IMG/VR virus record: IMGVR_UViG_3300029955_000004
Span: 61,142 to 125,141 of that record
Strand: one strand, 5' to 3'
DNA length: 64,000 nucleotides
From: a virus
Shown here: in pieces, positions 1 to 64,000 of the stretch
How the letters are laid out: each line of letters begins with the position of its first letter
Numbering within the stretch: position 1 is the first letter of the stretch
The notes under the pieces: generated by a model
Databases searched by the model: none
Told to the model about the DNA's origin: nothing
What the model saw: only the letters and a program-made list of their open reading frames with translations
Position numbers and translations under genes: made by a program

Positions 1-1568
1 AAAGCACACACAATTCTACTATAGAAAAAGTATTAAAGAAAATTATGGGACCGATGATACTGGATGAAGCTATTAAGAAATTCTTTATGTCTAATATGTA
101 TACCATACCACTTTATTATGCTATCAATATGTTTGTTAAGTATGCTAAACTTGCCGGTAGTACTAAGCATGGTTACTATGATGATAACTTTGAAAAAGTA
201 TATACCAAAGTACTTCATGAACTATTTCAACAAAATATAGAAAAGGTTAATACATTATTCTCACTTATTAAAGACGATGTTGAACGCCTGTACAATATTA
301 GTATTCTTGGTAAAACAGAACGTCCTAGAACATCTGCTCGATTTTATGAGAATCTAAATTTTCCTAATAAGTTTGTGAACTGTATGGAACCAGGTCATCC
401 TGATTCTGAATTAATTTTGGTTGAGGGCGATTCTGCTAAAAATGTCGAAGGTCGTAATAGTAAATACCAAGCTATTTATGCATTACGTGGCGTTCCTATG
501 AATGCTTTAAAATTAATGCGAAATCAACCTGGCGATCCTAGTGCTTTTAGAAGTCCTGAGATTCTTAAGAAACTAAAAGCAAATGATATCTTTTATGACA
601 TTATGACTATTTTAAATATTGATCTTCATAACTTCGATGTTACAAAACTTAATTTTCGTAAAATTATTATTGCAACAGATGCTGATGAACATGGCTACCA
701 TATCGCTTCTTTGTTAATTGGTAACCTATATGCAATGTGTCCTAAACTCATTGAGACTGGTATGGTTCATGTGGCTATGCCTCCTCTTTATGGTTTGAAA
801 TATAAAGGTGATAAGTCTACTAAAGATAAAATTATTTATTTGCGAGACAGTGATGCTGTTACAGAATGGATGGCTAATGTTATTTATAGAGAAGCTCTTT
901 CAATTTCATATGATTTCAAGGGAAAACGATATACATTTACTGATGTTGATTATATTGGATCTATTAAGAAGATTATGGATATTGGAAACATGATGCAGAA
1001 TATTTCTAATGAACTCAATATTGATCTACAGATCCTTGAAATGTTAACGCATGTTACAAAATATTTAGAATATGGTTGTGTCGATGTGAATAAAATTAAA
1101 GAAATATTATCAATCGATAATACGATGGAATCTATCAATATTCATTATCATGAAAAGACACATAATCTTATTTTTGAAATTGGTAGAGAAGATATCTCTA
1201 TTCCTCTTTATAATGTCAGAGAACGTTTATATGAATCTATTCTTCCTGTTTTGAATGAAATTGGTTGGAAAGAAGGTTTACAGTTTTATGTGACGACAAA
1301 TCACAATCCTAATTATATCGATTATCCTGTTTCTATTATGCAACTTTATACTATTCTTAAATCATTTGATAAATATGTTGAATTAGAGAGATATAAAGGT
1401 CTTGGTAGTATGAATCCTTCTGACCTTGGTCGTATCTATAGTAATCCGAACAGTCGTCGTATTTTCCAAATAACATCTGTTGGAAGTATAAATGATATTT
1501 ACAATATGTTAGGAGGTCAGAGTGATACACGTAAGGACATTTTTAACAAGCCTGAAGCTCAGTACTGA
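1..1568 (+). CDS. Type II DNA topoisomerase, GyrB/ParE-like subunit (5' end outside window)
   Basis: The reading frame is open to the left edge (first whole codon at base 3), so the N-terminal ATPase part lies upstream and the first ATG at 45 is internal. What is present is the TOPRIM half of a GyrB-like subunit: LVEGDSAK near bases 415-440 (catalytic Glu), ATDADEHG near 672-695 (acidic Mg2+-binding cluster, usually TDADVDG), and ERYKGLGSM near 1386-1412, the conserved GyrB/ParE C-terminal motif. The protein would pair with the GyrA-like product at 3128-5290 to make an ATP-dependent topoisomerase acting on replicating phage DNA. The end overlaps the next gene by 47 bases. Confidence 0.93.
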   Translation, partial: STHNSTIEKVLKKIMGPMILDEAIKKFFMSNMYTIPLYYAINMFVKYAKLAGSTKHGYYDDNFEKVYTKVLHELFQQNIEKVNTLFSLIKDDVERLYNISILGKTERPRTSARFYENLNFPNKFVNCMEPGHPDSELILVEGDSAKNVEGRNSKYQAIYALRGVPMNALKLMRNQPGDPSAFRSPEILKKLKANDIFYDIMTILNIDLHNFDVTKLNFRKIIIATDADEHGYHIASLLIGNLYAMCPKLIETGMVHVAMPPLYGLKYKGDKSTKDKIIYLRDSDAVTEWMANVIYREALSISYDFKGKRYTFTDVDYIGSIKKIMDIGNMMQNISNELNIDLQILEMLTHVTKYLEYGCVDVNKIKEILSIDNTMESINIHYHEKTHNLIFEIGREDISIPLYNVRERLYESILPVLNEIGWKEGLQFYVTTNHNPNYIDYPVSIMQLYTILKSFDKYVELERYKGLGSMNPSDLGRIYSNPNSRRIFQITSVGSINDIYNMLGGQSDTRKDIFNKPEAQY

Positions 1569-2532
1569 TAATAATTGTAATATTAATGAACAGGAATGTA
1601 CAGAAATAATAGATAATGACATTACTGGTATTCTTAATAAACTGAATAATGGAAATTATTTAAACATGGAAGCCAATGATAAAGAGATGTTGGATTGTAT
1701 TCAACATCTCTTTAAAGATGATAAGTTCTTTAAAAAATATGATCTTAAATATGAAGAATCACATTTAGAAAATTATGAATTTAATAAGAGTTTAAGATAC
1801 AATTTACGATTAGAGAAACTTATAACTGAATTATATGTTGGAGAAACGCAACGAACTTCTTTAAGCCATATTGTTAGAGCTCTAGAGAAAAATAATAGTA
1901 CTCGTACATCATTAATTAATATGATCTATGTTCTACGAGAAGCTAGTACTGTACTTCATCAATATCCCGATATTGTTAATATTCCTAAGATAAGCGAAAT
2001 CACTAGATTAGATAATGAGAATATTTTAATACGGAATAATTTTAGAAAAAGTAGACCAACTGGAAAGATTAATGAAATCATTCATATTAAAAGATCTGAT
2101 AGGCAATCAACTATTAAAGAAATATTAAATTGTTTGATTTTATTGTTCTATACATCTTCTAGATTTACTATTGAAGATTTTAGTTTAAATGTGAAAATAC
2201 GAGCACTTATACTAGAATACATTTCTGTTATAAGAGCAAACAATTATAATAATGTCAATATACATGCACATCGATATATCGTAAGATTGTTAAATCTCAT
2301 TAATGTTGAATATAAAGATAATGTAGAACAAGATAAAATGAGTTATGAAGATTTTGAAAAATATATATTTAATACTATTTTAATATCTACAAATATTATA
2401 TATAAAACATTCTTAGTTTTCATATTTGGACAGTTTTATTTACATACGGATGAAGAAACATTTAGAAAAGATTGGTGTTTGTTAGATCAGTCACTAGTTG
2501 ATTATAGTACTAGATATATATTACTTAAGTGA
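1522..2532 (+). CDS. Unknown protein between the topoisomerase genes
   Basis: A 336-residue protein I do not recognise. The GTG start at 1522 lies inside the topoisomerase gene and was chosen because an excellent Shine-Dalgarno AGGAGG sits at 1511-1516. The 47-base overlap suggests translation coupled to the topoisomerase subunit. The sequence is Asn/Ile/Leu-rich and predicted helical, with no membrane segment and no catalytic motif I can name. Its last codons overlap an early-type promoter for the next gene. Confidence 0.75.
   Translation: MIHVRTFLTSLKLSTDNNCNINEQECTEIIDNDITGILNKLNNGNYLNMEANDKEMLDCIQHLFKDDKFFKKYDLKYEESHLENYEFNKSLRYNLRLEKLITELYVGETQRTSLSHIVRALEKNNSTRTSLINMIYVLREASTVLHQYPDIVNIPKISEITRLDNENILIRNNFRKSRPTGKINEIIHIKRSDRQSTIKEILNCLILLFYTSSRFTIEDFSLNVKIRALILEYISVIRANNYNNVNIHAHRYIVRLLNLINVEYKDNVEQDKMSYEDFEKYIFNTILISTNIIYKTFLVFIFGQFYLHTDEETFRKDWCLLDQSLVDYSTRYILLK
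2517..2524 (+). promoter_or_regulatory. Early-type promoter motif TATATTAC with extended downstream block
   Basis: The octamer lies in the final codons of the preceding gene, 72 bases before ATG 2596. It is followed by a block up to about 2551 containing CTTAAGTGAAAC and ACTTCTTAAGT, an imperfect inverted repeat. The same block follows the promoter at 48502 almost base for base, and a diverged version follows the one at 32821. Confidence 0.7.
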
Positions 2533-2595
2533 AACAAGTTTACTTCTTAAGTAAACAAACTTAAACTGACAGCAGATTCCGAAGGACCACACCGG

Positions 2596-3021
2596 ATGCG
2601 CCTTTTTATCCTGAAAAGAGAAGTGGTTGGTACTAGCCATTATCTCGGTCGCATAGTGCGACTACTCTTCTACTGCCTCCGTGTTTCTAATGAAGATTAT
2701 GTCAAGTCTTATTTTAATTATGGTGAATCTCTTGGTTGGCAGAATGATGCTATTATTCAACAGAAGAACAATCATGGAAAATGTCTAAAAAACCCGAATG
2801 GTCAAATTACCTTTCCGAAGGCTATTTTCACTATTGTTAGCATTTTAAATCTTCGTATCAAGGACATTACATTTACTCTTGAGAAATCGGATGGTACTGA
2901 ATTTGTTGTTTCTTATAATGACAAAATAGAGGATCTGGAAAAGAGACTCAATGCGCCTCCGGCTCCTGAAGATCCCGCAGAAGAACAAAATCCAACCTAT
3001 GGCAATAATCGACTTTTATAA
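2596..3021 (+). CDS. Unknown protein with acidic/proline tail
   Basis: A 141-residue protein of unknown function, alone between an early promoter and a terminator. ATG 2596 is preceded by GAAGGA at a usable distance, and the promoter-to-start gap (72 bases) equals that of the sister promoter at 48502. The first ~30 residues use GC-richer codons than the rest and lie over a small hairpin (GTCGCA/TGCGAC near 2648-2662), so the true start could be further in. The C-terminus is rich in Pro, Ala and Glu. Confidence 0.6.
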   Translation: MRLFILKREVVGTSHYLGRIVRLLFYCLRVSNEDYVKSYFNYGESLGWQNDAIIQQKNNHGKCLKNPNGQITFPKAIFTIVSILNLRIKDITFTLEKSDGTEFVVSYNDKIEDLEKRLNAPPAPEDPAEEQNPTYGNNRLL

Positions 3022-3036
3022 GACATAATGACATAT

Positions 3037-3075
3037 ATGGAAGAGCACCTATAGGTGCTCTTCCATTATGTTTTT
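3037..3075 (+). terminator. Rho-independent terminator
   Basis: Perfect 13-bp stem (3037-3049 with 3054-3066) around a TATA loop, followed by a T-run. Confidence 0.9.
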
Positions 3076-3127
3076 ACTACTTTTGAGTATTATATAATCC
3101 AACATACATTAGGGAAAAGTAGATCGA

Positions 3128-5290
3128 ATGGAAGACATTTCCGCATCTGATACTATTCTCGATTTTACTAAAAAGTTTGGAACTGGATTAATTGATAAAA
3201 CATTTCCTAATAAATTTGATGGACTCAAAGACGGCCAGCGTCGTATCTTTTGGTCGTTGAGAAATGATATGAATGATATTATTCCGAGTAGTCAATTAAT
3301 TGCAAGTACTATTAAATATCATCCACACGGTGATGCTACTATTTATGAAACTGCTGTTAGACTAGCACAGAATTTTAATTGTAATCCTCCACTTATTGCA
3401 TTTGAATCTTCCGTGGGTACTTATTCAAATCCTATACCTGCCAAAGGTCGATATACAAAATCAAGAATACCCGATTATACAAAAGATCTTTTTTACAAAT
3501 CAATTGATATTAATACTTTACCGAAAAGATTATCCGATACCCATAGTGGTTATGAAGTTGAGTATTATATTCCTACTATTCCTTTGGCTTTGTATTTTGG
3601 AAGTGACTCTATTGGATTTGGTTATAATAGCGAAATCATGTCTAGGAACTTAGGTGATATTTGTGATATCGTTATTGCATATGCAAACCATAGAAAGAAT
3701 AGTCCTATATCACCATTTGATTATACTAAGATTGTAGAATTGTTCTTACCGGATACTCCTATTGACAATATACTTATTAATAGAGAAGAACTTATTGAAA
3801 AATACAAACATGGTATGTTTAATGCACAATCTATTATTAGTGGTACTGTAAAACTGTGCAGTAATAAAATCATTATTTATACCCTTCCATATGGAACTCC
3901 TTATGGTTCTATTATGGAAACTATGTTAGCATTAATGAAAGTTAAAAATGGTTGGTATGATCGTAATATTGAAAGAATCACAGATAATTCATCAGAAAGA
4001 AATATTGGTAATCTTGTCATTGAGTTAAAGCCAAATAGAAATGTATTTGAAGCATGGTCAATGATCTCTAAGAAAATATCATTTACAGGATCATTAAATC
4101 CAAATAATCATTTCTCTGAATATGGTTCTATTTTGAAAATAAGCCCCATTGCATTATTACGATATTGGTATGAAGCACGGTGTAACATTCTTATTTCTTC
4201 TAAGAAATATAAAATCTCTAAATTAACGACAGAATTGCGACAGCTTAATGCATTATTACTTATTTGTGACCATACCGATGAAGTTATCAAAATCATTAAA
4301 AATAACAATACCATAGAAGCTATTAAACTCTTTAGAAGTAAATTTCAGTTAACGACGTATCAGGCTTATTATATCCATAAAGCTCCTCTTAATACATTAG
4401 GAAAAGATTCAAAAGAAGAACTTCTTAATGCATTAAGAATCACAGAAAACAATATCGAAAAGATACTAACATCATTTAAAAATATTGATAATGAAATAGC
4501 TGAAGAAGCGCAATATATGAAAGATAAATATACTGTAAAAAGAAAATGTATTAGTCATAAATTTATTGGATATGTGAAAGTTGATGGTGGAAATATTCAG
4601 TTTGAGAATACAAAAGAAATTTATGATATTCTAAATGACTTTCCTAAATCTCGTATTGAAATTTATACGTATAACGGATCTCATATGTTTCATGTCAATG
4701 CTCAAGAAAAGATAAATGAAAATATAACAATTAAATATACTGATGGTGATCATTATTCATTACCGACAAATTCTATTTACACTATAAATATTGCAGATGG
4801 TGCAGCATGTTGTGTTAAGGGATTTCAGCCAGGATTCAGAAGTAGTGGATATTTTTACACTTCTCATACTGCAAAGATGATCTGTAAAGATGGTACTATC
4901 TTAACTGGAAAGATCGATGATCATATTTCTTTAAAGAAGACTATTTGTAGAGGTGCAAATACTGATATCATATATGTTTATCCAGAAAATAAGAATGATC
5001 ATTTTATTATTTCGATGAATGATGATCTAGAATTAACAAATACTGTTACTATTCAAAGGATCAGACCTACAACTACTAAAATACAGATGAGAATGAAAGG
5101 TAAAAATTATATTACTCATTCTAACATAAGTAAAGATGTTTTCTTTAATTTGTTCTCTCAGTGTATCAATAGAACCTCTGCACGAATCATTGTGTTCAAA
5201 GATCTCAACAAACTCATGGAAGATAAAGATGTTTTTAGGATAGATATAAACACTATGAAGAAATATAATAAACTTATCGAAGTTATCTAG
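3128..5290 (+). CDS. Type II DNA topoisomerase, GyrA/ParC-like subunit
   Basis: A 720-residue homologue of the DNA breakage-reunion subunit. Visible hallmarks are DGLKDGQRRI at residues 31-40, YHPHGDA at 64-70, and AKGRYTKSRI around residues 105-114, where Tyr109 is the expected DNA-linking tyrosine (usual context A-x-RYT). The C-terminal third has the repeated strand pattern of a degenerate GyrA-type beta-pinwheel, but I see no canonical GyrA box. Length is shorter than gyrase A (about 870) and close to ParC. It works with the GyrB-like subunit encoded at the left edge; two unrelated genes separate them. The stop is TAG. Confidence 0.93.
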   Translation: MEDISASDTILDFTKKFGTGLIDKTFPNKFDGLKDGQRRIFWSLRNDMNDIIPSSQLIASTIKYHPHGDATIYETAVRLAQNFNCNPPLIAFESSVGTYSNPIPAKGRYTKSRIPDYTKDLFYKSIDINTLPKRLSDTHSGYEVEYYIPTIPLALYFGSDSIGFGYNSEIMSRNLGDICDIVIAYANHRKNSPISPFDYTKIVELFLPDTPIDNILINREELIEKYKHGMFNAQSIISGTVKLCSNKIIIYTLPYGTPYGSIMETMLALMKVKNGWYDRNIERITDNSSERNIGNLVIELKPNRNVFEAWSMISKKISFTGSLNPNNHFSEYGSILKISPIALLRYWYEARCNILISSKKYKISKLTTELRQLNALLLICDHTDEVIKIIKNNNTIEAIKLFRSKFQLTTYQAYYIHKAPLNTLGKDSKEELLNALRITENNIEKILTSFKNIDNEIAEEAQYMKDKYTVKRKCISHKFIGYVKVDGGNIQFENTKEIYDILNDFPKSRIEIYTYNGSHMFHVNAQEKINENITIKYTDGDHYSLPTNSIYTINIADGAACCVKGFQPGFRSSGYFYTSHTAKMICKDGTILTGKIDDHISLKKTICRGANTDIIYVYPENKNDHFIISMNDDLELTNTVTIQRIRPTTTKIQMRMKGKNYITHSNISKDVFFNLFSQCINRTSARIIVFKDLNKLMEDKDVFRIDINTMKKYNKLIEVI

Positions 5291-5297
5291 ATGACAT

Positions 5298-5337
5298 GTG
5301 AAGGAGACAGTCACATATATGTGACTGTCTCCTTCAC
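5298..5337 (+). repeat. Perfect 17-bp inverted repeat in the leader of the HslV-like gene
   Basis: Arms at 5298-5314 and 5321-5337 are exactly complementary around ATATAT. No T-run follows on this strand. The GAAAGGG ribosome-binding site of the next gene begins 7 bases later. It could terminate topoisomerase transcripts, stabilise an RNA end, or affect translation. Confidence 0.75.
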
Positions 5338-5358
5338 GAACACGAAAGGGAAAAACAA

Positions 5359-5955
5359 TTGACAACGATCGGAGTATTCGTTTCTAGAGATGGTAATACT
5401 ATTGCAGTTGATAAAAAAATATCAGTAGGAAGCTATACTACATTTGAACTATCTAAATATACTGAAATATATGATCAAAAGATGAACAAGTTAGTTCTTA
5501 TCTGTATTGGTACTATGGTTGTATCTGAAATAATTATTAATGAAATAAAAGAAATCATAAATAATAATGAAATACTTATTGAAGATATAAATATTTTAAA
5601 GTTAAATATTCTAAATGATATTTTGAAATCAATAAATAAAATAATAAATGATATAGATAGTATAACTTATTCAGATAATGGATTGGTATTATTAGTATCT
5701 AGGGATTCTGTACTTTTAATATGTAAAAATAAAGATAAAAAAGCATTTGTTATAGAACCATCGAGTTCGTTATTTCAAAATAACTATATTGCAACATTTG
5801 GTTCAGGTTGTACATTATTAAAAATGGCATCAGACTTTCTCGATGAGTATGACACGGTTAAAAAAGGAAGTAAAGAATATTTTACTAAAGCTTTTGTAAA
5901 AGTAGCTATATATGATAAAGCAACCTCTTCTAATATTGATTATATTACATTCTGA
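5359..5955 (+). CDS. Proteasome beta/HslV-like Ntn hydrolase
   Basis: A 198-residue protein starting with TTG at 5359, eight bases after GAAAGGG. After loss of the initiator Met the chain begins Thr-Thr-Ile-Gly, like HslV and proteasome beta subunits in which Thr1 is the nucleophile. Counting from that Thr, Asp17 sits in IAVDKK and a Lys at position 32 in SKYTEI, matching the catalytic Asp17/Lys33 of the fold; GSG appears later in ATFGSGC. The order of strands (TTIGVFVSRDG, LVLICIGT, GLVLLVSRDS, FVIEPSSS) also follows HslV, whose usual length is about 175-180. Role is inferred: self-compartmentalising protease, possibly in head maturation or host takeover. No HslU-like partner is adjacent. 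Confidence 0.72.
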   Translation: MTTIGVFVSRDGNTIAVDKKISVGSYTTFELSKYTEIYDQKMNKLVLICIGTMVVSEIIINEIKEIINNNEILIEDINILKLNILNDILKSINKIINDIDSITYSDNGLVLLVSRDSVLLICKNKDKKAFVIEPSSSLFQNNYIATFGSGCTLLKMASDFLDEYDTVKKGSKEYFTKAFVKVAIYDKATSSNIDYITF

Positions 5956-5962
5956 CACGACT

Positions 5963-5997
5963 CGGTGAGTGGATAATTCCACTCACCGCAGTTATAT
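5963..5997 (+). terminator. Rho-independent terminator
   Basis: 10-bp stem (5963-5972 with 5979-5988), loop ATAATT, followed by a T-rich stretch. Confidence 0.85.
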
Positions 5998-6046
5998 TTT
6001 TTATCAAAAAACTATTTTATGATTTACGCATAATTAAGAGGGCATA

Positions 6047-6706
6047 ATGACAAATAGAAAAGCAGCACAAGACTGGTTTTTTAATTTATTGAAAAGTGTC
6101 GATGATACTGATGTGAATGTTAAATTTTATGAAAAGAAGTTTGGTAACATGGATGATAAAATGTTTGATAAATATATGAAAGATTTACAAGACGGAAAAA
6201 CAAAACTATATTTCTATACCCCACCTAAAGTCGTTAATATAAATACTGCCAAAGTTATTGCTGCCGCCGAAAAAATAGGTCTCAAATTATTTGAAAGATT
6301 GTTATTGTGGGATCATGTCACTAAAAGATATATCCTTACTCCTCAAGAATATCTTGTTGTTGATTTACCAGTTAGACCACAGAAACAATATCTCGATGAT
6401 AAGATCTCATTACCGGAAGGTGATACTAAAATATCAACAACATCTGGACAGGTTATGAAGCCTGATAAAGGATCTTCTATCGCAATCGTTGAATTACAAA
6501 CTATATTGTCAAAAGGTTTAAAGAGTTCTGCATACGAATTGATGAGAGTTCGTGGTGGTGATATCTATGCTTATGCTAATCTTAAAAGTCAATTAGAAGA
6601 AACTGGTAGTGCTACATTGGATTCTATTCCTGATGATTCTAGAGCTAGAAGTAATGAAATTCTAAAAGCATACTTTACTGGTATGCACCTTGGGACCAAT
6701 CTATAA
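6047..6706 (+). CDS. Protein resembling the C-terminal end of RNA polymerase beta (tentative)
   Basis: A 219-residue protein. From about residue 85 the spacing follows the end of bacterial RpoB: LLWDHVTKR in place of LYDGRTGE; a hydrophobic stretch then YLDDKI in place of HLVDDKI; TSGQVMKPDKGSS in place of the TQQPLGGKAQFGGQ segment; ELQTILSKGLKSSAYELM in place of EVWALEAYGAAYTLQEML, followed by a VxxxD. phiKZ-like phages split beta and beta-prime over several genes, so a separate beta C-terminal piece would be natural. The first ~60 residues are not RNAP-like to me. The match is by eye and could be a virion protein instead. Its stop overlaps the next start (TAATG). Confidence 0.45.
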   Translation: MTNRKAAQDWFFNLLKSVDDTDVNVKFYEKKFGNMDDKMFDKYMKDLQDGKTKLYFYTPPKVVNINTAKVIAAAEKIGLKLFERLLLWDHVTKRYILTPQEYLVVDLPVRPQKQYLDDKISLPEGDTKISTTSGQVMKPDKGSSIAIVELQTILSKGLKSSAYELMRVRGGDIYAYANLKSQLEETGSATLDSIPDDSRARSNEILKAYFTGMHLGTNL

Positions 6707-8088
6707 TGGCTAGTACATCAGCTGATCTGAGTGTTATAAGTAATGCTTTGGCTGCTACTGCAAAAGCAGAAAGTGCTGTTGCTCAACTAACAGGATCTAC
6801 AGCATTAAGTGCTTCTGCATCCGATTTAATGTCTATTGCTAAAACAACAAAAGCTATTGCAAATACGACGAATACAGTATTGGCTACCCTGAAGACGACA
6901 ACGAGCGATCCTTTATCTGGCGGTTATACACAATCAAAAGCTTATTCTGGTTCATTTGTTACTAAGAAAACTTCATCAAATACTGGACTAGTTGATTTTG
7001 CTATTGGGGCTGCTGCTGTAGCCCAAATAACATCGAGATTGACAAGTTCTCAAATAGGTAGTGTTTCTAGTATATCATCTTCTATGTCAAGTATGCTTTC
7101 TACTCAATCTGGATATTTGAGTTCATTGGCCTCAACTATTACTACAGATGCTAAACTTGCTACTTCTTTAGCTAACATAGCTAGTGGAGTTGCATCACAA
7201 TTAAAGATGTTTAAACAATCTGGATTAGTAGCTCTTGGTGCTACCGCTGCCGTATTAGGGACTGGATATATTGCGAGTTCATTATCTTTATCTACAGCAT
7301 CTATATCGTCTAGTAGTTTTACTTCATTTTTAAAACAGGCAACGGCAGTATTTTCTTCCGTTGCTAATGCAACTGTTGCTATAGAAAAATGCTATCAAAC
7401 ATTAACATCATCTTGTACAGATAGTTCTGGTAAATGCATAAGCGGTGTACCAAGAACAGCATCTTCATCAACATACTCTTCGTTAACAACTATAACTCAA
7501 AAAGTATCAGTCTCTGCTAGTACGGCAACTATACCAACAACAACCGATTATAGTACGACACAAAATACCTTTAATACTACATTAACATTAAATATAGAAA
7601 ATGGATTTACAACATTGGTAGAACCTATGTTAACTGATAGTTCGTTTAATAGTACATCTATTAACGTCGTAAAATCATTATTGATGTCGGTATGTAAAAG
7701 AGGCGATGTCTATATGGCATATATTCTTATAAATGCAATAGGTGGTAAAAATGTCACTAATCCGGTTGCCATGATAAATTATATTCTTAAAAATGAACAT
7801 ATTACATCATCTGAAGATCCTACATCAAGCTCAACTTCTACAGATAGTAATATTAATACATATACAGCAGATGAATATACTACATATATAAATGAAATAA
7901 TGACATTAACAAACGTATCACAATCACAATTATATAATTCAAAATCAAATTCTAGTTTATATAACTATAAAACGGTTGAAGCATCATCATCTTCGACAGT
8001 AACGAATTCTTTATTGACATCAGAGGTTGTTAAATTGGTATCTGCTGCAAGTTCAACAAACTCGTCTTCTAATGCAATAACAGCATGA
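6706..8088 (+). CDS. Ser/Thr/Ala-rich probable virion protein
   Basis: A 460-residue protein unusually rich in Ser, Thr and Ala with long runs of small residues, especially residues 1-260. A hydrophobic Ala/Gly stretch near residues 172-195 (LVALGATAAVLGTGYIASSL) could be a membrane or packed core segment. The start ATG overlaps the stop of the previous gene by one base, so the two are probably co-translated. Composition resembles phage structural or internal virion proteins; no specific family is recognised. Confidence 0.7.
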   Translation: MASTSADLSVISNALAATAKAESAVAQLTGSTALSASASDLMSIAKTTKAIANTTNTVLATLKTTTSDPLSGGYTQSKAYSGSFVTKKTSSNTGLVDFAIGAAAVAQITSRLTSSQIGSVSSISSSMSSMLSTQSGYLSSLASTITTDAKLATSLANIASGVASQLKMFKQSGLVALGATAAVLGTGYIASSLSLSTASISSSSFTSFLKQATAVFSSVANATVAIEKCYQTLTSSCTDSSGKCISGVPRTASSSTYSSLTTITQKVSVSASTATIPTTTDYSTTQNTFNTTLTLNIENGFTTLVEPMLTDSSFNSTSINVVKSLLMSVCKRGDVYMAYILINAIGGKNVTNPVAMINYILKNEHITSSEDPTSSSTSTDSNINTYTADEYTTYINEIMTLTNVSQSQLYNSKSNSSLYNYKTVEASSSSTVTNSLLTSEVVKLVSAASSTNSSSNAITA

Positions 8089-8100
8089 GACAGTATATCT

Positions 8101-8134
8101 TACTAGAGTGATGGCATATGCCATCACTCTAGTA
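8101..8134 (+). terminator. Perfect palindromic hairpin, probable terminator
   Basis: Two 17-base arms are exactly complementary (8101-8117 with 8118-8134), 12 bases after the stop of the preceding gene. No long T-run follows. Confidence 0.7.
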
Positions 8135-8176
8135 GTATACATTATACATAAAGTGTATTTCGATATGGTTTAGATA

Positions 8177-8184
8177 TATATTAC
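8177..8184 (+). promoter_or_regulatory. Early-type promoter motif TATATTAC
   Basis: Occurs in a TTTAGATATATATTACTATT context, 56 bases before ATG 8240. Confidence 0.75.
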
Positions 8185-8239
8185 TATTTTGAGAAGACAA
8201 TATATTTATTGTTGTCTTGTATGTAATTCGGAGGCTATC

Positions 8240-8410
8240 ATGTCTGACTTGACTATCTCCAGAACGGTCGGTTGGGTTGCGACCATTACGCTCATTTGCA
8301 TTGGAGCCCATACCATCTGGTCTCGGTATTCCGAACTTGTCGAAAAAGAGAATCGACTCAAAAGCCTCGACGAAGATGTCGTCGAACAGATGTTCAAAAA
8401 TCGCACGTAA
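8240..8410 (+). CDS. Small single-span membrane protein
   Basis: A 56-residue protein starting at ATG 8240 behind CGGAGG. Residues ~8-27 (RTVGWVATITLICIGAHTIW) form one membrane segment, followed by a charged helix rich in Glu and Lys. Function unknown. Codons are GC-richer than the background and the gene stands alone between an early promoter and a terminator, so it is probably strongly expressed early. Confidence 0.72.
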   Translation: MSDLTISRTVGWVATITLICIGAHTIWSRYSELVEKENRLKSLDEDVVEQMFKNRT

Positions 8411-8447
8411 GTGGGGGGAGCAATCTCCCCACCTACTTTTATTTTTT
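8410..8447 (+). terminator. Rho-independent terminator
   Basis: G-rich arm GTGGGGGGAG pairs imperfectly with CTCCCCAC, followed by TTTTATTTTTTG. Confidence 0.8.
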
Positions 8448-8472
8448 GTTTTATCCATCGATTGTATAAATA

Positions 8473-8480
8473 TATATTAT
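8473..8480 (+). promoter_or_regulatory. Early-type promoter motif TATATTAT
   Basis: Located 47 bases before ATG 8527, directly after the preceding terminator. Confidence 0.65.
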
Positions 8481-8526
8481 TAAAATGACAAGGGAAGTTT
8501 TTCTTTTCGGATAGGGGCTGTCTATA

Positions 8527-9720
8527 ATGGGGTCTGATAGAGATTCTATTATTGAAGATATGAATGTTATTGAACTATTATCTGCACATGGATATTTTGA
8601 TGAGAATAGTCCTGAAGTAATACGCGAAACTAGAAATGGATATTTTTCTCTTGACAGTTATACGAACGGTCATACAAGAGGAATTTGTAAGGAGCAATAT
8701 ATTACAAATAATACTAATGAACCACTATATGTTATTGATCATAATAATAACAAGTATGAGATCCTTCCATCGAAATCTTCTGGTGTAGATTATCGTGGAT
8801 CACTAGATGGTAGATTATCTATATTCTTTTGTCAAAAAGATTCTGATGAATCAAATAGAGAGACTAATAATAAGTTCGATTTTGAACAGATAGCTATTGA
8901 GAAACTACGAATTAAACCATACTACTGCAATAGATTAAATCTATTATTTACAACTGGTGATTTTGTAGAACATGTCAAACATCCTTTTTCAAAAGATGCA
9001 TATCAAGATACAATAAAAAGACACCATGCAATGATATTATCAAATATTGTAGATGAAAGTTCTATCAGGATATTTGCATATGATCCAAAGTGTCGTATAA
9101 AGAATTTATATATTGAAATGGGATCTAATATTGTAACTGTTCCAGTTTTGCATACGCAAAGTGGAACCGATGCATATGTTGTTATTCAATATCTACAAGA
9201 AAATAAAACATATGACACACATACATGTTCATTAGAAAAAGCATTTGAAAAAGCAGATTCTCTTATTTCAATTAATGGATTGACATTCAGTGTTTGTAAG
9301 AGTATATTATCTCATCACTTAGAATTTAAACGTAAAAGAATGACTCCTAACATAGATGAAAAAGTCATCAATGATGGAGATTTTATTCAGACAAAATACA
9401 TCGATAGATATGTTAATAAAATTATTGATGAAAAAGATACAGAAATAAATATTCTAAGGAAAGAACTAGAAGATGCAAAAATAAATTATAAGAAATTAAC
9501 TGATGGTTCTTATATAGAAAAGAAATCAGAGGTTGTATTATCTCAAATTGAAATAGAGAAAATGAAAGTAACAGAATCTATTGCTAAACACGGTAGTCAA
9601 CTACATACTGATAGATTAAGTTTTGGTAAAGATATTGTCGGGTTTATAGGATCTTTATTCAAAGCAATCGCAGTAATCATTCCTGCGGTTTATGGTATTT
9701 ATAAATTCTTTAAAACATAA
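8527..9720 (+). CDS. Unknown protein with coiled coil and C-terminal membrane anchor
   Basis: A 397-residue protein I do not recognise. Residues ~85-290 look globular. Residues ~295-350 are Lys/Glu-rich and likely coiled coil. Residues ~372-394 (DIVGFIGSLFKAIAVIIPAVYGIY) are a strong C-terminal membrane segment, so the protein is probably tail-anchored with its body in the cytoplasm. An early-type promoter lies 47 bases upstream. No convincing terminator separates it from the next gene. Confidence 0.7.
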   Translation: MGSDRDSIIEDMNVIELLSAHGYFDENSPEVIRETRNGYFSLDSYTNGHTRGICKEQYITNNTNEPLYVIDHNNNKYEILPSKSSGVDYRGSLDGRLSIFFCQKDSDESNRETNNKFDFEQIAIEKLRIKPYYCNRLNLLFTTGDFVEHVKHPFSKDAYQDTIKRHHAMILSNIVDESSIRIFAYDPKCRIKNLYIEMGSNIVTVPVLHTQSGTDAYVVIQYLQENKTYDTHTCSLEKAFEKADSLISINGLTFSVCKSILSHHLEFKRKRMTPNIDEKVINDGDFIQTKYIDRYVNKIIDEKDTEINILRKELEDAKINYKKLTDGSYIEKKSEVVLSQIEIEKMKVTESIAKHGSQLHTDRLSFGKDIVGFIGSLFKAIAVIIPAVYGIYKFFKT

Positions 9721-9758
9721 TATTAATAACCAAACGATCACAATAGGGGACGTGAGTT

Positions 9759-11306
9759 ATGGTTGATACGAATGTACTAAGAAGTATTCACGAAAATACC
9801 CCTAAGTATAATAGACATACTCTTATTGATTATATGAAAAATGAATTAGATCGCGCTCCTGAGTTTGTTGGTGCTATTTTAAATGAAGGCGTTAAAATGT
9901 TTAATGGTGTTATTACATATGTCGGTCATAGAGTTCTTCCCCCTGAAGATAGAGCTAATTTTGAATTAGCTGTTTATAAAGGATGTTCTGTTCATACATC
10001 AGAACTCATTTTAACTGAATATATTTTCGAATATGATGGTAAGAAATTTCAGTCCCACTTCTATCTTCCTTATCTTAGAAATAATGTTATCACGATTATG
10101 GATACTATGCATGTTGTTCAAAAACCTATTACAGAACAAGTGTTTAGTAAAACCGCTACTGGTGTTACTGTAAAGACTATTCGTCAACCTATTCCATTTC
10201 ATCGAAACAGCACCTTTGATGTACGATCAATATGTGGTCGTTATGCTTCAGTCGACTATATCACAACACTGAAGATACATCAAAATCCTACAAGAAGTAA
10301 AGAAAAGAAAAAAACTTATGCGACTTGTTTACACTATCTTTTATGTAAATATGGTATCGTTGAAACATTGAATAGATTTGGTCTTACTTCTGAAGATATT
10401 AGTATTGTCGAAAGAGTCAATAATGATGAAGATATATATTACTATTTTGAAGCAAAGCAGCATATTAAGAAAATTCCTATGAATTTATATTTAAAGGTTA
10501 AACAACATGTTCTCTTATCTAATAAAACAAATCTAAAGATCGTTGCTAATCTTTTATATATTTTAACCCCATTTACTAAATACAAAGTTGAAGATATTTA
10601 TGATCCTGAAAAAACTGCATTTAGAATCATGTTAGGTAAGATTATTCATGGTGATACTATTACCGAAGCGTCTAGTAAAAATAGGATTGATAATCATATT
10701 CGTAGTGTTGATAATGCATTAGATCTTATTACTATGTATCGATTGAATGCATATGGCTATAATGTTAAAGATATCTATGATTTTCTACAAGCAGTATTTT
10801 CAAATATAGATACAATTATTTTAGAATCTAGTTATACTGATCTTTTCAAGATGAGAATCAATATCGTTGAAACAATATTAGTAGATACTATTTGTAAGAG
10901 TGTTTTTGGTCGTTGGTATTATGAAGAAACAAATCCTAGTCGGTTGAATGAACAAGAAGTTAAACGTATTTTAAAGTTCGATCCTATGCTTATTCGTAAT
11001 CTTAGTTCGAATCGTATTGTTCAAAAGAGTCCTCAGATTTATGGCGACAACCAGCTTATTCCCTGTTTATGTCAAAAGACGAGACAATCGAGTATTTCAC
11101 AATCTGGTAAAGTTTTGAAATCTGCTGATCATAGATTTAACCCATCTGCTGCCGCTGTTGAAACAATTTATGTATTTAATAAAAGTAATCCTGGTGCTGG
11201 TGGTATCATAAATCCATACTTAGAAATAGATAATAATGGTACTATCATTAAACCTGCATATTCTGCTGAACTTGACAGTATGAAGAAATTTATTCCTAAT
11301 AACTAA
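9759..11306 (+). CDS. Large unknown protein, probably abundant
   Basis: A 515-residue protein without a motif I can name. It has mixed alpha/beta character, no membrane segment, and a Gly/Pro-containing C-terminal region (NPGAGGIINPYLEID near residue 477). ATG 9759 follows AGGGGACG. It lies 33 bases before the equally large 11340 gene, which begins with a similar AGGGGACA leader, so the two are probably co-transcribed. No early motif precedes it; the TATATTAC at 10435-10442 is inside its coding sequence. Confidence 0.72.
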   Translation: MVDTNVLRSIHENTPKYNRHTLIDYMKNELDRAPEFVGAILNEGVKMFNGVITYVGHRVLPPEDRANFELAVYKGCSVHTSELILTEYIFEYDGKKFQSHFYLPYLRNNVITIMDTMHVVQKPITEQVFSKTATGVTVKTIRQPIPFHRNSTFDVRSICGRYASVDYITTLKIHQNPTRSKEKKKTYATCLHYLLCKYGIVETLNRFGLTSEDISIVERVNNDEDIYYYFEAKQHIKKIPMNLYLKVKQHVLLSNKTNLKIVANLLYILTPFTKYKVEDIYDPEKTAFRIMLGKIIHGDTITEASSKNRIDNHIRSVDNALDLITMYRLNAYGYNVKDIYDFLQAVFSNIDTIILESSYTDLFKMRINIVETILVDTICKSVFGRWYYEETNPSRLNEQEVKRILKFDPMLIRNLSSNRIVQKSPQIYGDNQLIPCLCQKTRQSSISQSGKVLKSADHRFNPSAAAVETIYVFNKSNPGAGGIINPYLEIDNNGTIIKPAYSAELDSMKKFIPNN

Positions 11307-11339
11307 AATAACAATCAGTCAAAACAAGGGGACATTCTG

Positions 11340-12974
11340 ATGGTTAGTTTCGGTAATGGCGGTGGCTTTGGTCAAAATAATAATAATAATAATAATAACA
11401 ATATGAATAATGTGATCAATGCTTCTATTAATCTTTGTCAAGATATATTAGAAAATAAAATGAATTATGAAAATAACGAAGAACGTATTGTTGCTAAAAC
11501 TATCTATAATAGCATTTCTGCCAATACTATTGAGCGTACTAAGATCGGTAATGTATTTAAGAATTTTATTATCAATTGTGCTAATAATAATACTAGCGGT
11601 GTAACCAAGGATGATGTTATCAATTGGTGTAAGAAATTCATCACTGATAACTGGACTGCAATCGGCCGTGCTGTTATGGAAAAATCCAATAGTAATAATA
11701 GTTTTGGTGGTGGTGGTAATTCCTTTGGTAATAGCGGCGGTAGTAGTTGGGGCGGAGGAAGCAATAACAGCTCTTCTTCCAATTTCGGCGAACGCGCTTC
11801 GATGAACGATCTCATCGACGGTGTTCATTCTAGTGGCTCAAAAGATACTAATAATTCTTTTAATAGCATATTCAATGACGATGACAAAGCTATTAAGAAA
11901 CAGATTATTATCGAGAATGTTAATAAGGGCGACTTTTACTCGCAGAGGGTTGTTATGACTCAAACGGAACCGAAGATCGATATATTCTCTGGTTGTAATT
12001 TCTTCAAAGTAGAACAATATTCCAAAAACAATGATATGTTTAATGATGGTAAGACCGTACATACTTTTGTTGTTGATTATGTTCGTTCTGAGATGAGCGA
12101 TCTTCAGATCTACAATGATATTCGCAAACATATCAATCCTGAAGTTGTTGATGAGCATTATGCCGTTATTGTTCGTTATAATCAGTTGATGCATCTTGGT
12201 ATCGGTACGAATAGGTTCAAGACTGTTCGTGGTGTTATTCGTGATACTATTGACAATAAAGATAATTCTGTTATTGAGGTCCTTAGTGTTATTGAAAATC
12301 TTATTCACAAAGAACATCGTATTTTTGAACGATTGATCATTGATCATGTTAACTTCTTACTGAAGAATAATCTTATTTCTTATCGTAAGAATACTTCTAT
12401 TGTCCTGAAGACTATTGATGATATTAAAGAATATTTGGAAAATCCTCCTAAGGTTCTTGCTGATAACATTAGAAGCTTCCCCACAGCATTTAAGAATATT
12501 GTTAACCGTGCTATTCAATATGTATTTATCGAAAGCTGTGTTGTTGATATCGATGATAATAATTTCGGTGATGTTATCAAATCTCAGGCTGTTAAGTTTG
12601 TTGATGAACATGGTCGCACCGAATATGATTATGGTACGTATATCAACGATCCTGATCGTATCAAATCGATTATGAATTCTATGGTTGAAAACGATACTGT
12701 TCTTCGTTTACCGAAAACTATTATTTATACCAATATCATTACCGAAGATGCTCTTACTGAAATTGGAAATGATGTTCGTGTTTATGTTCAAGAGTGGAAT
12801 AATCCTAAGATGAATTTTGTTAGATATACTTGCGACCTCACCATCAATGATGGTGGTCTTGATAATGTTATTTATTTTGTCAGCCCTCAGGATAGTGACA
12901 AGGTTGGTAAAGCCAATATCGGGACTACTTATAAAACTAGTAGCGAAGACAATATCTATATCGTTCTTTATTAA
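11340..12974 (+). CDS. Large unknown protein with Asn- and Gly/Ser-rich low-complexity segments
   Basis: A 544-residue protein. Residues ~6-22 are Gly/Phe then a run of nine Asn; residues ~118-150 are a second low-complexity stretch of Gly, Ser, Asn and Phe. Between and after them are ordered regions without a recognised motif. Such tails are common in single-strand DNA-binding and condensate-forming proteins, but I see no OB-fold signature, so this is only a suggestion. Codon choice is more biased (GTT, GGT, CGT) than in neighbours, which suggests high expression. It closes the 9759-12974 pair. Confidence 0.75.
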   Translation: MVSFGNGGGFGQNNNNNNNNNMNNVINASINLCQDILENKMNYENNEERIVAKTIYNSISANTIERTKIGNVFKNFIINCANNNTSGVTKDDVINWCKKFITDNWTAIGRAVMEKSNSNNSFGGGGNSFGNSGGSSWGGGSNNSSSSNFGERASMNDLIDGVHSSGSKDTNNSFNSIFNDDDKAIKKQIIIENVNKGDFYSQRVVMTQTEPKIDIFSGCNFFKVEQYSKNNDMFNDGKTVHTFVVDYVRSEMSDLQIYNDIRKHINPEVVDEHYAVIVRYNQLMHLGIGTNRFKTVRGVIRDTIDNKDNSVIEVLSVIENLIHKEHRIFERLIIDHVNFLLKNNLISYRKNTSIVLKTIDDIKEYLENPPKVLADNIRSFPTAFKNIVNRAIQYVFIESCVVDIDDNNFGDVIKSQAVKFVDEHGRTEYDYGTYINDPDRIKSIMNSMVENDTVLRLPKTIIYTNIITEDALTEIGNDVRVYVQEWNNPKMNFVRYTCDLTINDGGLDNVIYFVSPQDSDKVGKANIGTTYKTSSEDNIYIVLY

Positions 12975-12988
12975 TTTGCGATATGTCA

Positions 12989-13020
12989 CATAACAGGATG
13001 GCCAAGGCCATCCTGTTATG
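12989..13020 (+). terminator. Hairpin between convergent genes
   Basis: Perfect 15-bp stem (12989-13003 with 13006-13020), loop AA, followed by TATATTTTTTT on the + strand. It separates the + strand block from the - strand block that ends at 13035. Confidence 0.88.
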
Positions 13021-13034
13021 GACTTTATATTTTT

Positions 13035-13865
13035 TTAAACCAATAAGACTCTACCTGAAACAAGATTAAATGATTTAATAATATTTTTTGTTGAAGATGA
13101 CATATCATCACCACACCAAGTAATTGTATTATTTAACTGAGTATACATTGACTCTGTATAAGTAAGAGAAGCATTACCGTATGTAGTTACACTAACACTC
13201 TGGTCAACACCGGAGAATAAACCAAGCTCTGAAACAGACGCAGCATAAGCCAAATCACCATAAATAGCAGTAATATATTCCAATAACTCATTATCATTAA
13301 TCGTCAATGTCATAGTCGTCTGTGCATTAACTTCTGTTGTTGTAGAAGCATTACCAGATGAAGTAGGAACAGTTCTCGTAGGTGTAAGATTACTATAATC
13401 AATAACATAAGGATTCTGAAGACCAGTGGTAGCATCTGTTTCAACAAGAGAAATACCCCCAGACATAGTTGCTGTCTTTAACCAGTATGCATAGTAATTA
13501 GAAGAACCAACTTGAACTAAAGATCTAATTCTATAATTAGACATTTCCGCAGCGGTAAGATCAGACTCAGTAGGAACAAATCTAAAAGGAATTGGAATAG
13601 AAAGACCCATATCTGATGGAAGAGGCTGATACGGTCTACGAATATTTGTAGAATCTGCATTATAACATCCATTAATACCAACACCAAAATACTGAAGACC
13701 AGGAATAGTAGCAGGAATAGCAGCAGGGAAAATATTATAAAGGTTATTTAATGTTGTACCAGTATCATAATCGAGTCCTGATCCCGTAGTACAGGCCAAT
13801 TCTCGTTTAGCACCAAGAACAGTTGTAACACTATAACGAACAGCATTGGGAGTCGTTGATGTCAT
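13035..13865 (-). CDS. Probable virion structural protein
   Basis: A 276-residue protein rich in Ser, Thr, Gly and Tyr with alternating beta-type patterns, typical of phage structural proteins. No specific family recognised. It lies three bases downstream of the 728-residue gene at 13869-16055 on the same strand, so the two form a transcriptional unit facing away from the portal gene. A tail or neck role is a guess from position only. Confidence 0.7.
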   Translation of the reverse strand: MTSTTPNAVRYSVTTVLGAKRELACTTGSGLDYDTGTTLNNLYNIFPAAIPATIPGLQYFGVGINGCYNADSTNIRRPYQPLPSDMGLSIPIPFRFVPTESDLTAAEMSNYRIRSLVQVGSSNYYAYWLKTATMSGGISLVETDATTGLQNPYVIDYSNLTPTRTVPTSSGNASTTTEVNAQTTMTLTINDNELLEYITAIYGDLAYAASVSELGLFSGVDQSVSVTTYGNASLTYTESMYTQLNNTITWCGDDMSSSTKNIIKSFNLVSGRVLLV

Positions 13866-13868
13866 TTT

Positions 13869-16055
13869 CTAAAATGTTCCTTCTTTGTCAATGAAAACAA
13901 TACGCATCCCCATTGATACATATTGTGTTGTTTCTGTTGTTTGAGTACTTTCCAAAACATTTACTGTACAAATAGTATTTAAAGAAGAGTTTGTAGAATG
14001 TTCTTCGGTTAGTTTCATTGTTGATATGTTTTTTAATGTTATAGAATCCTCATAAGATGGAAACTCTATGATATTAACGTTACATTCACTTAAAGAATCA
14101 CTATCTTTATGAATTTCTTCAGTTTGTATAATATCATAAATATTGTTATTTAATTCATAGGATGCTGTAGATTTTGTAGATTCGTCTGTATTTACAATAG
14201 ACATAAATAGCCAATCTATTTCTTCATCATTATTATCTAAGAACTGAACATTATAGCTACAGAATTTGATAAATATATTTTTTAATGCAGCATATAAATC
14301 TGTATCATAAATCAAAGGATTTGCGTTAGATCCTAAGAGTGAAGATTCGGATATTGGTAATGCTGCTGATAGTAAGGAATTTATAAATCTGGCATACGAA
14401 TCTTGTAGTGTAGTTGTGTTTAATTCTATCGAATTAATGATATCATCTAAATTAGCGATAGATGCTAGATATGAACTATAATTCTCATATGTCGTAAGAT
14501 CGAGTGACAAAATCTCATTAACCAAAACATTAGAATATATATATTTCTGTATTTTATCTGTAACATAATCACTATTATTTCTAGAAGTTCTAATATCATC
14601 TAACATTGTAGAAAATATAGTATTCATTGAATTTGCAAATGTTGCCGGATCTTGTGTTGTTGTATACTTTATATTTTCACAATTAGAAACATCATAAAAG
14701 TTTTTAATGATATATGTTATTCCATTTAAATCATACGTAGTTGGTAATGTACCAATATCTGATGTATATGCTGTATCGCATGAATAATATTTTGGAATAT
14801 CTATTGGTGTTAATCCTATTAATCTAGACATACAGTAATGTATAAGAAGAATGATATCGTTTTGATTACATTCTATTGTTATTCCAGTCGTTGTTTCTGT
14901 AATAGCAACGCTAGCAAATTTATATATACCGTTTGAGATAGCATATATTAAAGTATCCATTGTAAATCTAGCAACCAAATATTGATACTTAGTATCCTGA
15001 TTAACTTTTTCTAAAATAAGAAGTTTTGTAGGATATTCATTTACTGTAGTCAATGCTAATTCTTTTGTTATCTTGGTGTTATTATCTGAACTATCATCTA
15101 TTTCAGTTTTTGCAGTATACAAAATATCTGTCATCTCAGTAATAGTCTTTGGTTCAATTTGTGTTATATTTGCAGAAAAATTAGTTGGAATAATAGTAGA
15201 TGTAACCATAGGTGTCCACAATAAGCTATCGGATACTTGTTGATTGATATTAAAACCAACACAACCTATATTCAAAGCAGCCAATAAGTTATCAATAAGT
15301 AGAATAAGATTAGATTGTTTTCCTGCATTTCTATTTAAATAATCCATATTTAAATATAAGAATAGTTCCTGTTTTCTCGATAACAAATTACTATAATCAG
15401 GAATATTATTCGATAATAATTCTGACCAAATATGATAACTATGAGCTCTTTCAGTATTTAAATTCTGATATCGCACTGCGTGTATTCTTGTAAACAAATT
15501 CTGCCACAATAAACCCCAAAAAGAAATGTCATAATACGGTTCATATCTAAAGAATTTAAAATACCATTTATTAACTGCATAATCTATCAGAGATTTCAAA
15601 CTAATTATAATACTATCTAATTCTGTTGTTTCTAAAAAGTTTAATGCATCATAATTTAAAATAGTAAAATCTGGAGCAGTTATTGCAGTAGAGATATCTA
15701 CAGGATAAACGATACCTTGAATAACATCTAATTGTTCTGGATATGTTTCGCATAAATTTATAAAATATGTTGTTCCTGGTATATATCTTTCTTTTGTTAC
15801 TGGATGATTTTTAAGGTTGTTTACTGTAAAATCTATAGTTTCTTGTGTGTCTAGAGAAATTATTTCCATAATAGTATCAGTAGAATGATATTGACCGGAT
15901 AAATTTAAATAATATTTCCAGGTAGATTCATCTGCACTTATGGTAGAAGATAACTCTATTTCTGAATTCTGTAAAGTTGCAATTGGAGTAAATTTAATGA
16001 CTAGACTCTTTAAGAAATTTATAACTTGTTCATCATATTCCTGAAGCGTTATCAT
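13869..16055 (-). CDS. Large probable virion protein
   Basis: A 728-residue protein, Ile/Thr/Asn-rich, with no catalytic motif or membrane span that I can identify. The N-terminal ~20 residues (EYDEQVINFLKSLVIKF) form a likely amphipathic helix. It is divergent from the portal gene, 72 bases away, and is followed after three bases by the 276-residue gene. Size and setting suggest a baseplate, tail or neck protein. Confidence 0.7.
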   Translation of the reverse strand: MITLQEYDEQVINFLKSLVIKFTPIATLQNSEIELSSTISADESTWKYYLNLSGQYHSTDTIMEIISLDTQETIDFTVNNLKNHPVTKERYIPGTTYFINLCETYPEQLDVIQGIVYPVDISTAITAPDFTILNYDALNFLETTELDSIIISLKSLIDYAVNKWYFKFFRYEPYYDISFWGLLWQNLFTRIHAVRYQNLNTERAHSYHIWSELLSNNIPDYSNLLSRKQELFLYLNMDYLNRNAGKQSNLILLIDNLLAALNIGCVGFNINQQVSDSLLWTPMVTSTIIPTNFSANITQIEPKTITEMTDILYTAKTEIDDSSDNNTKITKELALTTVNEYPTKLLILEKVNQDTKYQYLVARFTMDTLIYAISNGIYKFASVAITETTTGITIECNQNDIILLIHYCMSRLIGLTPIDIPKYYSCDTAYTSDIGTLPTTYDLNGITYIIKNFYDVSNCENIKYTTTQDPATFANSMNTIFSTMLDDIRTSRNNSDYVTDKIQKYIYSNVLVNEILSLDLTTYENYSSYLASIANLDDIINSIELNTTTLQDSYARFINSLLSAALPISESSLLGSNANPLIYDTDLYAALKNIFIKFCSYNVQFLDNNDEEIDWLFMSIVNTDESTKSTASYELNNNIYDIIQTEEIHKDSDSLSECNVNIIEFPSYEDSITLKNISTMKLTEEHSTNSSLNTICTVNVLESTQTTETTQYVSMGMRIVFIDKEGTF

Positions 16056-16127
16056 TTATGGTTCTTCTCCTTTTTACATAGAGAGATCATATCATAAGTA
16101 GTCATTTTTACAAAAGGAAATATTCTG

Positions 16128-18575
16128 ATGACACTTAAAGACAGACTTATGAGTACTCTTAGTATTTTTATAAAAGATAAACAATATACTGAACCATCTC
16201 TAGATATTAATTTTAACCCTTCTACAAGTATTTCTAATGATCAGAGAAAAGAATTATTAAATAAGATTCAAAGATCCTCTCTGGACAATAGAGGAATAGA
16301 TCCTACATCATTCTTAAGTAATTATCTAAAACCTATTGCTTCTGAGACAGCAAACTTATCAGTTGACAACTTAGAGATTATTAGACTTGTTCCAGAAATT
16401 GGTAGAGCAATAAATGTTATTATTCCTCATATTTATGCACCCAATGATTTACAAGATAATACAATCCCTATCGTCGTTAATCATGCTAGTCTTTCCGAAC
16501 CACAGAAGAAAGCTATTGGAAAGACATTAGAAAAGTATTTTAATGAAACATTAGAATTACCAACTAAAGCAAAACATTGGACAAAACAAAGTCTTTATAT
16601 TGCTGGGTCTTCTCCCATTTGTATCATACCACTGAATGAAATTGATACTCTCATAAACGATAGTAACAATATCGTTCCTGGTACAGAATCATATAATGAA
16701 CACTTTAAAAAATTAAATAATAGTATTTTTAAAGATGCCAATATGTTTTATGAAAACAGGACTGAAGAATCTGTAGCTACAGAAACATTAGCTATGGAAA
16801 ATCTTTATACTGGAATTTCATCTTTAGAATATGGTTATGATGAAAATATAAATAAAAAAATACAATTTTCTCAGAATAAAAACAAAGAATTTGCCACATT
16901 TGCTATGGAAGCATTAGGAGAAAATGCATTCGGATTAACTGATAATATTGATATTCTAAAAATGCCAGAAGCCACAACGAAAGCTGGTAATAATAAAGTT
17001 AAACAACATGTTGCATTGCGATATAAAACAACAGCTACTACATTCTTGGGGAATGGTGAAAAGGGTAAAAAGAATAAAGGTCATCCTGTTTATATAGAAC
17101 TTCCTCCAGAAAGTGTTGTTCCTATTTATGTTCCAGGTTCACCTAAAAACCACATTGGATATCTTGTTCTTTTGGGAGATTATGGTTCTCCTATTAACCT
17201 AACTGAATCTGTTAAAGATGTTACTTATTCAACATCTAAACGAGTTAATTATGATACACTCTATAAAACATTCGGTTATAATGGAATTAAAGATCCTACC
17301 CAACAGTATTTAATGATGCAGACTCTATATGGACAACTTATTAATGCTCATGTTTCTGGAAAGTTAGAAAAGGTTGGATATAAAGATGTAGAATTTGGAA
17401 ATATAGAAAATATTTACAAACACATGTTTACTAGATTCTTAGCATCAAGAAGATCAAACATATTATTTGTACCGAAAGAATTTATGATTTATCATCATTA
17501 TGATCTAAATGCAGATGGTACTGGTAGATCTAAATTAGAAGATATTAAATTTATATTGTCTTTAAAAATGACTATTATGATTGCCTCTGCACATTCTGCT
17601 ATTCGCTCTGCTATTGACAAACGAACAGTTGAGGTTACATTAAATAATAAGATTACGAATGTTGAAGGACATCTTAAGAAGTTAGAAAAAGCGTTTGTTC
17701 AGAAAAACATGGTTAAATTTTCAACAGATCCGTCTCAGGCTGTTAGAACTATATCGGAAAAATCATTATCTTTTAAGGCTAAAGGTATTCCTGGTCTGGG
17801 TGATTATGAAGTTACAAGTGAAGCTACACCCGATAATAGTAGTTCTGAATTTAGAGATATTTTAGAGTATTTTGATAATATTATTCAATATCACTTTGAT
17901 GTTCCCCCATCTGCTTATAATTCAATGAACGAAAACGAATTCTCTAGATCGATTGTTATGTCGAATATTTATTTTAGTAGAATTATTCAAGCTTTACAAC
18001 AACTTACAATAAAACATTTAAATAATTTTATCAGAACATATATTAGTTTTTCACAACCTCTTATTGAAGAAATTAATAAAATTATTAATATCAAAGTAGA
18101 TGGCGAAGATAAACTATCAGATGGTTCTGGCGTAGAAGATGAAAATAAAACTGAAAGTACCAAAGAAAGACTTGAAGAGATTATTAATAGTATTAGTGTT
18201 CATCTACAGGTTCCGAATGTTGGTCCTAACAAAACACAATTTGACGATCTTGATACATTCTCTGAGTCTCTTGATAAAGTACTTGATAAACTTTATAGTG
18301 TTCCTAAAGAACTTGAAGACGATCCTCTTACATTTGTTAAGTTTGTTGTTAAAGAAAAGATACTTAGAAAATATCTATCAGAACAAAATGTCATGGACTC
18401 TGATGAATTCCCAACAATCGGTGAGATCGATAAAGTTGCACTTGACGAAACTATTCATGAATGTATTAATCTTATTAATGCAATTAAAACATCAAAGCGT
18501 TTATATAAACAGAAAGCTAATAATAATAATCAAGATGATGATAATTCTGGTTTCGAAGATAGTGATAAATACTAA
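16128..18575 (+). CDS. Portal protein
   Basis: An 815-residue protein with the layout of large myovirus portal proteins: an N-terminal region (NLEIIRLVPEIGRAINVIIP, near residue 80) typical of portal wings, a central part (SVVPIYVPGSPKNHIGYLVL near residue 330), the segment FMIYHHYDLNADGTGRSKL near 455, and a long helical stem ending near 650 (FDVPPSAYNSMNENEFSRSI near 590). The C-terminal ~100 residues are charged and acidic. Portal dodecamers form the DNA entry vertex and dock the terminase. Length is close to the phiKZ portal. Assigned from pattern and neighbourhood. Confidence 0.75.
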   Translation: MTLKDRLMSTLSIFIKDKQYTEPSLDINFNPSTSISNDQRKELLNKIQRSSLDNRGIDPTSFLSNYLKPIASETANLSVDNLEIIRLVPEIGRAINVIIPHIYAPNDLQDNTIPIVVNHASLSEPQKKAIGKTLEKYFNETLELPTKAKHWTKQSLYIAGSSPICIIPLNEIDTLINDSNNIVPGTESYNEHFKKLNNSIFKDANMFYENRTEESVATETLAMENLYTGISSLEYGYDENINKKIQFSQNKNKEFATFAMEALGENAFGLTDNIDILKMPEATTKAGNNKVKQHVALRYKTTATTFLGNGEKGKKNKGHPVYIELPPESVVPIYVPGSPKNHIGYLVLLGDYGSPINLTESVKDVTYSTSKRVNYDTLYKTFGYNGIKDPTQQYLMMQTLYGQLINAHVSGKLEKVGYKDVEFGNIENIYKHMFTRFLASRRSNILFVPKEFMIYHHYDLNADGTGRSKLEDIKFILSLKMTIMIASAHSAIRSAIDKRTVEVTLNNKITNVEGHLKKLEKAFVQKNMVKFSTDPSQAVRTISEKSLSFKAKGIPGLGDYEVTSEATPDNSSSEFRDILEYFDNIIQYHFDVPPSAYNSMNENEFSRSIVMSNIYFSRIIQALQQLTIKHLNNFIRTYISFSQPLIEEINKIINIKVDGEDKLSDGSGVEDENKTESTKERLEEIINSISVHLQVPNVGPNKTQFDDLDTFSESLDKVLDKLYSVPKELEDDPLTFVKFVVKEKILRKYLSEQNVMDSDEFPTIGEIDKVALDETIHECINLINAIKTSKRLYKQKANNNNQDDDNSGFEDSDKY

Positions 18576-18584
18576 GTATAAAAC

Positions 18585-18616
18585 TGATAGGAATGGGCAA
18601 GTGCCCATTCCTATCA
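18585..18616 (+). terminator. Hairpin between convergent portal and tail tube genes
   Basis: Perfect 15-bp stem (18585-18599 with 18602-18616), two-base loop, placed between the two gene ends, so it can act on both strands. It lacks a long T-run. Confidence 0.75.
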
Positions 18617-18631
18617 TATCCGACAATTGTC

Positions 18632-19501
18632 TTAACCCATAGCGTAATAATTAGCTTCAGCATCTTCCTGCTGAGCCTGAATACCCATATCAGCAAGTTC
18701 ATCAGGAATATCGCTAGCAACCGGAGTAGCAAGATTGTAATTAACACGATGCAAACCAAGACGATCGGCGATGATCTGACCAGCAACTTTTGTATTATAA
18801 TTATGTTGAATAAGACCAGTATAAGCAATAGATCTTTCAGGAACTTCACCATGAGAAATAGTACGTTTCCAACCAAAATTACTTGTTTCGGTCGGGAACA
18901 TACAAGTGGAATAATAGGCATCAATAATGTTCTGAGGCTGCATTGTAGGATCAAACTGAATCCATAACACATCCATAGTAAATGTAGACAACAACATAGG
19001 ATCGATAGCAGTATCGCCACCATTAATAGCAGACAACAGAGAGAACTGAGTATCAGGATCTCTAATCATCTTAATCCAATTATAGTGGAAATTCCAAACA
19101 ACATTACCAACAATTTCATTCCATGTAAACTGTGGCGTAATCGCTGAGCGCTTAGACACGGTAGGAACATGGAGTGTCTGACCATCGTGGCCAGCAGTAA
19201 CATCAGTTGTTTCTAATGTAACATTAAAATCAATACCAGAAACTTCTTTAGGATGTTGTTCGATAAGCGCCTTAAGAATATCAACCATACCATCAAATTG
19301 ATAAAACATAGTAGGTGCCCGTGTGACAATGCCATATGTCGGGAGGAACACCTGCGGTGTCGCAGAATCGATATTGACGAGATTAACGCCAAGACCATTC
19401 TGCGCACCAGCAGCAATGTTCACAACCTGATCAGCATCCGTCACAGCAGCAACGCCACCAAGATTGCTCAGTAAAGAGCTGGAGAGCGAGGCCAGTGACA
19501 T
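18632..19501 (-). CDS. Tail tube protein
   Basis: A 289-residue protein encoded 17 bases downstream of the sheath gene on the same strand, the usual sheath-tube order in contractile-tailed phages (gp29-gp30 in phiKZ, with a tube of similar size). The sequence has beta-rich segments and a repeated pattern of aromatic residues (QFTWNEIVGNVVWNFHYNWI near residues 123-142) but no unique motif, so the assignment rests on position and size. Codons are GC-richer than the background, as expected for an abundant virion protein. It would polymerise into the inner tail tube that conducts DNA. Confidence 0.75.
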   Translation of the reverse strand: MSLASLSSSLLSNLGGVAAVTDADQVVNIAAGAQNGLGVNLVNIDSATPQVFLPTYGIVTRAPTMFYQFDGMVDILKALIEQHPKEVSGIDFNVTLETTDVTAGHDGQTLHVPTVSKRSAITPQFTWNEIVGNVVWNFHYNWIKMIRDPDTQFSLLSAINGGDTAIDPMLLSTFTMDVLWIQFDPTMQPQNIIDAYYSTCMFPTETSNFGWKRTISHGEVPERSIAYTGLIQHNYNTKVAGQIIADRLGLHRVNYNLATPVASDIPDELADMGIQAQQEDAEANYYAMG

Positions 19502-19518
19502 TATAGATTATCCCTTTC

Positions 19519-21525
19519 TTAAGAGGCAACATTCACTGAGAGAGTAGTATTCCAAACACGATTGCTACGATACCCAGAGAGGGCAACTGTGACGCTAGAA
19601 GAGTTTCCGTTCGCCAAGTCAACTGTAGTCTGAGTAACCGTTGTAGCACTCGTGATAATGTTATTAAGAGCAGAGCTGATTTCATTATCAATGGACTTTT
19701 GTATCTGTTTAAATAACGTTTTTGGCCTAGCATTACTTCCCGTAAAACTAGTCCATTTGTCACGAACAATATGTTTAACATAAACAACGTAGTCAACAAT
19801 ACATTCGTCAGAGAGGAGTGAAGAATCTGTTGTATAAACAGTACGGAGATCAGAGTAAAAAATGACAGAGGGGGTAGCATAGCAAATAATATTAGCGCCA
19901 CAATCCCAAATCTCCTGAAGAACATCAGGGCTTTCCGGGATGTAATTGAATGTAGGCCGTTTGAAGACGGTGACTTCGCTTGCGGGGCGAGGTTTAGGCT
20001 CAGCCTTAATGGACGTCGTTCCATCGTAAATGCACCTTTTAATCAATCGGTCAAACGTGGCCGGAACATAGTTAGACCACGAGGCCGTTGTTCCGTCGTT
20101 GTTCAACTTAGCGCACTGACCATAGATAGAACCACGGCACGCCGGAGTTCCCATGATCGAAGATTCAGGATGAAGCAGAATGCGCTGACGCAGAGATGCC
20201 ATCAGTGCAACATCCGCAGCAGCTGTATTTGGCTTAAGACTCACGTCCTGAGTAGCCATTGTCAACTGCACATCATCGCGAACATTCATAACACCATCGA
20301 TAATAGATAATTTATTAGCTAAAGCAAAACCAGAATCATAGAAATGAGTAATCGGATAACGATAAACATCCTGAATAGCCGGATATGTAGTACCTTCGAG
20401 ATAAGCAACAACTAATTCTTCAAACATGTTAACGGATGTATCGCCATCAGATCCACCCAATAAATAAAGTGTAACATCTTCATTAATGACTTCGGCCGAA
20501 TCAGAAGTAATGGTAAAGTGATAATAAGAATTATTGTTAGAATCCATACCAGTCATGATATTAATCAAATCAGCAGAAGATGTGATTTCAGGAGAAACGT
20601 TGAGAATATCAGATGTGATCTTTTTAATATTGTCATTATAAGTACAAACATTGTAAGGGAAAGGATTCGCAAAGTTCGTTGTAAGTTCATCACTGATATC
20701 AAGATATTGTGTTGTATTGGGATTATAAGCATTATCAATAAAAGCAAAAGTCTGACTAGGACTACCATACATGTCATAAACAGGAGCAGAAATAGCAGTA
20801 GTCGGAGAAACATAAGAAGGAGCAAAGACATAGGTCATTGCGCCATTAACAGTTGACAACGAAGCAATGTTACCAGACAGAATAGAATTCGCCTGAGTCT
20901 TATCATAAGAAGAATCGTAATATAAGCTAAAACCATAATTGTTCATCAGAGATCCAACATCGGCCGCTTCGACGGCCATGATCGGATATGTAGTATATGT
21001 AACACCACCATTCGATATTGTGTTCGGAGTTAATTCATCAAACTCTTCAGAATCTGTAAGTGCACGAGCAGTCCAATCTAATTCATAACCATCAGCAGTA
21101 ACCGAAGCACCATTGAGTGTCTGGGGAATAGGGTTACTATTTTCATCATAAACTAAAGCACCAGTTGCTGTACGCTGATACTGGACGATTTGCGCCGGAG
21201 TCACCGTGCAGAAGATACCAAGAGTGGATTTTGTAGCGGCCGGATCAACCAGTCGAACAAAACAAATCTGCTGGTACTTGATAGCCTGATTAACAAACAG
21301 CGTCTGGTGATTGAAGAACTTCGAGGTGGTATTCAAGAAGCTCGAACCATAACTAGTCTGAATATCTGTCGTATCGCCGATCAGGGGAAAGTTAGGAACG
21401 CCCTTTTCAGTGAACGAGAACATAATAGGCAGATGTCGAGGCAGGACCGTGAAGGTCTGTCCAGATGCCGCAGAATTATCCTGAACCTGGATATTCAGAG
21501 CATTAGGATATGTATATGTCGACAT
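19519..21525 (-). CDS. Contractile tail sheath protein
   Basis: A 668-residue protein with sheath hallmarks: the N-terminal domain contains a PxxxxFTEKGVPNFPLIG segment; the C-terminal conserved domain includes DVLQEIWDCGANIICYAT (near residue 545), the YVVYVKHIVRDKWTSFTG segment near 590, and an ending with LFKQIQKSIDNEISSALNN then a VTVALSGYRSNRVWNTTLSV beta strand used in sheath handshake contacts. Size is near the phiKZ sheath (about 695). It contracts around the tail tube during injection. Codon use is GC-enriched, fitting an abundant protein. Confidence 0.85.
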   Translation of the reverse strand: MSTYTYPNALNIQVQDNSAASGQTFTVLPRHLPIMFSFTEKGVPNFPLIGDTTDIQTSYGSSFLNTTSKFFNHQTLFVNQAIKYQQICFVRLVDPAATKSTLGIFCTVTPAQIVQYQRTATGALVYDENSNPIPQTLNGASVTADGYELDWTARALTDSEEFDELTPNTISNGGVTYTTYPIMAVEAADVGSLMNNYGFSLYYDSSYDKTQANSILSGNIASLSTVNGAMTYVFAPSYVSPTTAISAPVYDMYGSPSQTFAFIDNAYNPNTTQYLDISDELTTNFANPFPYNVCTYNDNIKKITSDILNVSPEITSSADLINIMTGMDSNNNSYYHFTITSDSAEVINEDVTLYLLGGSDGDTSVNMFEELVVAYLEGTTYPAIQDVYRYPITHFYDSGFALANKLSIIDGVMNVRDDVQLTMATQDVSLKPNTAAADVALMASLRQRILLHPESSIMGTPACRGSIYGQCAKLNNDGTTASWSNYVPATFDRLIKRCIYDGTTSIKAEPKPRPASEVTVFKRPTFNYIPESPDVLQEIWDCGANIICYATPSVIFYSDLRTVYTTDSSLLSDECIVDYVVYVKHIVRDKWTSFTGSNARPKTLFKQIQKSIDNEISSALNNIITSATTVTQTTVDLANGNSSSVTVALSGYRSNRVWNTTLSVNVAS

Positions 21526-21600
21526 TGAAAACTCCCATTAGAAAGGTTTTTTAGAATAAAACCATCGTATAAGGATAATTCTTTTAAAAGGAACAAAAAA

Positions 21601-22632
21601 ATGAAAAACCGTGAATCTATCTTTGACGTATTTAGTGTTAAACAAACAGTTAATAATCCACAGTTAACCGAACTTATTAATTTCTTAATGGATAATAGAG
21701 ATGTTAGACTTGACCACGATATTACTAAACAGATTACATCTCGTGATCCCTTGATTAAACCAGGAATCAGTCATATTTTCCGTAGAGCTGTTATGAGTGG
21801 TAAAGACAATATTTTTTCTTTCTGTAATATTCCTATGAATACAAATGCTCCAGAGATTGTCACTTATGACTATGTCAGTTTTGACTTTGCTCAGCTTGCT
21901 GGTAAGCATGCCAATTTATACAAAGACACTACCTTCATTCCTGGATTTAAAGATACTGTTTTTTATAATGTTTCATCTGTTATTAAGACAAATAATGAAC
22001 CTAGTGACATCAATCAATTTCAAGCAAAATGTGTGTTATCTATGTTATCAAGAAGTTACTATAATAGTGGTGTTTTACCTTGGTTAACACCTACAATCAT
22101 TAGGTTTTTATGCCGAAGCTATAATATGTCCATTGGTACTGCCATAAGCAGTTCCTATGGACTTACCTATGCCGAAATGCAAATTATCAAGACAATTTTG
22201 TCATTTTATTTCTTAAAATGTGTTGCTTCTGTTCATGAAGCAGAGGTTCTAATTAAGACCTCAAAACTCGATTTAGGTCCTACAAATGAGATCCAGGATG
22301 TTGTTAATAAAATAAAAGAATTACTCGGCGATAAATACGAAAATATATCATTTGATGACATGTGTTATTGTATTCAAAATTGTGGTATTGGTAGATTGTC
22401 TGGCGTTAATAGAAAATGGATGGTTCAGAGATTGAAAAGTCTTGGTCCTGATATGTTTACAACAAGTATTGCTTTGGAATACCCTCCCTACTTCTGCTAT
22501 TTATTGTTATTGGCCGAGGCTGGTAAAAAGATCGGTATGTTTAATATATTAATGAAGACCGATCTCAAAAGAGAAGTTAATGAATTTATTGACAACATTA
22601 TTAAATCCCCTTCATTTATTTCTACAATCTAA
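21601..22632 (+). CDS. Unknown protein next to the tail genes
   Basis: A 343-residue, mostly helical protein of unknown function, divergent from the sheath gene (75 bases between starts). It contains several Cys residues in the second half (FLKCVASVHEAEV, DMCYCIQNCGIG) but no clear zinc-binding spacing. It opens a + strand block with the large genes at 22648, 25261 and 27059. In phiKZ an unknown protein gene also follows the sheath-tube pair, but I cannot verify homology here. Confidence 0.68.
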   Translation: MKNRESIFDVFSVKQTVNNPQLTELINFLMDNRDVRLDHDITKQITSRDPLIKPGISHIFRRAVMSGKDNIFSFCNIPMNTNAPEIVTYDYVSFDFAQLAGKHANLYKDTTFIPGFKDTVFYNVSSVIKTNNEPSDINQFQAKCVLSMLSRSYYNSGVLPWLTPTIIRFLCRSYNMSIGTAISSSYGLTYAEMQIIKTILSFYFLKCVASVHEAEVLIKTSKLDLGPTNEIQDVVNKIKELLGDKYENISFDDMCYCIQNCGIGRLSGVNRKWMVQRLKSLGPDMFTTSIALEYPPYFCYLLLLAEAGKKIGMFNILMKTDLKREVNEFIDNIIKSPSFISTI

Positions 22633-22647
22633 GAATGGAGTATTTGT

Positions 22648-25254
22648 ATGACAGTTTCTAGTTCTACATTAGTCTCCTATCTTAATCTTAATTTTTTAGA
22701 AAAAGTATGGAATAGTCCTAGATTTTATTGTTTTGAAAATATAAGATTAAATCCGTTTGTTGTCGGCACCTCTAATATACTAATGAACTTAATTTCTGAT
22801 ACATATGAAACTATTGCATTACCGAATAACGAAATCCAGTATAGCGTTTTTACAACAGATTACTTTAGTATTCAGACGTTATTATTATTGGATACTGATG
22901 CTTGGTATCAGGCTAGTTCTTTAATAGATGAATATTCAGAACTAATTACTGTCTATACTGAAAATGGGTTTATGGTACCTAAGAGTTCTATTTATTTAAG
23001 ATATTCATCAACGACTGAGAAGCTTTATATTGCTATCGATAAGTTGGCATTATATAAAGTTGATGGAGTAAATTATAAATCTTGTTACCTTGATGTATTG
23101 CGGTTTGCTCCTAGCATGACAAAATCTAATAAGGTATTACTAAATTATTATTCTGACATTATAATAAAATCTACTTTCACAAATCAGTTAGCGACCATAA
23201 CAACTTTATTAACAAATTTAAACAATAATTATTATGATCAAACTACATTCATTATTAATGGTGAAATAATCGACTCTAAGTCTAATTATTCTATTTCAAT
23301 TGGTGATTATATTGAAATCATCACTGACTTCTCTATTGATAAAACGGTGACTATAGATATTTCTTCAAATGCCACAAACTATATAGATACCATCAATAAA
23401 GGTAATTATACACTATTACATATTCCTAAAGAAAATAATCCAAATAATGCTATTTATACATTTAATGATATGTCGATATATATAAAGAATAATGTATCTT
23501 CTAAGTCTATATATTTTAATAGATCTACTACAGGTGCTATAAATCAAATAACTCACAATGATATCTCGATTAATAATCTAGAATTATCTGCTGCACAAGA
23601 TACGCTCAATACTACCAATATAAGTGTTATTCTTAAATTAAGAAGTCACCAAAATAAATATATTATTCAAGATATTAATTATATAAATTATTTATACGAG
23701 CTTCCAGATGATGAAATAGTACAATTCTTATTAGCTAAAAATAGTGATACCTCATTGTCATTCTGGTCGTTGTTAAATTTACAACAATCTTTACAAACAA
23801 GTTTATTCTTTAATGTTACAAATGATACATCATTGTCGACATTAGCTAAATATACAAATGGTTTAGGATATGACTGTATCGCAAACGTTTTAAGTGGTTA
23901 TGACGATACAACTATTTTAAATCAGAGTAGTACAGTAACCATCCCTGTTAAAAAGCCTATTATCCTTAGTGATTCTTCTACAAAAAATATTTTTTATATG
24001 AATGGTAAGAAGGTTATGGATACTTTATATAAATATTCTGATAATGGACTAAGTATCGGTTATACAACACTCAGTAAAGATTTATATATTCCCCCTAAGT
24101 CTAATTGTAGAAATCAATTATTTCAACACAACGATAGTACACATGAGCTCTTTTCTCCTAAAATTGGGGTTACCCAAGTTACTGTTAATATGACAGATTT
24201 TAAAATATACTTAATGAATGATATTGATCCCATACAAGGATTTAATAGAACATATACAAAATCTTTTACAGAAGTTACTCCAGATAATCATTCATTAGTA
24301 ACAACAATAGGAACAGATAGTTCTATTCTAGCATTTGGATATCTTTATTATAATAAAACATTTATAATTGTTAATAATACTTACACTTATAGTACATCTA
24401 TAAATTTAGATACTGATATGAGTGAAGGGAATGTATTATATCACGATCTGGATATCCTGTATTCAGACGATGTAACGACTTTACCCTTATTGAATTCTAG
24501 TAACATAGAAGCACATCTAAATGGATATTATTTAATACCCGATATTGATTACAATGTTATTACTTATATAGATACAAATGGATATTTTTGTGGTAGACAA
24601 TTTATTTTAACAAACAATATATTCTTACAAGAATCATCTAATATTTTAGAAATTATGAACCATACAGCAAGAATAGATTATCAGACTATTGATTATGTTT
24701 TAAACGGCCAATTAAATCAGAATGGTGAAATAGATTTTGAATTGGTTAATAGTTCAAAAGTATATATCAATGGATTGTTACAGAATTACAATTCTGATAT
24801 ATTTAGTATGACATTAGATGTCCCTAATGGTTCGCCATATATTATCAGAAATATTATTCCTAAACAGACAGATGTTTATTTAAGTACATATAATCAGAAT
24901 TCAGATAACCCAAATAAACAGGCTATTCAAAAATACTTCACAAAAGAATTTACAGTTGCACAAGATCCTATATTTGTAAATAAAATGCATATCGTTTTTA
25001 GTCCTTATTTTACATATCTTATTCAACAGATTAATAATGGATCGCTAGTTTTAACAAACGATCCTGATAATACCAAATTTATAAATCAGGTTAGTCAATA
25101 TGACTATATAAAAAATATGGATCAGACTTTAAGTGATTCTACAATTATCAATTTCAATTTTGTTTATTGGAATATTACATATTCAGATACTGTCATTAAT
25201 GATTCAACACAATATGCACTATTTAAGAAACTTGTTACGCTAATAAGAGGATAG
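22648..25254 (+). CDS. Large probable virion protein
   Basis: An 868-residue protein rich in Asn, Ile, Ser, Thr and Tyr with beta-strand periodicity throughout, as in baseplate or fibre-associated proteins. No enzyme motif or membrane span noticed. It starts 16 bases after the preceding stop behind GAATGGAG and is followed after 6 bases by the 574-residue gene, implying one operon. Confidence 0.7.
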   Translation: MTVSSSTLVSYLNLNFLEKVWNSPRFYCFENIRLNPFVVGTSNILMNLISDTYETIALPNNEIQYSVFTTDYFSIQTLLLLDTDAWYQASSLIDEYSELITVYTENGFMVPKSSIYLRYSSTTEKLYIAIDKLALYKVDGVNYKSCYLDVLRFAPSMTKSNKVLLNYYSDIIIKSTFTNQLATITTLLTNLNNNYYDQTTFIINGEIIDSKSNYSISIGDYIEIITDFSIDKTVTIDISSNATNYIDTINKGNYTLLHIPKENNPNNAIYTFNDMSIYIKNNVSSKSIYFNRSTTGAINQITHNDISINNLELSAAQDTLNTTNISVILKLRSHQNKYIIQDINYINYLYELPDDEIVQFLLAKNSDTSLSFWSLLNLQQSLQTSLFFNVTNDTSLSTLAKYTNGLGYDCIANVLSGYDDTTILNQSSTVTIPVKKPIILSDSSTKNIFYMNGKKVMDTLYKYSDNGLSIGYTTLSKDLYIPPKSNCRNQLFQHNDSTHELFSPKIGVTQVTVNMTDFKIYLMNDIDPIQGFNRTYTKSFTEVTPDNHSLVTTIGTDSSILAFGYLYYNKTFIIVNNTYTYSTSINLDTDMSEGNVLYHDLDILYSDDVTTLPLLNSSNIEAHLNGYYLIPDIDYNVITYIDTNGYFCGRQFILTNNIFLQESSNILEIMNHTARIDYQTIDYVLNGQLNQNGEIDFELVNSSKVYINGLLQNYNSDIFSMTLDVPNGSPYIIRNIIPKQTDVYLSTYNQNSDNPNKQAIQKYFTKEFTVAQDPIFVNKMHIVFSPYFTYLIQQINNGSLVLTNDPDNTKFINQVSQYDYIKNMDQTLSDSTIINFNFVYWNITYSDTVINDSTQYALFKKLVTLIRG

Positions 25255-25260
25255 AAAGGC

Positions 25261-26985
25261 ATGACAGTCATCACAGTCCTAAAAGAGGATGCATCTAACG
25301 TAGCAAGTGGTTATGTTAGAGTTTATCCATTAAGTAAAATATATAATCCTAATTTAAATCAAACATCTGGATCTTATATTGTTCCGCAGGTAGACTCATT
25401 GGTTATCGATGTTGACAATGGTGGATTGTTGTACTATGTAGAAAGTGTTAATGAAATCACAAATGTTTCTACATTGGTTCCTGCTAAAATCATTACTGAT
25501 TCAATAGAAACCGAATTAGATCAGATCTCGGTTATTTCTTATGGAAATGATTTATTTTATCTTTATTATGATCCTTTGAACACCCCAACAGATATTGATA
25601 TCGATAGTAAATTACATATTGTCGGTCCTGTCGGAATGAAATACCAGATTATAGAAAATGTTGGAACTGCTACAGAAAAAGTTATAAGTCAGTATTACGA
25701 TATTGATGGAAATTATGTTGGTAATGTTGTTCCTATGGTTCCTTGTTTTGAAGACGGAACTAAAGGTGTTCATTATTTAAAGAGTTGTTATACGACACAG
25801 CCTATTGTTGATGGAACTTCTTATCAGATTAATGTATTTAATTCTGCTGGTAAATTAATTGGTGAAGTTAAGAATGTTATTTCTAAGAAATCATACATTT
25901 TAAATAATGGTTTTAATTCTCTTCCTGTTATAAACAACTTAAGTATTGTTGGAAATCAAATGAGAAACGATAATGAAATTTATATTTATCAGAATCAGAA
26001 TATAGACAGTTTGAATATTAGAGGTATATTAACATTTGAAGATGGAAGAACACAAGAAGTTCTCCCAGATACATCTAAATGTGTTTTATATGGATTTACT
26101 AATTTCGTATCTTCTTATCCTGGTTATAAACAACCATTATTGTTAAAATATATGCTTGATAGTGATGAACCTATTTCAAGAGAACTTATGTTAACAAATG
26201 ATATATTTATTACTGGAGAAACTAATCTTATTGTTATTCCAAATAATGTGTCTTATGGTATTAAATTACTGGTTGTTCCTCAATGGTCGGCAAATTTAAA
26301 TCAATATACATTAAAGTTCTTCTTATACTCAACAGAACGAAATTCATCTGTCGATGTCACTCAGTATGTTACAACGACAAGTCTTGATACATCCACAGGA
26401 CTTACTAATTTTAGTGGAAATTATTATACAGGGTATCAAACATTACAAGCATCTATCGATTTAAATAATTTTGATAATACAACATTTGGAGTTGGTTCTA
26501 TTTATTTACAGACAATCGTTATTAAGTTACAACCGTTCAATGCATATAACAGATACATATTTGGAGATAGTATTACTGGAACAATTTATGGTATCGATAA
26601 TACTCTTGTTCATAGACCTGTTCTATATAACGATATCATAAAGAATGTTTATTTTATTCCGTCTAGTTTATTCTCAACAGTTGATAATTTCTTACAAGCA
26701 TTTTATTATAATACATTACCTGTTTATGATAGTTCAAATACATCTTCACCTCCTGTTCCTACACACTTCTGCATAAGAGATATTGTTACTGGTAATATGC
26801 TAACAAATGACATTATCCCGATTGCAAACTATCAACAAGCATTCAACTTTGTTAATAATACTTCATATTTAAATAATAATGTGTTGATTGAATTTATTCA
26901 GCAGATCAATACAACAACAAATAATACTCTTTATGGTGCCCCCATTGATGTTTATTCAAACACATATATTCCAACATTATCTTAA
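25261..26985 (+). CDS. Large probable virion protein
   Basis: A 574-residue beta-rich protein of unknown function in the same operon as 22648-25254. Segments such as YQIIENVGTATEKV and YNPNLNQTSGSYIVP have the look of stacked beta domains found in tail and baseplate proteins. A palindromic hairpin follows 15 bases after its stop. Confidence 0.68.
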   Translation: MTVITVLKEDASNVASGYVRVYPLSKIYNPNLNQTSGSYIVPQVDSLVIDVDNGGLLYYVESVNEITNVSTLVPAKIITDSIETELDQISVISYGNDLFYLYYDPLNTPTDIDIDSKLHIVGPVGMKYQIIENVGTATEKVISQYYDIDGNYVGNVVPMVPCFEDGTKGVHYLKSCYTTQPIVDGTSYQINVFNSAGKLIGEVKNVISKKSYILNNGFNSLPVINNLSIVGNQMRNDNEIYIYQNQNIDSLNIRGILTFEDGRTQEVLPDTSKCVLYGFTNFVSSYPGYKQPLLLKYMLDSDEPISRELMLTNDIFITGETNLIVIPNNVSYGIKLLVVPQWSANLNQYTLKFFLYSTERNSSVDVTQYVTTTSLDTSTGLTNFSGNYYTGYQTLQASIDLNNFDNTTFGVGSIYLQTIVIKLQPFNAYNRYIFGDSITGTIYGIDNTLVHRPVLYNDIIKNVYFIPSSLFSTVDNFLQAFYYNTLPVYDSSNTSSPPVPTHFCIRDIVTGNMLTNDIIPIANYQQAFNFVNNTSYLNNNVLIEFIQQINTTTNNTLYGAPIDVYSNTYIPTLS

Positions 26986-26999
26986 GTTATGTCATTAAC

Positions 27000-27029
27000 T
27001 GTATAAGGTGCCACGTGGCACCTTATACA
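27000..27029 (+). terminator. Perfect palindromic hairpin
   Basis: A 30-base palindrome (15-bp arms meeting without a loop) between 25261-26985 and 27059-28585. No T-run follows, so it may be an RNA end or processing signal. Confidence 0.65.
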
Positions 27030-27058
27030 GATAGACAAATCGAAAGGAAAAAACTTCT

Positions 27059-28585
27059 ATGTCGGTATATCAGTATTATCACACATATGTTGTTGAAGAC
27101 GGACAAATAACAGATACAAACGACGAAACACCATTACTTTCTTCTTTCTTACAGAAAAGAGTTTACATCATAGTTTCTAAGTATAATGTCAATACGTTAA
27201 TCATGTTAAACATAAAGGATTATATATCAAAAGAATCTAATATTAATCTAAATCTATCTATAGCTGAATTCTGCGATAATCTTAATGATCTATTGGTTTT
27301 AAAATATACATCAAATGATATCCCATTAAAGAATATTACAACTGGAGCATTTGATAACAGACTTAATATATATGATGCTAATAGTTTAAAAGATGTAGAC
27401 ATTTCTTATACTTCTATTAGTGATCCTTCAAATAAAAATAACAAATATAGTTTCTTTCAATCTAATGATTTAGTATTGACATCTGATTCTAATAGAGATT
27501 TTACAAATTGTCTTATTACAGTTAATGGTGTATTTCATAGTACTGAATATTACAATAATAACTTCTTTGTTAAAAATGGTTTTTCTAATATTAAAAATAC
27601 AAAACAAAAGAATGTCTGTTTAATAGACACAACTAATTTGGGTGGTCATTCTACAATTCCTATTACATTAGAAGATATAGAAATTCCTTCTGGTTCTTCA
27701 ATTCCTTCTAGCATAACTTTGAATTTTAAAAATGCTAATTTCTTAAATAAAACTATTATTCCCGTTATCTATGGATATCCACTTTTAAATAAAGACTTTT
27801 TTAAAGTCTTAGACAATACAAGAATTAAAATATATATTAATAGGATCGATTATATTTACCAATTCTTAAAATCACCCAATACTTTATTTTCAAAATACAA
27901 TTCTTATTTAATCGATAGGCATAGAGAATTCTACATCGATACACCAGAACCAGATATTATTGATTCTATTGTGGATCTCATGACAGTTGAATATACTAAA
28001 TTTATGACTTATAATGAGCCTCATACTGGTATTGTTGATTTTGGTAAAAGAGAAGATACTCCAGAAATGGTAAATTCTCTAGATGTATTCTTTTCTGATT
28101 TTTATCCTAAGATGGTTTCTGAAGATAGAGACGTTAATCTTATTGAATTTGAAAATTCACAATATTACAACCAATTAAAAAATCTATTTAATATTATTAA
28201 AAAATCACATTTACAATCTAAAGATTTTATCTTACAATTATTAACCATGTTTAATTCATTTATTATAACTATTAATAATCCAGATATATTCATTAAAAAT
28301 TATAAATGTTATTCATTAAATAATAAAGGATATATGTATACTTGTAAATCTAAAGATACACCTCGTGGATTATTGGTTTATAATAAGTCATTTGTATTAC
28401 CATATAACATCTGTACAGATGGTACTCTCAATCATCATATTTTAAATATAGATTTCTACGACCACACAAATCTGTTATATGATAAAAATCCATTTACAGA
28501 TTATTTCCCTAATCCTTTCTATGATCAGAATAATGCCACAAATTACCCTGTAGAGATTGTAGAGTTCTATTCTAAAGCTATCTAA
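27059..28585 (+). CDS. Probable virion protein
   Basis: A 508-residue protein, Asn/Ile/Tyr-rich, unknown function; last gene of the block starting at 21601. Starts behind GAAAGGAAAAAAC. Residues ~265-440 are helical; the remainder looks beta-rich. A strong terminator begins about 90 bases downstream. Confidence 0.66.
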   Translation: MSVYQYYHTYVVEDGQITDTNDETPLLSSFLQKRVYIIVSKYNVNTLIMLNIKDYISKESNINLNLSIAEFCDNLNDLLVLKYTSNDIPLKNITTGAFDNRLNIYDANSLKDVDISYTSISDPSNKNNKYSFFQSNDLVLTSDSNRDFTNCLITVNGVFHSTEYYNNNFFVKNGFSNIKNTKQKNVCLIDTTNLGGHSTIPITLEDIEIPSGSSIPSSITLNFKNANFLNKTIIPVIYGYPLLNKDFFKVLDNTRIKIYINRIDYIYQFLKSPNTLFSKYNSYLIDRHREFYIDTPEPDIIDSIVDLMTVEYTKFMTYNEPHTGIVDFGKREDTPEMVNSLDVFFSDFYPKMVSEDRDVNLIEFENSQYYNQLKNLFNIIKKSHLQSKDFILQLLTMFNSFIITINNPDIFIKNYKCYSLNNKGYMYTCKSKDTPRGLLVYNKSFVLPYNICTDGTLNHHILNIDFYDHTNLLYDKNPFTDYFPNPFYDQNNATNYPVEIVEFYSKAI

Positions 28586-28675
28586 TTTAATTATATGCGC
28601 ATAGTAGTACATACAACGTTTTAAAAGAAATCTGCGCACTTATATCTTGTGAAACTAAAATATGTATTTTGTTAA

Positions 28676-28712
28676 ATGATAGAGTGGGCGATAGCCCACT
28701 CTATCATCATTT
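28676..28712 (+). terminator. Rho-independent terminator
   Basis: 14-bp stem (28676-28689 with 28694-28707), GATA loop, then TTTT. Confidence 0.85.
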
Positions 28713-28802
28713 TCTTATATTGATTAACTTTATTGACTTGTTCTTATGACTTTAGTTTTTTCAAGTTCAAATGAAACACACAAGATAGATCTGAGGATTA
28801 AA

Positions 28803-28829
28803 CGAAGAGTTTTTAAGAAAAACTCTTCG
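28803..28829 (+). repeat. Perfect 12-bp hairpin without T-run
   Basis: Arms 28803-28814 and 28818-28829 around AAG; followed by ACCGAAGATTA, so it is not a classical terminator. Confidence 0.8.
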
Positions 28830-28872
28830 ACCGAAGATTAATTTATTTATATAAAAAATATTTTATTTATTC

Positions 28873-28990
28873 ATAGTAGTCGTCGTTTATTTACTTTTAT
28901 TTTCATTAAATCTTTTTATATAAAATTATTAAAATGTGAAAAAATAAAAGTTTTGACATTATATAGGTTGAAGCCGACGACGACTACTAT
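28873..28990 (+). repeat. Long-range 14-base inverted repeat
   Basis: ATAGTAGTCGTCGT at 28873-28886 is exactly complementary to 28977-28990, with about 90 AT-rich bases between; it would close a large RNA or DNA stem-loop. Confidence 0.8.
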
Positions 28991-29177
28991 TCCTTAAGGA
29001 TTTCTGGATACTAGGATATTTTCGGGAGAAAATAGACTAGGAGAAAGAAAGACTTATGGAAGAGAGGAGGAGGAGGCATCAACACACTACAAGATGGTCA
29101 GAGAATGTAAAAAATTATAATCATTAAAAACCCTTTAAAGTAAGAGTATTTTATAAAACCATTAAAATTATATCATT

Positions 29178-29212
29178 CATCCTCGGAAGAGGGTGGATGG
29201 TTTATATTTTTT
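29178..29212 (+). terminator. Imperfect hairpin with T-rich tail
   Basis: CATCCTC and GGGTGGATG pair with mismatches, followed by TTTATATTTTTTATT. Probable end of a transcript from the preceding non-coding stretch. Confidence 0.45.
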
Positions 29213-29261
29213 ATTAAAGTCATGATCTTATAGATTTGTTTTTACCAAAAAAGGAATTGAT

Positions 29262-29984
29262 ATGAAGAAAACACCTTATCTTAAGTCTTATGAAAAAACA
29301 AAAGATTTAGATCAATTTTTAGAGTATGATGTTGATTTAAAAGAATGTAGATTTATTGGTGATAGCATGACTATCTTTATTCCTATGAGATATGAAGCAT
29401 ATGGATTTTTAGAAGTTTCAGATACTTGTAAGTATTTAGGATTAGTTGATATAATCGTTAATGATAAGTATCAAACTGGATTTAATATTCTAGCCGAAAT
29501 AGAAAGTGAATTTACAGATCAATCTAAGATCATGGTGGGTAATACCCAGTATCTTGTTTTAGAATTATCTCACGGTGATAGATTCATGTGTAATACAAAG
29601 CTTGTTAAGAACAAAAATATAGCATTCGCAGTTTGGGTAGAATCTATTACAAGAGGTAAGTTAATTTACAATATGGATTATTTTGCATTAACTCATTTAT
29701 TAGATTTGAGTGGTCCTAATTGTGCAGCCGATCTTAAGATCAATCACAGTATTATAGAAATCATTTACAGTCATCTGAGTAGAGATATCAATGATATCAA
29801 TGTTCAATATAGACATACTGATATGACAAACGATTTTCAGTTAATTCCATTAAGAAGTGTTGCCGATGCTACTACAAATACCGCCTCTAAGATTACTGGA
29901 TCTTATTTAGGAGATGCTTTAAATAATGCTATCATTAATCCATCCCAGGAAAAATATCCATTAGAGACTATTTTACGAAGTTAA
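29262..29984 (+). CDS. Unknown protein, possibly virion-associated
   Basis: A 240-residue protein of unknown function. ATG 29262 follows AAAAAAGGAATTG. Mixed alpha/beta, no membrane segment. The C-terminal ~45 residues (TNTASKITGSYLGDALNNAII) are small-residue-rich and probably flexible. It is isolated between the structured gap and a strong terminator. Confidence 0.65.
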   Translation: MKKTPYLKSYEKTKDLDQFLEYDVDLKECRFIGDSMTIFIPMRYEAYGFLEVSDTCKYLGLVDIIVNDKYQTGFNILAEIESEFTDQSKIMVGNTQYLVLELSHGDRFMCNTKLVKNKNIAFAVWVESITRGKLIYNMDYFALTHLLDLSGPNCAADLKINHSIIEIIYSHLSRDINDINVQYRHTDMTNDFQLIPLRSVADATTNTASKITGSYLGDALNNAIINPSQEKYPLETILRS

Positions 29985-29988
29985 GCTA

Positions 29989-30020
29989 GATGTCAGGAAC
30001 CCTTACGGGTTCCTGACATC
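29989..30020 (+). terminator. Hairpin terminator
   Basis: 14-bp perfect stem (29989-30002 with 30007-30020), TTAC loop, followed by TTAAATTACTATTTAGATTTTTG. Confidence 0.82.
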
Positions 30021-30078
30021 TTAAATTACTATTTAGATTTTTGTTTTATTTTATAAGTTCTTCAATGAGGAAATATGT

Positions 30079-30667
30079 ATGTCAAAATAATTCGATGACT
30101 ACATGTTGAGTATTTTTGATTATAAAGATTTTATTAAAGATAAAAGAAAAAGATATTAGAATACATGATATTATTCATGTTGTTAGAAACGGAGATGTTA
30201 TTCCAGGTATTTCATACTCTTTAGAATTATTATCTCTTTTTGTTTTATCAAAATAAGAAATACCTTCAAAATGTCCATGTTGTCAATCAACTCTTATTAA
30301 AGTAAAAACTTCTCTTATCTGTAACAATGAAGATTGTGAAGATAAAATTCTATTTAAACTTTATCATTTTGTATCTAAAGCAGGACTTAATATAAAAGGA
30401 TTAGGATTAGAAAATATTAAATTAATTATGAAAAGATACAAAGTGAAAACTTATTATGAATTATTATCTTGCGAAACCTCTATCATACAAAACTATTTAA
30501 AAGATCATAAAATCACAATAAATGCATTCATTTTAGGATTAGGGTTTACAAAGACTCAACTAAAAAATACTTTTAGTAATTATAAAACTTTTGAAGAATT
30601 ATCAAAATGTAAACAATTAGAGCAGCATCATGATGTACTAACTTTTATAAAAGAGGTTCAAAAATGA
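30079..30667 (+). pseudogene. Decayed NAD+-dependent DNA ligase (LigA) C-terminal fragment
   Basis: In one frame (30110-30667) the translation carries LigA landmarks in order: OB-fold segment KEKDIRIHD...VVRNGDVIPGIS, a four-Cys zinc finger CPCC...CNNEDC, then FVSKAGLNIKGLGLENI, as in intact LigA (HFVSR..DIEGLG). The frame is interrupted by TAA at 30254-30256, between the OB-fold and the zinc finger. Upstream, an ATG at 30079 with GAGG has a TAA as its fourth codon (30088) and must shift frame within the A-rich stretch near 30137-30158 to join. The adenylation domain with the catalytic Lys is absent. The distal open part (30428-30667, 79 codons, helix-hairpin-helix region) might still be translated. 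Confidence 0.75.
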
Positions 30668-30723
30668 AGTTTACAGCTATATGTGTTTTTGTGTATTTTG
30701 TTTTCTTATTTTTGTTATTATAA
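30664..30723 (+). CDS. Possible 19-residue hydrophobic peptide
   Basis: ATG 30664 overlaps the TGA that ends the ligase remnant (ATGA) and has AGAGG seven bases upstream. The peptide is almost entirely hydrophobic (Phe, Val, Leu), long enough for one membrane span. It could be a chance reading frame. Confidence 0.25.
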   Translation: MKFTAICVFVYFVFLFLLL

Positions 30724-30774
30724 AGATAATATTTTTCATTTTAAATAAATTAAACACAAACAAGGAAAATCTAC

Positions 30775-31224
30775 ATGGAAAGCACTAGAGTGTTCTGTGG
30801 TTTTCCCGGCGTTGGAAAATCTACACTAGTTAACAATAATCATTTAATATCTCAAAAAGTATTAGATTCTGATAGTAGCAAATTTGATAAACAATATTTT
30901 CCAGATAATTATATTTCTCATATCAAAGAAACAATCGAAAATAATAAATATATTTTAGCATCTACACATAAAACTGTTAGAGATGCTTTAGCCATAAATA
31001 AAATACGGTATTTTATTTTTATGCCAGAGTATGGATTGAAAGATGAATATATTGAGCGATATATAAAGAGAGGTAGCCCAGAATCATTTGTAAAGCTGAT
31101 GGATGATAATTGGGATTCTTTTTGGGCTAGCTGTCAGTCAGATACCGAATGCATCAGTATAGTTTATATGAAACGTGGAGAAGTTTTATCTAAATATATG
31201 GAGTTGTTTGGTGTCATTACTTAA
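30775..31224 (+). CDS. P-loop kinase-like protein
   Basis: A 149-residue protein with a Walker A motif GFPGVGKST at residues 9-17 and VLDSDSSKF shortly after, as in small nucleoside/nucleotide kinases and other P-loop phosphotransferases. It is short for a dNMP kinase but stands in front of MazG-like and thymidylate synthase genes, so nucleotide phosphorylation is the likeliest role. The start follows CAAGGAAAATCTAC. Confidence 0.75.
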   Translation: MESTRVFCGFPGVGKSTLVNNNHLISQKVLDSDSSKFDKQYFPDNYISHIKETIENNKYILASTHKTVRDALAINKIRYFIFMPEYGLKDEYIERYIKRGSPESFVKLMDDNWDSFWASCQSDTECISIVYMKRGEVLSKYMELFGVIT

Positions 31225-31260
31225 TTATGATCTAAACAGACAAAACAAAAAGGATAAAAG

Positions 31261-31461
31261 ATGAAAAAGAATATGCAAGGTATAACTATATGGAGATTAA
31301 ATAATTTAATTGAACATTCTAAAGAAAATTTCGTTAATGTTGATAAAGGATGGATTCCTTGCAGACCACTCGGTTGTTTTGGTTTTAGATATAAATTAAA
31401 AGCTATTTTAATGGTTCTTAGAGGCGAAGCTGATGTTGTTATATGGCCAAAGATATGTTAA
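31261..31461 (+). CDS. Small unknown protein
   Basis: A 66-residue basic protein behind AAAAGGATAAAAG, inside the nucleotide-metabolism cluster. Contains CRPLGCFGF but only three Cys and no clear metal site. Function unknown. Confidence 0.6.
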   Translation: MKKNMQGITIWRLNNLIEHSKENFVNVDKGWIPCRPLGCFGFRYKLKAILMVLRGEADVVIWPKIC

Positions 31462-31482
31462 TGATCTTTATGGAGTATGTCA

Positions 31483-31740
31483 ATGAGAGAAGATCTACTA
31501 CGAAGTGATCCACAAGGTATTATAATAAAAACTATACAAGAATGTAGTGAAGTTATTTTAGCACTTACAAAACTACAAACATTTGGAAATGTTGCTACAG
31601 ATCCAAAAACAAATATTACATATGACAATATAAAAGATGTATTAGACGAAGTTAAAGATATGGAACATGCAGTTTCTAAATTAAGAAAAATATTAGATTA
31701 CAAAACGAACTGTAAACTTGAAACAGGAGAAACGACGTGA
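31483..31740 (+). CDS. MazG-like nucleotide pyrophosphohydrolase
   Basis: An 85-residue protein with the all-alpha NTP pyrophosphatase signature: QECSEVILALTKLQTFG on one helix (ExxE-type) and DNIKDVLDEVKDM on another (ExxD-type), the residues that bind Mg2+ and hydrolyse (d)NTPs to monophosphates. ATG 31483 is preferred over 31477 because GGAG at 31472-31475 is seven bases from it. The stop overlaps the thymidylate synthase start (GTGA), implying coupled translation and supply of dUMP or removal of unwanted dNTPs. Confidence 0.75.
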   Translation: MREDLLRSDPQGIIIKTIQECSEVILALTKLQTFGNVATDPKTNITYDNIKDVLDEVKDMEHAVSKLRKILDYKTNCKLETGETT

Positions 31741-32702
31741 GACAATATAAACAACTTTTACATCATATTAAAGTGAATGGTAGACCTTTTATGGATCGTA
31801 CTGGTACCGGATGCCTTGGTGTCTTTGGTAGTATGGTCCAATTTAATGTCGAAGATTCTATTCCTATTTTGACTGCGAAGTATGTTAATATAAAAAATAT
31901 TATCCATGAACTATTATGGTTCTTATCTGGTGATACCAATATTAAATATCTTGTTGAAAATAATGTTCATATTTGGACAGACTGGCCGTTAAAGAAATAT
32001 AATAATGATTCCGGCTGTGCTATTTTAAATAGAAAAGAGTTTGAAGATGCTATTATGACAGTTGCTGGATTTTCTGAAAAATGGGGTGATATTGGCCCTT
32101 GTTATGGAAAACAGTGGCGTAACTGGAAAGGTAAAATAAATAGTGCTACTCCTATTTTTACCAACAGATCAAAAGACAATTTACATGGTATAATTGATAT
32201 TGAATATGAATATCACGATCAAATTAAAAATATTATTGATGCAATTAATAATAATCCTACTGATCGTGGTATTATTTTAAGTGGCTGGAATGTTGCCGAT
32301 CTCAATGGAATGGCACTTCGTCCATGTCACACGATGTATCAGTTTAAAGCATATCCGGATACAAAACAGTTATCTATGATTCAATATTGTCGTTCTCAAG
32401 ATTTATTCTTAGGGACTCCTTACAATTGGGTTTCTGGTACTCTCTTATTAAAAATGATTGCTCAAGTTACTGGTTATACTCCATATGAATTTATTTGGGA
32501 TGGTGGTGATGTACATCTTTATAATAACCATATGGAACAGGTTGAAAAATATTTAGATCTTCCTACATTTAAATTACCTAATATTGCTATTGATCAATCT
32601 GTTATAAATATAGATTATTTTAAGTTTGAACATTTTGATATTGAAAAGTTTGAACAAAATTATAAACACGGTCCTTTTATTCCTGCCCCTGTTGCTGTTT
32701 GA
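31737..32702 (+). CDS. thyA: Thymidylate synthase (ThyA type)
   Basis: A 321-residue folate-dependent thymidylate synthase that converts dUMP to dTMP. Landmarks in order: MDRTGTGCLGVFG, LLWFLSGDTNI, GPCYGKQWRNW, DRGIILSGWNVADLNGMALRPCH with the catalytic Cys, YCRSQDLFLGTPYNW (dUMP phosphate and base contacts), GGDVHLYNNHMEQ, and a C-terminal ...APVAV. Length is within the family range, with small insertions. Starts at GTG 31737, overlapping the MazG-like stop by four bases. Makes dTTP for the AT-rich genome. Confidence 0.96.
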   Translation: MRQYKQLLHHIKVNGRPFMDRTGTGCLGVFGSMVQFNVEDSIPILTAKYVNIKNIIHELLWFLSGDTNIKYLVENNVHIWTDWPLKKYNNDSGCAILNRKEFEDAIMTVAGFSEKWGDIGPCYGKQWRNWKGKINSATPIFTNRSKDNLHGIIDIEYEYHDQIKNIIDAINNNPTDRGIILSGWNVADLNGMALRPCHTMYQFKAYPDTKQLSMIQYCRSQDLFLGTPYNWVSGTLLLKMIAQVTGYTPYEFIWDGGDVHLYNNHMEQVEKYLDLPTFKLPNIAIDQSVINIDYFKFEHFDIEKFEQNYKHGPFIPAPVAV

Positions 32703-32710
32703 TTCTATCA

Positions 32711-32741
32711 GTAGATGGAGTGCCATTGGCACTCCATCTAC
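32711..32741 (+). terminator. Hairpin terminator
   Basis: Perfect 14-bp stem (32711-32724 with 32728-32741), ATT loop, followed by an AT-rich stretch that already contains the next promoter. Confidence 0.8.
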
Positions 32742-32751
32742 TATTTAGATA

Positions 32752-32759
32752 TATATTAC
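32752..32759 (+). promoter_or_regulatory. Early-type promoter motif TATATTAC (first of two)
   Basis: Lies 69 bases upstream of a second copy at 32821; both could drive the gene at 32908. Confidence 0.65.
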
Positions 32760-32820
32760 ACGTTTGTAACGATTTAATTTTGGCGCTTTGAAAAGTGTAC
32801 TTCCTTTTTAAATAGATATA

Positions 32821-32828
32821 TATTACTT
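32821..32828 (+). promoter_or_regulatory. Early-type promoter motif TATATTAC with extended block
   Basis: 80 bases before ATG 32908. The following bases (TTAAATGAATAAGTTCACTTCTTGAGT) are a diverged copy of the block after the promoters at 2517 and 48502. Confidence 0.72.
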
Positions 32829-32907
32829 AAATGAATAAGTTCACTTCTTGAGTGAGCTTTGTTGACTTAAAGGTACGTTGTTACCTATAATCTTGGGAGA
32901 CTGTATC

Positions 32908-33093
32908 ATGGAAAAACTCATCGCGCGTGCTAAAGAAATCGGTGTGTGGCAAATCACTATCGATATTATCATAAACAACCATATCTACAATGAAGATGAA
33001 AAGATCGCTGAGCTTACCAGAGTCATCGATATGTATGGTGTCCTCAGTAAGTCTGATGGTCAAATTGGCTCCGAGAATATGACTTGTCACTGA
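32908..33093 (+). CDS. Small unknown early protein
   Basis: A 61-residue helical protein. ATG 32908 is chosen because CTTGGGAG lies just upstream; a TTG at 32878 is further out and lacks a site. Fairly GC-rich codons. Sole gene between a double early promoter and a palindromic hairpin. No family recognised. Confidence 0.65.
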   Translation: MEKLIARAKEIGVWQITIDIIINNHIYNEDEKIAELTRVIDMYGVLSKSDGQIGSENMTCH

Positions 33094-33118
33094 GTGTATA
33101 TATAATTCAGATCTTACA

Positions 33119-33150
33119 AGATAGACAGGACCGTACGGTCCTGTCTATCT
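33119..33150 (+). terminator. Perfect palindromic hairpin
   Basis: 32-base palindrome, followed after some bases by ATATTTTTTATTTTTTC. Confidence 0.8.
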
Positions 33151-33205
33151 GTATCTATCATATTTTTTATTTTTTCAAAAAGTGTAGTTGAAGATTATAC
33201 AAATA

Positions 33206-33212
33206 TATATTG
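33206..33212 (+). promoter_or_regulatory. Variant early-type promoter TATATTG
   Basis: AAATATATATTGTTA, placed like the other early motifs after a terminator, 57 bases before the start at 33269. Confidence 0.5.
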
Positions 33213-33268
33213 TTATATTGAAGAAGAGATATAAAAATATCTCATAACCCTTTCTTATGGTGAATATC

Positions 33269-33586
33269 ATGACCATCATGACCGACGCCCATGCCGCTAA
33301 GCAGTACAATGCTACCTTCATCAATTCGGTTATTGCCGCCAAGGCCAAGACCGACTCCTCCAAGCAGCTCGTCCGCTTCTTCTTTGACTATCTGGTTGCT
33401 GCTGTGAAAAGCAAGACCAACGATAAGTCGTACATCGAACTCCCGATCAGTATGCTGGTTGCTGATTTCAGCACGGTTTACAATGCCGATATGAAATCTG
33501 TGTTTTCGACAGTGTTCGAATCCATCCGTTTGCTGAAGATCAAGAACATCCGCACCATGGACCAGAACATTCAAATCGTCTTTTAA
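33269..33586 (+). CDS. Small GC-rich early protein
   Basis: A 105-residue protein, start taken at ATG 33269 behind GGTGA (earlier ATG at 33257 has no site). It is helical and has no recognised motif. Codons are strikingly GC-rich (GCC, AAG, GTC, ATC) against the AT-rich surroundings, as in the tubulin gene, suggesting very strong early expression. Its stop codon is part of the terminator stem. Confidence 0.72.
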   Translation: MTIMTDAHAAKQYNATFINSVIAAKAKTDSSKQLVRFFFDYLVAAVKSKTNDKSYIELPISMLVADFSTVYNADMKSVFSTVFESIRLLKIKNIRTMDQNIQIVF

Positions 33587-33618
33587 GAAGGAGGGAATCT
33601 ATTCCCTCCTTCTTATTT
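33584..33618 (+). terminator. Terminator overlapping the stop codon
   Basis: 15-bp stem (33584-33598 with 33601-33615), loop CT, followed by TTTTTTG. Confidence 0.88.
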
Positions 33619-33686
33619 TTTGTTTTTAACCTTAAAATACTATAGACTGTAGCTTTCTTTATTTTTTAGAAAGGATCGAAGGTATT

Positions 33687-34508
33687 ATGGCTACATTAGA
33701 AGATGTCTCTCGTCTGGTATTTACAGTTGAAACTCTTTATACCCAGGATAATAAATCTTTAGGCGTTCTTCGTCCTGATGAAAATGGTTATTATGATACG
33801 CCTTTGGCAGCTTTGGGGATTCCCTCTCGTAACAATACTTATTACTATGTTAAGAATTTCTTAGACTCTATGACAAATAAAGATTCTCCTATAAACATCA
33901 TGTTGACTGGTGGTAATTTGTATGGCGAATGGGGACATCCCATGCGTACGGATTATCCTGATGACGATACATTCTTACAGAGACTTCGTATTATTGATGA
34001 AAAGAAATATTCTCATCATATTAAATCTGTTTATACTGGAGATACTTTAGAGAATGGTGGTAAGTTAGTTAGAGGATTAGTGAAACCTTATGGTCCTTAT
34101 GGCCATTGTGTTGAGCAGAACTTTGCTGAACGATTCATGAATACTTCATTTAGTTTAAGAGCTATCGTTGATCAACAGATTAAAAACAATTTGGCTATGA
34201 GAACTATTAAATCTCTTTATACATTCGATGCTGTTGGTGTTGGTGGTTATGCTGAAGCTTCTAAGCGTTTCAGTGGTGCCACAGAGTCACTTGAACGAAT
34301 GGATATTAAGTTATCATTAGATACCATTACAACAACTGAGTTTGGTCTTGAGTGTTTTACACAATCAGAAATTAATGATTTAATGAAATCTAAGAAGGTT
34401 ATTGTTGGTAAGACTACTGTTAATCTTATTAAAGTTAATGACAGTTATAGATCAGAAGATAAAGCTAGGTCTATCTTTACTGAAGCTATGAAATTGACAA
34501 GACGTTAA
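33687..34508 (+). CDS. Prohead protease (T4 gp21-like)
   Basis: A 273-residue protein with features of the prohead serine protease family: GEWGHP at residues 80-85 (His84 as the expected catalytic His, cf. GELxHP), HHIKSVYTG and a KLVRGLVKPYGPYG stretch around 110-139 (cf. V.G.i..tp.G), and NTSFSLRAI around 152-160, which would carry the nucleophilic Ser (cf. SxR). phiKZ gp175 belongs to this family and cleaves scaffold and head proteins during capsid maturation. Terminase lies two genes downstream, as expected in an assembly region. Confidence 0.72.
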   Translation: MATLEDVSRLVFTVETLYTQDNKSLGVLRPDENGYYDTPLAALGIPSRNNTYYYVKNFLDSMTNKDSPINIMLTGGNLYGEWGHPMRTDYPDDDTFLQRLRIIDEKKYSHHIKSVYTGDTLENGGKLVRGLVKPYGPYGHCVEQNFAERFMNTSFSLRAIVDQQIKNNLAMRTIKSLYTFDAVGVGGYAEASKRFSGATESLERMDIKLSLDTITTTEFGLECFTQSEINDLMKSKKVIVGKTTVNLIKVNDSYRSEDKARSIFTEAMKLTRR

Positions 34509-34514
34509 AGTTGA

Positions 34515-34560
34515 CATAGTGAGGATGGCGTCTGCCATCCTCACTATGTATTTAAATCTC
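34515..34560 (+). terminator. Hairpin terminator
   Basis: Perfect 15-bp stem (34515-34529 with 34534-34548), loop GTCT, then an AT-rich tail. Confidence 0.82.
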
Positions 34561-34570
34561 ATTTTAAGTA

Positions 34571-34578
34571 TATATTAC
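34571..34578 (+). promoter_or_regulatory. Early-type promoter motif TATATTAC
   Basis: 42 bases before ATG 34620, directly after a terminator. Confidence 0.75.
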
Positions 34579-34619
34579 ATTATTGTACACGAACGATTTT
34601 GTTCATACGGAGAAACACC

Positions 34620-35147
34620 ATGGCTGTTCTTAAACTGAGTGAAGTCTTGACTACAGATCAGATTCGTCAGAAATATCGTTATATTGCTATTTTGTTTTCA
34701 CAAGATCCTAAGAAATACATTTTCAAAAAACAAGCACTTTGTGATGATTTGAGATATAGTAATCTTAAAGAATTAGCCGATGAAGAAGAAATTCTCCATA
34801 ATAGGTTTATGATGGACATTTCAGTTGGTCGTAATTACTTGGAATATGAAACTATTCAAAAATTATCGACTGAAACATTTCCTATCATACATGAAAAGAT
34901 TGAACGTCTTGCTAGTCAGGATGATATTGATATGGTTGTTATTAACACAACCACCGTTGAAAACAGTGAAGAACTTTTTGAGAAAAACGCCCATATCGTT
35001 ATTTCATCTGAAGAAGAACATGTTGCAGCATTGGCGCGCATTGATATTCTTATGAATGCTGAGGAGGGAACTCTTGAAGCTGATGAGTTAGCGACGCTTG
35101 CTTCAGCAGTCCAACTATATGAAAAATATAAGTTTCCATTAGGTTAA
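34620..35147 (+). CDS. Early protein with HigA-like C-terminal segment
   Basis: A 175-residue protein; ATG 34620 follows ACGGAG. The last ~42 residues (AALARIDILMNAEEGTLEADEL... ending VQLYEKYKFPLG) closely follow the characteristic segment of HigA-type antitoxins, A...RIxxLMDAxPGTPExDEL...LVxxYExxHYPI, which in HigA lies just before the helix-turn-helix. Here the protein stops at that point, so no DNA-binding domain is present. The N-terminal ~130 residues are unrelated to anything I recognise. An antitoxin mimic or toxin-binding role is an inference from this one segment. Confidence 0.65.
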   Translation: MAVLKLSEVLTTDQIRQKYRYIAILFSQDPKKYIFKKQALCDDLRYSNLKELADEEEILHNRFMMDISVGRNYLEYETIQKLSTETFPIIHEKIERLASQDDIDMVVINTTTVENSEELFEKNAHIVISSEEEHVAALARIDILMNAEEGTLEADELATLASAVQLYEKYKFPLG

Positions 35148-35169
35148 TAACTGATTTGAAATATATGTA

Positions 35170-35190
35170 GGGGGTGACATCATCACCCCC
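35170..35190 (+). terminator. Hairpin terminator
   Basis: 8-bp GC-rich stem GGGGGTGA/TCACCCCC, loop CATCA; a T-rich tract follows further downstream. Confidence 0.72.
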
Positions 35191-35283
35191 TTAAGATCTA
35201 TTTATAATTATTGTTTTATTTTTTTAATAAAATAGTATTTTTTAATATTTTATAAGAAACCTATTTTTATTAGGAGTATTTAT

Positions 35284-38190
35284 ATGACGGTTCTTTATAA
35301 AGAAGATTGGGTAAGGAAAAACGCATTTGTTCATTCTAATACACAAAATAAGTCATTTATTAGAGCAAGTTTATTATTAGAAAGTATGGGAATTAAGAAT
35401 TGTCTATTTCCATTAACTATCTATGATAAAGACTTAATGAATATAGATCCTCATAAATTAAATGATAATTCAGTAGAATTAAGAATGAGAATAGCTATTG
35501 AGTGTAAACGAAATGTTTGGTATTATGTAAGAGAAGTTGTTAGAGTTGGTGCACAAGGTTCAGATCCTATTCCATTTAATGCAGATCGTGGTAATATAGC
35601 CATGATTTGGGTATTTGAAAATAATTTCCATTACATGAGTATCCAGCCCAGACAGACTGGAAAAGAACAACCATTAACAGCTAATGTTAAGACTCCAAAT
35701 GGTTGGATAAAAATGGGTGATATTAAAGTTAGCGACGATGTCATTGCCCACGATGGAACAACTGTAAAAGTAAAAGGTGTTTATCCGCAAGGAATTAAAC
35801 CTGTTTACAAAATAACTTTTGAAGATGGAAGATCTACAGAATGCGGTGAAGAACATCTTTGGAAGATCTATAATAAATATGAATTATCACAGAATCCTAC
35901 AACAGAGGTCGTTTCATTAGATAGAATAAAAGATCTTATTAATGATTATCCTAATATAAAATCTTTATTAAGTATACCCCTTATTACATCAGAAATAAAA
36001 GACGATGTTAATCTTCCAGTAGATCCATATATGTTTGGTAATTTATGTAGAGGTGAAAATATTCCAGAAGATTATTTAAATGCATCAACTTCTCAGAGGT
36101 TATCACTTCTTAGAGGTATTATGACGAATTTATTTATATCAAATAAAATAGGAGATATTTCATATTCTGTAGAAAGTTTAAAAGCTGTAAATAATATAAA
36201 ATATTTAGTCCGTAGTTTAGGCGGAATATGTAGAAGTGTTGAAAGAGATGATTCTTATGATCTTTATATCAAGTTGAATAACCAACAGAATAAATTAAGT
36301 TTAGGTATTTCTAATATAGAATTTGTAGGATATAAAGAAACACAATGTATTGAAATTGATCATCCTGATCACTTATATGTAACTGATGATTTTGTCGTTA
36401 CTCATAATACAACATGCGCTGTTGTGTTAACTTCATATGTTATTTATATTAGAGGTAAGAATTTTAACTTTGGATTATATACTAAAGACAGTGATCTTGT
36501 TCATGCAAATGTGCAGCGTTTAAAAATGGTTAAAGATAATCTTCCTAAATATCTTATTCATAAGTCTACTAGGGATGCTGATAATAAAGAAGGATTGTCT
36601 TATAATGTATTAAATAATAACTATATTACGTTTATTGGATCTAAAGATAAACAGGCCGCCGATAACCTTGGTCGCGGTATGACCGGACCGGCATATCATT
36701 TCGATGAGCCAGCTTATACCAATAATATCAATATTACATATCCGGTTATGATGTCTTCTACAAATGCTGCTGTCGAATCTGCTCGTAAAAATGGTATGCC
36801 GCATTCAAATATATTGACAACAACAGCCGGTCGTACTGATACTGATCGTGGTAAATATGCATTTGAATTATTAACAGGATCATTATCATTCAGTGAAAGA
36901 TTCTACGACTTAAAGAATAGAAAAGAATTGGAAACTATTGTTAAAAATAATTCTGGTAATAATATCATCTCTGGTGTATTCTCGCATCTTATGCTTGGAT
37001 TTAGTAATGAATGGTTAAATGAAAAGATCCGTAACTCTAATTCAACACAAGACGAAATTAATAAAGATTATTATAACATCTGGAGTACTGGTTCAGAACT
37101 CAGTATCTTGAAACAAGAAATATTGAAAAAGATCAATGAAAGTATTAGAGAACCAGATCATGTCGAATTTATTCATGGTTATGTCATTAGTTGGTATATA
37201 AGTGAAGAAGAAAGAACGTCAGATCACTTTAAGAATAAACAATTTGTTTTGGGTATGGATAGTTCAGAAAATATTGGTAGAGATTTTACAGCATTGGTCA
37301 TGGTCGATATATCAACACTAGAAGTTGTAGCAACATTTAAATGTAATGAATCCAGTACAACTAAAATTGCTATTTTTATTAGCGACTTCTTAGTCAAATA
37401 TAAAAACGTCTTATTTATTCCTGAAAGAAAAAGTACTGGTGGTTCTATTACTGATCAGGTTCTTGAAATCTTTGAGAAATATAGGATCAATCCATTTAAA
37501 CGTATTTATAATAAAGTGGTACAGGAGAGACAGGCTAATGAATATAAAGATGTTAAAATAGACGATATTGATCTTTTATTAAAATATCCTGCTATTAGAA
37601 GGTTCTTAGGATTCACAACTCAAGAAAAGACTCGTGAATTCTTATATAAGAATGTTCTTAATAAAGCAGCAGAACTCAATGCAGATAAAATCATTGATAA
37701 AACATTAGCAAGTGAACTAAGTTGTTTGGCTATTGTTAATGGTAGAATAGATCACCAGAATGGTAAACACGACGATATGGTTATTGCATATTTATTGTGC
37801 TGTTTTGTTATATTCTTTGGTAAGAATTTAGATTATTATGGAATTGACATTTCTGCACTGACTGATAATTACGATGTTAATGGTAATAAGATCGATAAAA
37901 GATATAGAGATAAACAGATTGCTTTCAGAAAAGAGATTTTAAAATTAGAAGATTTAATGGCAAATACAGCAAGTCTCGTACTAAAAGAATATTATAGAAA
38001 ACAGATAGAAAATCTCAGAACTATTATTGATGAGGATCTTGTATTAGAACCTATTAGTGTTGCTGTTGTTAATAGTGTCGTTGAATCTTATGGTAAGCTT
38101 TATTCAGCAAATGAAATCAAGTCTAATGATAATTCTCCCGTTATGTCAGAAACACAAATGTTAAATCTTGTAAAATTACTTCCATTATAA
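35284..38190 (+). CDS. Terminase large subunit with inserted intein
   Basis: A 968-residue precursor. The extein is a phage terminase: the Walker A loop is split into QTGK (ending at residue 127) and TTCAVVL (from 376), giving QTGKTT after splicing. Walker B AYHFDEP lies near residue 470, and the nuclease domain shows FVLGMDSS near 655 (first metal-binding Asp), LFIPERKS near 713, and KHDDMVIAYLL near 830 with the C-terminal Asp. The spliced protein would be about 720 residues. It pumps DNA into heads at the portal and cuts it. Residues 128-375 are a class 3 intein (separate entry). A local GC-rich patch covers the Walker B region (about 36650-36720). Confidence 0.92.
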   Translation: MTVLYKEDWVRKNAFVHSNTQNKSFIRASLLLESMGIKNCLFPLTIYDKDLMNIDPHKLNDNSVELRMRIAIECKRNVWYYVREVVRVGAQGSDPIPFNADRGNIAMIWVFENNFHYMSIQPRQTGKEQPLTANVKTPNGWIKMGDIKVSDDVIAHDGTTVKVKGVYPQGIKPVYKITFEDGRSTECGEEHLWKIYNKYELSQNPTTEVVSLDRIKDLINDYPNIKSLLSIPLITSEIKDDVNLPVDPYMFGNLCRGENIPEDYLNASTSQRLSLLRGIMTNLFISNKIGDISYSVESLKAVNNIKYLVRSLGGICRSVERDDSYDLYIKLNNQQNKLSLGISNIEFVGYKETQCIEIDHPDHLYVTDDFVVTHNTTCAVVLTSYVIYIRGKNFNFGLYTKDSDLVHANVQRLKMVKDNLPKYLIHKSTRDADNKEGLSYNVLNNNYITFIGSKDKQAADNLGRGMTGPAYHFDEPAYTNNINITYPVMMSSTNAAVESARKNGMPHSNILTTTAGRTDTDRGKYAFELLTGSLSFSERFYDLKNRKELETIVKNNSGNNIISGVFSHLMLGFSNEWLNEKIRNSNSTQDEINKDYYNIWSTGSELSILKQEILKKINESIREPDHVEFIHGYVISWYISEEERTSDHFKNKQFVLGMDSSENIGRDFTALVMVDISTLEVVATFKCNESSTTKIAIFISDFLVKYKNVLFIPERKSTGGSITDQVLEIFEKYRINPFKRIYNKVVQERQANEYKDVKIDDIDLLLKYPAIRRFLGFTTQEKTREFLYKNVLNKAAELNADKIIDKTLASELSCLAIVNGRIDHQNGKHDDMVIAYLLCCFVIFFGKNLDYYGIDISALTDNYDVNGNKIDKRYRDKQIAFRKEILKLEDLMANTASLVLKEYYRKQIENLRTIIDEDLVLEPISVAVVNSVVESYGKLYSANEIKSNDNSPVMSETQMLNLVKLLPL
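35665..36408 (+). other. Class 3 intein (248 residues) with decayed LAGLIDADG domain
   Basis: Begins at Glu (codon 35665) and ends His-Asn (36403-36408), with Thr as the first C-extein residue. Intein blocks are clear: TPNGWIKMGDI and DDVIAHDG (A), EDGRSTECGEEHLW (B), QCIEIDHPDHLYVTDDFVVTHN (F/G). No Cys, Ser or Ala at position 1. Instead the class 3 WCT set is present: Trp66 in HLW, Cys228 in block F, Thr246 before the terminal His-Asn. The middle keeps traces of a homing endonuclease (DPYMFGNL, QRLSLLRGIM, LVRSLGG), but the expected acidic DxDG residues are replaced (LLRGIMTNLF), so cleavage activity is probably lost. Confidence 0.88.
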
Positions 38191-38201
38191 ATTCATCTTA
38201 A

Positions 38202-38227
38202 AGATAGGGGAGATATCTCCCCTATCT
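38202..38227 (+). terminator. Perfect palindromic hairpin after terminase
   Basis: 26-base palindrome (AGATAGGGGAGAT and its complement), 12 bases past the terminase stop; no T-run. Confidence 0.72.
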
Positions 38228-38270
38228 AAGCCATCATATAGCTTTTCATATTGGCGACTGGGGGTCGTAT

Positions 38271-38480
38271 ATGGCCATAATGACTGCATGTTATTTTGCA
38301 TATCTGTTATTAGGCTTCAGACTTTCTTTTATCCGTTTCATGGGAATCGATTATACAAATATTGATATTGATAAAATAGGTGTCATTCGTATCGGAGTGA
38401 CATTTACAATCCTTGCACTACTATTCCCACTGTATGCTATTTTAAATAAATCTGATCTTGAAAAGATCCTATCTGCATAG
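38271..38480 (+). CDS. Small two-span membrane protein
   Basis: A 69-residue protein starting behind GGGGGT. Two membrane segments: about residues 5-25 and 40-60, joined by a short loop with Asp and Asn. Function unknown; precedes the 413-residue gene by 15 bases and is probably co-transcribed with it. A small holin-like role is possible but not supported by more than topology. Confidence 0.65.
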   Translation: MAIMTACYFAYLLLGFRLSFIRFMGIDYTNIDIDKIGVIRIGVTFTILALLFPLYAILNKSDLEKILSA

Positions 38481-38495
38481 GAGGAATATGGTACT

Positions 38496-39737
38496 ATGGA
38501 TCATATTTATCAAGAATTCAATAAATTAAACGTCGTTATAGATTCTAAGAAAATAGATGCAGTGAACGATATGTTAGTTTGTTTCGAAGTAAGAGGACAA
38601 CATCCTCTCGTTTTTAATTCTCAGTATTTAGGTATTCATAAATGCGCATTTCTAGAAAATGACAGTAATGCACTATTTGAAATATTTGGTGTTACGGCAG
38701 ATCAGATTATAAATCATTTACAATCTATTCCAGCTATTAGAGAAATATCTGGTAAAGTAACATCAGATCCATTCAATATGTTTTGTATCTGGTTACTTCA
38801 TCTATCTTTTATTTTTATTCCAGATCAAAAAGCTAGACATGCTTTTATGCTTAACATTTCAAAATATCTCCATTATAGATTCTTTACATCTATTGTTAAT
38901 TATAATTTTGGTCTAGGTGTTGATGAGAAAACAATGGTTGCTACTGTCAATAACTTGTCTAAGAAATACGATATTGTTGTTTATGGTACATGGAAGAAAG
39001 TGATCGAAGAAAGATGTAAGGATCTTATTTCTGATCAGAGTATTCATATTCATTATTTGAAAGATGGAAAACCTGATAATAAAATTATTTATGTTTTGAC
39101 TGATATCAATACAAGAATTAGAGCTAGACTTTACAATGTTATTGGTGAGTTTTATATGAATAGAGATAGAGGAACTGCTATTTCAAATAGATCCTCTACT
39201 ACAGAATATGAAGGTGAAAAAGTATTAGTCCATACATCTTCTATTCAAGATGCTATGATCAGTAATTTAACTATGGAAGTTATTAACGAAAGAACCTTTG
39301 TTCATAAAGAAACAGTAAAATATATCATTAGATCTTTTCCAAGTGTATCCGAAAGCATGTTAACAGACGCTTTAGTTAAAATAGCCATGATAGCAGATGC
39401 TCAGAGTCATTCTAAAGAACAGAATTTAATAAAAATACAAGACGGGAAACCTTTGTATATTGGTATCAAAGTTCTTATTACAAATCTAATCAAGAATTCA
39501 TATGCATATTGTAAAAGAAATAAAATAGATATTTCTAACAGAAAAGAAATATTTGTTAAATGTCTTAATATCTATTCGGCATCTAGAATCTCAGATGACG
39601 ATATTGCAGCAGTTAAAGATAGCATTGTTCATCTTGTGGAAATTATGGGTGAAACTAAAAGAGAGGCTACTAAATCTTCTCTCAGATTGGCTATTATCAT
39701 GTATATTCTTGTTAGAAGTTTTAGATTTATTAAATAA
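38496..39737 (+). CDS. Unknown protein downstream of terminase
   Basis: A 413-residue, mainly helical protein, unknown function. Starts at ATG 38496 behind AGGAGGAATATGGTACT. The C-terminal ~20 residues (RLAIIMYILVRSFRFIK) are hydrophobic-basic. It lies convergent with the 268-residue gene at 39783, separated by a strong hairpin. In phiKZ several unknown genes likewise follow terminase before the tail genes. Confidence 0.68.
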   Translation: MDHIYQEFNKLNVVIDSKKIDAVNDMLVCFEVRGQHPLVFNSQYLGIHKCAFLENDSNALFEIFGVTADQIINHLQSIPAIREISGKVTSDPFNMFCIWLLHLSFIFIPDQKARHAFMLNISKYLHYRFFTSIVNYNFGLGVDEKTMVATVNNLSKKYDIVVYGTWKKVIEERCKDLISDQSIHIHYLKDGKPDNKIIYVLTDINTRIRARLYNVIGEFYMNRDRGTAISNRSSTTEYEGEKVLVHTSSIQDAMISNLTMEVINERTFVHKETVKYIIRSFPSVSESMLTDALVKIAMIADAQSHSKEQNLIKIQDGKPLYIGIKVLITNLIKNSYAYCKRNKIDISNRKEIFVKCLNIYSASRISDDDIAAVKDSIVHLVEIMGETKREATKSSLRLAIIMYILVRSFRFIK

Positions 39738-39740
39738 TAT

Positions 39741-39772
39741 ACAAGAGGATGGCCCGATGGCCATCCTCTTGT
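39741..39772 (+). terminator. Hairpin between convergent genes
   Basis: Perfect 14-bp stem (39741-39754 with 39759-39772), CGAT loop, between ends of + and - genes; probably works in both directions. Confidence 0.78.
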
Positions 39773-39782
39773 AAGTGTCTAT

Positions 39783-40589
39783 TTAGATACTCATAAGCAT
39801 AATACGTTCGATCGTATCGGGGTCTAAGAAAGCTCCGCCTCTAAATTCATCTATTAAATCTTTATATCTATCAAATTCTTGTTTATAATCTTCAATGATA
39901 TCTTTAAACTTTCCTAATTCTTGACCGCCGCTTAATTCAGCTTCATTTATTTTTAAAATAAGTTTTGTATAAATATAACATTTCGTCATGCATAAACCAA
40001 GATCTGCTAAAGGAGCAACTGCATCATGGTGTAAATTTGTAAATTCTTTATCATATTCTAATCTACACGTCATAACCCAATCAACACTAAAGTTAGTCAT
40101 AGGTGTCAGTTTAATAACATTACCTGTTTGTAAGACAGGAGTTGGTGTAATAACTTCATTGGCAAGTGTTCTGCTGTCAATGGCGGCTTGTGCAAGATTA
40201 TAAAGATTATTTCCTCTATCATTAAAATCGGTAGGATCTGACATTCTACTATAAGCAAAAGGATATGATAGGTCAGTAACAGCCGTAATATTCCTATGTT
40301 CTCTAACAGCAGGAGGGATTCTATAAACAGCGGACATATTAGAAGTTATAACACCAGAAATTCCAGGAACGGGACTTGTTGGTTCCATAATACATTGACT
40401 TAGATAAATACGTTTTGTAGCACCAGCATAAATATTACAATCAGGAAGAACATATGCTTCAATAACAGTATCCATAATTCTTTGATCTAGTGTAACTTTC
40501 CATTTATTTGGCTCAAAAGCCACATCAAGAATTCCTTCAGGAATATGTAAATATATTTTTCTAAGTATTTGTTCAAAACCATTTATCAT
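39783..40589 (-). CDS. Probable virion protein
   Basis: A 268-residue protein on the minus strand, alone in a + strand region like the other virion islands at 13035-16055 and 18632-21525. N-terminal IYLHIPEGILDVAF and central Pro-rich turns look like a structural protein; the C-terminal ~50 residues are charged and helical. Family unknown. Confidence 0.66.
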   Translation of the reverse strand: MINGFEQILRKIYLHIPEGILDVAFEPNKWKVTLDQRIMDTVIEAYVLPDCNIYAGATKRIYLSQCIMEPTSPVPGISGVITSNMSAVYRIPPAVREHRNITAVTDLSYPFAYSRMSDPTDFNDRGNNLYNLAQAAIDSRTLANEVITPTPVLQTGNVIKLTPMTNFSVDWVMTCRLEYDKEFTNLHHDAVAPLADLGLCMTKCYIYTKLILKINEAELSGGQELGKFKDIIEDYKQEFDRYKDLIDEFRGGAFLDPDTIERIMLMSI

Positions 40590-40639
40590 AAACAGTACTC
40601 CTTTTAGATGAAAAAATTAATTCATAAAATGTTAAGATA

Positions 40640-40647
40640 TATATTAT
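40640..40647 (+). promoter_or_regulatory. Early-type promoter motif TATATTAT
   Basis: 37 bases before ATG 40684, in the divergent spacer. Confidence 0.68.
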
Positions 40648-40683
40648 TAAAATAGCTTATGGATAATTCCTCGGAGAATTTGT

Positions 40684-41100
40684 ATGTATAATCATAAACT
40701 CGATGTCTATGACATAAGTAAAGATTATAGCGTCTTAAAAGTTAATATAAAATTTGATGTTTATAAATTTGTAATTAAATCTGTAAAGATGAATGCTATG
40801 GTTATAGAAAATATTATTGATGAGATTGCTTTTTCTGATAGAGAACCTATTAAAATTAAAACCATTTATGGTACTTATAATCTTAATATCGATACTATTT
40901 ATAAATGTGAAATTTCAGATATTAATGGGGATGTTAAAACAAAGGTAAGAGAAGACGAACCATGCTTATTAAATATTTATATTATTGGTGATCCTGTCAA
41001 ACCCGATATTAATAAGAAAGAACATGTTAGTTGTGGTAAAACTATAAAAGAAATTATTGATGCGGTAAATCATAAATTAACTGATAGGCGTGAAGGATAA
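40684..41100 (+). CDS. Unknown early protein
   Basis: A 138-residue protein behind CGGAGAATTTGT, first of four closely spaced small genes (40684-42009) that share one early promoter and one terminator. No family recognised; C-terminal end basic. Confidence 0.65.
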   Translation: MYNHKLDVYDISKDYSVLKVNIKFDVYKFVIKSVKMNAMVIENIIDEIAFSDREPIKIKTIYGTYNLNIDTIYKCEISDINGDVKTKVREDEPCLLNIYIIGDPVKPDINKKEHVSCGKTIKEIIDAVNHKLTDRREG

Positions 41101-41106
41101 TCAATC

Positions 41107-41466
41107 GTGGATTTCTCTGAATATAGTACTTTAAAAAAAACCATGTTACGACACGAACGGGTACATTATTATCTTAAAAAGAGAATGGATAGAAAATTAA
41201 GTAAGCTTAAAGAACTAACCGGTCCTACAAATTTAAATGAACTTATTAATTATTTCAGAACTAGATTAAGTTTAGCAAGTACTGTGTTGATTGCAGGTTA
41301 TACAGTCAATATTAGTCAACAAACAGTTATATTTAGTATCGTTAGCGATGATAAAAAACTAGAAAAAATGTTGTATGATGAGATTGTTAATATAACTGGC
41401 TTTAATTATAATTTTGAAATTGTTGATTTTGGTTTATATAAGCTCTCAATTAGAACAAGGGTGTAG
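41107..41466 (+). CDS. Unknown early protein
   Basis: A 119-residue protein with a GTG start 6 bases after the previous stop; ribosome-binding site GAAGGAT lies in the end of the preceding gene. N-terminal half is basic and helical (Lys/Arg-rich), C-terminal half alternates as beta strands. No match recognised. Confidence 0.62.
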   Translation: MDFSEYSTLKKTMLRHERVHYYLKKRMDRKLSKLKELTGPTNLNELINYFRTRLSLASTVLIAGYTVNISQQTVIFSIVSDDKKLEKMLYDEIVNITGFNYNFEIVDFGLYKLSIRTRV

Positions 41467-41468
41467 AA

Positions 41469-41792
41469 ATGTATCTAAATTGTAAAGTAAGAGATGATAA
41501 AATTATTATTTCTAAAAATGATATTGAACAATATCATACTAATATCATCAGAGCTAAAGATATCGGTCCTTGTTACATAATTGTGAATGATGATGAACAA
41601 TATAGTAGCATCATCAATAATATTAGAATATTTATCTGCGATGGTGAATTTATTCATATGAAAGATAATGACGTTGAAGACATCACTGTTGATAATTTTA
41701 AAGATGGTACAAATATAGTAATTAATTGGAAAAATAATAAGAATGCATTAAAACAATATAATAGTTTTATTATGAAATTAGCTGCATTATAA
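41469..41792 (+). CDS. Unknown early protein
   Basis: A 107-residue acidic protein (Asp/Asn/Ile-rich) starting two bases after the preceding stop, so translation is probably coupled. Function unknown. Confidence 0.62.
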   Translation: MYLNCKVRDDKIIISKNDIEQYHTNIIRAKDIGPCYIIVNDDEQYSSIINNIRIFICDGEFIHMKDNDVEDITVDNFKDGTNIVINWKNNKNALKQYNSFIMKLAAL

Positions 41793-41835
41793 AAAGTCGT
41801 AGTATATTTATTTAAATATTTAGAGGAGAACGACG

Positions 41836-42009
41836 ATGTATGGATCTATCTTTGAGCAAGCGACTAATTCCTGTAGACTTGCTTTATCTGCGGCTAAAAC
41901 AGAATACCTCTCATTGAAGGATAAAAATATTCCTACTAAAAATAAAATTATTGTTAATAAATATATCTCTGTTTATAAAGAAAATATGAATATTAAAACT
42001 ATTGGTTAA
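41836..42009 (+). CDS. Small unknown protein closing the cluster
   Basis: A 57-residue protein. ATG 41836 follows AGAGGAGAACGACG, a strong ribosome-binding site. Basic C-terminus (Lys-rich). A terminator begins 27 bases after the stop. Confidence 0.55.
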   Translation: MYGSIFEQATNSCRLALSAAKTEYLSLKDKNIPTKNKIIVNKYISVYKENMNIKTIG

Positions 42010-42035
42010 ATAGTGTGATATTGTTAATTAAAATC

Positions 42036-42075
42036 ATAAGGATGTGGCAAAATGCCACATCCTTATATTCCTTAA
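42036..42075 (+). terminator. Hairpin terminator
   Basis: 14-bp stem (42036-42049 with 42053-42066), AAA loop, then ATTCCTTAA; weak T-run. Confidence 0.75.
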
Positions 42076-42120
42076 TAATTGTATACTTTTTAATATACGC
42101 ATTTCAAATTTTTTTGATTA

Positions 42121-42128
42121 TATATTAT
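42121..42128 (+). promoter_or_regulatory. Early-type promoter motif TATATTAT
   Basis: 31 bases before ATG 42159. Confidence 0.68.
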
Positions 42129-42158
42129 TAATGCGATGACTTAAATAAGGAGCGGATC

Positions 42159-42752
42159 ATGAAATATGCTACAAAAGAATCGATGACATATGGATTATGT
42201 CTATTTTATATTTTCAATGCTATAGCAGCACCAGTAATGTTTGTCGACGTGTTTGCTAAGGGAGGAAAGCAATTATTCAGTATAACTGAGTTTTGTGGAG
42301 CTGTATTAGCATTATCGGCAACAATAATACTAAAGAAGTATAAAAATAAAATAATAAATATATTTCCTATACTCTCTATTTTGGTTGGTATGGGAAATAT
42401 AATTGTCATACTCGCGACATTACCAATGATATACAAAATATGGATAGATACAACTATAACCGTATTCTTCCTAGGGTTTACAACAAGCGTACAGGAGGTT
42501 ATTGTTGCTAGAAAATTTAAAAGTGTTATGGAGAAGTATATCGTTGAAAAGACAGTTATGAATAACTGCTCTAAATTGTTAGCACTGTCTGGGGGTATAT
42601 TAGTAACAACATGTATTTCTCTGACATTGTATCAGGTGTTGTGGATAGAGGCCCTGGCTGATATATCTTGGACATCTTTGGCCATATGGTCTTGGATACA
42701 ACTAAGAAGAATTGAGAGTGGGGCTTTACGCCACACTCCTTTTATTTTTTAA
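42159..42752 (+). CDS. Multi-span membrane protein
   Basis: A 197-residue protein behind AAGGAGCGGATC with about five hydrophobic segments (roughly residues 12-30, 40-58, 68-90, 95-115 and 135-180) and basic loops. Function unknown; candidates include inner-membrane remodelling or superinfection exclusion in early infection. The end of the coding sequence forms the terminator stem. Confidence 0.7.
   Translation: MKYATKESMTYGLCLFYIFNAIAAPVMFVDVFAKGGKQLFSITEFCGAVLALSATIILKKYKNKIINIFPILSILVGMGNIIVILATLPMIYKIWIDTTITVFFLGFTTSVQEVIVARKFKSVMEKYIVEKTVMNNCSKLLALSGGILVTTCISLTLYQVLWIEALADISWTSLAIWSWIQLRRIESGALRHTPFIF
42716..42750 (+). terminator. Terminator inside the 3' end of the coding sequence
   Basis: GAGTGGGGC pairs with GCCACACTC (one mismatch), followed by CTTTTATTTTTT. 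It lies within the last codons of the membrane-protein gene. Confidence 0.78.
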
Positions 42753-42766
42753 CAATATCTTAAACA

Positions 42767-42774
42767 TATATTAC
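42767..42774 (+). promoter_or_regulatory. Early-type promoter motif TATATTAC
   Basis: 39 bases before ATG 42813, only ~25 bases after the terminator T-run. Confidence 0.75.
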
Positions 42775-42812
42775 TTATATAGGTACATCTCGAATTAGTG
42801 GAGAAAATAAAA

Positions 42813-43478
42813 ATGTCTATGTTAAAGAGTTTTCTAGAAAGCATTAAAATCATAGAAACAGACGATGACTATTATAAATATATTATTCGTATTGATGAAC
42901 TTAGAATTTGTAGTAATAGAACTGCATTAGAATCACATCAGTTAAAGATATTAGAATTGATGGTTAACCAATATAGGGCGAATAGTTATTATAAATCAGA
43001 TATTAATCCCAAATCAAGAAGTGTTGTTCAAGATTGGGTTAAAGAAAATATGACTCTTCGTCAACAAGCTACTTTGTTATCAGCACTTCGTGGTTGTGAT
43101 GGTGTATCAAAACACGATCCTGCAAAGAAGTTGACAAGAGCACTTCGTAAAGTTATGCTTAATCCTGCCGATCCTGATTTTATGAATGACCCCAATAATA
43201 CATTCATGAAGGGATCTATATCTATCGAAATCATTAATGAATTTTTAGGTGATATTGATCATTATCCCACACATTGGTTAATTCATTTTACTCATGCTGC
43301 TATGCTTGTGGGATTCTTTCATCCAGACAACGAGGTTGGTATTATCTGGTTATCTCTTTATCATGCTATTGTTACTAATTTACATATGCATCCTGAAACT
43401 AAAGATGAAGTTAATATAAGACTTCGTGATGGCCGTAGAACTGTTGATGAAGAAATTGGAGCACGCGCTCGCATATGA
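42813..43478 (+). CDS. Conserved-looking phage protein of unknown function
   Basis: A 221-residue protein; ATG 42813 is preferred to GTG 42798 because the latter overlaps the GGAG site. It contains ENMTLRQQATLLSALRGCDG and KKLTRALRKVML near the middle and HYPTHWLIHFTHAAMLVGF plus HMHPETKDEVNIRLRDG near the end, a combination I recognise from hypothetical proteins widespread in phages, without known function. No catalytic motif is obvious. Confidence 0.72.
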   Translation: MSMLKSFLESIKIIETDDDYYKYIIRIDELRICSNRTALESHQLKILELMVNQYRANSYYKSDINPKSRSVVQDWVKENMTLRQQATLLSALRGCDGVSKHDPAKKLTRALRKVMLNPADPDFMNDPNNTFMKGSISIEIINEFLGDIDHYPTHWLIHFTHAAMLVGFFHPDNEVGIIWLSLYHAIVTNLHMHPETKDEVNIRLRDGRRTVDEEIGARARI

Positions 43479-43486
43479 GTTAAGTT

Positions 43487-43530
43487 GATATATAAGGAGG
43501 ATAAATCCTCCTTATATATCTAATATTTTT
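43487..43530 (+). terminator. Hairpin terminator
   Basis: 16-bp perfect stem (43487-43502 with 43505-43520), loop AA, followed by TAATATTTTTT. Confidence 0.85.
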
Positions 43531-43562
43531 TATAAAATCTGTAACCAAATTAATTTTGAATA

Positions 43563-43570
43563 TATATTAC
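43563..43570 (+). promoter_or_regulatory. Early-type promoter motif TATATTAC
   Basis: 35 bases before ATG 43605; probably drives the run of small genes to 46302. Confidence 0.75.
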
Positions 43571-43604
43571 TTATAGGAAGCATGTCAAATACGGAGTGAT
43601 TATC

Positions 43605-43862
43605 ATGGCTGTATATGTCGATATTAACGGGCTTAAACTTGCACCTATTTATTGTGGTGATGGTCCTATTGTCCGCACTGTTGACAATGTTACCATATAT
43701 GCCACAGAAGAAGACGATGTCGCTATTTTGGCAGATGGCAACGAATTGAAAAGAATCATTCTTCTCTGTACCAACATCAGAACAATTGAGCCAGGTATTG
43801 TTCACACAATGCGTTGGGGTGGTGAAGATGCTAGATTTATCTTTAACAATTTAATCATGTAG
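43605..43862 (+). CDS. Small unknown protein
   Basis: An 85-residue protein; ATG 43605 follows ACGGAGTG (GTG 43596 is inside that site). Beta-rich, acidic. Function unknown. Its stop is followed 10 bases later by the next start. Confidence 0.65.
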   Translation: MAVYVDINGLKLAPIYCGDGPIVRTVDNVTIYATEEDDVAILADGNELKRIILLCTNIRTIEPGIVHTMRWGGEDARFIFNNLIM

Positions 43863-43872
43863 GAGTGATGAC

Positions 43873-44151
43873 ATGAACATGCGTGAAGCTTCTAAAGAAG
43901 AGAAATTGGAGATTCTCGGTTCTATGGCTGAGTTCTCCTGGTGCTGGGATGAACACTTCCTCGTTAGGATCGAGAATAAATTGTTTTTGTGGTCTGATCC
44001 CGATCACTGCGGAAACAATCGGTTTCTCGAACTCAATATTCCATTTACGCAGGCTGTTGCCAAATATAGCGGTGCTACTGTTCGAGATAAAGGGTGTCAG
44101 ATAGTTCGTGACTATTGTGGCGATAACATCACTATTCAACTACGAAATTAG
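43873..44151 (+). CDS. Small unknown protein
   Basis: A 92-residue protein behind TAGGAG, rich in Trp, Phe and Cys (FSWCWDEHFLV, DPDHCGNN). Moderately GC-rich codons. Function unknown. Confidence 0.65.
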   Translation: MNMREASKEEKLEILGSMAEFSWCWDEHFLVRIENKLFLWSDPDHCGNNRFLELNIPFTQAVAKYSGATVRDKGCQIVRDYCGDNITIQLRN

Positions 44152-44162
44152 GAGTAGTAACC

Positions 44163-44555
44163 GTGTCTCTGTTTGTATTTGCTAAAAATTTGTTCAGATA
44201 TATAACGATGATTCTATCAAAATCATCGTTATATATTGTAAATATTAGTAAAAAGAGTAAAACAAAAATAATTACTAATAATAATGATTCATCTGTTACA
44301 ATTAAAGAAATTATAACAACATATGAACATAGTAATGTTCTTAATTATATCGGAATAGACGGTTATATACGTTCACTAGTTTATACTGGAATATGTTCTA
44401 ATTCTCCTATTGTTAAACGAATTACTTATAATATTAAAAACGATGTAGAAAAAGAATGCGCTAATAAACTACTACAGTATTTGAAGTGTTATTATAAATG
44501 TTCTGAAGAAATAGATCTAATTAATCAGATCGGTATAATTATAATTGATTGGTAA
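44163..44555 (+). CDS. Unknown protein
   Basis: A 130-residue protein with GTG start at 44163 behind AGGAGTAGT. N-terminal ~28 residues are hydrophobic and basic (FVFAKNLFRYITMILSKSS), possibly a membrane-associated helix. The remainder is AT-rich coded, unlike the GC-richer gene before it. Function unknown. Confidence 0.6.
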   Translation: MSLFVFAKNLFRYITMILSKSSLYIVNISKKSKTKIITNNNDSSVTIKEIITTYEHSNVLNYIGIDGYIRSLVYTGICSNSPIVKRITYNIKNDVEKECANKLLQYLKCYYKCSEEIDLINQIGIIIIDW

Positions 44556-44602
44556 TATCACATGCATGAAAACATAAAAAACTACGAACGGAGAAGGAAA
44601 CT

Positions 44603-44854
44603 ATGTCTACAGACTATTACCCGAAACAACCAATACCAATAGATACTTTTGTAAAATTGGCTATAGTAAATGGAGTTAATATTAATTATTGTTTGGAATA
44701 TCAGAAAGATGAAATAACATATTTTCATGCTATAAAAACTGTTAATAATAATCCAGGACTCATTGTTGTCGAGATTGATCATAAAGCTGGTGTTATCGAA
44801 GGATTTGGCAGATATGGATGTAATCATACAGACTGGCTAGAGAAATTTCTATGA
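44603..44854 (+). CDS. Small unknown protein
   Basis: An 83-residue protein behind GGAGAAGGAAACT. Tyr/Ile-rich; the C-terminal region (IEGFGRYGCNHTDWLEKFL) is amphipathic. Function unknown. Confidence 0.6.
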   Translation: MSTDYYPKQPIPIDTFVKLAIVNGVNINYCLEYQKDEITYFHAIKTVNNNPGLIVVEIDHKAGVIEGFGRYGCNHTDWLEKFL

Positions 44855-44933
44855 AAACATTACAATATTAAATTAAATGAATTAATAGGTTAAATTCAAT
44901 TCAGTATATACAGAAAGAAAAGGAGAATACTAC

Positions 44934-45350
44934 ATGGCATATGATACAATTGATAATTTGATGCTTAATGGTACTTATGTGCTGGGAGTTTTTGGTAATA
45001 GATATGGTGGTGGTTATATTGCTGCTATGTGTTGGCATATGGATTTGTTGTTAGTAATTGAAGATGATTATACTGGCGGTGATGATCGAGGGTGTTCCGT
45101 AAGTGAATTCTTCTCTACAAATGATGTATACCCCGCAGCATGGGGAGAAACACCATCGGCGGCATTAGCGGAATTAGAAACTAAATTAAAGAATATTGTT
45201 AGTTCATCGAATTATGATTATGATAAATGGAATACATTAGTTATAGGTACAGTAACAGAATATCACAATGCTCGCCAATTGGCACAATACTTAGAATTTC
45301 CAAATACACTACAAGTAGCTATAGATGAATGGAAGAAACAATTACTGTAA
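44934..45350 (+). CDS. Unknown protein
   Basis: A 138-residue acidic protein behind AAGGAGAATACTAC. Gly/Tyr-rich N-terminal half (GNRYGGGYIAAM), helical C-terminal half. Function unknown. Followed by a nested hairpin terminator. Confidence 0.65.
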   Translation: MAYDTIDNLMLNGTYVLGVFGNRYGGGYIAAMCWHMDLLLVIEDDYTGGDDRGCSVSEFFSTNDVYPAAWGETPSAALAELETKLKNIVSSSNYDYDKWNTLVIGTVTEYHNARQLAQYLEFPNTLQVAIDEWKKQLL

Positions 45351-45396
45351 GTTATTTAAACTATATAATAAAAAATTTTAAATGGTAATAAAAAAG

Positions 45397-45449
45397 AGTT
45401 AAGTATAGTGGCAGAGAGTAATATCTCTGTACGATAGTTAACTTTTTAT
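45397..45449 (+). terminator. Nested hairpin terminator
   Basis: Outer pairing AGTTAA (45397-45402) with TTAACT (45438-45443), inner stem CAGAGA/TCTCTG (45412-45417 with 45424-45429), then TTTTTATTTT. Confidence 0.7.
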
Positions 45450-45468
45450 TTTATCAGGAGAAATTATC

Positions 45469-46302
45469 ATGCTTGAAGAAGCAACTATCCGTCAGAAAAT
45501 TGGTGAAGATATCACCAACGTTACAAATGGTAATTTCGATGGACCACTCTGGGTCTGGAGAGATAAAAACGAAACAACAGGTGTCTTGGGGTTAATCTCT
45601 AAATTGAACCACCATATTCCCGAAGGGCTTGAGTATGCATGGTTTCACAATAGTGTTGAGAGATTTATTCAGGACCTTCTCTCAGCAAGTGATTGTAGTA
45701 ATGAGTCATATGAGACGATTACCAGGTTTATCAACTCTGTTATTAAGGTCGGTACTGGTGGAGCCGAGTATACGATTTTCTACCATACCCCATTCGATCG
45801 TATAACTGGTGCAGATTCATATCGCCCAGCTATTTTTACTGTAACCCCGGGTGTTTCCAATATCATATTGCATCACAACGTTCCGACATATGACTGCCGG
45901 GCACGTGATGAATACATTAAAAATGGTTATGGAGATCGTGAGTTCTTCCGAACATATCGTCTCAGTGAGAAGCAGTTGAGTGATGGCAAATTCTGGTTTT
46001 TAAATGGAGAAGTCTTCGACTCTTCTGGAGAACCTGAGTTATTCACTCTTAAGATCGTCACGAATAATGAGGCCGATGTGACATCTGTCACGTTTCCCAT
46101 TGATGATTATGTGACTGGAGAAATGAATGACGGGCATCTCATTATAACGCTCATCAATCCCGATAGAGTCAAGAACATTGATATCAATACCGACGACTTC
46201 TCATTTGCTGAACTCGGAGATGCTATTTTCAAACGTAAACGAGAGCTTGTCATCAACACCGGATACAAATATCCTGATCAAGCGGAGGTTATAGATGTCT
46301 GA
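45469..46302 (+). CDS. Unknown protein
   Basis: A 277-residue protein behind CAGGAGAAATTATC. Mixed alpha/beta with GC-richer codons than its surroundings. No family recognised. It overlaps the following small gene by eight bases. Size and neighbourhood resemble the 253-residue gene at 48580, but I see no sequence similarity between them. Confidence 0.68.
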   Translation: MLEEATIRQKIGEDITNVTNGNFDGPLWVWRDKNETTGVLGLISKLNHHIPEGLEYAWFHNSVERFIQDLLSASDCSNESYETITRFINSVIKVGTGGAEYTIFYHTPFDRITGADSYRPAIFTVTPGVSNIILHHNVPTYDCRARDEYIKNGYGDREFFRTYRLSEKQLSDGKFWFLNGEVFDSSGEPELFTLKIVTNNEADVTSVTFPIDDYVTGEMNDGHLIITLINPDRVKNIDINTDDFSFAELGDAIFKRKRELVINTGYKYPDQAEVIDV

Positions 46303-46471
46303 GAAAAAACCGATCCGTACTACAGAAGAGCTACTCGAAGCATGGAAACATCTTCGTAATGCAACTCCGAGAGAGCTTGCGGTTGTCGATCCTTACTTTC
46401 TTCCAGAAGTAATGTATCGCCTCAAGGAGATAAATGATGAACTTACAGATCCACATCTGTGGCCAACATGA
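46295..46471 (+). CDS. Small unknown protein overlapping the previous gene
   Basis: A 58-residue protein; ATG 46295 follows GCGGAGG. The eight-base overlap with the preceding gene suggests coupled translation. Helical, acidic. Function unknown. Confidence 0.6.
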   Translation: MSEKKPIRTTEELLEAWKHLRNATPRELAVVDPYFLPEVMYRLKEINDELTDPHLWPT

Positions 46472-46477
46472 AAGATA

Positions 46478-46509
46478 CTGATGCGAGACGAGATCTCGTC
46501 TCGCATCAG
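46478..46509 (+). terminator. Perfect palindromic hairpin
   Basis: 32-base palindrome (CTGATGCGAGACGAGA and its complement), 6 bases after a stop codon; followed by TACAAAAAAA rather than T, so possibly an RNA end signal. Confidence 0.7.
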
Positions 46510-46546
46510 CTACAAAAAAACACAATACTGGGGTAGGAGCATGATC

Positions 46547-46861
46547 ATGATTTCGCCTATATATCCACTAAGTCTAGTCTCTGTTATTTTGATTTTTATT
46601 ATTGTCTATAGAATTCTAATAGAATTGAAAGCGATTAGTGCCATTAATATGGGATTTTATCAAGGATTGCCGAGCACACATTTACGCCAAGTAGAGCATG
46701 CTTGTATTGTTATCAGAACACCAATCTTTGAGAATGAACTCAAGTCCGTAGTTAGATGTATAAAGAACGATCTGTGGATACAGGCTATCTATCAAAATAA
46801 GAAATCAGATTATCCCAATATAGCAAGGTTTGCTAAATATCACAACATTGAACTAGAATAA
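46547..46861 (+). CDS. Small membrane-anchored protein
   Basis: A 104-residue protein. The open frame extends to 46481 but that part is the palindrome; GGTAGGAG at 46532-46539 fits ATG 46547. Residues ~5-25 (YPLSLVSVILIFIIVYRIL) are a membrane segment; the remainder is cytoplasmic-looking and basic. Function unknown. Confidence 0.62.
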   Translation: MISPIYPLSLVSVILIFIIVYRILIELKAISAINMGFYQGLPSTHLRQVEHACIVIRTPIFENELKSVVRCIKNDLWIQAIYQNKKSDYPNIARFAKYHNIELE

Positions 46862-46875
46862 AGGAGTTTAAGCTT

Positions 46876-47154
46876 ATGACTCTTGACGAAGAAGAACTTG
46901 AGCTAAGTAAACAGCTCGATAATATTTACATTGCTATTGTGAATGAATATCATTTAAGATCTCAGTATATAGTTAAACGATTATTTGAAATTAAGCAACA
47001 GAAGATTTTATTACAACCGCTATCTATATCGTTTGATGAAGTACAACCCTGTTATAATAAACAAGAATTTCTGGATCGGATGGCACAGCTTCCAAAATTA
47101 GATGACTCCGAGAGTCTCTCTGCTATCTTTAAAGAAGAAGGAACATCATCATGA
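46876..47154 (+). CDS. Small helical protein
   Basis: A 92-residue, Glu/Leu/Gln-rich protein with heptad-like spacing in residues ~1-50, likely a coiled coil. Starts behind AAGGAG. Its stop overlaps the next start (ATGA). Function unknown. Confidence 0.62.
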   Translation: MTLDEEELELSKQLDNIYIAIVNEYHLRSQYIVKRLFEIKQQKILLQPLSISFDEVQPCYNKQEFLDRMAQLPKLDDSESLSAIFKEEGTSS

Positions 47155-47357
47155 AACAACTCACTATCTCGACGACATTCGATGATGCACAGCATGAACT
47201 CGCACTAAAGGATGTGCTGGATAAGTCAATGCGGTGTGTAATCAATAAGCAGATGAAAGTGTTATTTGCAGACCCACATCTTGATGTTTCTGATTGCCGG
47301 TGGTTTAAAGGACCCCCCGATCTATCTGCTGACACTAAGCTTATTCAAGGTGGTTAA
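47151..47357 (+). CDS. Small unknown protein
   Basis: A 68-residue protein starting in a four-base ATGA overlap, with GAAGAAGGAAC upstream. Function unknown. The reading frame directly after (47350-47475) in another frame may be a separate gene or the original C-terminus lost by a frameshift. Confidence 0.55.
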   Translation: MKQLTISTTFDDAQHELALKDVLDKSMRCVINKQMKVLFADPHLDVSDCRWFKGPPDLSADTKLIQGG

Positions 47358-47475
47358 TATTACCAAAGACGGCATAATGTGCTATGACGGTATCCCTGAC
47401 GATAATATCCTCGTCAAATCTCGCTTGGCGGCCGATGCCGAGATCCTTAAGGATCTCTTGAAAGAAAAAACATGA
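47350..47475 (+). CDS. Possible small protein or frameshifted tail
   Basis: 41 residues from a GTG at 47350 (VVNITKDGIMCYDG...) overlapping the previous stop by eight bases. No good ribosome-binding site. The GC-rich codon use and the compact IMCYDGIPDDN motif suggest real coding, either independent or the tail of the 47151 gene after a frameshift. Confidence 0.4.
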   Translation: MVNITKDGIMCYDGIPDDNILVKSRLAADAEILKDLLKEKT

Positions 47476-47545
47476 TCAAATATATACAAGATAAGTCCAC
47501 TCTTTGAATTGTGTAATCAAACACAGTTCATTGGAGTATGACTAG

Positions 47546-47752
47546 GTGACTAAAGAACAAGAACTGAAGTTTTGGGATGCTTTGGGCGATGGCTCTGGCT
47601 GGCCTAAAATGACGGACGACCCAGAAGTCAACTTTGTGGTAGACTGGTTCGTGGCCGACAAAGACGATTGGGATTTCTCCTATACCACATGGGACGAACT
47701 CCCTGAGGAGGACAAAATCGTCTACCGTTACGAAGCAGAGCATATGAAGTAA
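47546..47752 (+). CDS. Small acidic protein
   Basis: A 68-residue, strongly acidic and Trp-rich protein (about eighteen Asp/Glu and six Trp). GTG 47546 lies nine bases after TTGGAG. Acidic DNA-mimic inhibitors have this composition, but that is only a compositional hint. GC-rich codons. Confidence 0.6.
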   Translation: MTKEQELKFWDALGDGSGWPKMTDDPEVNFVVDWFVADKDDWDFSYTTWDELPEEDKIVYRYEAEHMK

Positions 47753-47759
47753 AACTACA

Positions 47760-47798
47760 TAGAGGATGTGCCGATGCACATCCTCTATTTTTTTATTT
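47760..47798 (+). terminator. Rho-independent terminator
   Basis: 12-bp stem (47760-47771 with 47776-47787), CGAT loop, then TTTTTTTATTTG. Confidence 0.9.
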
Positions 47799-47820
47799 GT
47801 AGTCAATTATATTTCAAATA

Positions 47821-47828
47821 TATATTAT
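47821..47828 (+). promoter_or_regulatory. Early-type promoter motif TATATTAT
   Basis: 40 bases before ATG 47868. Confidence 0.7.
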
Positions 47829-47867
47829 TATTATGTAATGTTATAACAGAAGGTAAGGTGTACTAAA

Positions 47868-48425
47868 ATGTCTAACGTTGACAATGATCTTGTCGCGCCA
47901 CTCAATGCCAAATATATTGAACTTTATAAGGAGCTTGATAGCATACTTAAAGAGATCTCCGATGCTCAACTACGAATAACCAATCTCGATAGTGAGCGAT
48001 TGGAACTTGTAGAACGAATCGCACATATTCGTAATACAGCGACCATGTTTAACATAACTTTGACAGAGGTGCTGGTAGAACAGGATATCCCACCAACCGA
48101 TACGCCAATCGATATCAGTCGGTGTGAGCATGATCTCGATATTGATAAGACTGGCTTTAATTGGTATAATAAAGTAGCTAATGAGGCAGTTTATCTCAAA
48201 AATGGTACTAAACTTACGTTTCTATATAAAGCTAAATCGTATTATGCAACAATAATTGATGGTATGCCTGTGACAGATATTGGTGGAATTAAATACTCAT
48301 CTGTACCATTGTGGTACAAATCGGTAACTTCTGCTATCGGGAGTTCGATAGATAAAATATCCGTTAGACTCCCAGGCGATCCGGAATGGATATGTGCTCG
48401 ACGTCTGTTTCGACCTATATCCTAG
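47868..48425 (+). CDS. Unknown early protein
   Basis: A 185-residue protein. Residues ~8-60 are a likely coiled coil (Leu/Glu/Ile heptads), followed by a globular half with DISRCEHDLDIDKTGF and a beta-rich end. Function unknown. Single-gene module between early promoter and terminator. Confidence 0.68.
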   Translation: MSNVDNDLVAPLNAKYIELYKELDSILKEISDAQLRITNLDSERLELVERIAHIRNTATMFNITLTEVLVEQDIPPTDTPIDISRCEHDLDIDKTGFNWYNKVANEAVYLKNGTKLTFLYKAKSYYATIIDGMPVTDIGGIKYSSVPLWYKSVTSAIGSSIDKISVRLPGDPEWICARRLFRPIS

Positions 48426-48440
48426 AAAGGTTAATGCCAG

Positions 48441-48478
48441 TGGAGTAGTCTATATAGACTACTCCATTATTTTTTATT
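48441..48478 (+). terminator. Rho-independent terminator
   Basis: 26-base palindrome (TGGAGTAGTCTAT and its complement), followed by TTATTTTTTATTTG. Confidence 0.88.
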
Positions 48479-48501
48479 TGTGATTAAGCATATTTCAGAT
48501 A

Positions 48502-48509
48502 TATATTAC
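48502..48509 (+). promoter_or_regulatory. Early-type promoter motif TATATTAC with extended block
   Basis: 71 bases before ATG 48580. The following ~30 bases copy the block found after the promoter at 2517. Confidence 0.78.
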
Positions 48510-48579
48510 TTAAGTGAAACAAGTTTACTTCTTAAGTGAACTTTACTGGAATTACAACATACATCCTTGGAGTAACATC

Positions 48580-49341
48580 ATGGAAACAGATACAAATACC
48601 ACCATTTACACGACTATTATTTCTGGGGGTATCACTCCGTTGGTTAATTGGCCGATTTCTGGATTCGATAATGCTCGACGTATCAATTTCGATCACGATC
48701 GTTATGAATTCGAAGTAGTGACAACCAATCCGAAAGATAAAGATCGGCGTATTTTTAAACCATCTGGTATAGATTGGGAATTCGCTGAAGAATACGTTGG
48801 TAAAATCGATGAATCTCCGCATGATACGTATGTGTCATTGTGGATGAGGCCCCGCCGTGAACTGAAAGACCTTAAGTTCGATAATGATTATCGTCACTAT
48901 ATCTACCACCACGGAGTGGAGAATGTGCGATTTATCATTCCAGTTAAGCGACTTCAACAGATTCTGATGATCGCATTTACGACAAGCGATCAGCCTGAGA
49001 CTGCTGCGGTTTGCAAAATCGTTGAGGGTTTCAATCGGACTGTTCTCGACAACTACAAGTATCAACTTCAGCCCATTGCACATGAGAATGCATCAGAAAC
49101 GTTCTATGTTAGCGATCTTGTATCGCTGATGCGGGAACTTCCTGATCAGTTCATGATGGTCGACCATTTCAAGGCTGGCGATAAGGTCGTGATTTCTGAA
49201 ACCAGACACGCCGTTCATGAAGTATTCAAGGTCGTTGATATCACGGATCTTACTGGGCGTAAGCACCATCAGGATGTATTTTTGAAAGAGATCCCTGATT
49301 GTGTGTTTTCTGGCGATAGTCTGATAAGAGCTTATAAATAA
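48580..49341 (+). CDS. Unknown early protein
   Basis: A 253-residue protein; ATG 48580 follows CTTGGAG. GC-enriched codons. Residues ~205-235 (DHFKAGDKVVISETRHAVHEVFKV) look like a small beta barrel. No family recognised. Confidence 0.7.
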   Translation: METDTNTTIYTTIISGGITPLVNWPISGFDNARRINFDHDRYEFEVVTTNPKDKDRRIFKPSGIDWEFAEEYVGKIDESPHDTYVSLWMRPRRELKDLKFDNDYRHYIYHHGVENVRFIIPVKRLQQILMIAFTTSDQPETAAVCKIVEGFNRTVLDNYKYQLQPIAHENASETFYVSDLVSLMRELPDQFMMVDHFKAGDKVVISETRHAVHEVFKVVDITDLTGRKHHQDVFLKEIPDCVFSGDSLIRAYK

Positions 49342-49350
49342 TGAGATCTG

Positions 49351-49380
49351 GGAGGGTGTAATTACACCCTCCAATTTTTC
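49351..49380 (+). terminator. Rho-independent terminator
   Basis: 22-base palindrome (GGAGGGTGTAA and its complement), followed by AATTTTTC. Confidence 0.85.
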
Positions 49381-49425
49381 AATAAAACAGAATATACGAT
49401 CATATCAAACATCCTGGAGGTAATC

Positions 49426-50094
49426 ATGTTTACACAATCTGACTTCAAGCACTGGTTTCCTATCGAACAGACCCGTCATTACATCGCCGACATTATTCCC
49501 GATGGGGCGAAGGTTTTGGAAATTGGCGCCTGCCATATTCCATTTCCGAAAGCTACGACATATGTCGATTATGTCTATGATCCCAAGATCGACAATGTCG
49601 TTTGTGATGTTACCAAAGAACGACTTCCTTTTGAAGACAAGTCATTCGACTTCGTCTATTGTCGGCACGTCATTGAAGACCTGTGGAATCCCTTCCTGGT
49701 TCTCAGTGAAATGCAGCGGGTGGCCAAAGCCGGTTACATTGAAACCCCATCTATCGCACAAGAACTTGCTCGGGGTGTCGGCGCCGGCTCATTTAACTTC
49801 CGAGGCCATTGTCATCACCATTGGTTCGTTTATAACGACAGTGGTGTGCTGAAGTTTATCAGCAAGCTTCCTTGGATCGAACACGTCGAGTTCGACGAAG
49901 AACAAATCGAACATATGCTTAAGACATACCCCATATACTGGAATACATACTTTCAGTGGACGGACAAGTTTGACTTTGAGCATGTCCAGGGTCAATATCC
50001 GATGTTGCAGAATGACATCATTTCTGGCTTACATGTCGGATACCAGAATGCAAATGCTTTTACAGAGACAATCATCGATCACTATAAAGAATAA
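49426..50094 (+). CDS. Class I SAM-dependent methyltransferase-like protein
   Basis: A 222-residue protein behind CTGGAGGTAATC. Motif I VLEIGA at residues 30-35, the acidic CDVTKERLPF around 63-72 and DKSFDFVYCRHVIEDLWNP around 75-93 (motif IV region), then MQRVAKAGYIETPS; these fit the Methyltransf_11-type SAM-binding fold. The C-terminal half is His/Tyr-rich and lacks a target-recognition motif I know, so the substrate (small molecule, protein or glycan) is open. GC-richer than neighbours. The adjacent accessory genes give no clue. Confidence 0.78.
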   Translation: MFTQSDFKHWFPIEQTRHYIADIIPDGAKVLEIGACHIPFPKATTYVDYVYDPKIDNVVCDVTKERLPFEDKSFDFVYCRHVIEDLWNPFLVLSEMQRVAKAGYIETPSIAQELARGVGAGSFNFRGHCHHHWFVYNDSGVLKFISKLPWIEHVEFDEEQIEHMLKTYPIYWNTYFQWTDKFDFEHVQGQYPMLQNDIISGLHVGYQNANAFTETIIDHYKE

Positions 50095-50161
50095 TAAAAA
50101 TATGTGATTGATAAAGAATACGTTATATTGTTGAAACTATTTGATCTCTTACTATAGATCA

Positions 50162-50188
50162 CTGGAGTGAGTTTTGTATTCACTCCAG
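50162..50188 (+). terminator. Hairpin
   Basis: 9-bp perfect stem CTGGAGTGA/TCACTCCAG, nine-base loop; no T-run follows. Confidence 0.55.
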
Positions 50189-50210
50189 AATTATGTAGTA
50201 ACTGAAAACT

Positions 50211-50336
50211 ATGGGAAGAATCCTCAATAACCGTGAAGCACTCGGTTATATCTACAACAAGGAATCTGGAGAGTTTTACTCCCTAGATGACAAAGCTACA
50301 GTCAATGAACTCTATGACACCTATAATTGGTGTTAA
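50211..50336 (+). CDS. Possible 41-residue protein
   Basis: An open frame with balanced codons and a protein-like sequence (ALGYIYNKESGEFYSLDDK). It lacks a clear ribosome-binding site, so expression is uncertain. Confidence 0.4.
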   Translation: MGRILNNREALGYIYNKESGEFYSLDDKATVNELYDTYNWC

Positions 50337-50355
50337 ATGAACTTAGGAGATCGAG

Positions 50356-51261
50356 ATGTCACTAGATAGAAAAATTACCCGCAATGCTGATGGTTCTGTT
50401 TCATCTCTGAGTGATAAATTGGACGAGGCTATCGATTATGGTCTCAGTCGGCTCATGGATGTCACGTATCATAATGCATATAGTGATAGTGGGGAGCTAT
50501 TATCATTAAAGTCGTTCGGTGCAATATGGCCGCTTGGGTGGATTCCAAATGATCTTGCTGATGATATCCTGATATTTGGTCCTGACAGCGAACAGATGAA
50601 TCCGAGTGTACTCTGGCCGATAGATATATCATTGGCTATTCCACAAGACGATGGTACTATCCAACTGATGCATGTACAAACTATATCCCCAAGAGAACTG
50701 CGGGGAAAGGTTTCTAATTTTGCACAGCACATCGTAAAGGTCTCCACTGCATTCATCCTGAGGAATGGGACTTATACTACAGAAGTTAACTACTTTGGTT
50801 ATCTCAATAAGAAATGGAGTGCGCTTAAACCAATAATACGCATGGTTACATACAATCAGAATGGAGGTCTCACAGCTGGTAAGAACTATGCTAATTTTAA
50901 TATCAATGTAAATGTGACGATGGCTATGTCTGTTGCATTAACTAGGCGGTATATGTGGGAAGTTACCTTTCAAATAAAAGATAGCCCAACTCTCTTATTT
51001 CTAACAAACCCATCAGGTATTAGAGAACTCTTTCAGAATCGTGATGTTCCTGTTGGAGAAAATAGAAAAAAGGCTCTTCGTAACTGGGTTCGTGCACATA
51101 CACGAGAACTAAAGAATTCTCAGAACGAAGAAGATATCGTCTTCGTACGTCGACATTTCAGAGGTAAAACATCTTTTGATTGGCAGGGGTACTCCTGCAC
51201 TATAACACCTAGTGAATATGATCTTGAAAAGTACTTCTCTAGTAAAGAAACTAAACAATAG
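50356..51261 (+). CDS. Conserved-looking phage protein of unknown function
   Basis: A 301-residue protein behind TTAGGAGATCGAG. The C-terminal ~80 residues (KKALRNWVRAHTRELKNS, VRRHFRGKTSFDWQGYSCTITPSEYDLE) resemble a C-terminal segment I associate with uncharacterised phage proteins (LRHWVREHWR...HLRG...F.W.G). Function unknown; no catalytic motif seen. Confidence 0.7.
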   Translation: MSLDRKITRNADGSVSSLSDKLDEAIDYGLSRLMDVTYHNAYSDSGELLSLKSFGAIWPLGWIPNDLADDILIFGPDSEQMNPSVLWPIDISLAIPQDDGTIQLMHVQTISPRELRGKVSNFAQHIVKVSTAFILRNGTYTTEVNYFGYLNKKWSALKPIIRMVTYNQNGGLTAGKNYANFNINVNVTMAMSVALTRRYMWEVTFQIKDSPTLLFLTNPSGIRELFQNRDVPVGENRKKALRNWVRAHTRELKNSQNEEDIVFVRRHFRGKTSFDWQGYSCTITPSEYDLEKYFSSKETKQ

Positions 51262-51275
51262 TCATAAACTATGTG

Positions 51276-51307
51276 CAAGGAGATGTGGTATATACCACAT
51301 CTCCTTG
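51276..51307 (+). terminator. Perfect palindromic hairpin
   Basis: 32-base palindrome (CAAGGAGATGTGGTAT and its complement), followed further on by TTATTATTTTTTT. Confidence 0.85.
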
Positions 51308-51342
51308 GATCGCTTATTATTTTTTTAACAATATCTTACGCA

Positions 51343-51350
51343 TATATTAT
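51343..51350 (+). promoter_or_regulatory. Early-type promoter motif TATATTAT
   Basis: 48 bases before ATG 51398. Confidence 0.68.
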
Positions 51351-51397
51351 TTGTATGTAGTTCAATGTCATAACTATAACTTAAAAGGATATGGGTC

Positions 51398-51748
51398 ATG
51401 CTAGAAGTATCTCAGAGAAAAGTAACCGATACCATATCGGTATTGATCAATCTTCCCAATGACGATTCACCAAAACATAATTTTATTTTAGATATTTTCT
51501 TTGAACCGTATTTAAAAGATATAGGTCCACATCGATATATTGTATTATCACAACACAATGATAATATTCGCGTACAATTAAACATGGTTAATACAATTTC
51601 AATAGATAGTAATAGTGTTTTTCTTATATATGAATTCTACAAGTATTATGTAAGAATAACTAATCATTCCGATAATAATGATATTAAACTTATACACGAT
51701 AAGTTACTTAATTTATGGATAGGTGGACATATGGTATCGTTAAAATAG
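51398..51748 (+). CDS. Unknown early protein
   Basis: A 116-residue beta-rich protein; ATG 51398 follows AAAAGGATATGGGTC (an upstream ATG at 51391 is out of frame). Single-gene module. Function unknown. Confidence 0.65.
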   Translation: MLEVSQRKVTDTISVLINLPNDDSPKHNFILDIFFEPYLKDIGPHRYIVLSQHNDNIRVQLNMVNTISIDSNSVFLIYEFYKYYVRITNHSDNNDIKLIHDKLLNLWIGGHMVSLK

Positions 51749-51814
51749 TAGTGATCAAATTATATATTTATTAAATGTATGTTTAGATATGAAATATCCA
51801 GAATGACAAAACAC

Positions 51815-51846
51815 GATAGTAGATGAGAGTACTCTCATCTACTATC
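51815..51846 (+). terminator. Perfect palindromic hairpin
   Basis: 32-base palindrome (GATAGTAGATGAGAGT and its complement), followed by AGTATTTTATTT. Confidence 0.82.
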
Positions 51847-51890
51847 AGTATTTTATTTAAAAATAAACGATAATGAAATTTATTCAAATA

Positions 51891-51898
51891 TATATTAT
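51891..51898 (+). promoter_or_regulatory. Early-type promoter motif TATATTAT
   Basis: 38 bases before ATG 51936. Confidence 0.7.
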
Positions 51899-51935
51899 TT
51901 ATTTGACATATCTAGCATAAAAAAAGGACATCGCT

Positions 51936-52505
51936 ATGCTTGACTACACACCAGACAAAGTCATATTTCGTCATTATGACACTATTGATCATGACGTATA
52001 TGATCGGAAGTTCATAACTGGGACTATCCATAATGGTTCCAAAGCAAACCTCAAACGTTGGGCAATGCTCAATGGTTTGTTGAACATCATGGAAGATGAA
52101 GACGGACTTCAGGGAGGGAGGTCTCTCCACGTATCATATGGATCGACAAAGCCGGGATGTAACAAACGCATTGCACAAATGCAATATCATCCATGGCTCA
52201 TTGTCCCTCCAGAAGAATTAAGTGTGTTCATTATGCCAGTCAGAGGAAATCTATTCCGACACAGAGTAGGATTTATCATAGATTCTGAGTGGCTGAAGAA
52301 TCGCATCCGCTCAATCAAGAAGTCTTATGGTCTTCTCGATGAGAATATATACAATCCTCACATCACTGTGAGCGTTGGTACGAAAATACCGGCCAAGTTG
52401 TCGAAGCCAAACTTCGCCATCGTGATTATTGGTGAACAAACGTTGCCATATGTAACCAAACACGTACAAGAAGAAATATCGAATAGAACATCGGCATATG
52501 CATAA
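51936..52505 (+). CDS. 2H phosphoesterase-like early protein
   Basis: A 189-residue protein behind AAAAAGGACATCGCT. It has two His-x-Ser/Thr motifs 77 residues apart: LHVSYG (His65, Ser67) and NPHITVSVG (His142, Thr144), each followed by a hydrophobic stretch. This is the signature of the 2H phosphoesterase superfamily (LigT, cyclic phosphodiesterases), which cleave 2',3'-cyclic or cyclic-oligonucleotide phosphodiesters. Phage members include Acb1 (T4 57B), which destroys CBASS signal nucleotides. Whether this one does so is inference from fold, early promoter and single-gene context. Confidence 0.6.
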   Translation: MLDYTPDKVIFRHYDTIDHDVYDRKFITGTIHNGSKANLKRWAMLNGLLNIMEDEDGLQGGRSLHVSYGSTKPGCNKRIAQMQYHPWLIVPPEELSVFIMPVRGNLFRHRVGFIIDSEWLKNRIRSIKKSYGLLDENIYNPHITVSVGTKIPAKLSKPNFAIVIIGEQTLPYVTKHVQEEISNRTSAYA

Positions 52506-52512
52506 TAAAAGA

Positions 52513-52552
52513 AGTCTGGTGGACAAATGTCCACCAGACTCTTTATTTTTTT
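52513..52552 (+). terminator. Rho-independent terminator
   Basis: 13-bp stem (52513-52525 with 52528-52540), loop AA, then CTTTATTTTTTTC. Confidence 0.88.
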
Positions 52553-52569
52553 CATAAAGTTATAAAATA

Positions 52570-52577
52570 TATATTAC
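52570..52577 (+). promoter_or_regulatory. Early-type promoter motif TATATTAC
   Basis: 46 bases before ATG 52623. Confidence 0.75.
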
Positions 52578-52622
52578 TAATAAGGAATAGAATATAGATA
52601 GATAAATAAATAGGAGTATCGC

Positions 52623-53366
52623 ATGTCTTCTATACTTGGTAAGGATATTACTTATATTACTGTTACTAAAAATTATACAAATAATTATGTTATTTGTGAA
52701 AATGGTAATACCATCATTGATGTTGATACAGAATTTTTATCATGGTGTGATAACAAAGTATTAGAAGAATTTATTATCCGGAGAACTGAAATTTTTAATC
52801 GAAAAGATATTTTTACTAAATATGGATATATACTACCCGATATAAATAACATTGCTTGTTATAAAGTTGAGATGGTAGTAGAATCAACTTCATTAAAATA
52901 TTTTATTAAAACTGGCGAGATTGATAAAATGCGAGTGATACGTTTTGATATTAAAAATATGCCTAATGTAATTGATATTTCTGATATTAATAAATTTATT
53001 TTACAAAAATATAAAATTACTACCGATGATGTCGAGAATATTTATTGTATATATAATACGAAAACTTATCCGTATAAAACTATGATGGTTAAAAAAGAAA
53101 TAGCAGATGAAATAAATAAACTTAAAAAGTTTAAAAGATTTGAATGTGGAATAGTAGCACATCCTTATAGTAGAGAAGAGGTCATTCCTTTGTTTATTAA
53201 TGAAGATTATAAAAATAATGAAGAGTATATTTCATTATCTAAATATATTGAAGATTTTAAGAAAACTAATAAGAAATACAGATTTTATACATGGGTATAT
53301 TCTTGGTGTGTTTCTTGTTCTAAGTTTTTAAAACTGTTAAACCCTAAGAATCTTTTTAGAAAATAG
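52623..53366 (+). CDS. Unknown protein paired with BCS1-like ATPase
   Basis: A 247-residue protein behind AGGAGTATCGC. Mixed alpha/beta; the last ~35 residues (FYTWVYSWCVSCSKFLKLL) are aromatic and hydrophobic with basic ends, suggesting membrane attachment. The next gene, a membrane-anchored AAA ATPase, begins six bases later, so the two are one operon under the early promoter at 52570 and probably interact. No family recognised. Confidence 0.68.
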   Translation: MSSILGKDITYITVTKNYTNNYVICENGNTIIDVDTEFLSWCDNKVLEEFIIRRTEIFNRKDIFTKYGYILPDINNIACYKVEMVVESTSLKYFIKTGEIDKMRVIRFDIKNMPNVIDISDINKFILQKYKITTDDVENIYCIYNTKTYPYKTMMVKKEIADEINKLKKFKRFECGIVAHPYSREEVIPLFINEDYKNNEEYISLSKYIEDFKKTNKKYRFYTWVYSWCVSCSKFLKLLNPKNLFRK

Positions 53367-53372
53367 ATTATT

Positions 53373-54551
53373 ATGCTTGAATTAATAGTAGATTACTTAA
53401 AATCAAATATAGTTGCTAGTGGTCTTATTGTAGGTTCAGTGTCCGGTTTTCTACTATATATAATAAAAGGTATTCCAAAAGCTACATTTGATACTTTTTT
53501 AAAATATTTTTCTGTATCATTGACTGTAAGAAATGATGATCCTATATTTAGTGATATAGCAAATTATGTAACAAAACTAAGAAATAATGTAAAACATTTT
53601 CATTATTCTAATGATAAATATGAATTTAATGAAATAATTTATTCTGTAGATAGTAATAGAATTGTTACTATAAATAGAATTACTGAAAATAATCAAATAA
53701 GTTGGGGTAGTGGTAAGAATAAGGTAGAGACGATTATCATAAAGTGGTATCTCACAAGAAATACAAAGCTAATAACAAAGTTTGTAGAACAGTTAAAATT
53801 ATCTAATGAAGATAGTAAAATGATAGATGTTTATAGTAGAAGTAATGATTATTTCGAAATCATTAAAAAGAATAAGAGAAGTATAAATTCTATTTATCTT
53901 AATGGTGATATATTAGATAATCTTTTGAGTGATATAAAATTATTTATATCTAGTGAACAAAAAGAATGGTATGTAAAGAGAGGTATTCCATATCACAGAG
54001 GATACTTGTTTTGGGGTCCTCCTGGAACTGGAAAATCATCTTCTATATTAGCTATCGCTTCTCATTTTAACTTACCTATATTTTATTGTAATTTTAGTAA
54101 CATACGTAGTGTTTCTGCATATAACAATAAAATGAAAATTGTAGTTTTAGAAGATGTTGATACTTTGAATATTGGCAATAAGCGCGATAGTACAGACGAT
54201 GTTGACAAACGCATATGCGATGATAAATCCAATGTTCCTCCTGAGCATAAAGATAACAATAATGTTACACTTGTCTCTTTTCTGTCTTTAAGTGATGTGT
54301 TAAATGTTTTAGATGGTATCATTGCTCCAGAAAATTGTATTGTGATTATGACATCTAATCATCCTGAAGTTCTTGATAGTGCACTTATTAGACCTGGTCG
54401 TTGTGATGAAGCTATTAAGTTTGATTTATTAGATCAAAATACCGCAGATAGAATGAAGAAAGATTTTGATATGGATGACCTTGATGTGATAACTCCTATT
54501 TCGGCAGCTGCTTTACAAAATGAACTTCTTAAAGCAAGAAAAGTTCTATAA
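53373..54551 (+). CDS. Membrane-anchored BCS1-like AAA ATPase
   Basis: A 392-residue protein. Residues ~14-33 (VASGLIVGSVSGFLLYIIKG) are one membrane segment. A BCS1-type middle region follows (KEWYVKRGIPYHRGYLFWG, near 195-213), then the AAA module: Walker A GPPGTGKSS at about 215, Walker B IVVLEDVDTL near 257, sensor TSNHPEVLDSALIRPGRCDE near 327-346 with the arginine fingers. The order TM - BCS1 middle - AAA matches mitochondrial Bcs1, which moves folded proteins across membranes. In a phage its role is unknown; the paired gene upstream is the obvious partner. Confidence 0.82.
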   Translation: MLELIVDYLKSNIVASGLIVGSVSGFLLYIIKGIPKATFDTFLKYFSVSLTVRNDDPIFSDIANYVTKLRNNVKHFHYSNDKYEFNEIIYSVDSNRIVTINRITENNQISWGSGKNKVETIIIKWYLTRNTKLITKFVEQLKLSNEDSKMIDVYSRSNDYFEIIKKNKRSINSIYLNGDILDNLLSDIKLFISSEQKEWYVKRGIPYHRGYLFWGPPGTGKSSSILAIASHFNLPIFYCNFSNIRSVSAYNNKMKIVVLEDVDTLNIGNKRDSTDDVDKRICDDKSNVPPEHKDNNNVTLVSFLSLSDVLNVLDGIIAPENCIVIMTSNHPEVLDSALIRPGRCDEAIKFDLLDQNTADRMKKDFDMDDLDVITPISAAALQNELLKARKVL

Positions 54552-54659
54552 TAAATGGCATGCAGAGGAGAATAACTCATGATACCTACAAAATTTTATA
54601 AAAAATATTACGATTAATAATATAGAAATATAGAAGGACATGATAAACAAGCAGTTAAA

Positions 54660-54896
54660 ATGACATTATACTGTTTTACTTGTACTAAAATTCTTTATTC
54701 TTATTCTGTTCAGTGTGCACTTGTTAGAAACAAAATGTATAATACAGAAGATTTACATTGGGTAGATTCTATTATTGGTATATCTAAATGCCTTAGTATA
54801 AAAAGAATAGCTAGGTTTAATGAAAAATATAGAGTAAGTAGATTTCTAAGAAAGTATGTTAATAATAGACTCAGGATGATACAACGACACGAATAA
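54660..54896 (+). CDS. Small basic protein
   Basis: A 78-residue, Arg/Lys/Cys-rich protein. Its ATG overlaps the stop of a seven-codon frame (54640-54663), a possible coupling leader; a 12-codon frame with a good GGAG site also lies at 54580-54618. N-terminal FTCTK and QCA could bind metal, but spacing is not convincing. Function unknown. Confidence 0.5.
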   Translation: MTLYCFTCTKILYSYSVQCALVRNKMYNTEDLHWVDSIIGISKCLSIKRIARFNEKYRVSRFLRKYVNNRLRMIQRHE

Positions 54897-54918
54897 TCAC
54901 TTTCCCAAAAGGACTACC

Positions 54919-56724
54919 ATGTCAACGAAAGATGAAAAGTTACATGTACTAACGTGCTGTTTTAACCCAGAGAATTATAAAGTTCGATATAAGTTGGATC
55001 ATGACTTTACTGAATATCTTAAAGATTTCCCTAATGTTATTCATTATAAAATCGAACTGGCATTTGGCGATCAGGAGTTTGTAACAACATCTATTGATAA
55101 TCCTAACCATATGCAATTACGTACAAATACTATTCTCTGGTATAAAGAAAACTTGTTAGAAATTCTACGTAAATCAAAATTACCTAAGGATTGTAAGTTT
55201 GCATGGATGGATGCTGATATTACTTTTAGTAATGTCAATATCATTAATGATACATTATCAGCACTTAATGAAAATAGCATTGTTCATATGTTTGATAAGA
55301 AGATTAATCTCGGTCCTGATGAAGAAGAACTTAATAGTAGTACTGGTAGTATTGCTAAGTATATTAACACTAGTAATTTCGGCGGCGCGTCTGGCTTAGC
55401 ATGGGCAGCAAATAATGAATTTATTAATGCAATTGGTGGACTTATCGATTGGTGTATTATTGGTTCTGCCGACTGGTGTATGTCAGCAGCTATGCTAGAT
55501 TGTTTATCTGAATTGGAGTATGATAAATATAATGAATACACCAAACCACTACTTGATGCATGGCATGCTAAATTACAGGAAAATGATATTGGTGTAGGAT
55601 ATGTGCATGGTATATGTTATCATCATTTTCATGGTCATAAGAAGGACCGTGGGTATGATTGGCGACATAATATTCTTATGAAACATGAGTTTGACCCTAG
55701 TAATGATTTACTTTATTTAGATAATGGACTATTGGATATTAGTGTAAAGAAAATGGAATTACGTAATGAATTGCGCGAATACTTCCATAGTCGCCAAGAA
55801 GATAACGATGTCGAAAATATACTACATGTAGTAACTACGGTATTCAATCCATCTGGTTATAATAGTCGATATTTTCTATATAATCAGTTTAAACGATATA
55901 TGGCTAAATTTAAGAATGTTGTTCTTTATACAGTTGAATTAACTATTGGTGATCAGCATCATGTTGTAACAGATAACTATAATCCGCGTCATTTACAACT
56001 ACATACTAACAATGTGTTATGGTATAAAGAAAATCTTATTAATGAAGGTATTAAGAAACTAATTCCTGCTTCAGCTAAAAATATCGCATACTTTGATGCA
56101 GATATGGCGTATTATGATGATAATTGGCCTATGTACATTGTTGATAAACTGAAAGAGTGTGATGTTGTACAATGCTGGTCGTCTTTGGATTTCTTAGATG
56201 AAAATTATAATGTATATAAAACACGTAATAGTTTTATGTCAGATTATATGTCTGGTCTGCGTCCATCTTTGGATAATCCATTGGGTCCTCCTGGTCTAGC
56301 ATGGGCAATGACACGCGAAGCTTATGACAAGATTGGGAGAATTTATGATAAAAATATTGTTGGTGCTAATGATAGGGATTTCTGCCATATTCTTGTTAAT
56401 GAACATTACCGAATGCCAGAAACATTGAATGGATATGATGAACTTATGAGATATAACAATATTGTACGTGCTGCTAATCTATCATACGGATATGTCGACT
56501 TGGTCGCAATGCATTATTTTCACGGACATACAAAAGACCGTGGATATGGTGTACGAGATTCCATCTTAAATGACATTGATATATCACAAGATCTTAGTTA
56601 TGATGAGAATGGGCTTCTTCAGATAGTTAACAATAAAGACCATATCTACTTAAAACTAAAGAAATACTTCGATTCTCGTAATGAAGATGTAGGACATGTG
56701 GTAAAAGACGCTGCTGCTGAATAA
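54919..56724 (+). CDS. Tandem-duplicated glycosyltransferase-like protein
   Basis: A 601-residue protein built of two homologous halves (about residues 7-290 and 305-590). Each half has the same order: LHVxT..FNP, an IELAFGDQ/VELTIGDQ stretch, HMQLRTN/HLQLHTN then xLWYKENL, a DAD motif (WMDADITF near 98; YFDADMAYY near 392), GxSGLAWA/GPPGLAWA, then HxFHGHxKDRGYxxR. The DxD motif and GLAWA acceptor region fit GT-A fold glycosyltransferases. Both halves keep the DAD, so both may be active. Target unknown: phage DNA, virion protein or host envelope. Confidence 0.72.
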   Translation: MSTKDEKLHVLTCCFNPENYKVRYKLDHDFTEYLKDFPNVIHYKIELAFGDQEFVTTSIDNPNHMQLRTNTILWYKENLLEILRKSKLPKDCKFAWMDADITFSNVNIINDTLSALNENSIVHMFDKKINLGPDEEELNSSTGSIAKYINTSNFGGASGLAWAANNEFINAIGGLIDWCIIGSADWCMSAAMLDCLSELEYDKYNEYTKPLLDAWHAKLQENDIGVGYVHGICYHHFHGHKKDRGYDWRHNILMKHEFDPSNDLLYLDNGLLDISVKKMELRNELREYFHSRQEDNDVENILHVVTTVFNPSGYNSRYFLYNQFKRYMAKFKNVVLYTVELTIGDQHHVVTDNYNPRHLQLHTNNVLWYKENLINEGIKKLIPASAKNIAYFDADMAYYDDNWPMYIVDKLKECDVVQCWSSLDFLDENYNVYKTRNSFMSDYMSGLRPSLDNPLGPPGLAWAMTREAYDKIGRIYDKNIVGANDRDFCHILVNEHYRMPETLNGYDELMRYNNIVRAANLSYGYVDLVAMHYFHGHTKDRGYGVRDSILNDIDISQDLSYDENGLLQIVNNKDHIYLKLKKYFDSRNEDVGHVVKDAAAE

Positions 56725-56760
56725 ACTCATAGAGAATCAGAAGTTATCGCACGAAGTGTA

Positions 56761-56788
56761 AGAGACTGGTGCGTGCGCACCAGTCTCT
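56761..56788 (+). terminator. Hairpin terminator
   Basis: 13-bp stem (56761-56773 with 56776-56788), loop TG, then TTATTACATTTTATTT. Confidence 0.85.
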
Positions 56789-56868
56789 TATTACATTTTA
56801 TTTAAACATAAGATCATATAAATATGAATAATAGACTCTATTATAAAATTATTCTAAGATAGAAGTGT

Positions 56869-56995
56869 TCGATTGCACGTGCCTGGAAAACACGCGTCTC
56901 AGCAGTGATGTGGCAATTGGCCTACAACAAGCACATCATCTAACGTACCAGGCAATCGAGTAGGTGCTCACCATAATGTTGAGATTTTGAGCACT
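56869..56995 (+). ncRNA. Structured leader RNA upstream of the aminopeptidase
   Basis: About 130 bases of balanced composition in an AT-rich genome, with three helices: an outer stem TCGATTGC (56869-56876) with GCAATCGA (56952-56959), overlapped by an alternative TGCCTGG (56880-56886) with CCAGGCA (56948-56954); an inner 7-bp stem TGATGTG (56906-56912) with CACATCA (56932-56938) around a 19-base loop; and a third stem GTGCTCA (56964-56970) with TGAGCAC (56988-56994) just before the ribosome-binding site. The two competing pairings suggest a switch. It is not a tRNA. Confidence 0.6.
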
Positions 56996-57031
56996 CAACT
57001 TTTTGAAGAATTAAACCAGAAGGATCAAAAA

Positions 57032-58159
57032 ATGCAGATCAAAGAAGCAATACATAATCTATTTTTCAATGTGTTGAAATTAAAAGAGAATGATACTTTA
57101 TGGTTAGAATTTGATAATCCTTCTGTTGGTAGTCTTATGGTTAATACTATTAAAAATTTTAAACAGAACACAAATTTTAAAGTAAATTATGTTGATGTAC
57201 AAGCTGATATTCTTAGATTATCTATATCTAAAAGTAATATTGAAGAAAGAGAATTTGTCGATGAGATGATGCGTAAGATGAAATTGTGTAATAAATATAT
57301 AAGATTTGTTGACGATGGTGCTATTAGTCATTTTTGTTCTTTATATGAACAGTTCGGTATTAAAGAACTTGTTGGTAAAAGAAGAATGTTAATGTCTGAA
57401 GTTACTCGATATAGAGTTAATAATCTCAAGTGGGTAGTCTCTGTAATTCCCTCTATACCATTAGCAAATTTTTATAAATGTGATTTTGATGAATTTTCAA
57501 AGATGATTATTGATGGTATTAATTTGAATTATGCAGAACTTGAAAAGTATGCAACTCCACTTATAGATATCTTAAATCAAAAAGGTAAAACTGTTCGTAT
57601 ATATAGCGATGCTCGATTTACTGATCTTACATTCAAGCTATCTGGAGCTGGCACTGAACTTTGTGCTGGTAAGATCAATATCCCAGACGGTGAAGTATTT
57701 ACATCTCCTGAATTAAATAGTGTCAATGGTACAATTATGTTTGGCCCTAGTTACTATAATGGAGAATTCTTTAAATATATTTATTGTGAATTTAAAGATG
57801 GTGTTTGTTATAAATCTCTTGCAGAAAGTGAAGAGCGTACAAATGCTTTAAATAAGATTCTAGATGTTGATCCTGGAGCAAGAAAAGTTGGTGAATTTGC
57901 ACTTGGGTTAAATACTAAAATCACTAAGTCGACAGGATTTGTTTTGACTGATGAAAAAGTATTTGGATCTATACATCTTGCTTTAGGTAAAGCTTATGAA
58001 ACTATGTCGGATAATGGGAATAGATTGGCCAATCATTGGGACCTTGTTCACAATCAACAATTAAGATATGGTGGCGGTGCCCTTTATATCGATGGTGTTC
58101 TTATAAGAAAAGATGGATTATTTGTTCCAGAAGAACTTACACCTCTAAATACTTTATAA
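57032..58159 (+). CDS. M29-family metallo-aminopeptidase
   Basis: A 375-residue protein; ATG 57032 fits the AGAAGGATC site, whereas the frame reaches up to a TTG at 56987 inside the leader hairpin. It carries the M29 (AmpS/aminopeptidase T) metal ligands in order: GEVFTSPE (Glu221), GARKVGEFALG (Glu288), GSIHLALG (His315) and NHWDLV (His335, Asp337), with the SGAGTELCAG and NGTIMFGP segments between. Full family length (~370-410). It should remove N-terminal residues from peptides using two metal ions. Such an enzyme is unexpected in a phage. The macrodomain gene follows after three bases. Confidence 0.85.
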   Translation: MQIKEAIHNLFFNVLKLKENDTLWLEFDNPSVGSLMVNTIKNFKQNTNFKVNYVDVQADILRLSISKSNIEEREFVDEMMRKMKLCNKYIRFVDDGAISHFCSLYEQFGIKELVGKRRMLMSEVTRYRVNNLKWVVSVIPSIPLANFYKCDFDEFSKMIIDGINLNYAELEKYATPLIDILNQKGKTVRIYSDARFTDLTFKLSGAGTELCAGKINIPDGEVFTSPELNSVNGTIMFGPSYYNGEFFKYIYCEFKDGVCYKSLAESEERTNALNKILDVDPGARKVGEFALGLNTKITKSTGFVLTDEKVFGSIHLALGKAYETMSDNGNRLANHWDLVHNQQLRYGGGALYIDGVLIRKDGLFVPEELTPLNTL

Positions 58160-58162
58160 TGA

Positions 58163-59086
58163 ATGGCTATTGTAGAGGTACCAACTAAAGATTTAATGGA
58201 ACTTAGATTACATACACAAGTTATGATACATCCTGGCAATGCACTTGGTATTAAGAGTGGCGGAATAGCAGATGCTTTTGAAAAAGAATATCCTAATTCT
58301 TTTGATATGTATAAAACAGGTGGATTTGTAGAAGGTACTTTTAGAGTAGGAACCGTTCTTGAAACTATAGAGAAAAATCATGTTATTCTTCATCTCATTA
58401 CGAAAAATCATTATGGCGATGTTATGTCATATGACGATCTTAGAGTGTGTCTTAATAACTTAAAAGACTATTTGTTAGATAATTCATTTATAGATAGATC
58501 AAAATATGTTTGTTGTATTCCTATTCTCGGGTGTTATAATAATCAATTAGATACAGATACTGTTGTTAAAATGTATTATGATATTTTAGATGATATACCA
58601 AATATAATTCAATTATGTAGACAACCAGAAAGTTATAATAGATTTCCTCAATATCTTGGTCTTTGTGGTCATATACGATTTAATAATAAGAAACTATTAA
58701 AAGTTGAATTATCTACTTTTATAAATAATGTATTTCCTACAGCACTTAAAGCCATAGTGATAACAGATACGAATAATGATTTTAATAGAACAGTCGAAGA
58801 CGTTGTTGATGAACTTAATATAAAACTTATTAAAGTACCAACAGATTTTAAACAATTTAAAAAGAATGGTTTTTATATTAGAAATTCTATTATGTTTAAT
58901 ATTTGTACAGCATTCTTATCTATTAATAAAAACAAATTCTATTCGTCTTTATCTTACTTTTTAGAAGAGAAGGTTGTTAAGTATAATAGAAACTGTGATG
59001 ATCTCAGAGTTATTAAAAAATATAATGAACCAGATCTTTTTGTTCCAGATAGAAAAGTCTTTATTAATTCAAACATATATTACTAA
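58163..59086 (+). CDS. Macrodomain protein (DarG/ALC1-like N-terminal domain)
   Basis: A 307-residue protein. Residues ~18-140 follow the macrodomain pattern of DarG-type ADP-ribosyl hydrolases: MIHPGNALGIKSGGIADAF (20-38; ADP-ribose loop), TKNHYGD around 80-86 (cf. TKxHWR), and IPILGCYNNQLDTD at 119-131 (cf. IPxLGCGLGGLDW). The second loop glycines are replaced, so binding mode may differ. Residues ~175-300 form a second domain I do not recognise. Starts four bases after the M29 stop, so the two are co-translated. ADP-ribose removal or binding, perhaps against a host defence, is inferred. Confidence 0.7.
   Translation: MAIVEVPTKDLMELRLHTQVMIHPGNALGIKSGGIADAFEKEYPNSFDMYKTGGFVEGTFRVGTVLETIEKNHVILHLITKNHYGDVMSYDDLRVCLNNLKDYLLDNSFIDRSKYVCCIPILGCYNNQLDTDTVVKMYYDILDDIPNIIQLCRQPESYNRFPQYLGLCGHIRFNNKKLLKVELSTFINNVFPTALKAIVITDTNNDFNRTVEDVVDELNIKLIKVPTDFKQFKKNGFYIRNSIMFNICTAFLSINKNKFYSSLSYFLEEKVVKYNRNCDDLRVIKKYNEPDLFVPDRKVFINSNIYY
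59076..59083 (+). promoter_or_regulatory. Possible early-type promoter in the 3' end of the macrodomain gene
   Basis: TATATTAC in the last codons (NIYY), 30 bases before ATG 59113. May be a coding coincidence, though the distance fits the other early promoters. Confidence 0.4.
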
Positions 59087-59112
59087 TCTGAACAAACAAA
59101 AGGAAAGATTGT

Positions 59113-60240
59113 ATGGATTTCGGAGAAGATTCTAATTTCGATTTTAAATTATCTTCGGATGTAGCAAAAGGTGTTGTTATAAATAACAATAATTCCATTG
59201 GTCAATCCCATACTTTTGAATTAACATCATCTAAAGACAGTAAAGAACTTATATTACGACCCATTAAAGATTTTACAACTCCTAAACGTATCTATGGTAG
59301 AGATCTTATTGTAAAGAGAGATCGTGTTTTAAATAAATATAAGTCTACAACGACGACTCTTGGTGTATTGGCGGTTGGTGAAAAAGGAAGTGGTAAGTCA
59401 CTTCTCCTCCAGATGATTAGTATTCTGGCGTGGGAAAGATACCAACTCAATACAGTTGTTATTGCAGACGATAGTTTAACGTATAATAAGGCTGGTGAAT
59501 TATTGCTTGATTATATTTCTAAGTTACCCCCATGTGTTATCATTATCGACGAATTTGAAAAGATATTTAACATTTATGATCAGAAACGACTTCTTACACT
59601 CATGTCTGGTTTGTATGCTACTCGAAAGATTTTCTTATTATCTGCTAATGATAAAAATCGTATTGATCAACATATGCTCAATAGGCCTGAAAGAATTCGA
59701 TATTATTATCAGTTTAGTGGTGTTGGTGAAGATTACATTCGTGAATTTTGCGAAGAACGACTTAATGATAATATCTCTGATAGAATTAATAAGAATGAAG
59801 AAATTAATGATATTGTTTCTATTGCAAAAACATTTAGTGCATTTAATCACGACATGTTGCAGGCGCTTGTTGAAGAGATTAATGAGTTTAAAGAACCTGC
59901 ATATACAGCAGTTAAGTATCTGAATATTAATCCTGAAAATGCTAATAAAATGAAATGGTCTATTGGTATATTCGATAAAGACAATAAACCATTCCAAGCT
60001 GTTAATCCTAATGTTCATACAAAACATCCTCTTGATATTGAAAATTTAATGGTTAGTTATTCTGATGGTAATAGTCCTTGGAATAGTATTGTTTTGACAT
60101 CTGCTGATTATGTTGATGCTCAGAATGAAAATACTATTTATGTATACAAACAAGGTGATGTGACTGTTAAGTTTATTAAAGTTGAAGATAAAATTGTTGA
60201 TTATTTAACCGGGACAATTCAAACAGGAGAAAAGAAATGA
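59113..60240 (+). CDS. AAA+ ATPase
   Basis: A 375-residue protein behind AAAGGAAAG. Walker A GEKGSGKS near residue 90, Walker B CVIIIDEFEK near 141, sensor FLLSANDK near 176 and MLNRPERIRY near 188, as in classic AAA+ proteins; the C-terminal ~110 residues are beta-rich and not typical of AAA. No membrane span. Unlike the BCS1-like protein, it lacks an N-terminal domain of note. It overlaps the next gene by four bases. Function unknown. Confidence 0.8.
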   Translation: MDFGEDSNFDFKLSSDVAKGVVINNNNSIGQSHTFELTSSKDSKELILRPIKDFTTPKRIYGRDLIVKRDRVLNKYKSTTTTLGVLAVGEKGSGKSLLLQMISILAWERYQLNTVVIADDSLTYNKAGELLLDYISKLPPCVIIIDEFEKIFNIYDQKRLLTLMSGLYATRKIFLLSANDKNRIDQHMLNRPERIRYYYQFSGVGEDYIREFCEERLNDNISDRINKNEEINDIVSIAKTFSAFNHDMLQALVEEINEFKEPAYTAVKYLNINPENANKMKWSIGIFDKDNKPFQAVNPNVHTKHPLDIENLMVSYSDGNSPWNSIVLTSADYVDAQNENTIYVYKQGDVTVKFIKVEDKIVDYLTGTIQTGEKK

Positions 60241-61007
60241 TAGCTTTAAAATCGACAGTTGGAAATGTTTATATATTAGAAAGTATTGGTATTATTAAAC
60301 AGCTTAGTACTTTTAAAAATGGTAATGAAATACGTATTCAGGTCGTATTAGATAATAAGCATATTCCTATTAATGATAATCCGTGTACTATTGATATTGA
60401 TTGTGAAGATAGTAATGAAGTGAGATCTACTCTTGATATATTATTTGCTCATGCTGATAATAGTAACGATATTACGGATATTATCTATAAGTGTTCAGGA
60501 GATTTACAAGTTACTACTAATAACGTGGTTACTGGCGGAACTGGCCTCACTGGATGTGATATCGGTAGTGGTAGTAGTACTACATTTATCGATATGGGTA
60601 ATTCTGGTATTAAAGAAAGCGATAGCGAAGGACCTACGTTTCTCAAAGGACTGGATAATTATCACTTTAATTTCTCTATCGTATTAGATGAAAATATTAT
60701 TAGTAGTATTACAACAACTCCTAATTTTAGACAAGAATTTATAAATGGCGATGATGATATTATTTGGAACATGTCTGCGGATAACGATAAAGTTAATATG
60801 AGTATTTCTGGGACAGAATTTGAAATACAACTCAGTTCTATCAATATAGGTGTACATAAACTCATTAGAACTATTAGAAATGAATTGATAAAGATGTTTA
60901 CTGAGTTTAATAATGCTGAAGTAATTATTTTATCAAATGATAGTGGAAATAATCGTATTATTGATCTTTCACCATATTCTACTAAAGCATGCTTAGTACT
61001 GAAGTAA
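60237..61007 (+). CDS. Unknown protein coupled to the AAA+ ATPase
   Basis: A 256-residue protein starting in an ATGA overlap with the ATPase stop. Beta-rich; a flexible Gly/Ser/Thr stretch at residues ~95-122 (TGGTGLTGCDIGSGSS) separates two halves. It probably works with the ATPase. The 3' end overlaps the acetyltransferase gene by 19 bases. Confidence 0.65.
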   Translation: MIALKSTVGNVYILESIGIIKQLSTFKNGNEIRIQVVLDNKHIPINDNPCTIDIDCEDSNEVRSTLDILFAHADNSNDITDIIYKCSGDLQVTTNNVVTGGTGLTGCDIGSGSSTTFIDMGNSGIKESDSEGPTFLKGLDNYHFNFSIVLDENIISSITTTPNFRQEFINGDDDIIWNMSADNDKVNMSISGTEFEIQLSSINIGVHKLIRTIRNELIKMFTEFNNAEVIILSNDSGNNRIIDLSPYSTKACLVLK

Positions 61008-61450
61008 TTATTTTATCAAATAAAGAAGATATTGAAAAAGTCATAGAAGATGTCAAACCACTTATTATAGAAAGTATAAATAGTATTAAATCAAGAGAAT
61101 ATGGTGAAATGTTTGTTTTGAGTGAAGACAGAATTATAACTATAATTAAAATGAATACATTGGTTATCCTAAAGAACAAGGACAATAATGATATTATCGG
61201 TTATGCTTCTATTATTAAACTTGAAGCATTCAAAGATGCTATTTTTATTAATGATATTTTTGTTAGATATGAATATAGAGGACGACGTTATGGTCACTTA
61301 TTAATGGATGAAATAATTGATGAATTCAGAGATAGTTGTTCAAATATTATCCTTAATTCTGATATTGATAATTATATCGCAAACAGATTCTATAAAAAGT
61401 TAGGATTTGAAATAACAAATTATACACAACGTTTAAAACTTTTGCCATGA
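60989..61450 (+). CDS. GNAT-family N-acetyltransferase
   Basis: A 153-residue protein. The GNAT core is visible: DAIFINDIFVRYEYRGRRYGHLLMDEII (beta4, then the R-x-x-G-x-G/A pyrophosphate loop as YRGRRYG, helix 3) at about residues 85-112, then NRFYKKLGFE near 133-142. It should transfer an acetyl group from acetyl-CoA to an amine; substrate unknown. ATG 60989 overlaps the previous gene. Ends before a strong terminator. Confidence 0.8.
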   Translation: MLSTEVIILSNKEDIEKVIEDVKPLIIESINSIKSREYGEMFVLSEDRIITIIKMNTLVILKNKDNNDIIGYASIIKLEAFKDAIFINDIFVRYEYRGRRYGHLLMDEIIDEFRDSCSNIILNSDIDNYIANRFYKKLGFEITNYTQRLKLLP

Positions 61451-61454
61451 ATAT

Positions 61455-61492
61455 GGGTACTACCTGGGTAATTCCAGGTAGTACCATTTTTA
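61455..61492 (+). terminator. Rho-independent terminator
   Basis: 12-bp stem (61455-61466 with 61473-61484), loop GTAATT, then ATTTTT. Confidence 0.88.
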
Positions 61493-61512
61493 ATTCAATA
61501 TCATTTTAAGTA

Positions 61513-61520
61513 TATATTAC
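61513..61520 (+). promoter_or_regulatory. Early-type promoter motif TATATTAC
   Basis: 53 bases before ATG 61573 of the tubulin gene. Confidence 0.78.
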
Positions 61521-61572
61521 TTTATTGGTCAAATCTTGACTAATTTTGTTTCTCCTTTTGAAAGGACATCAC

Positions 61573-62625
61573 ATGTCTCTGAACGATTCTAAAGTTGCCC
61601 CCGGTATTCCGTCTTTTATTGTTTCTACCCAGCGGCGGGCACCTGAAGTCCAGACGATCATTGCTGCCAAAAATGCTCCTACGATTTCGTTTTATTTCTG
61701 TGGTGGTACTGGCATCAATACTTACAATCGTGTTTCGATGTTGCTTCCCGAATCTGCCCATATTCAGATCTTCGATACTGCCGATAAATCGAATCGCATC
61801 GACACCAATATCGATGTTACGATTCTGACGCCGGCCGCCGTCGGTTCTGGCGGCGATCGCAATGAAAACAGCCGTACTATCGCCGCTGCCTTGTCTGAAG
61901 TCGACCACGTGAATGAAGACATTGCATTTGTCGTTTTCGGCAAGTCTGGCGGTTCTGGCTCTGTGATCGGTCCGTTGTGGGCCAAAGAACTGCATCGTCG
62001 CGATCAGAGCATTCGTATTATCGGCATTGCCATCGCCGACCACGAATCCTCGCAGCAGCATTCCGACAACATGAAGGGTGCCACTAAGTCGCTGATTAGC
62101 ATCTGCGAAAAGAATGGCATTTCTATTCCGCTCATCATCTACGACAACAAGTATGGGCGGAATATCGTCGACAAGGAAGTCACCAATCTGTTCAAGATGT
62201 TTCTTCAGATTTTCACGACGCAAATCAACGAGATCGATCCGTCTGATTTCCTGAATTTCATCGCGCACAAGTCGACGACGCCCGGCATCAAGTGCCTGAA
62301 TGTGCGATGCACCAATTCAAACGAGATCGTCAGCTCTGCGATCCAGGAAGATTCTGATGTCTATGAATCCATTCTGACTATCATCGGTTCTACCGATGCA
62401 GAGTCCGAGTTCAAGCAGGTGTCGGCGACCAGGTCGTTCAGTGGCATCTTCGAATCTCCTGATTTCCCGTCTATTCGTCTGGCCATTTCCGAATTTTCTT
62501 CAAAGTTCGAAGAGCTGGCCAAGGAGACCGAAGATCATCTGAATTCGCTTAAGCAGGCCAAAGCCGCTCAGAACAAAGCTTCGGTCTGGAAAGTTTCCGG
62601 CGACGAAGATGACCTGATCTCATAA
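61573..62625 (+). CDS. phuZ: PhuZ-like phage tubulin
   Basis: A 350-residue tubulin/FtsZ-superfamily protein; ATG 61573 follows AAAGGAC. N-terminal GTP-binding segment FYFCGGTGINTYNRV (residues 40-54), GSGGDR near 91-96, and the signature loop FGKSGGSGSVIGP (122-134; cf. GGGTGSG), followed by RIIGIAI and ISIPLIIYDN with the expected strand-helix spacing. The C-terminus ends in an acidic tail (SGDEDDLIS), as in PhuZ, where the tail is needed for polymerisation. PhuZ filaments centre and rotate the phage nucleus. Very GC-rich, host-like codons and an early promoter indicate heavy early expression. Confidence 0.78.
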   Translation: MSLNDSKVAPGIPSFIVSTQRRAPEVQTIIAAKNAPTISFYFCGGTGINTYNRVSMLLPESAHIQIFDTADKSNRIDTNIDVTILTPAAVGSGGDRNENSRTIAAALSEVDHVNEDIAFVVFGKSGGSGSVIGPLWAKELHRRDQSIRIIGIAIADHESSQQHSDNMKGATKSLISICEKNGISIPLIIYDNKYGRNIVDKEVTNLFKMFLQIFTTQINEIDPSDFLNFIAHKSTTPGIKCLNVRCTNSNEIVSSAIQEDSDVYESILTIIGSTDAESEFKQVSATRSFSGIFESPDFPSIRLAISEFSSKFEELAKETEDHLNSLKQAKAAQNKASVWKVSGDEDDLIS

Positions 62626-62644
62626 GTATCAGTGTCTTCGCTTA

Positions 62645-62675
62645 GGGGGAGGTTTAATCAGACCCTCCCCCTTGT
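62645..62675 (+). terminator. G/C-rich hairpin terminator
   Basis: AGGGGGAGG pairs with CCTCCCCCT with a small bulge; followed by TGTGTGTTGG rather than a clean T-run. Confidence 0.68.
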
Positions 62676-62852
62676 GTGTTGGTTATTATTAGTATTATTT
62701 TACCATAATGGGACTATCTTATGAAAGATATTAGAATTCCTTAATAAGGAACTTTAGTGTCTTATATCCATATCTTTATTATCAAAACCAAAACTCAACG
62801 AGGTGATTAGCTCTTTGCCAGAGAGCTTACAGAGTAAGGAAGGAATGTACGG

Positions 62853-63566
62853 ATGAAGAATTTTTGGATCAAGCATCCTAATCCTATTGGTCTTGTTATA
62901 GGTATTATTATTGGTATTGTTATTAATGTCTTTTTCTATTCCGACATTTTATTTATTAAACTTATTAATGCCCAAATTGTTGATCCTTCTTTTAGAATTG
63001 TAAAAGAAACACATCCAATCGAACCATTTAGTTATAATGATAAATTCAAGACAAAAAGTAACTTGACTTTCTTAACAGTTGGTGGTATAAATGAGAATAT
63101 TCTTAATGATCGAGAATATACTTTGGCCGATGTACCAGCTAGTCAGAGAAAAGATATTAAAGCTTTAGCAAATACCGTTTATTACGAAGCTCGTGGTGAA
63201 GAACGAACTGGTAGAATTGCTATTCAATATGTTGTGAAAAATAGAGCTGCTCAACTTAATAAATCCTATTATGATATTATTCATCAATCAGCGGTTATCA
63301 AGAAAAATAATGGAAAAAGTGTACGTATTTTTCAATTTTCATATCTCGGCAACAAACACACAGGAGGGATCAAAGAACCAGAAGTGATGAAACAGATTAT
63401 CTCTGATATCATACATGTTGAAAAAAATCCTACAGGTATATTTAAAAATCCAATCGGAAAAGCAACGATGTACAACGATACAATTCCACAATCGTGGAAA
63501 GGACATGTTGTCGTTGTAGCAACACTAGGCGCTCACAAGTTTTGTTATCCTAAAAGAGAAGCTTGA
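62853..63566 (+). CDS. SleB-type cell wall hydrolase with N-terminal membrane anchor
   Basis: A 237-residue protein. Residues ~10-32 (NPIGLVIGIIIGIVINVFFY) are a hydrophobic signal-anchor or SAR segment. Residues ~100-235 form the SleB/Hydrolase_2 domain: IKALANTVYYEARGEERTGRIA (catalytic Glu in YYEARGE) and AIQYVVKNRA, ending in a GAHKFCY motif. It would cut peptidoglycan for lysis or penetration. The start follows AAGGAAGGA. The 228 bases before it hold a small AGCTCT/AGAGCT hairpin and no early motif, so expression is probably late. Confidence 0.82.
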   Translation: MKNFWIKHPNPIGLVIGIIIGIVINVFFYSDILFIKLINAQIVDPSFRIVKETHPIEPFSYNDKFKTKSNLTFLTVGGINENILNDREYTLADVPASQRKDIKALANTVYYEARGEERTGRIAIQYVVKNRAAQLNKSYYDIIHQSAVIKKNNGKSVRIFQFSYLGNKHTGGIKEPEVMKQIISDIIHVEKNPTGIFKNPIGKATMYNDTIPQSWKGHVVVVATLGAHKFCYPKREA

Positions 63567-63579
63567 TTATGAACATAGC

Positions 63580-63625
63580 GATGAGATCAGCCGTAATGGC
63601 TGATCTCATCATATTCTTATTTTTT
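63580..63625 (+). terminator. Rho-independent terminator
   Basis: 13-bp stem (63580-63592 with 63598-63610), loop GTAAT, then ATATTCTTATTTTTTC. Confidence 0.88.
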
Positions 63626-63642
63626 CATTGTTAATACAAAAA

Positions 63643-63650
63643 TATATTAC
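63643..63650 (+). promoter_or_regulatory. Early-type promoter motif TATATTAC
   Basis: 42 bases before ATG 63692. Confidence 0.78.
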
Positions 63651-63691
63651 TTAATTGTATAGTTAGTAACCCATCACACAAAGAGGATACG

Positions 63692-63973
63692 ATGGATAAG
63701 ACCAACATTCAGATCACCGTTGCTGGAGGGTCTATTACCAATGTCAATGCGGATAATCCTGCGCTGATCGGCGAAGTCGTTATCACCGATGTTTCGAAGG
63801 AGCTTCCCGTTCATTGTATCTTCGAGAACGACGTCGAGAAAACCGATGTCGCTGCACTGATCACCAGTCTCAGTGCAGCTTCTGATGAAGAAGTCATTGC
63901 CGAAGCTGCTCCGCAGACTGAAGTGATTTCTGCCGAAGTCGATGTCGAAGAAGAAGAGGAAGTCGCCGAGTAA
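63692..63973 (+). CDS. Small acidic GC-rich early protein
   Basis: A 93-residue protein behind AGAGGATACG, ending in a run of Glu (DVEEEEEVAE) and strongly acidic overall. Codons are GC-rich like the tubulin gene, indicating strong early expression. Function unknown; a DNA-mimic or chaperone-like role is a guess from charge. A GGAGAAAGGA site right after it (63991-64000) shows that another gene starts just past the window. Confidence 0.72.
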   Translation: MDKTNIQITVAGGSITNVNADNPALIGEVVITDVSKELPVHCIFENDVEKTDVAALITSLSAASDEEVIAEAAPQTEVISAEVDVEEEEEVAE

Positions 63974-64000
63974 TACGGATTCGATATACAGGAGAAAGGA

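Follow-up and report, generated by a model that had tools for sequence, protein, structure and literature searches.

A class 3 intein with a half-deleted homing endonuclease inside the Walker A motif of the large terminase subunit of a phiKZ-like phage

Introduction

Can an intein that begins with glutamate be removed from the packaging ATPase of a jumbo phage, and by which route? The locus that raises this question lies in a stretch of 64,000 bases, hereafter the window, that forms the final 64 kb of a virus record totalling 125,141 bases (IMG/VR IMGVR_UViG_3300029955_000004). The original prediction placed here a class 3 intein, i.e., one marked by a Trp, Cys and Thr (WCT) triplet, within the ATP-binding loop of the large terminase subunit. 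A phage origin has been proposed for class 3 inteins (PMC3196547).

The interrupted terminase gene and its phage

The gene is composed of the following parts.

35284..38190, + strand: terL, terminase large subunit precursor of 968 aa, interrupted by an intein (open reading frame; PHROG TerL families; similarity to phiKZ TerL)
35284..35664, + strand: N-extein of 127 aa, whose last residues (PRQTGK, 35647-35664) open the Walker A motif, as placed by intein-free homologues (PRQTGK^S)
35665..36408, + strand: class 3 intein of 248 aa, Glu1 to Asn248 (alignment to solved chains, relatives and predicted model)
36409..38187, + strand: C-extein of 593 aa, the remaining terminase, beginning at Thr+1 (TTC) and matching phiKZ TerL

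The reading frame is unbroken across 968 codons, intein included. Similarity to phiKZ-like TerL proteins is present on both sides of the insert: in a PHROG search the N-extein matched terminase large subunit families (phrog_32359, E = 1.5e-30; phrog_2, E = 7.6e-27), while the C-extein matched 295 phage records, the top ones phiKZ-like, with 38.9% identity to phiKZ TerL over 85%. The window also encodes the tubulin PhuZ (61546-62622; phrog_4733, E = 1.4e-29), topoisomerase II proteins, a tail sheath and a head maturation protease, and we take its source to be a phiKZ-like jumbo phage. The class 3 intein thus interrupts the ATPase that packages DNA in a PhuZ-encoding jumbo phage. Identical copies of the intein were found on three IMG/VR contigs (6,013, 67,981 and 208,374 bases), and the terminase on the 208,374-base contig is identical to that of the window. 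A family-profile search detected this single intein in the whole record. GC content over the intein (27-33%) is similar to that of its flanks (28-34%).

Intein boundaries and catalytic residues

The intein spans 744 bases, i.e., 248 codons with zero stops, in frame within the open reading frame 35284-38190, and is bounded by PRQTGK^EQPLTAN at its N side and FVVTHN^TTC at its C side. Its key residues are as follows.

35665-35667, + strand: Glu1, equal to precursor residue 128
35854-35856, + strand: His64 (block B:10), two residues before Trp66
35860..35862, + strand: Trp66 (block B:12); Trp in 158/158 and 56/56 relatives among the matches listed
36346..36348, + strand: Cys228 (block F:4), the presumed initiating nucleophile, aligned with Cys124 of MchDnaB-1 and Cys118 of Msm DnaBi1
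36400..36402, + strand: Thr246 (block G:5), followed by His247-Asn248; Thr in 158/158 and 54/56 relatives among the matches listed
36403-36408, + strand: His247-Asn248 (G:6 and G:7), the C-terminal end of the intein
36409-36411, + strand: Thr+1, the first C-extein residue

Phmmer searches against solved chains returned 6riz (gp41-1 engineered to carry WCT; E = 5.6e-11), 6bs8 (the natural class 3 intein Msm DnaBi1; E = 2.1e-9) and 6rix (the class 3 intein MchDnaB-1; E = 8.3e-9). These E-values, together with the absence of the insert from related terminases, exclude a chance match. In the alignments, His64, Trp66, Cys228 and Thr246 fall on His65, Trp67, Cys124 and Thr143 of MchDnaB-1, the residues given as the catalytic triad and WCT motif of that intein (PMC7664689), and Trp66, Cys228 and Thr246 fall on Trp67, Cys118 and Thr137 of Msm DnaBi1 (numbering from PMC6195587). 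The coordinates first proposed for the intein were therefore exact, as was the equation of Glu1 with precursor residue 128, and the assignment of Trp66, Cys228 and Thr246 to B:12, F:4 and G:5 is upheld by two solved class 3 inteins and by the 158 relatives among the matches listed.

The residues that delimit the classes point the same way. Class 3 inteins have His at B:10 and G:6, Asn at G:7 and Ser, Thr or Cys at +1, here His64, His247, Asn248 and Thr+1, in addition to Trp B:12, Cys F:4 and Thr G:5, here Trp66, Cys228 and Thr246. Class 1 inteins begin with Cys, Ser or Thr, and this intein begins with Glu; class 2 inteins lack both a position 1 nucleophile and the WCT triplet, and here the triplet is complete. 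A nucleophile at position 1 would not be needed, as this residue is Glu and the boundary is fixed by empty alleles.

A search of the record with Pfam Intein_splicing gave no match, and neither Pfam-A nor NCBIfam reported the intein above its cut-off, so standard annotation can miss an intein of this kind; a match to Pfam Hom_end_hint (E = 0.089) fell under its cut-off. PHROG matches of the intein were to a helicase loader, a primase and a DNA polymerase, which we take to reflect inteins inside those families rather than function.

We modelled the intein with AlphaFold2, together with 10 and 6 extein residues, from an alignment of 66 rows (65 relatives). The model (pLDDT 91.5, pTM 0.89) has the Hint (hedgehog/intein) fold. 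It matched Msm DnaBi1 (6bs8_C) with Z 18.7 and an rmsd of 1.4 A over 123 residues, and 6riy_A with Z 18.7 and 1.8 A over 128 residues. Model residues 11..258 (intein residues 1-248) superpose on residues 1..139 of the 6bs8_C chain, so both intein ends are in register. Class 1 mini-inteins scored nearly as high (6mwy_A, Z 18.4), so the predicted fold establishes Hint and not the class. The entire model matched PI-SceI (1jva_B; Z 21.5, 252 residues aligned), a class 1 intein that likewise joins Hint to LAGLIDADG but is longer (454 aa) and has both endonuclease halves.

Conservation of WCT and freedom of position 1 in relatives

We assembled 158 distinct inteins from 70 viral contigs, 78 genome contigs and 10 isolate phages. 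The viral contigs came from IMG/VR (best 80 of at least 579 confirmed relatives, plus a search for identical copies) and the genome contigs from GTDB (best 80 of 189 relatives); nine entries that missed an end or had a partial second domain were set aside, and 177 matches reduced to the 158 distinct sequences. Some of the search patterns behind this set contained Cys or Thr. A second sample was therefore drawn on a block A pattern alone, from which the best 80 of 90 matches were kept, yielding 56 distinct inteins with both ends and four loci without the C-terminal end. The two samples have 16 sequences in common.

Among the matches listed, His B:10, Trp B:12, Cys F:4, Thr G:5, His G:6 and Asn G:7 were present in all 158 relatives. 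In the block A sample, Trp and Cys were present in 56 of the 56 listed inteins and Thr in 54, the others having one Ser and one Asn; position 1 is unreliable in this sample if no GK was found, and the ends of two inteins (L276 and L277) were scored as PTSN, not THN. GK directly preceded the intein in 149 of the 158 listed, and the +1 residue was Thr in 148 and Ser in 10.

Position 1 varied in the same listed matches: Ala in 125, Glu in 9, Ser in 9, Met in 4, Asp in 3, Cys in 3 and other residues in 5, three of these five having been misassigned automatically (L061 and L066, both Met, and L081, Tyr); the assignment for L035 is uncertain. The nine with Glu comprise the window intein, three (L027, L028 and L030) in near-identical Aphroditevirus-type terminases, the helicase intein of Aeromonas phage AhC3_1 (GK^EQGL, L014), and four more (L041, L071, L084 and L132). 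We accordingly rejected Glu1 as a special or new feature: since position 1 varies among relatives, Glu1 is ordinary in this P-loop class 3 intein family. The first view of the locus had singled out a residue other than Cys, Ser or Ala at this position, which does not hold given relatives with Glu, Asp, Met, Leu, Gln and Tyr. Nor are class 3 inteins rare, as had been stated, with 1,701 counted in nr, 82.5% of them with LAGLIDADG motifs (PMC7891396), and at least 579 relatives confirmed in one IMG/VR scan. With position 1 nearly free and W, C and T close to fixed, the window intein and its relatives provide a natural test of the class 3 mechanism.

The insertion site in terminases with and without an intein

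Intein-free terminases are continuous at the insertion site, reading PRQTGK^S in phiKZ, PhiPA3 and one viral contig (L010) and PRQSGK^T in OBP. The Walker A motif is hence split precisely between GK and TT, as predicted, and its residues are conserved on both sides of the window insert. Inteins inserted at the K^T site of TerL are already known, including that of mycobacteriophage TerL1-a (PMC5050341). The search for intein-free relatives that had been suggested was productive: among the 29 terminases that we compared, 28 of them different, an intein follows PRQxGK or CRQVGK in 14 and is absent from 15. Intein-bearing terminases are 968-1161 aa long (mostly measured stop to stop), versus 681-824 aa for the intein-free proteins; the exact string PRQxGK is missing from three of the latter, those of JHP1101, SPFM16 and Staphylococcus phage S6. 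The first residues seen in terminase inteins are Glu, Asp, Leu, Met, Tyr and Gln. On a tree of the exteins, at least four changes of intein state are needed; the window terminase has no resolved position in this tree and branches are long. Because many related phages have no intein at this site, DNA packaging offers a clear function to which splicing can be linked.

We also built trees of WCT inteins only, with 101 rows (genome-contig loci taken at every fourth number) and 36 rows. In the 101-row tree the window intein adjoins a helicase intein (L024; support 97/86), a pairing that is absent from the 36-row tree, and forcing the 10 terminase rows into one group costs 4.97 log units and was not rejected (AU p = 0.37). 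With this disagreement and this AU value, we did not uphold the idea that the terminase intein was acquired separately, from a helicase intein.

Decay of the homing endonuclease

The middle of the intein contains one further feature.

36019..36282 (approximate ends), + strand: half of a LAGLIDADG homing endonuclease, comprising remains of helix 1 and the second half, with no catalytic acids

The LAGLIDADG remains noted at the outset are real. Motif 1 reads FGNLCRGEN and motif 2 LLRGIMTNLF where LLGDG and LMDTDG are expected, such that both catalytic acids are lost. Three residues of the first endonuclease subdomain are left, versus 73 in a full-length relative, while the second subdomain is retained along with the last helix block. 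Active LAGLIDADG homing involves both acidic helices and two subdomains, neither of which the window intein has in full, and its endonuclease is, as judged from these motifs, dead. Being dead and half deleted, it leaves the window copy unable to drive its own homing, and we can soundly infer that the element is now splicing-only.

Such decay recurs. By automatic alignment, among the matches listed, both acids are present in 95 of the 158 relatives, one in 20 and none in 43. All 50 listed relatives shorter than 310 aa have the first subdomain reduced to 0-51 of 73 residues and keep the last helix block (23-32 residues versus 30), the motif 2 stretch being less evenly kept (8-34 versus 28). Among the listed block A matches, 12 of 56 are shortened, all of at least 197 aa, with 0-24 of 73, 15-27 of 28 and 24-30 of 30 residues in the three regions. 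As both samples consist of best-ranked matches, and one viral search pattern lay in the endonuclease half, retention of the second half is a tendency and does not demonstrate that the family lacks mini-inteins; mycobacteria are known to have mini-inteins of class 3.

Every copy of the window intein that we found is the same, which prevents a direct measurement of selection on it. We therefore turned to terminase inteins of other phages, where dN/dS was 0.05-0.23, compared with 0.006-0.12 for the exteins (six pairs). Every pair showed weaker constraint on the intein than on the extein, and in most pairs dS approached saturation. Within these inteins, dN/dS was 0.03-0.51 for the endonuclease relic and 0.02-0.15 for the splicing part (five pairs, the sixth being saturated), the relic being less constrained than the splicing part in three of five pairs and more constrained in two. 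The relic in other phages thus evolves below neutrality, weakly in some pairs.

Inactive endonuclease domains, and splicing domains dependent on an endonuclease scaffold, have been described (PMC8966425), and by analogy the retained half probably has a structural role alongside the splicing domain. More tentatively, the splicing domain of the P-loop class 3 family as a whole might now depend on the second half of the dead endonuclease: decay would halt after deletion of the first subdomain, and the second half would be an obligatory folding or regulatory partner, so that mini-inteins are rare. The window intein would then be one end point, held because packaging needs it. We regard this broader proposal as possible but somewhat doubtful. 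The recurrent half-endonuclease inteins offer material to ask if a splicing domain can grow dependent on the parasite it carries.

Splicing route and alternative explanations

Taken together, the phiKZ-like TerL of the window very probably contains a working class 3 intein in its Walker A motif, at K^T; splicing itself we infer. In a pathway proposed by analogy with tested class 3 inteins (PMC5222942), Cys228 (F:4), aided by His64 and Thr246, would attack the Lys127-Glu128 bond at the N-junction to form a thioester branch. The N-extein would be transferred to Thr+1, Asn248 would cyclise and release the intein, and an acyl shift would yield PRQTGKTTC, i.e., a complete Walker A loop. Glu1 has no role in this pathway, so its identity would be nearly free. 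Since the ATP-binding loop is broken before splicing and would then not bind ATP normally, DNA packaging should need splicing, and we propose that this need preserves a functional intein. Three class 3 inteins have been tested for dependence on Cys F:4, and none spliced without it (PMC5222942); of the mycobacteriophage terminase inteins, all five that were tested spliced, each from a site other than K^T (PMC5050341). A full WCT triplet is no guarantee, as engineered WCT gp41-1 was mostly C-cleaved (PMC7664689). The mechanism is not new; the window intein is a well-preserved further example of a known splicing class.

Three other explanations bear on this conclusion. Glu1 and the decayed endonuclease might mark a dying, pseudogene-like element that no longer splices, with another terminase in use or the phage defective. 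There is precedent in the proven inactive class 3-like intein Arsp-FB24 Arth_1007, which was not rescued when its two missing residues, His B:10 and Cys F:4, were restored (PMC3196547). However, the window intein has all of these residues, and its intact 968-codon reading frame, the conserved Walker A residues on both sides and its identity in three contigs make loss of activity very unlikely. Alternatively, splicing could follow a class 1 or class 2 route, through another nucleophile or direct attack of Thr+1 on the N-junction, with Cys228 incidental; Cys F:4 is present in some class 1 inteins too (PMC3196547), and the window intein contains Cys60 and further cysteines. Yet Glu at position 1 is unable to form the class 1 (thio)ester, the Cys228, Trp66 and Thr246 positions co-occur in 158 of the 158 relatives listed despite the varied position 1, and in the class 3 intein Bvi IcmO a Cys+1 was no substitute for Cys F:4 (PMC5222942), all of which renders such a route extremely improbable.

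The third explanation, which is compatible with class 3 splicing, is that the intein is a regulatory switch whose conditional splicing, e.g., in response to redox state, times packaging, and not just a neutral parasite. One class 3 intein senses oxidation via its catalytic Cys (PMC6195587), and the dead endonuclease half has not been purged, evolving more slowly than neutral in other phages. We nonetheless consider a switch rather unlikely, given that the intein is patchy across related terminases (14 of 29), whose other members manage without it, and that the mycobacteriophage terminase inteins tested spliced readily (PMC5050341).

Comparison with known inteins

Among the closest counterparts of this class 3 intein are those in the terminases of Klebsiella phage vB_KvM-Eowyn and Serratia phage KpGz_1, which occupy the K^T site of the same gene with a complete WCT triplet. 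They are 257 aa long, have an equally half-deleted endonuclease and are 40-42% identical to the window intein, but begin with Asp rather than Glu. Msm DnaBi1 and MchDnaB-1 (6bs8, 6rix and 6riy) share the Hint fold and have their catalytic residues in register with those of the window intein, whereas they are mini-inteins of 139 and 145 aa, located in DnaB, without the endonuclease half. Mycobacteriophage TerL1-a differs in belonging to other terminase families and hosts, and its a-site intein is outside the five tested (PMC5050341). Jumbo phages Rak2 and K64-1 (PMC5259590) and a number of Lupandier phages (PMC7412058) likewise carry an intein in the large terminase; the likeness is one of description, as the available excerpts give neither class nor insertion residue. 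Within the available excerpts of the open-licence literature on phage inteins, phiKZ-like terminase inteins are not described as class 3.

Inteins at the same TerL site, with a THN^T end, are also present in Vibrio phage 2 TSL-2019 (Aphroditevirus), Klebsiella phage YC1, Aeromonas phage D6 and the EL-like Pseudomonas phage HHBS8_1. These differ from the window intein in length (293-350 aa) and among themselves at position 1 (Glu, Leu, Asp or Gln), and that of YC1 has kept a full-length endonuclease. The YC1 terminase was labelled as intein-containing by the depositors of its record. Klebsiella phage Miami gave a search match in the score range of YC1.

Terminase inteins beginning with Met or Tyr

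Four of the terminase inteins, at loci L061, L066, L068 and L081, carry Met or Tyr at position 1, directly after the GK of the extein, and their block A is diverged (GK/MQRNSSKVRV and similar, the slash marking the start of the intein). The full class 3 signature of Trp, Cys and Thr (WCT) was present in all three of these Met/Tyr-first inteins that were aligned, i.e., L061, L066 and L081; L068 was left out of the intein alignment.

Variant ends and related loci

Two inteins from the second sample, drawn with the block A pattern alone, end in SHN (L222) and NHN (L232) in place of THN, and both retain the Trp and Cys.

Inteins of the same family as the window intein were also observed in phage EL, where each of two adjacent helicase genes contains one (L017, record 45323-52063), and in the terminase of the EL-like phage HHBS8_1 (L195). 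The product annotations of these two phage records do not mention an intein.

The two parts of the L154 intein, matching profile positions 1-211 and 211-280, do not share a reading frame, which may reflect a frameshift, a sequencing error or a split intein. Partial matches to a second intein domain lie next to the first domain at L036, L042, L051, L127, L153 and L161.

PhuZ tubulin region

Two overlapping features were recorded in this part of the window:

61546-62625, PhuZ-type tubulin gene (basis phrog_4733)
61540-62268, opposite strand to the tubulin gene, 242-aa ORF

The 242-aa ORF is probably not a gene.
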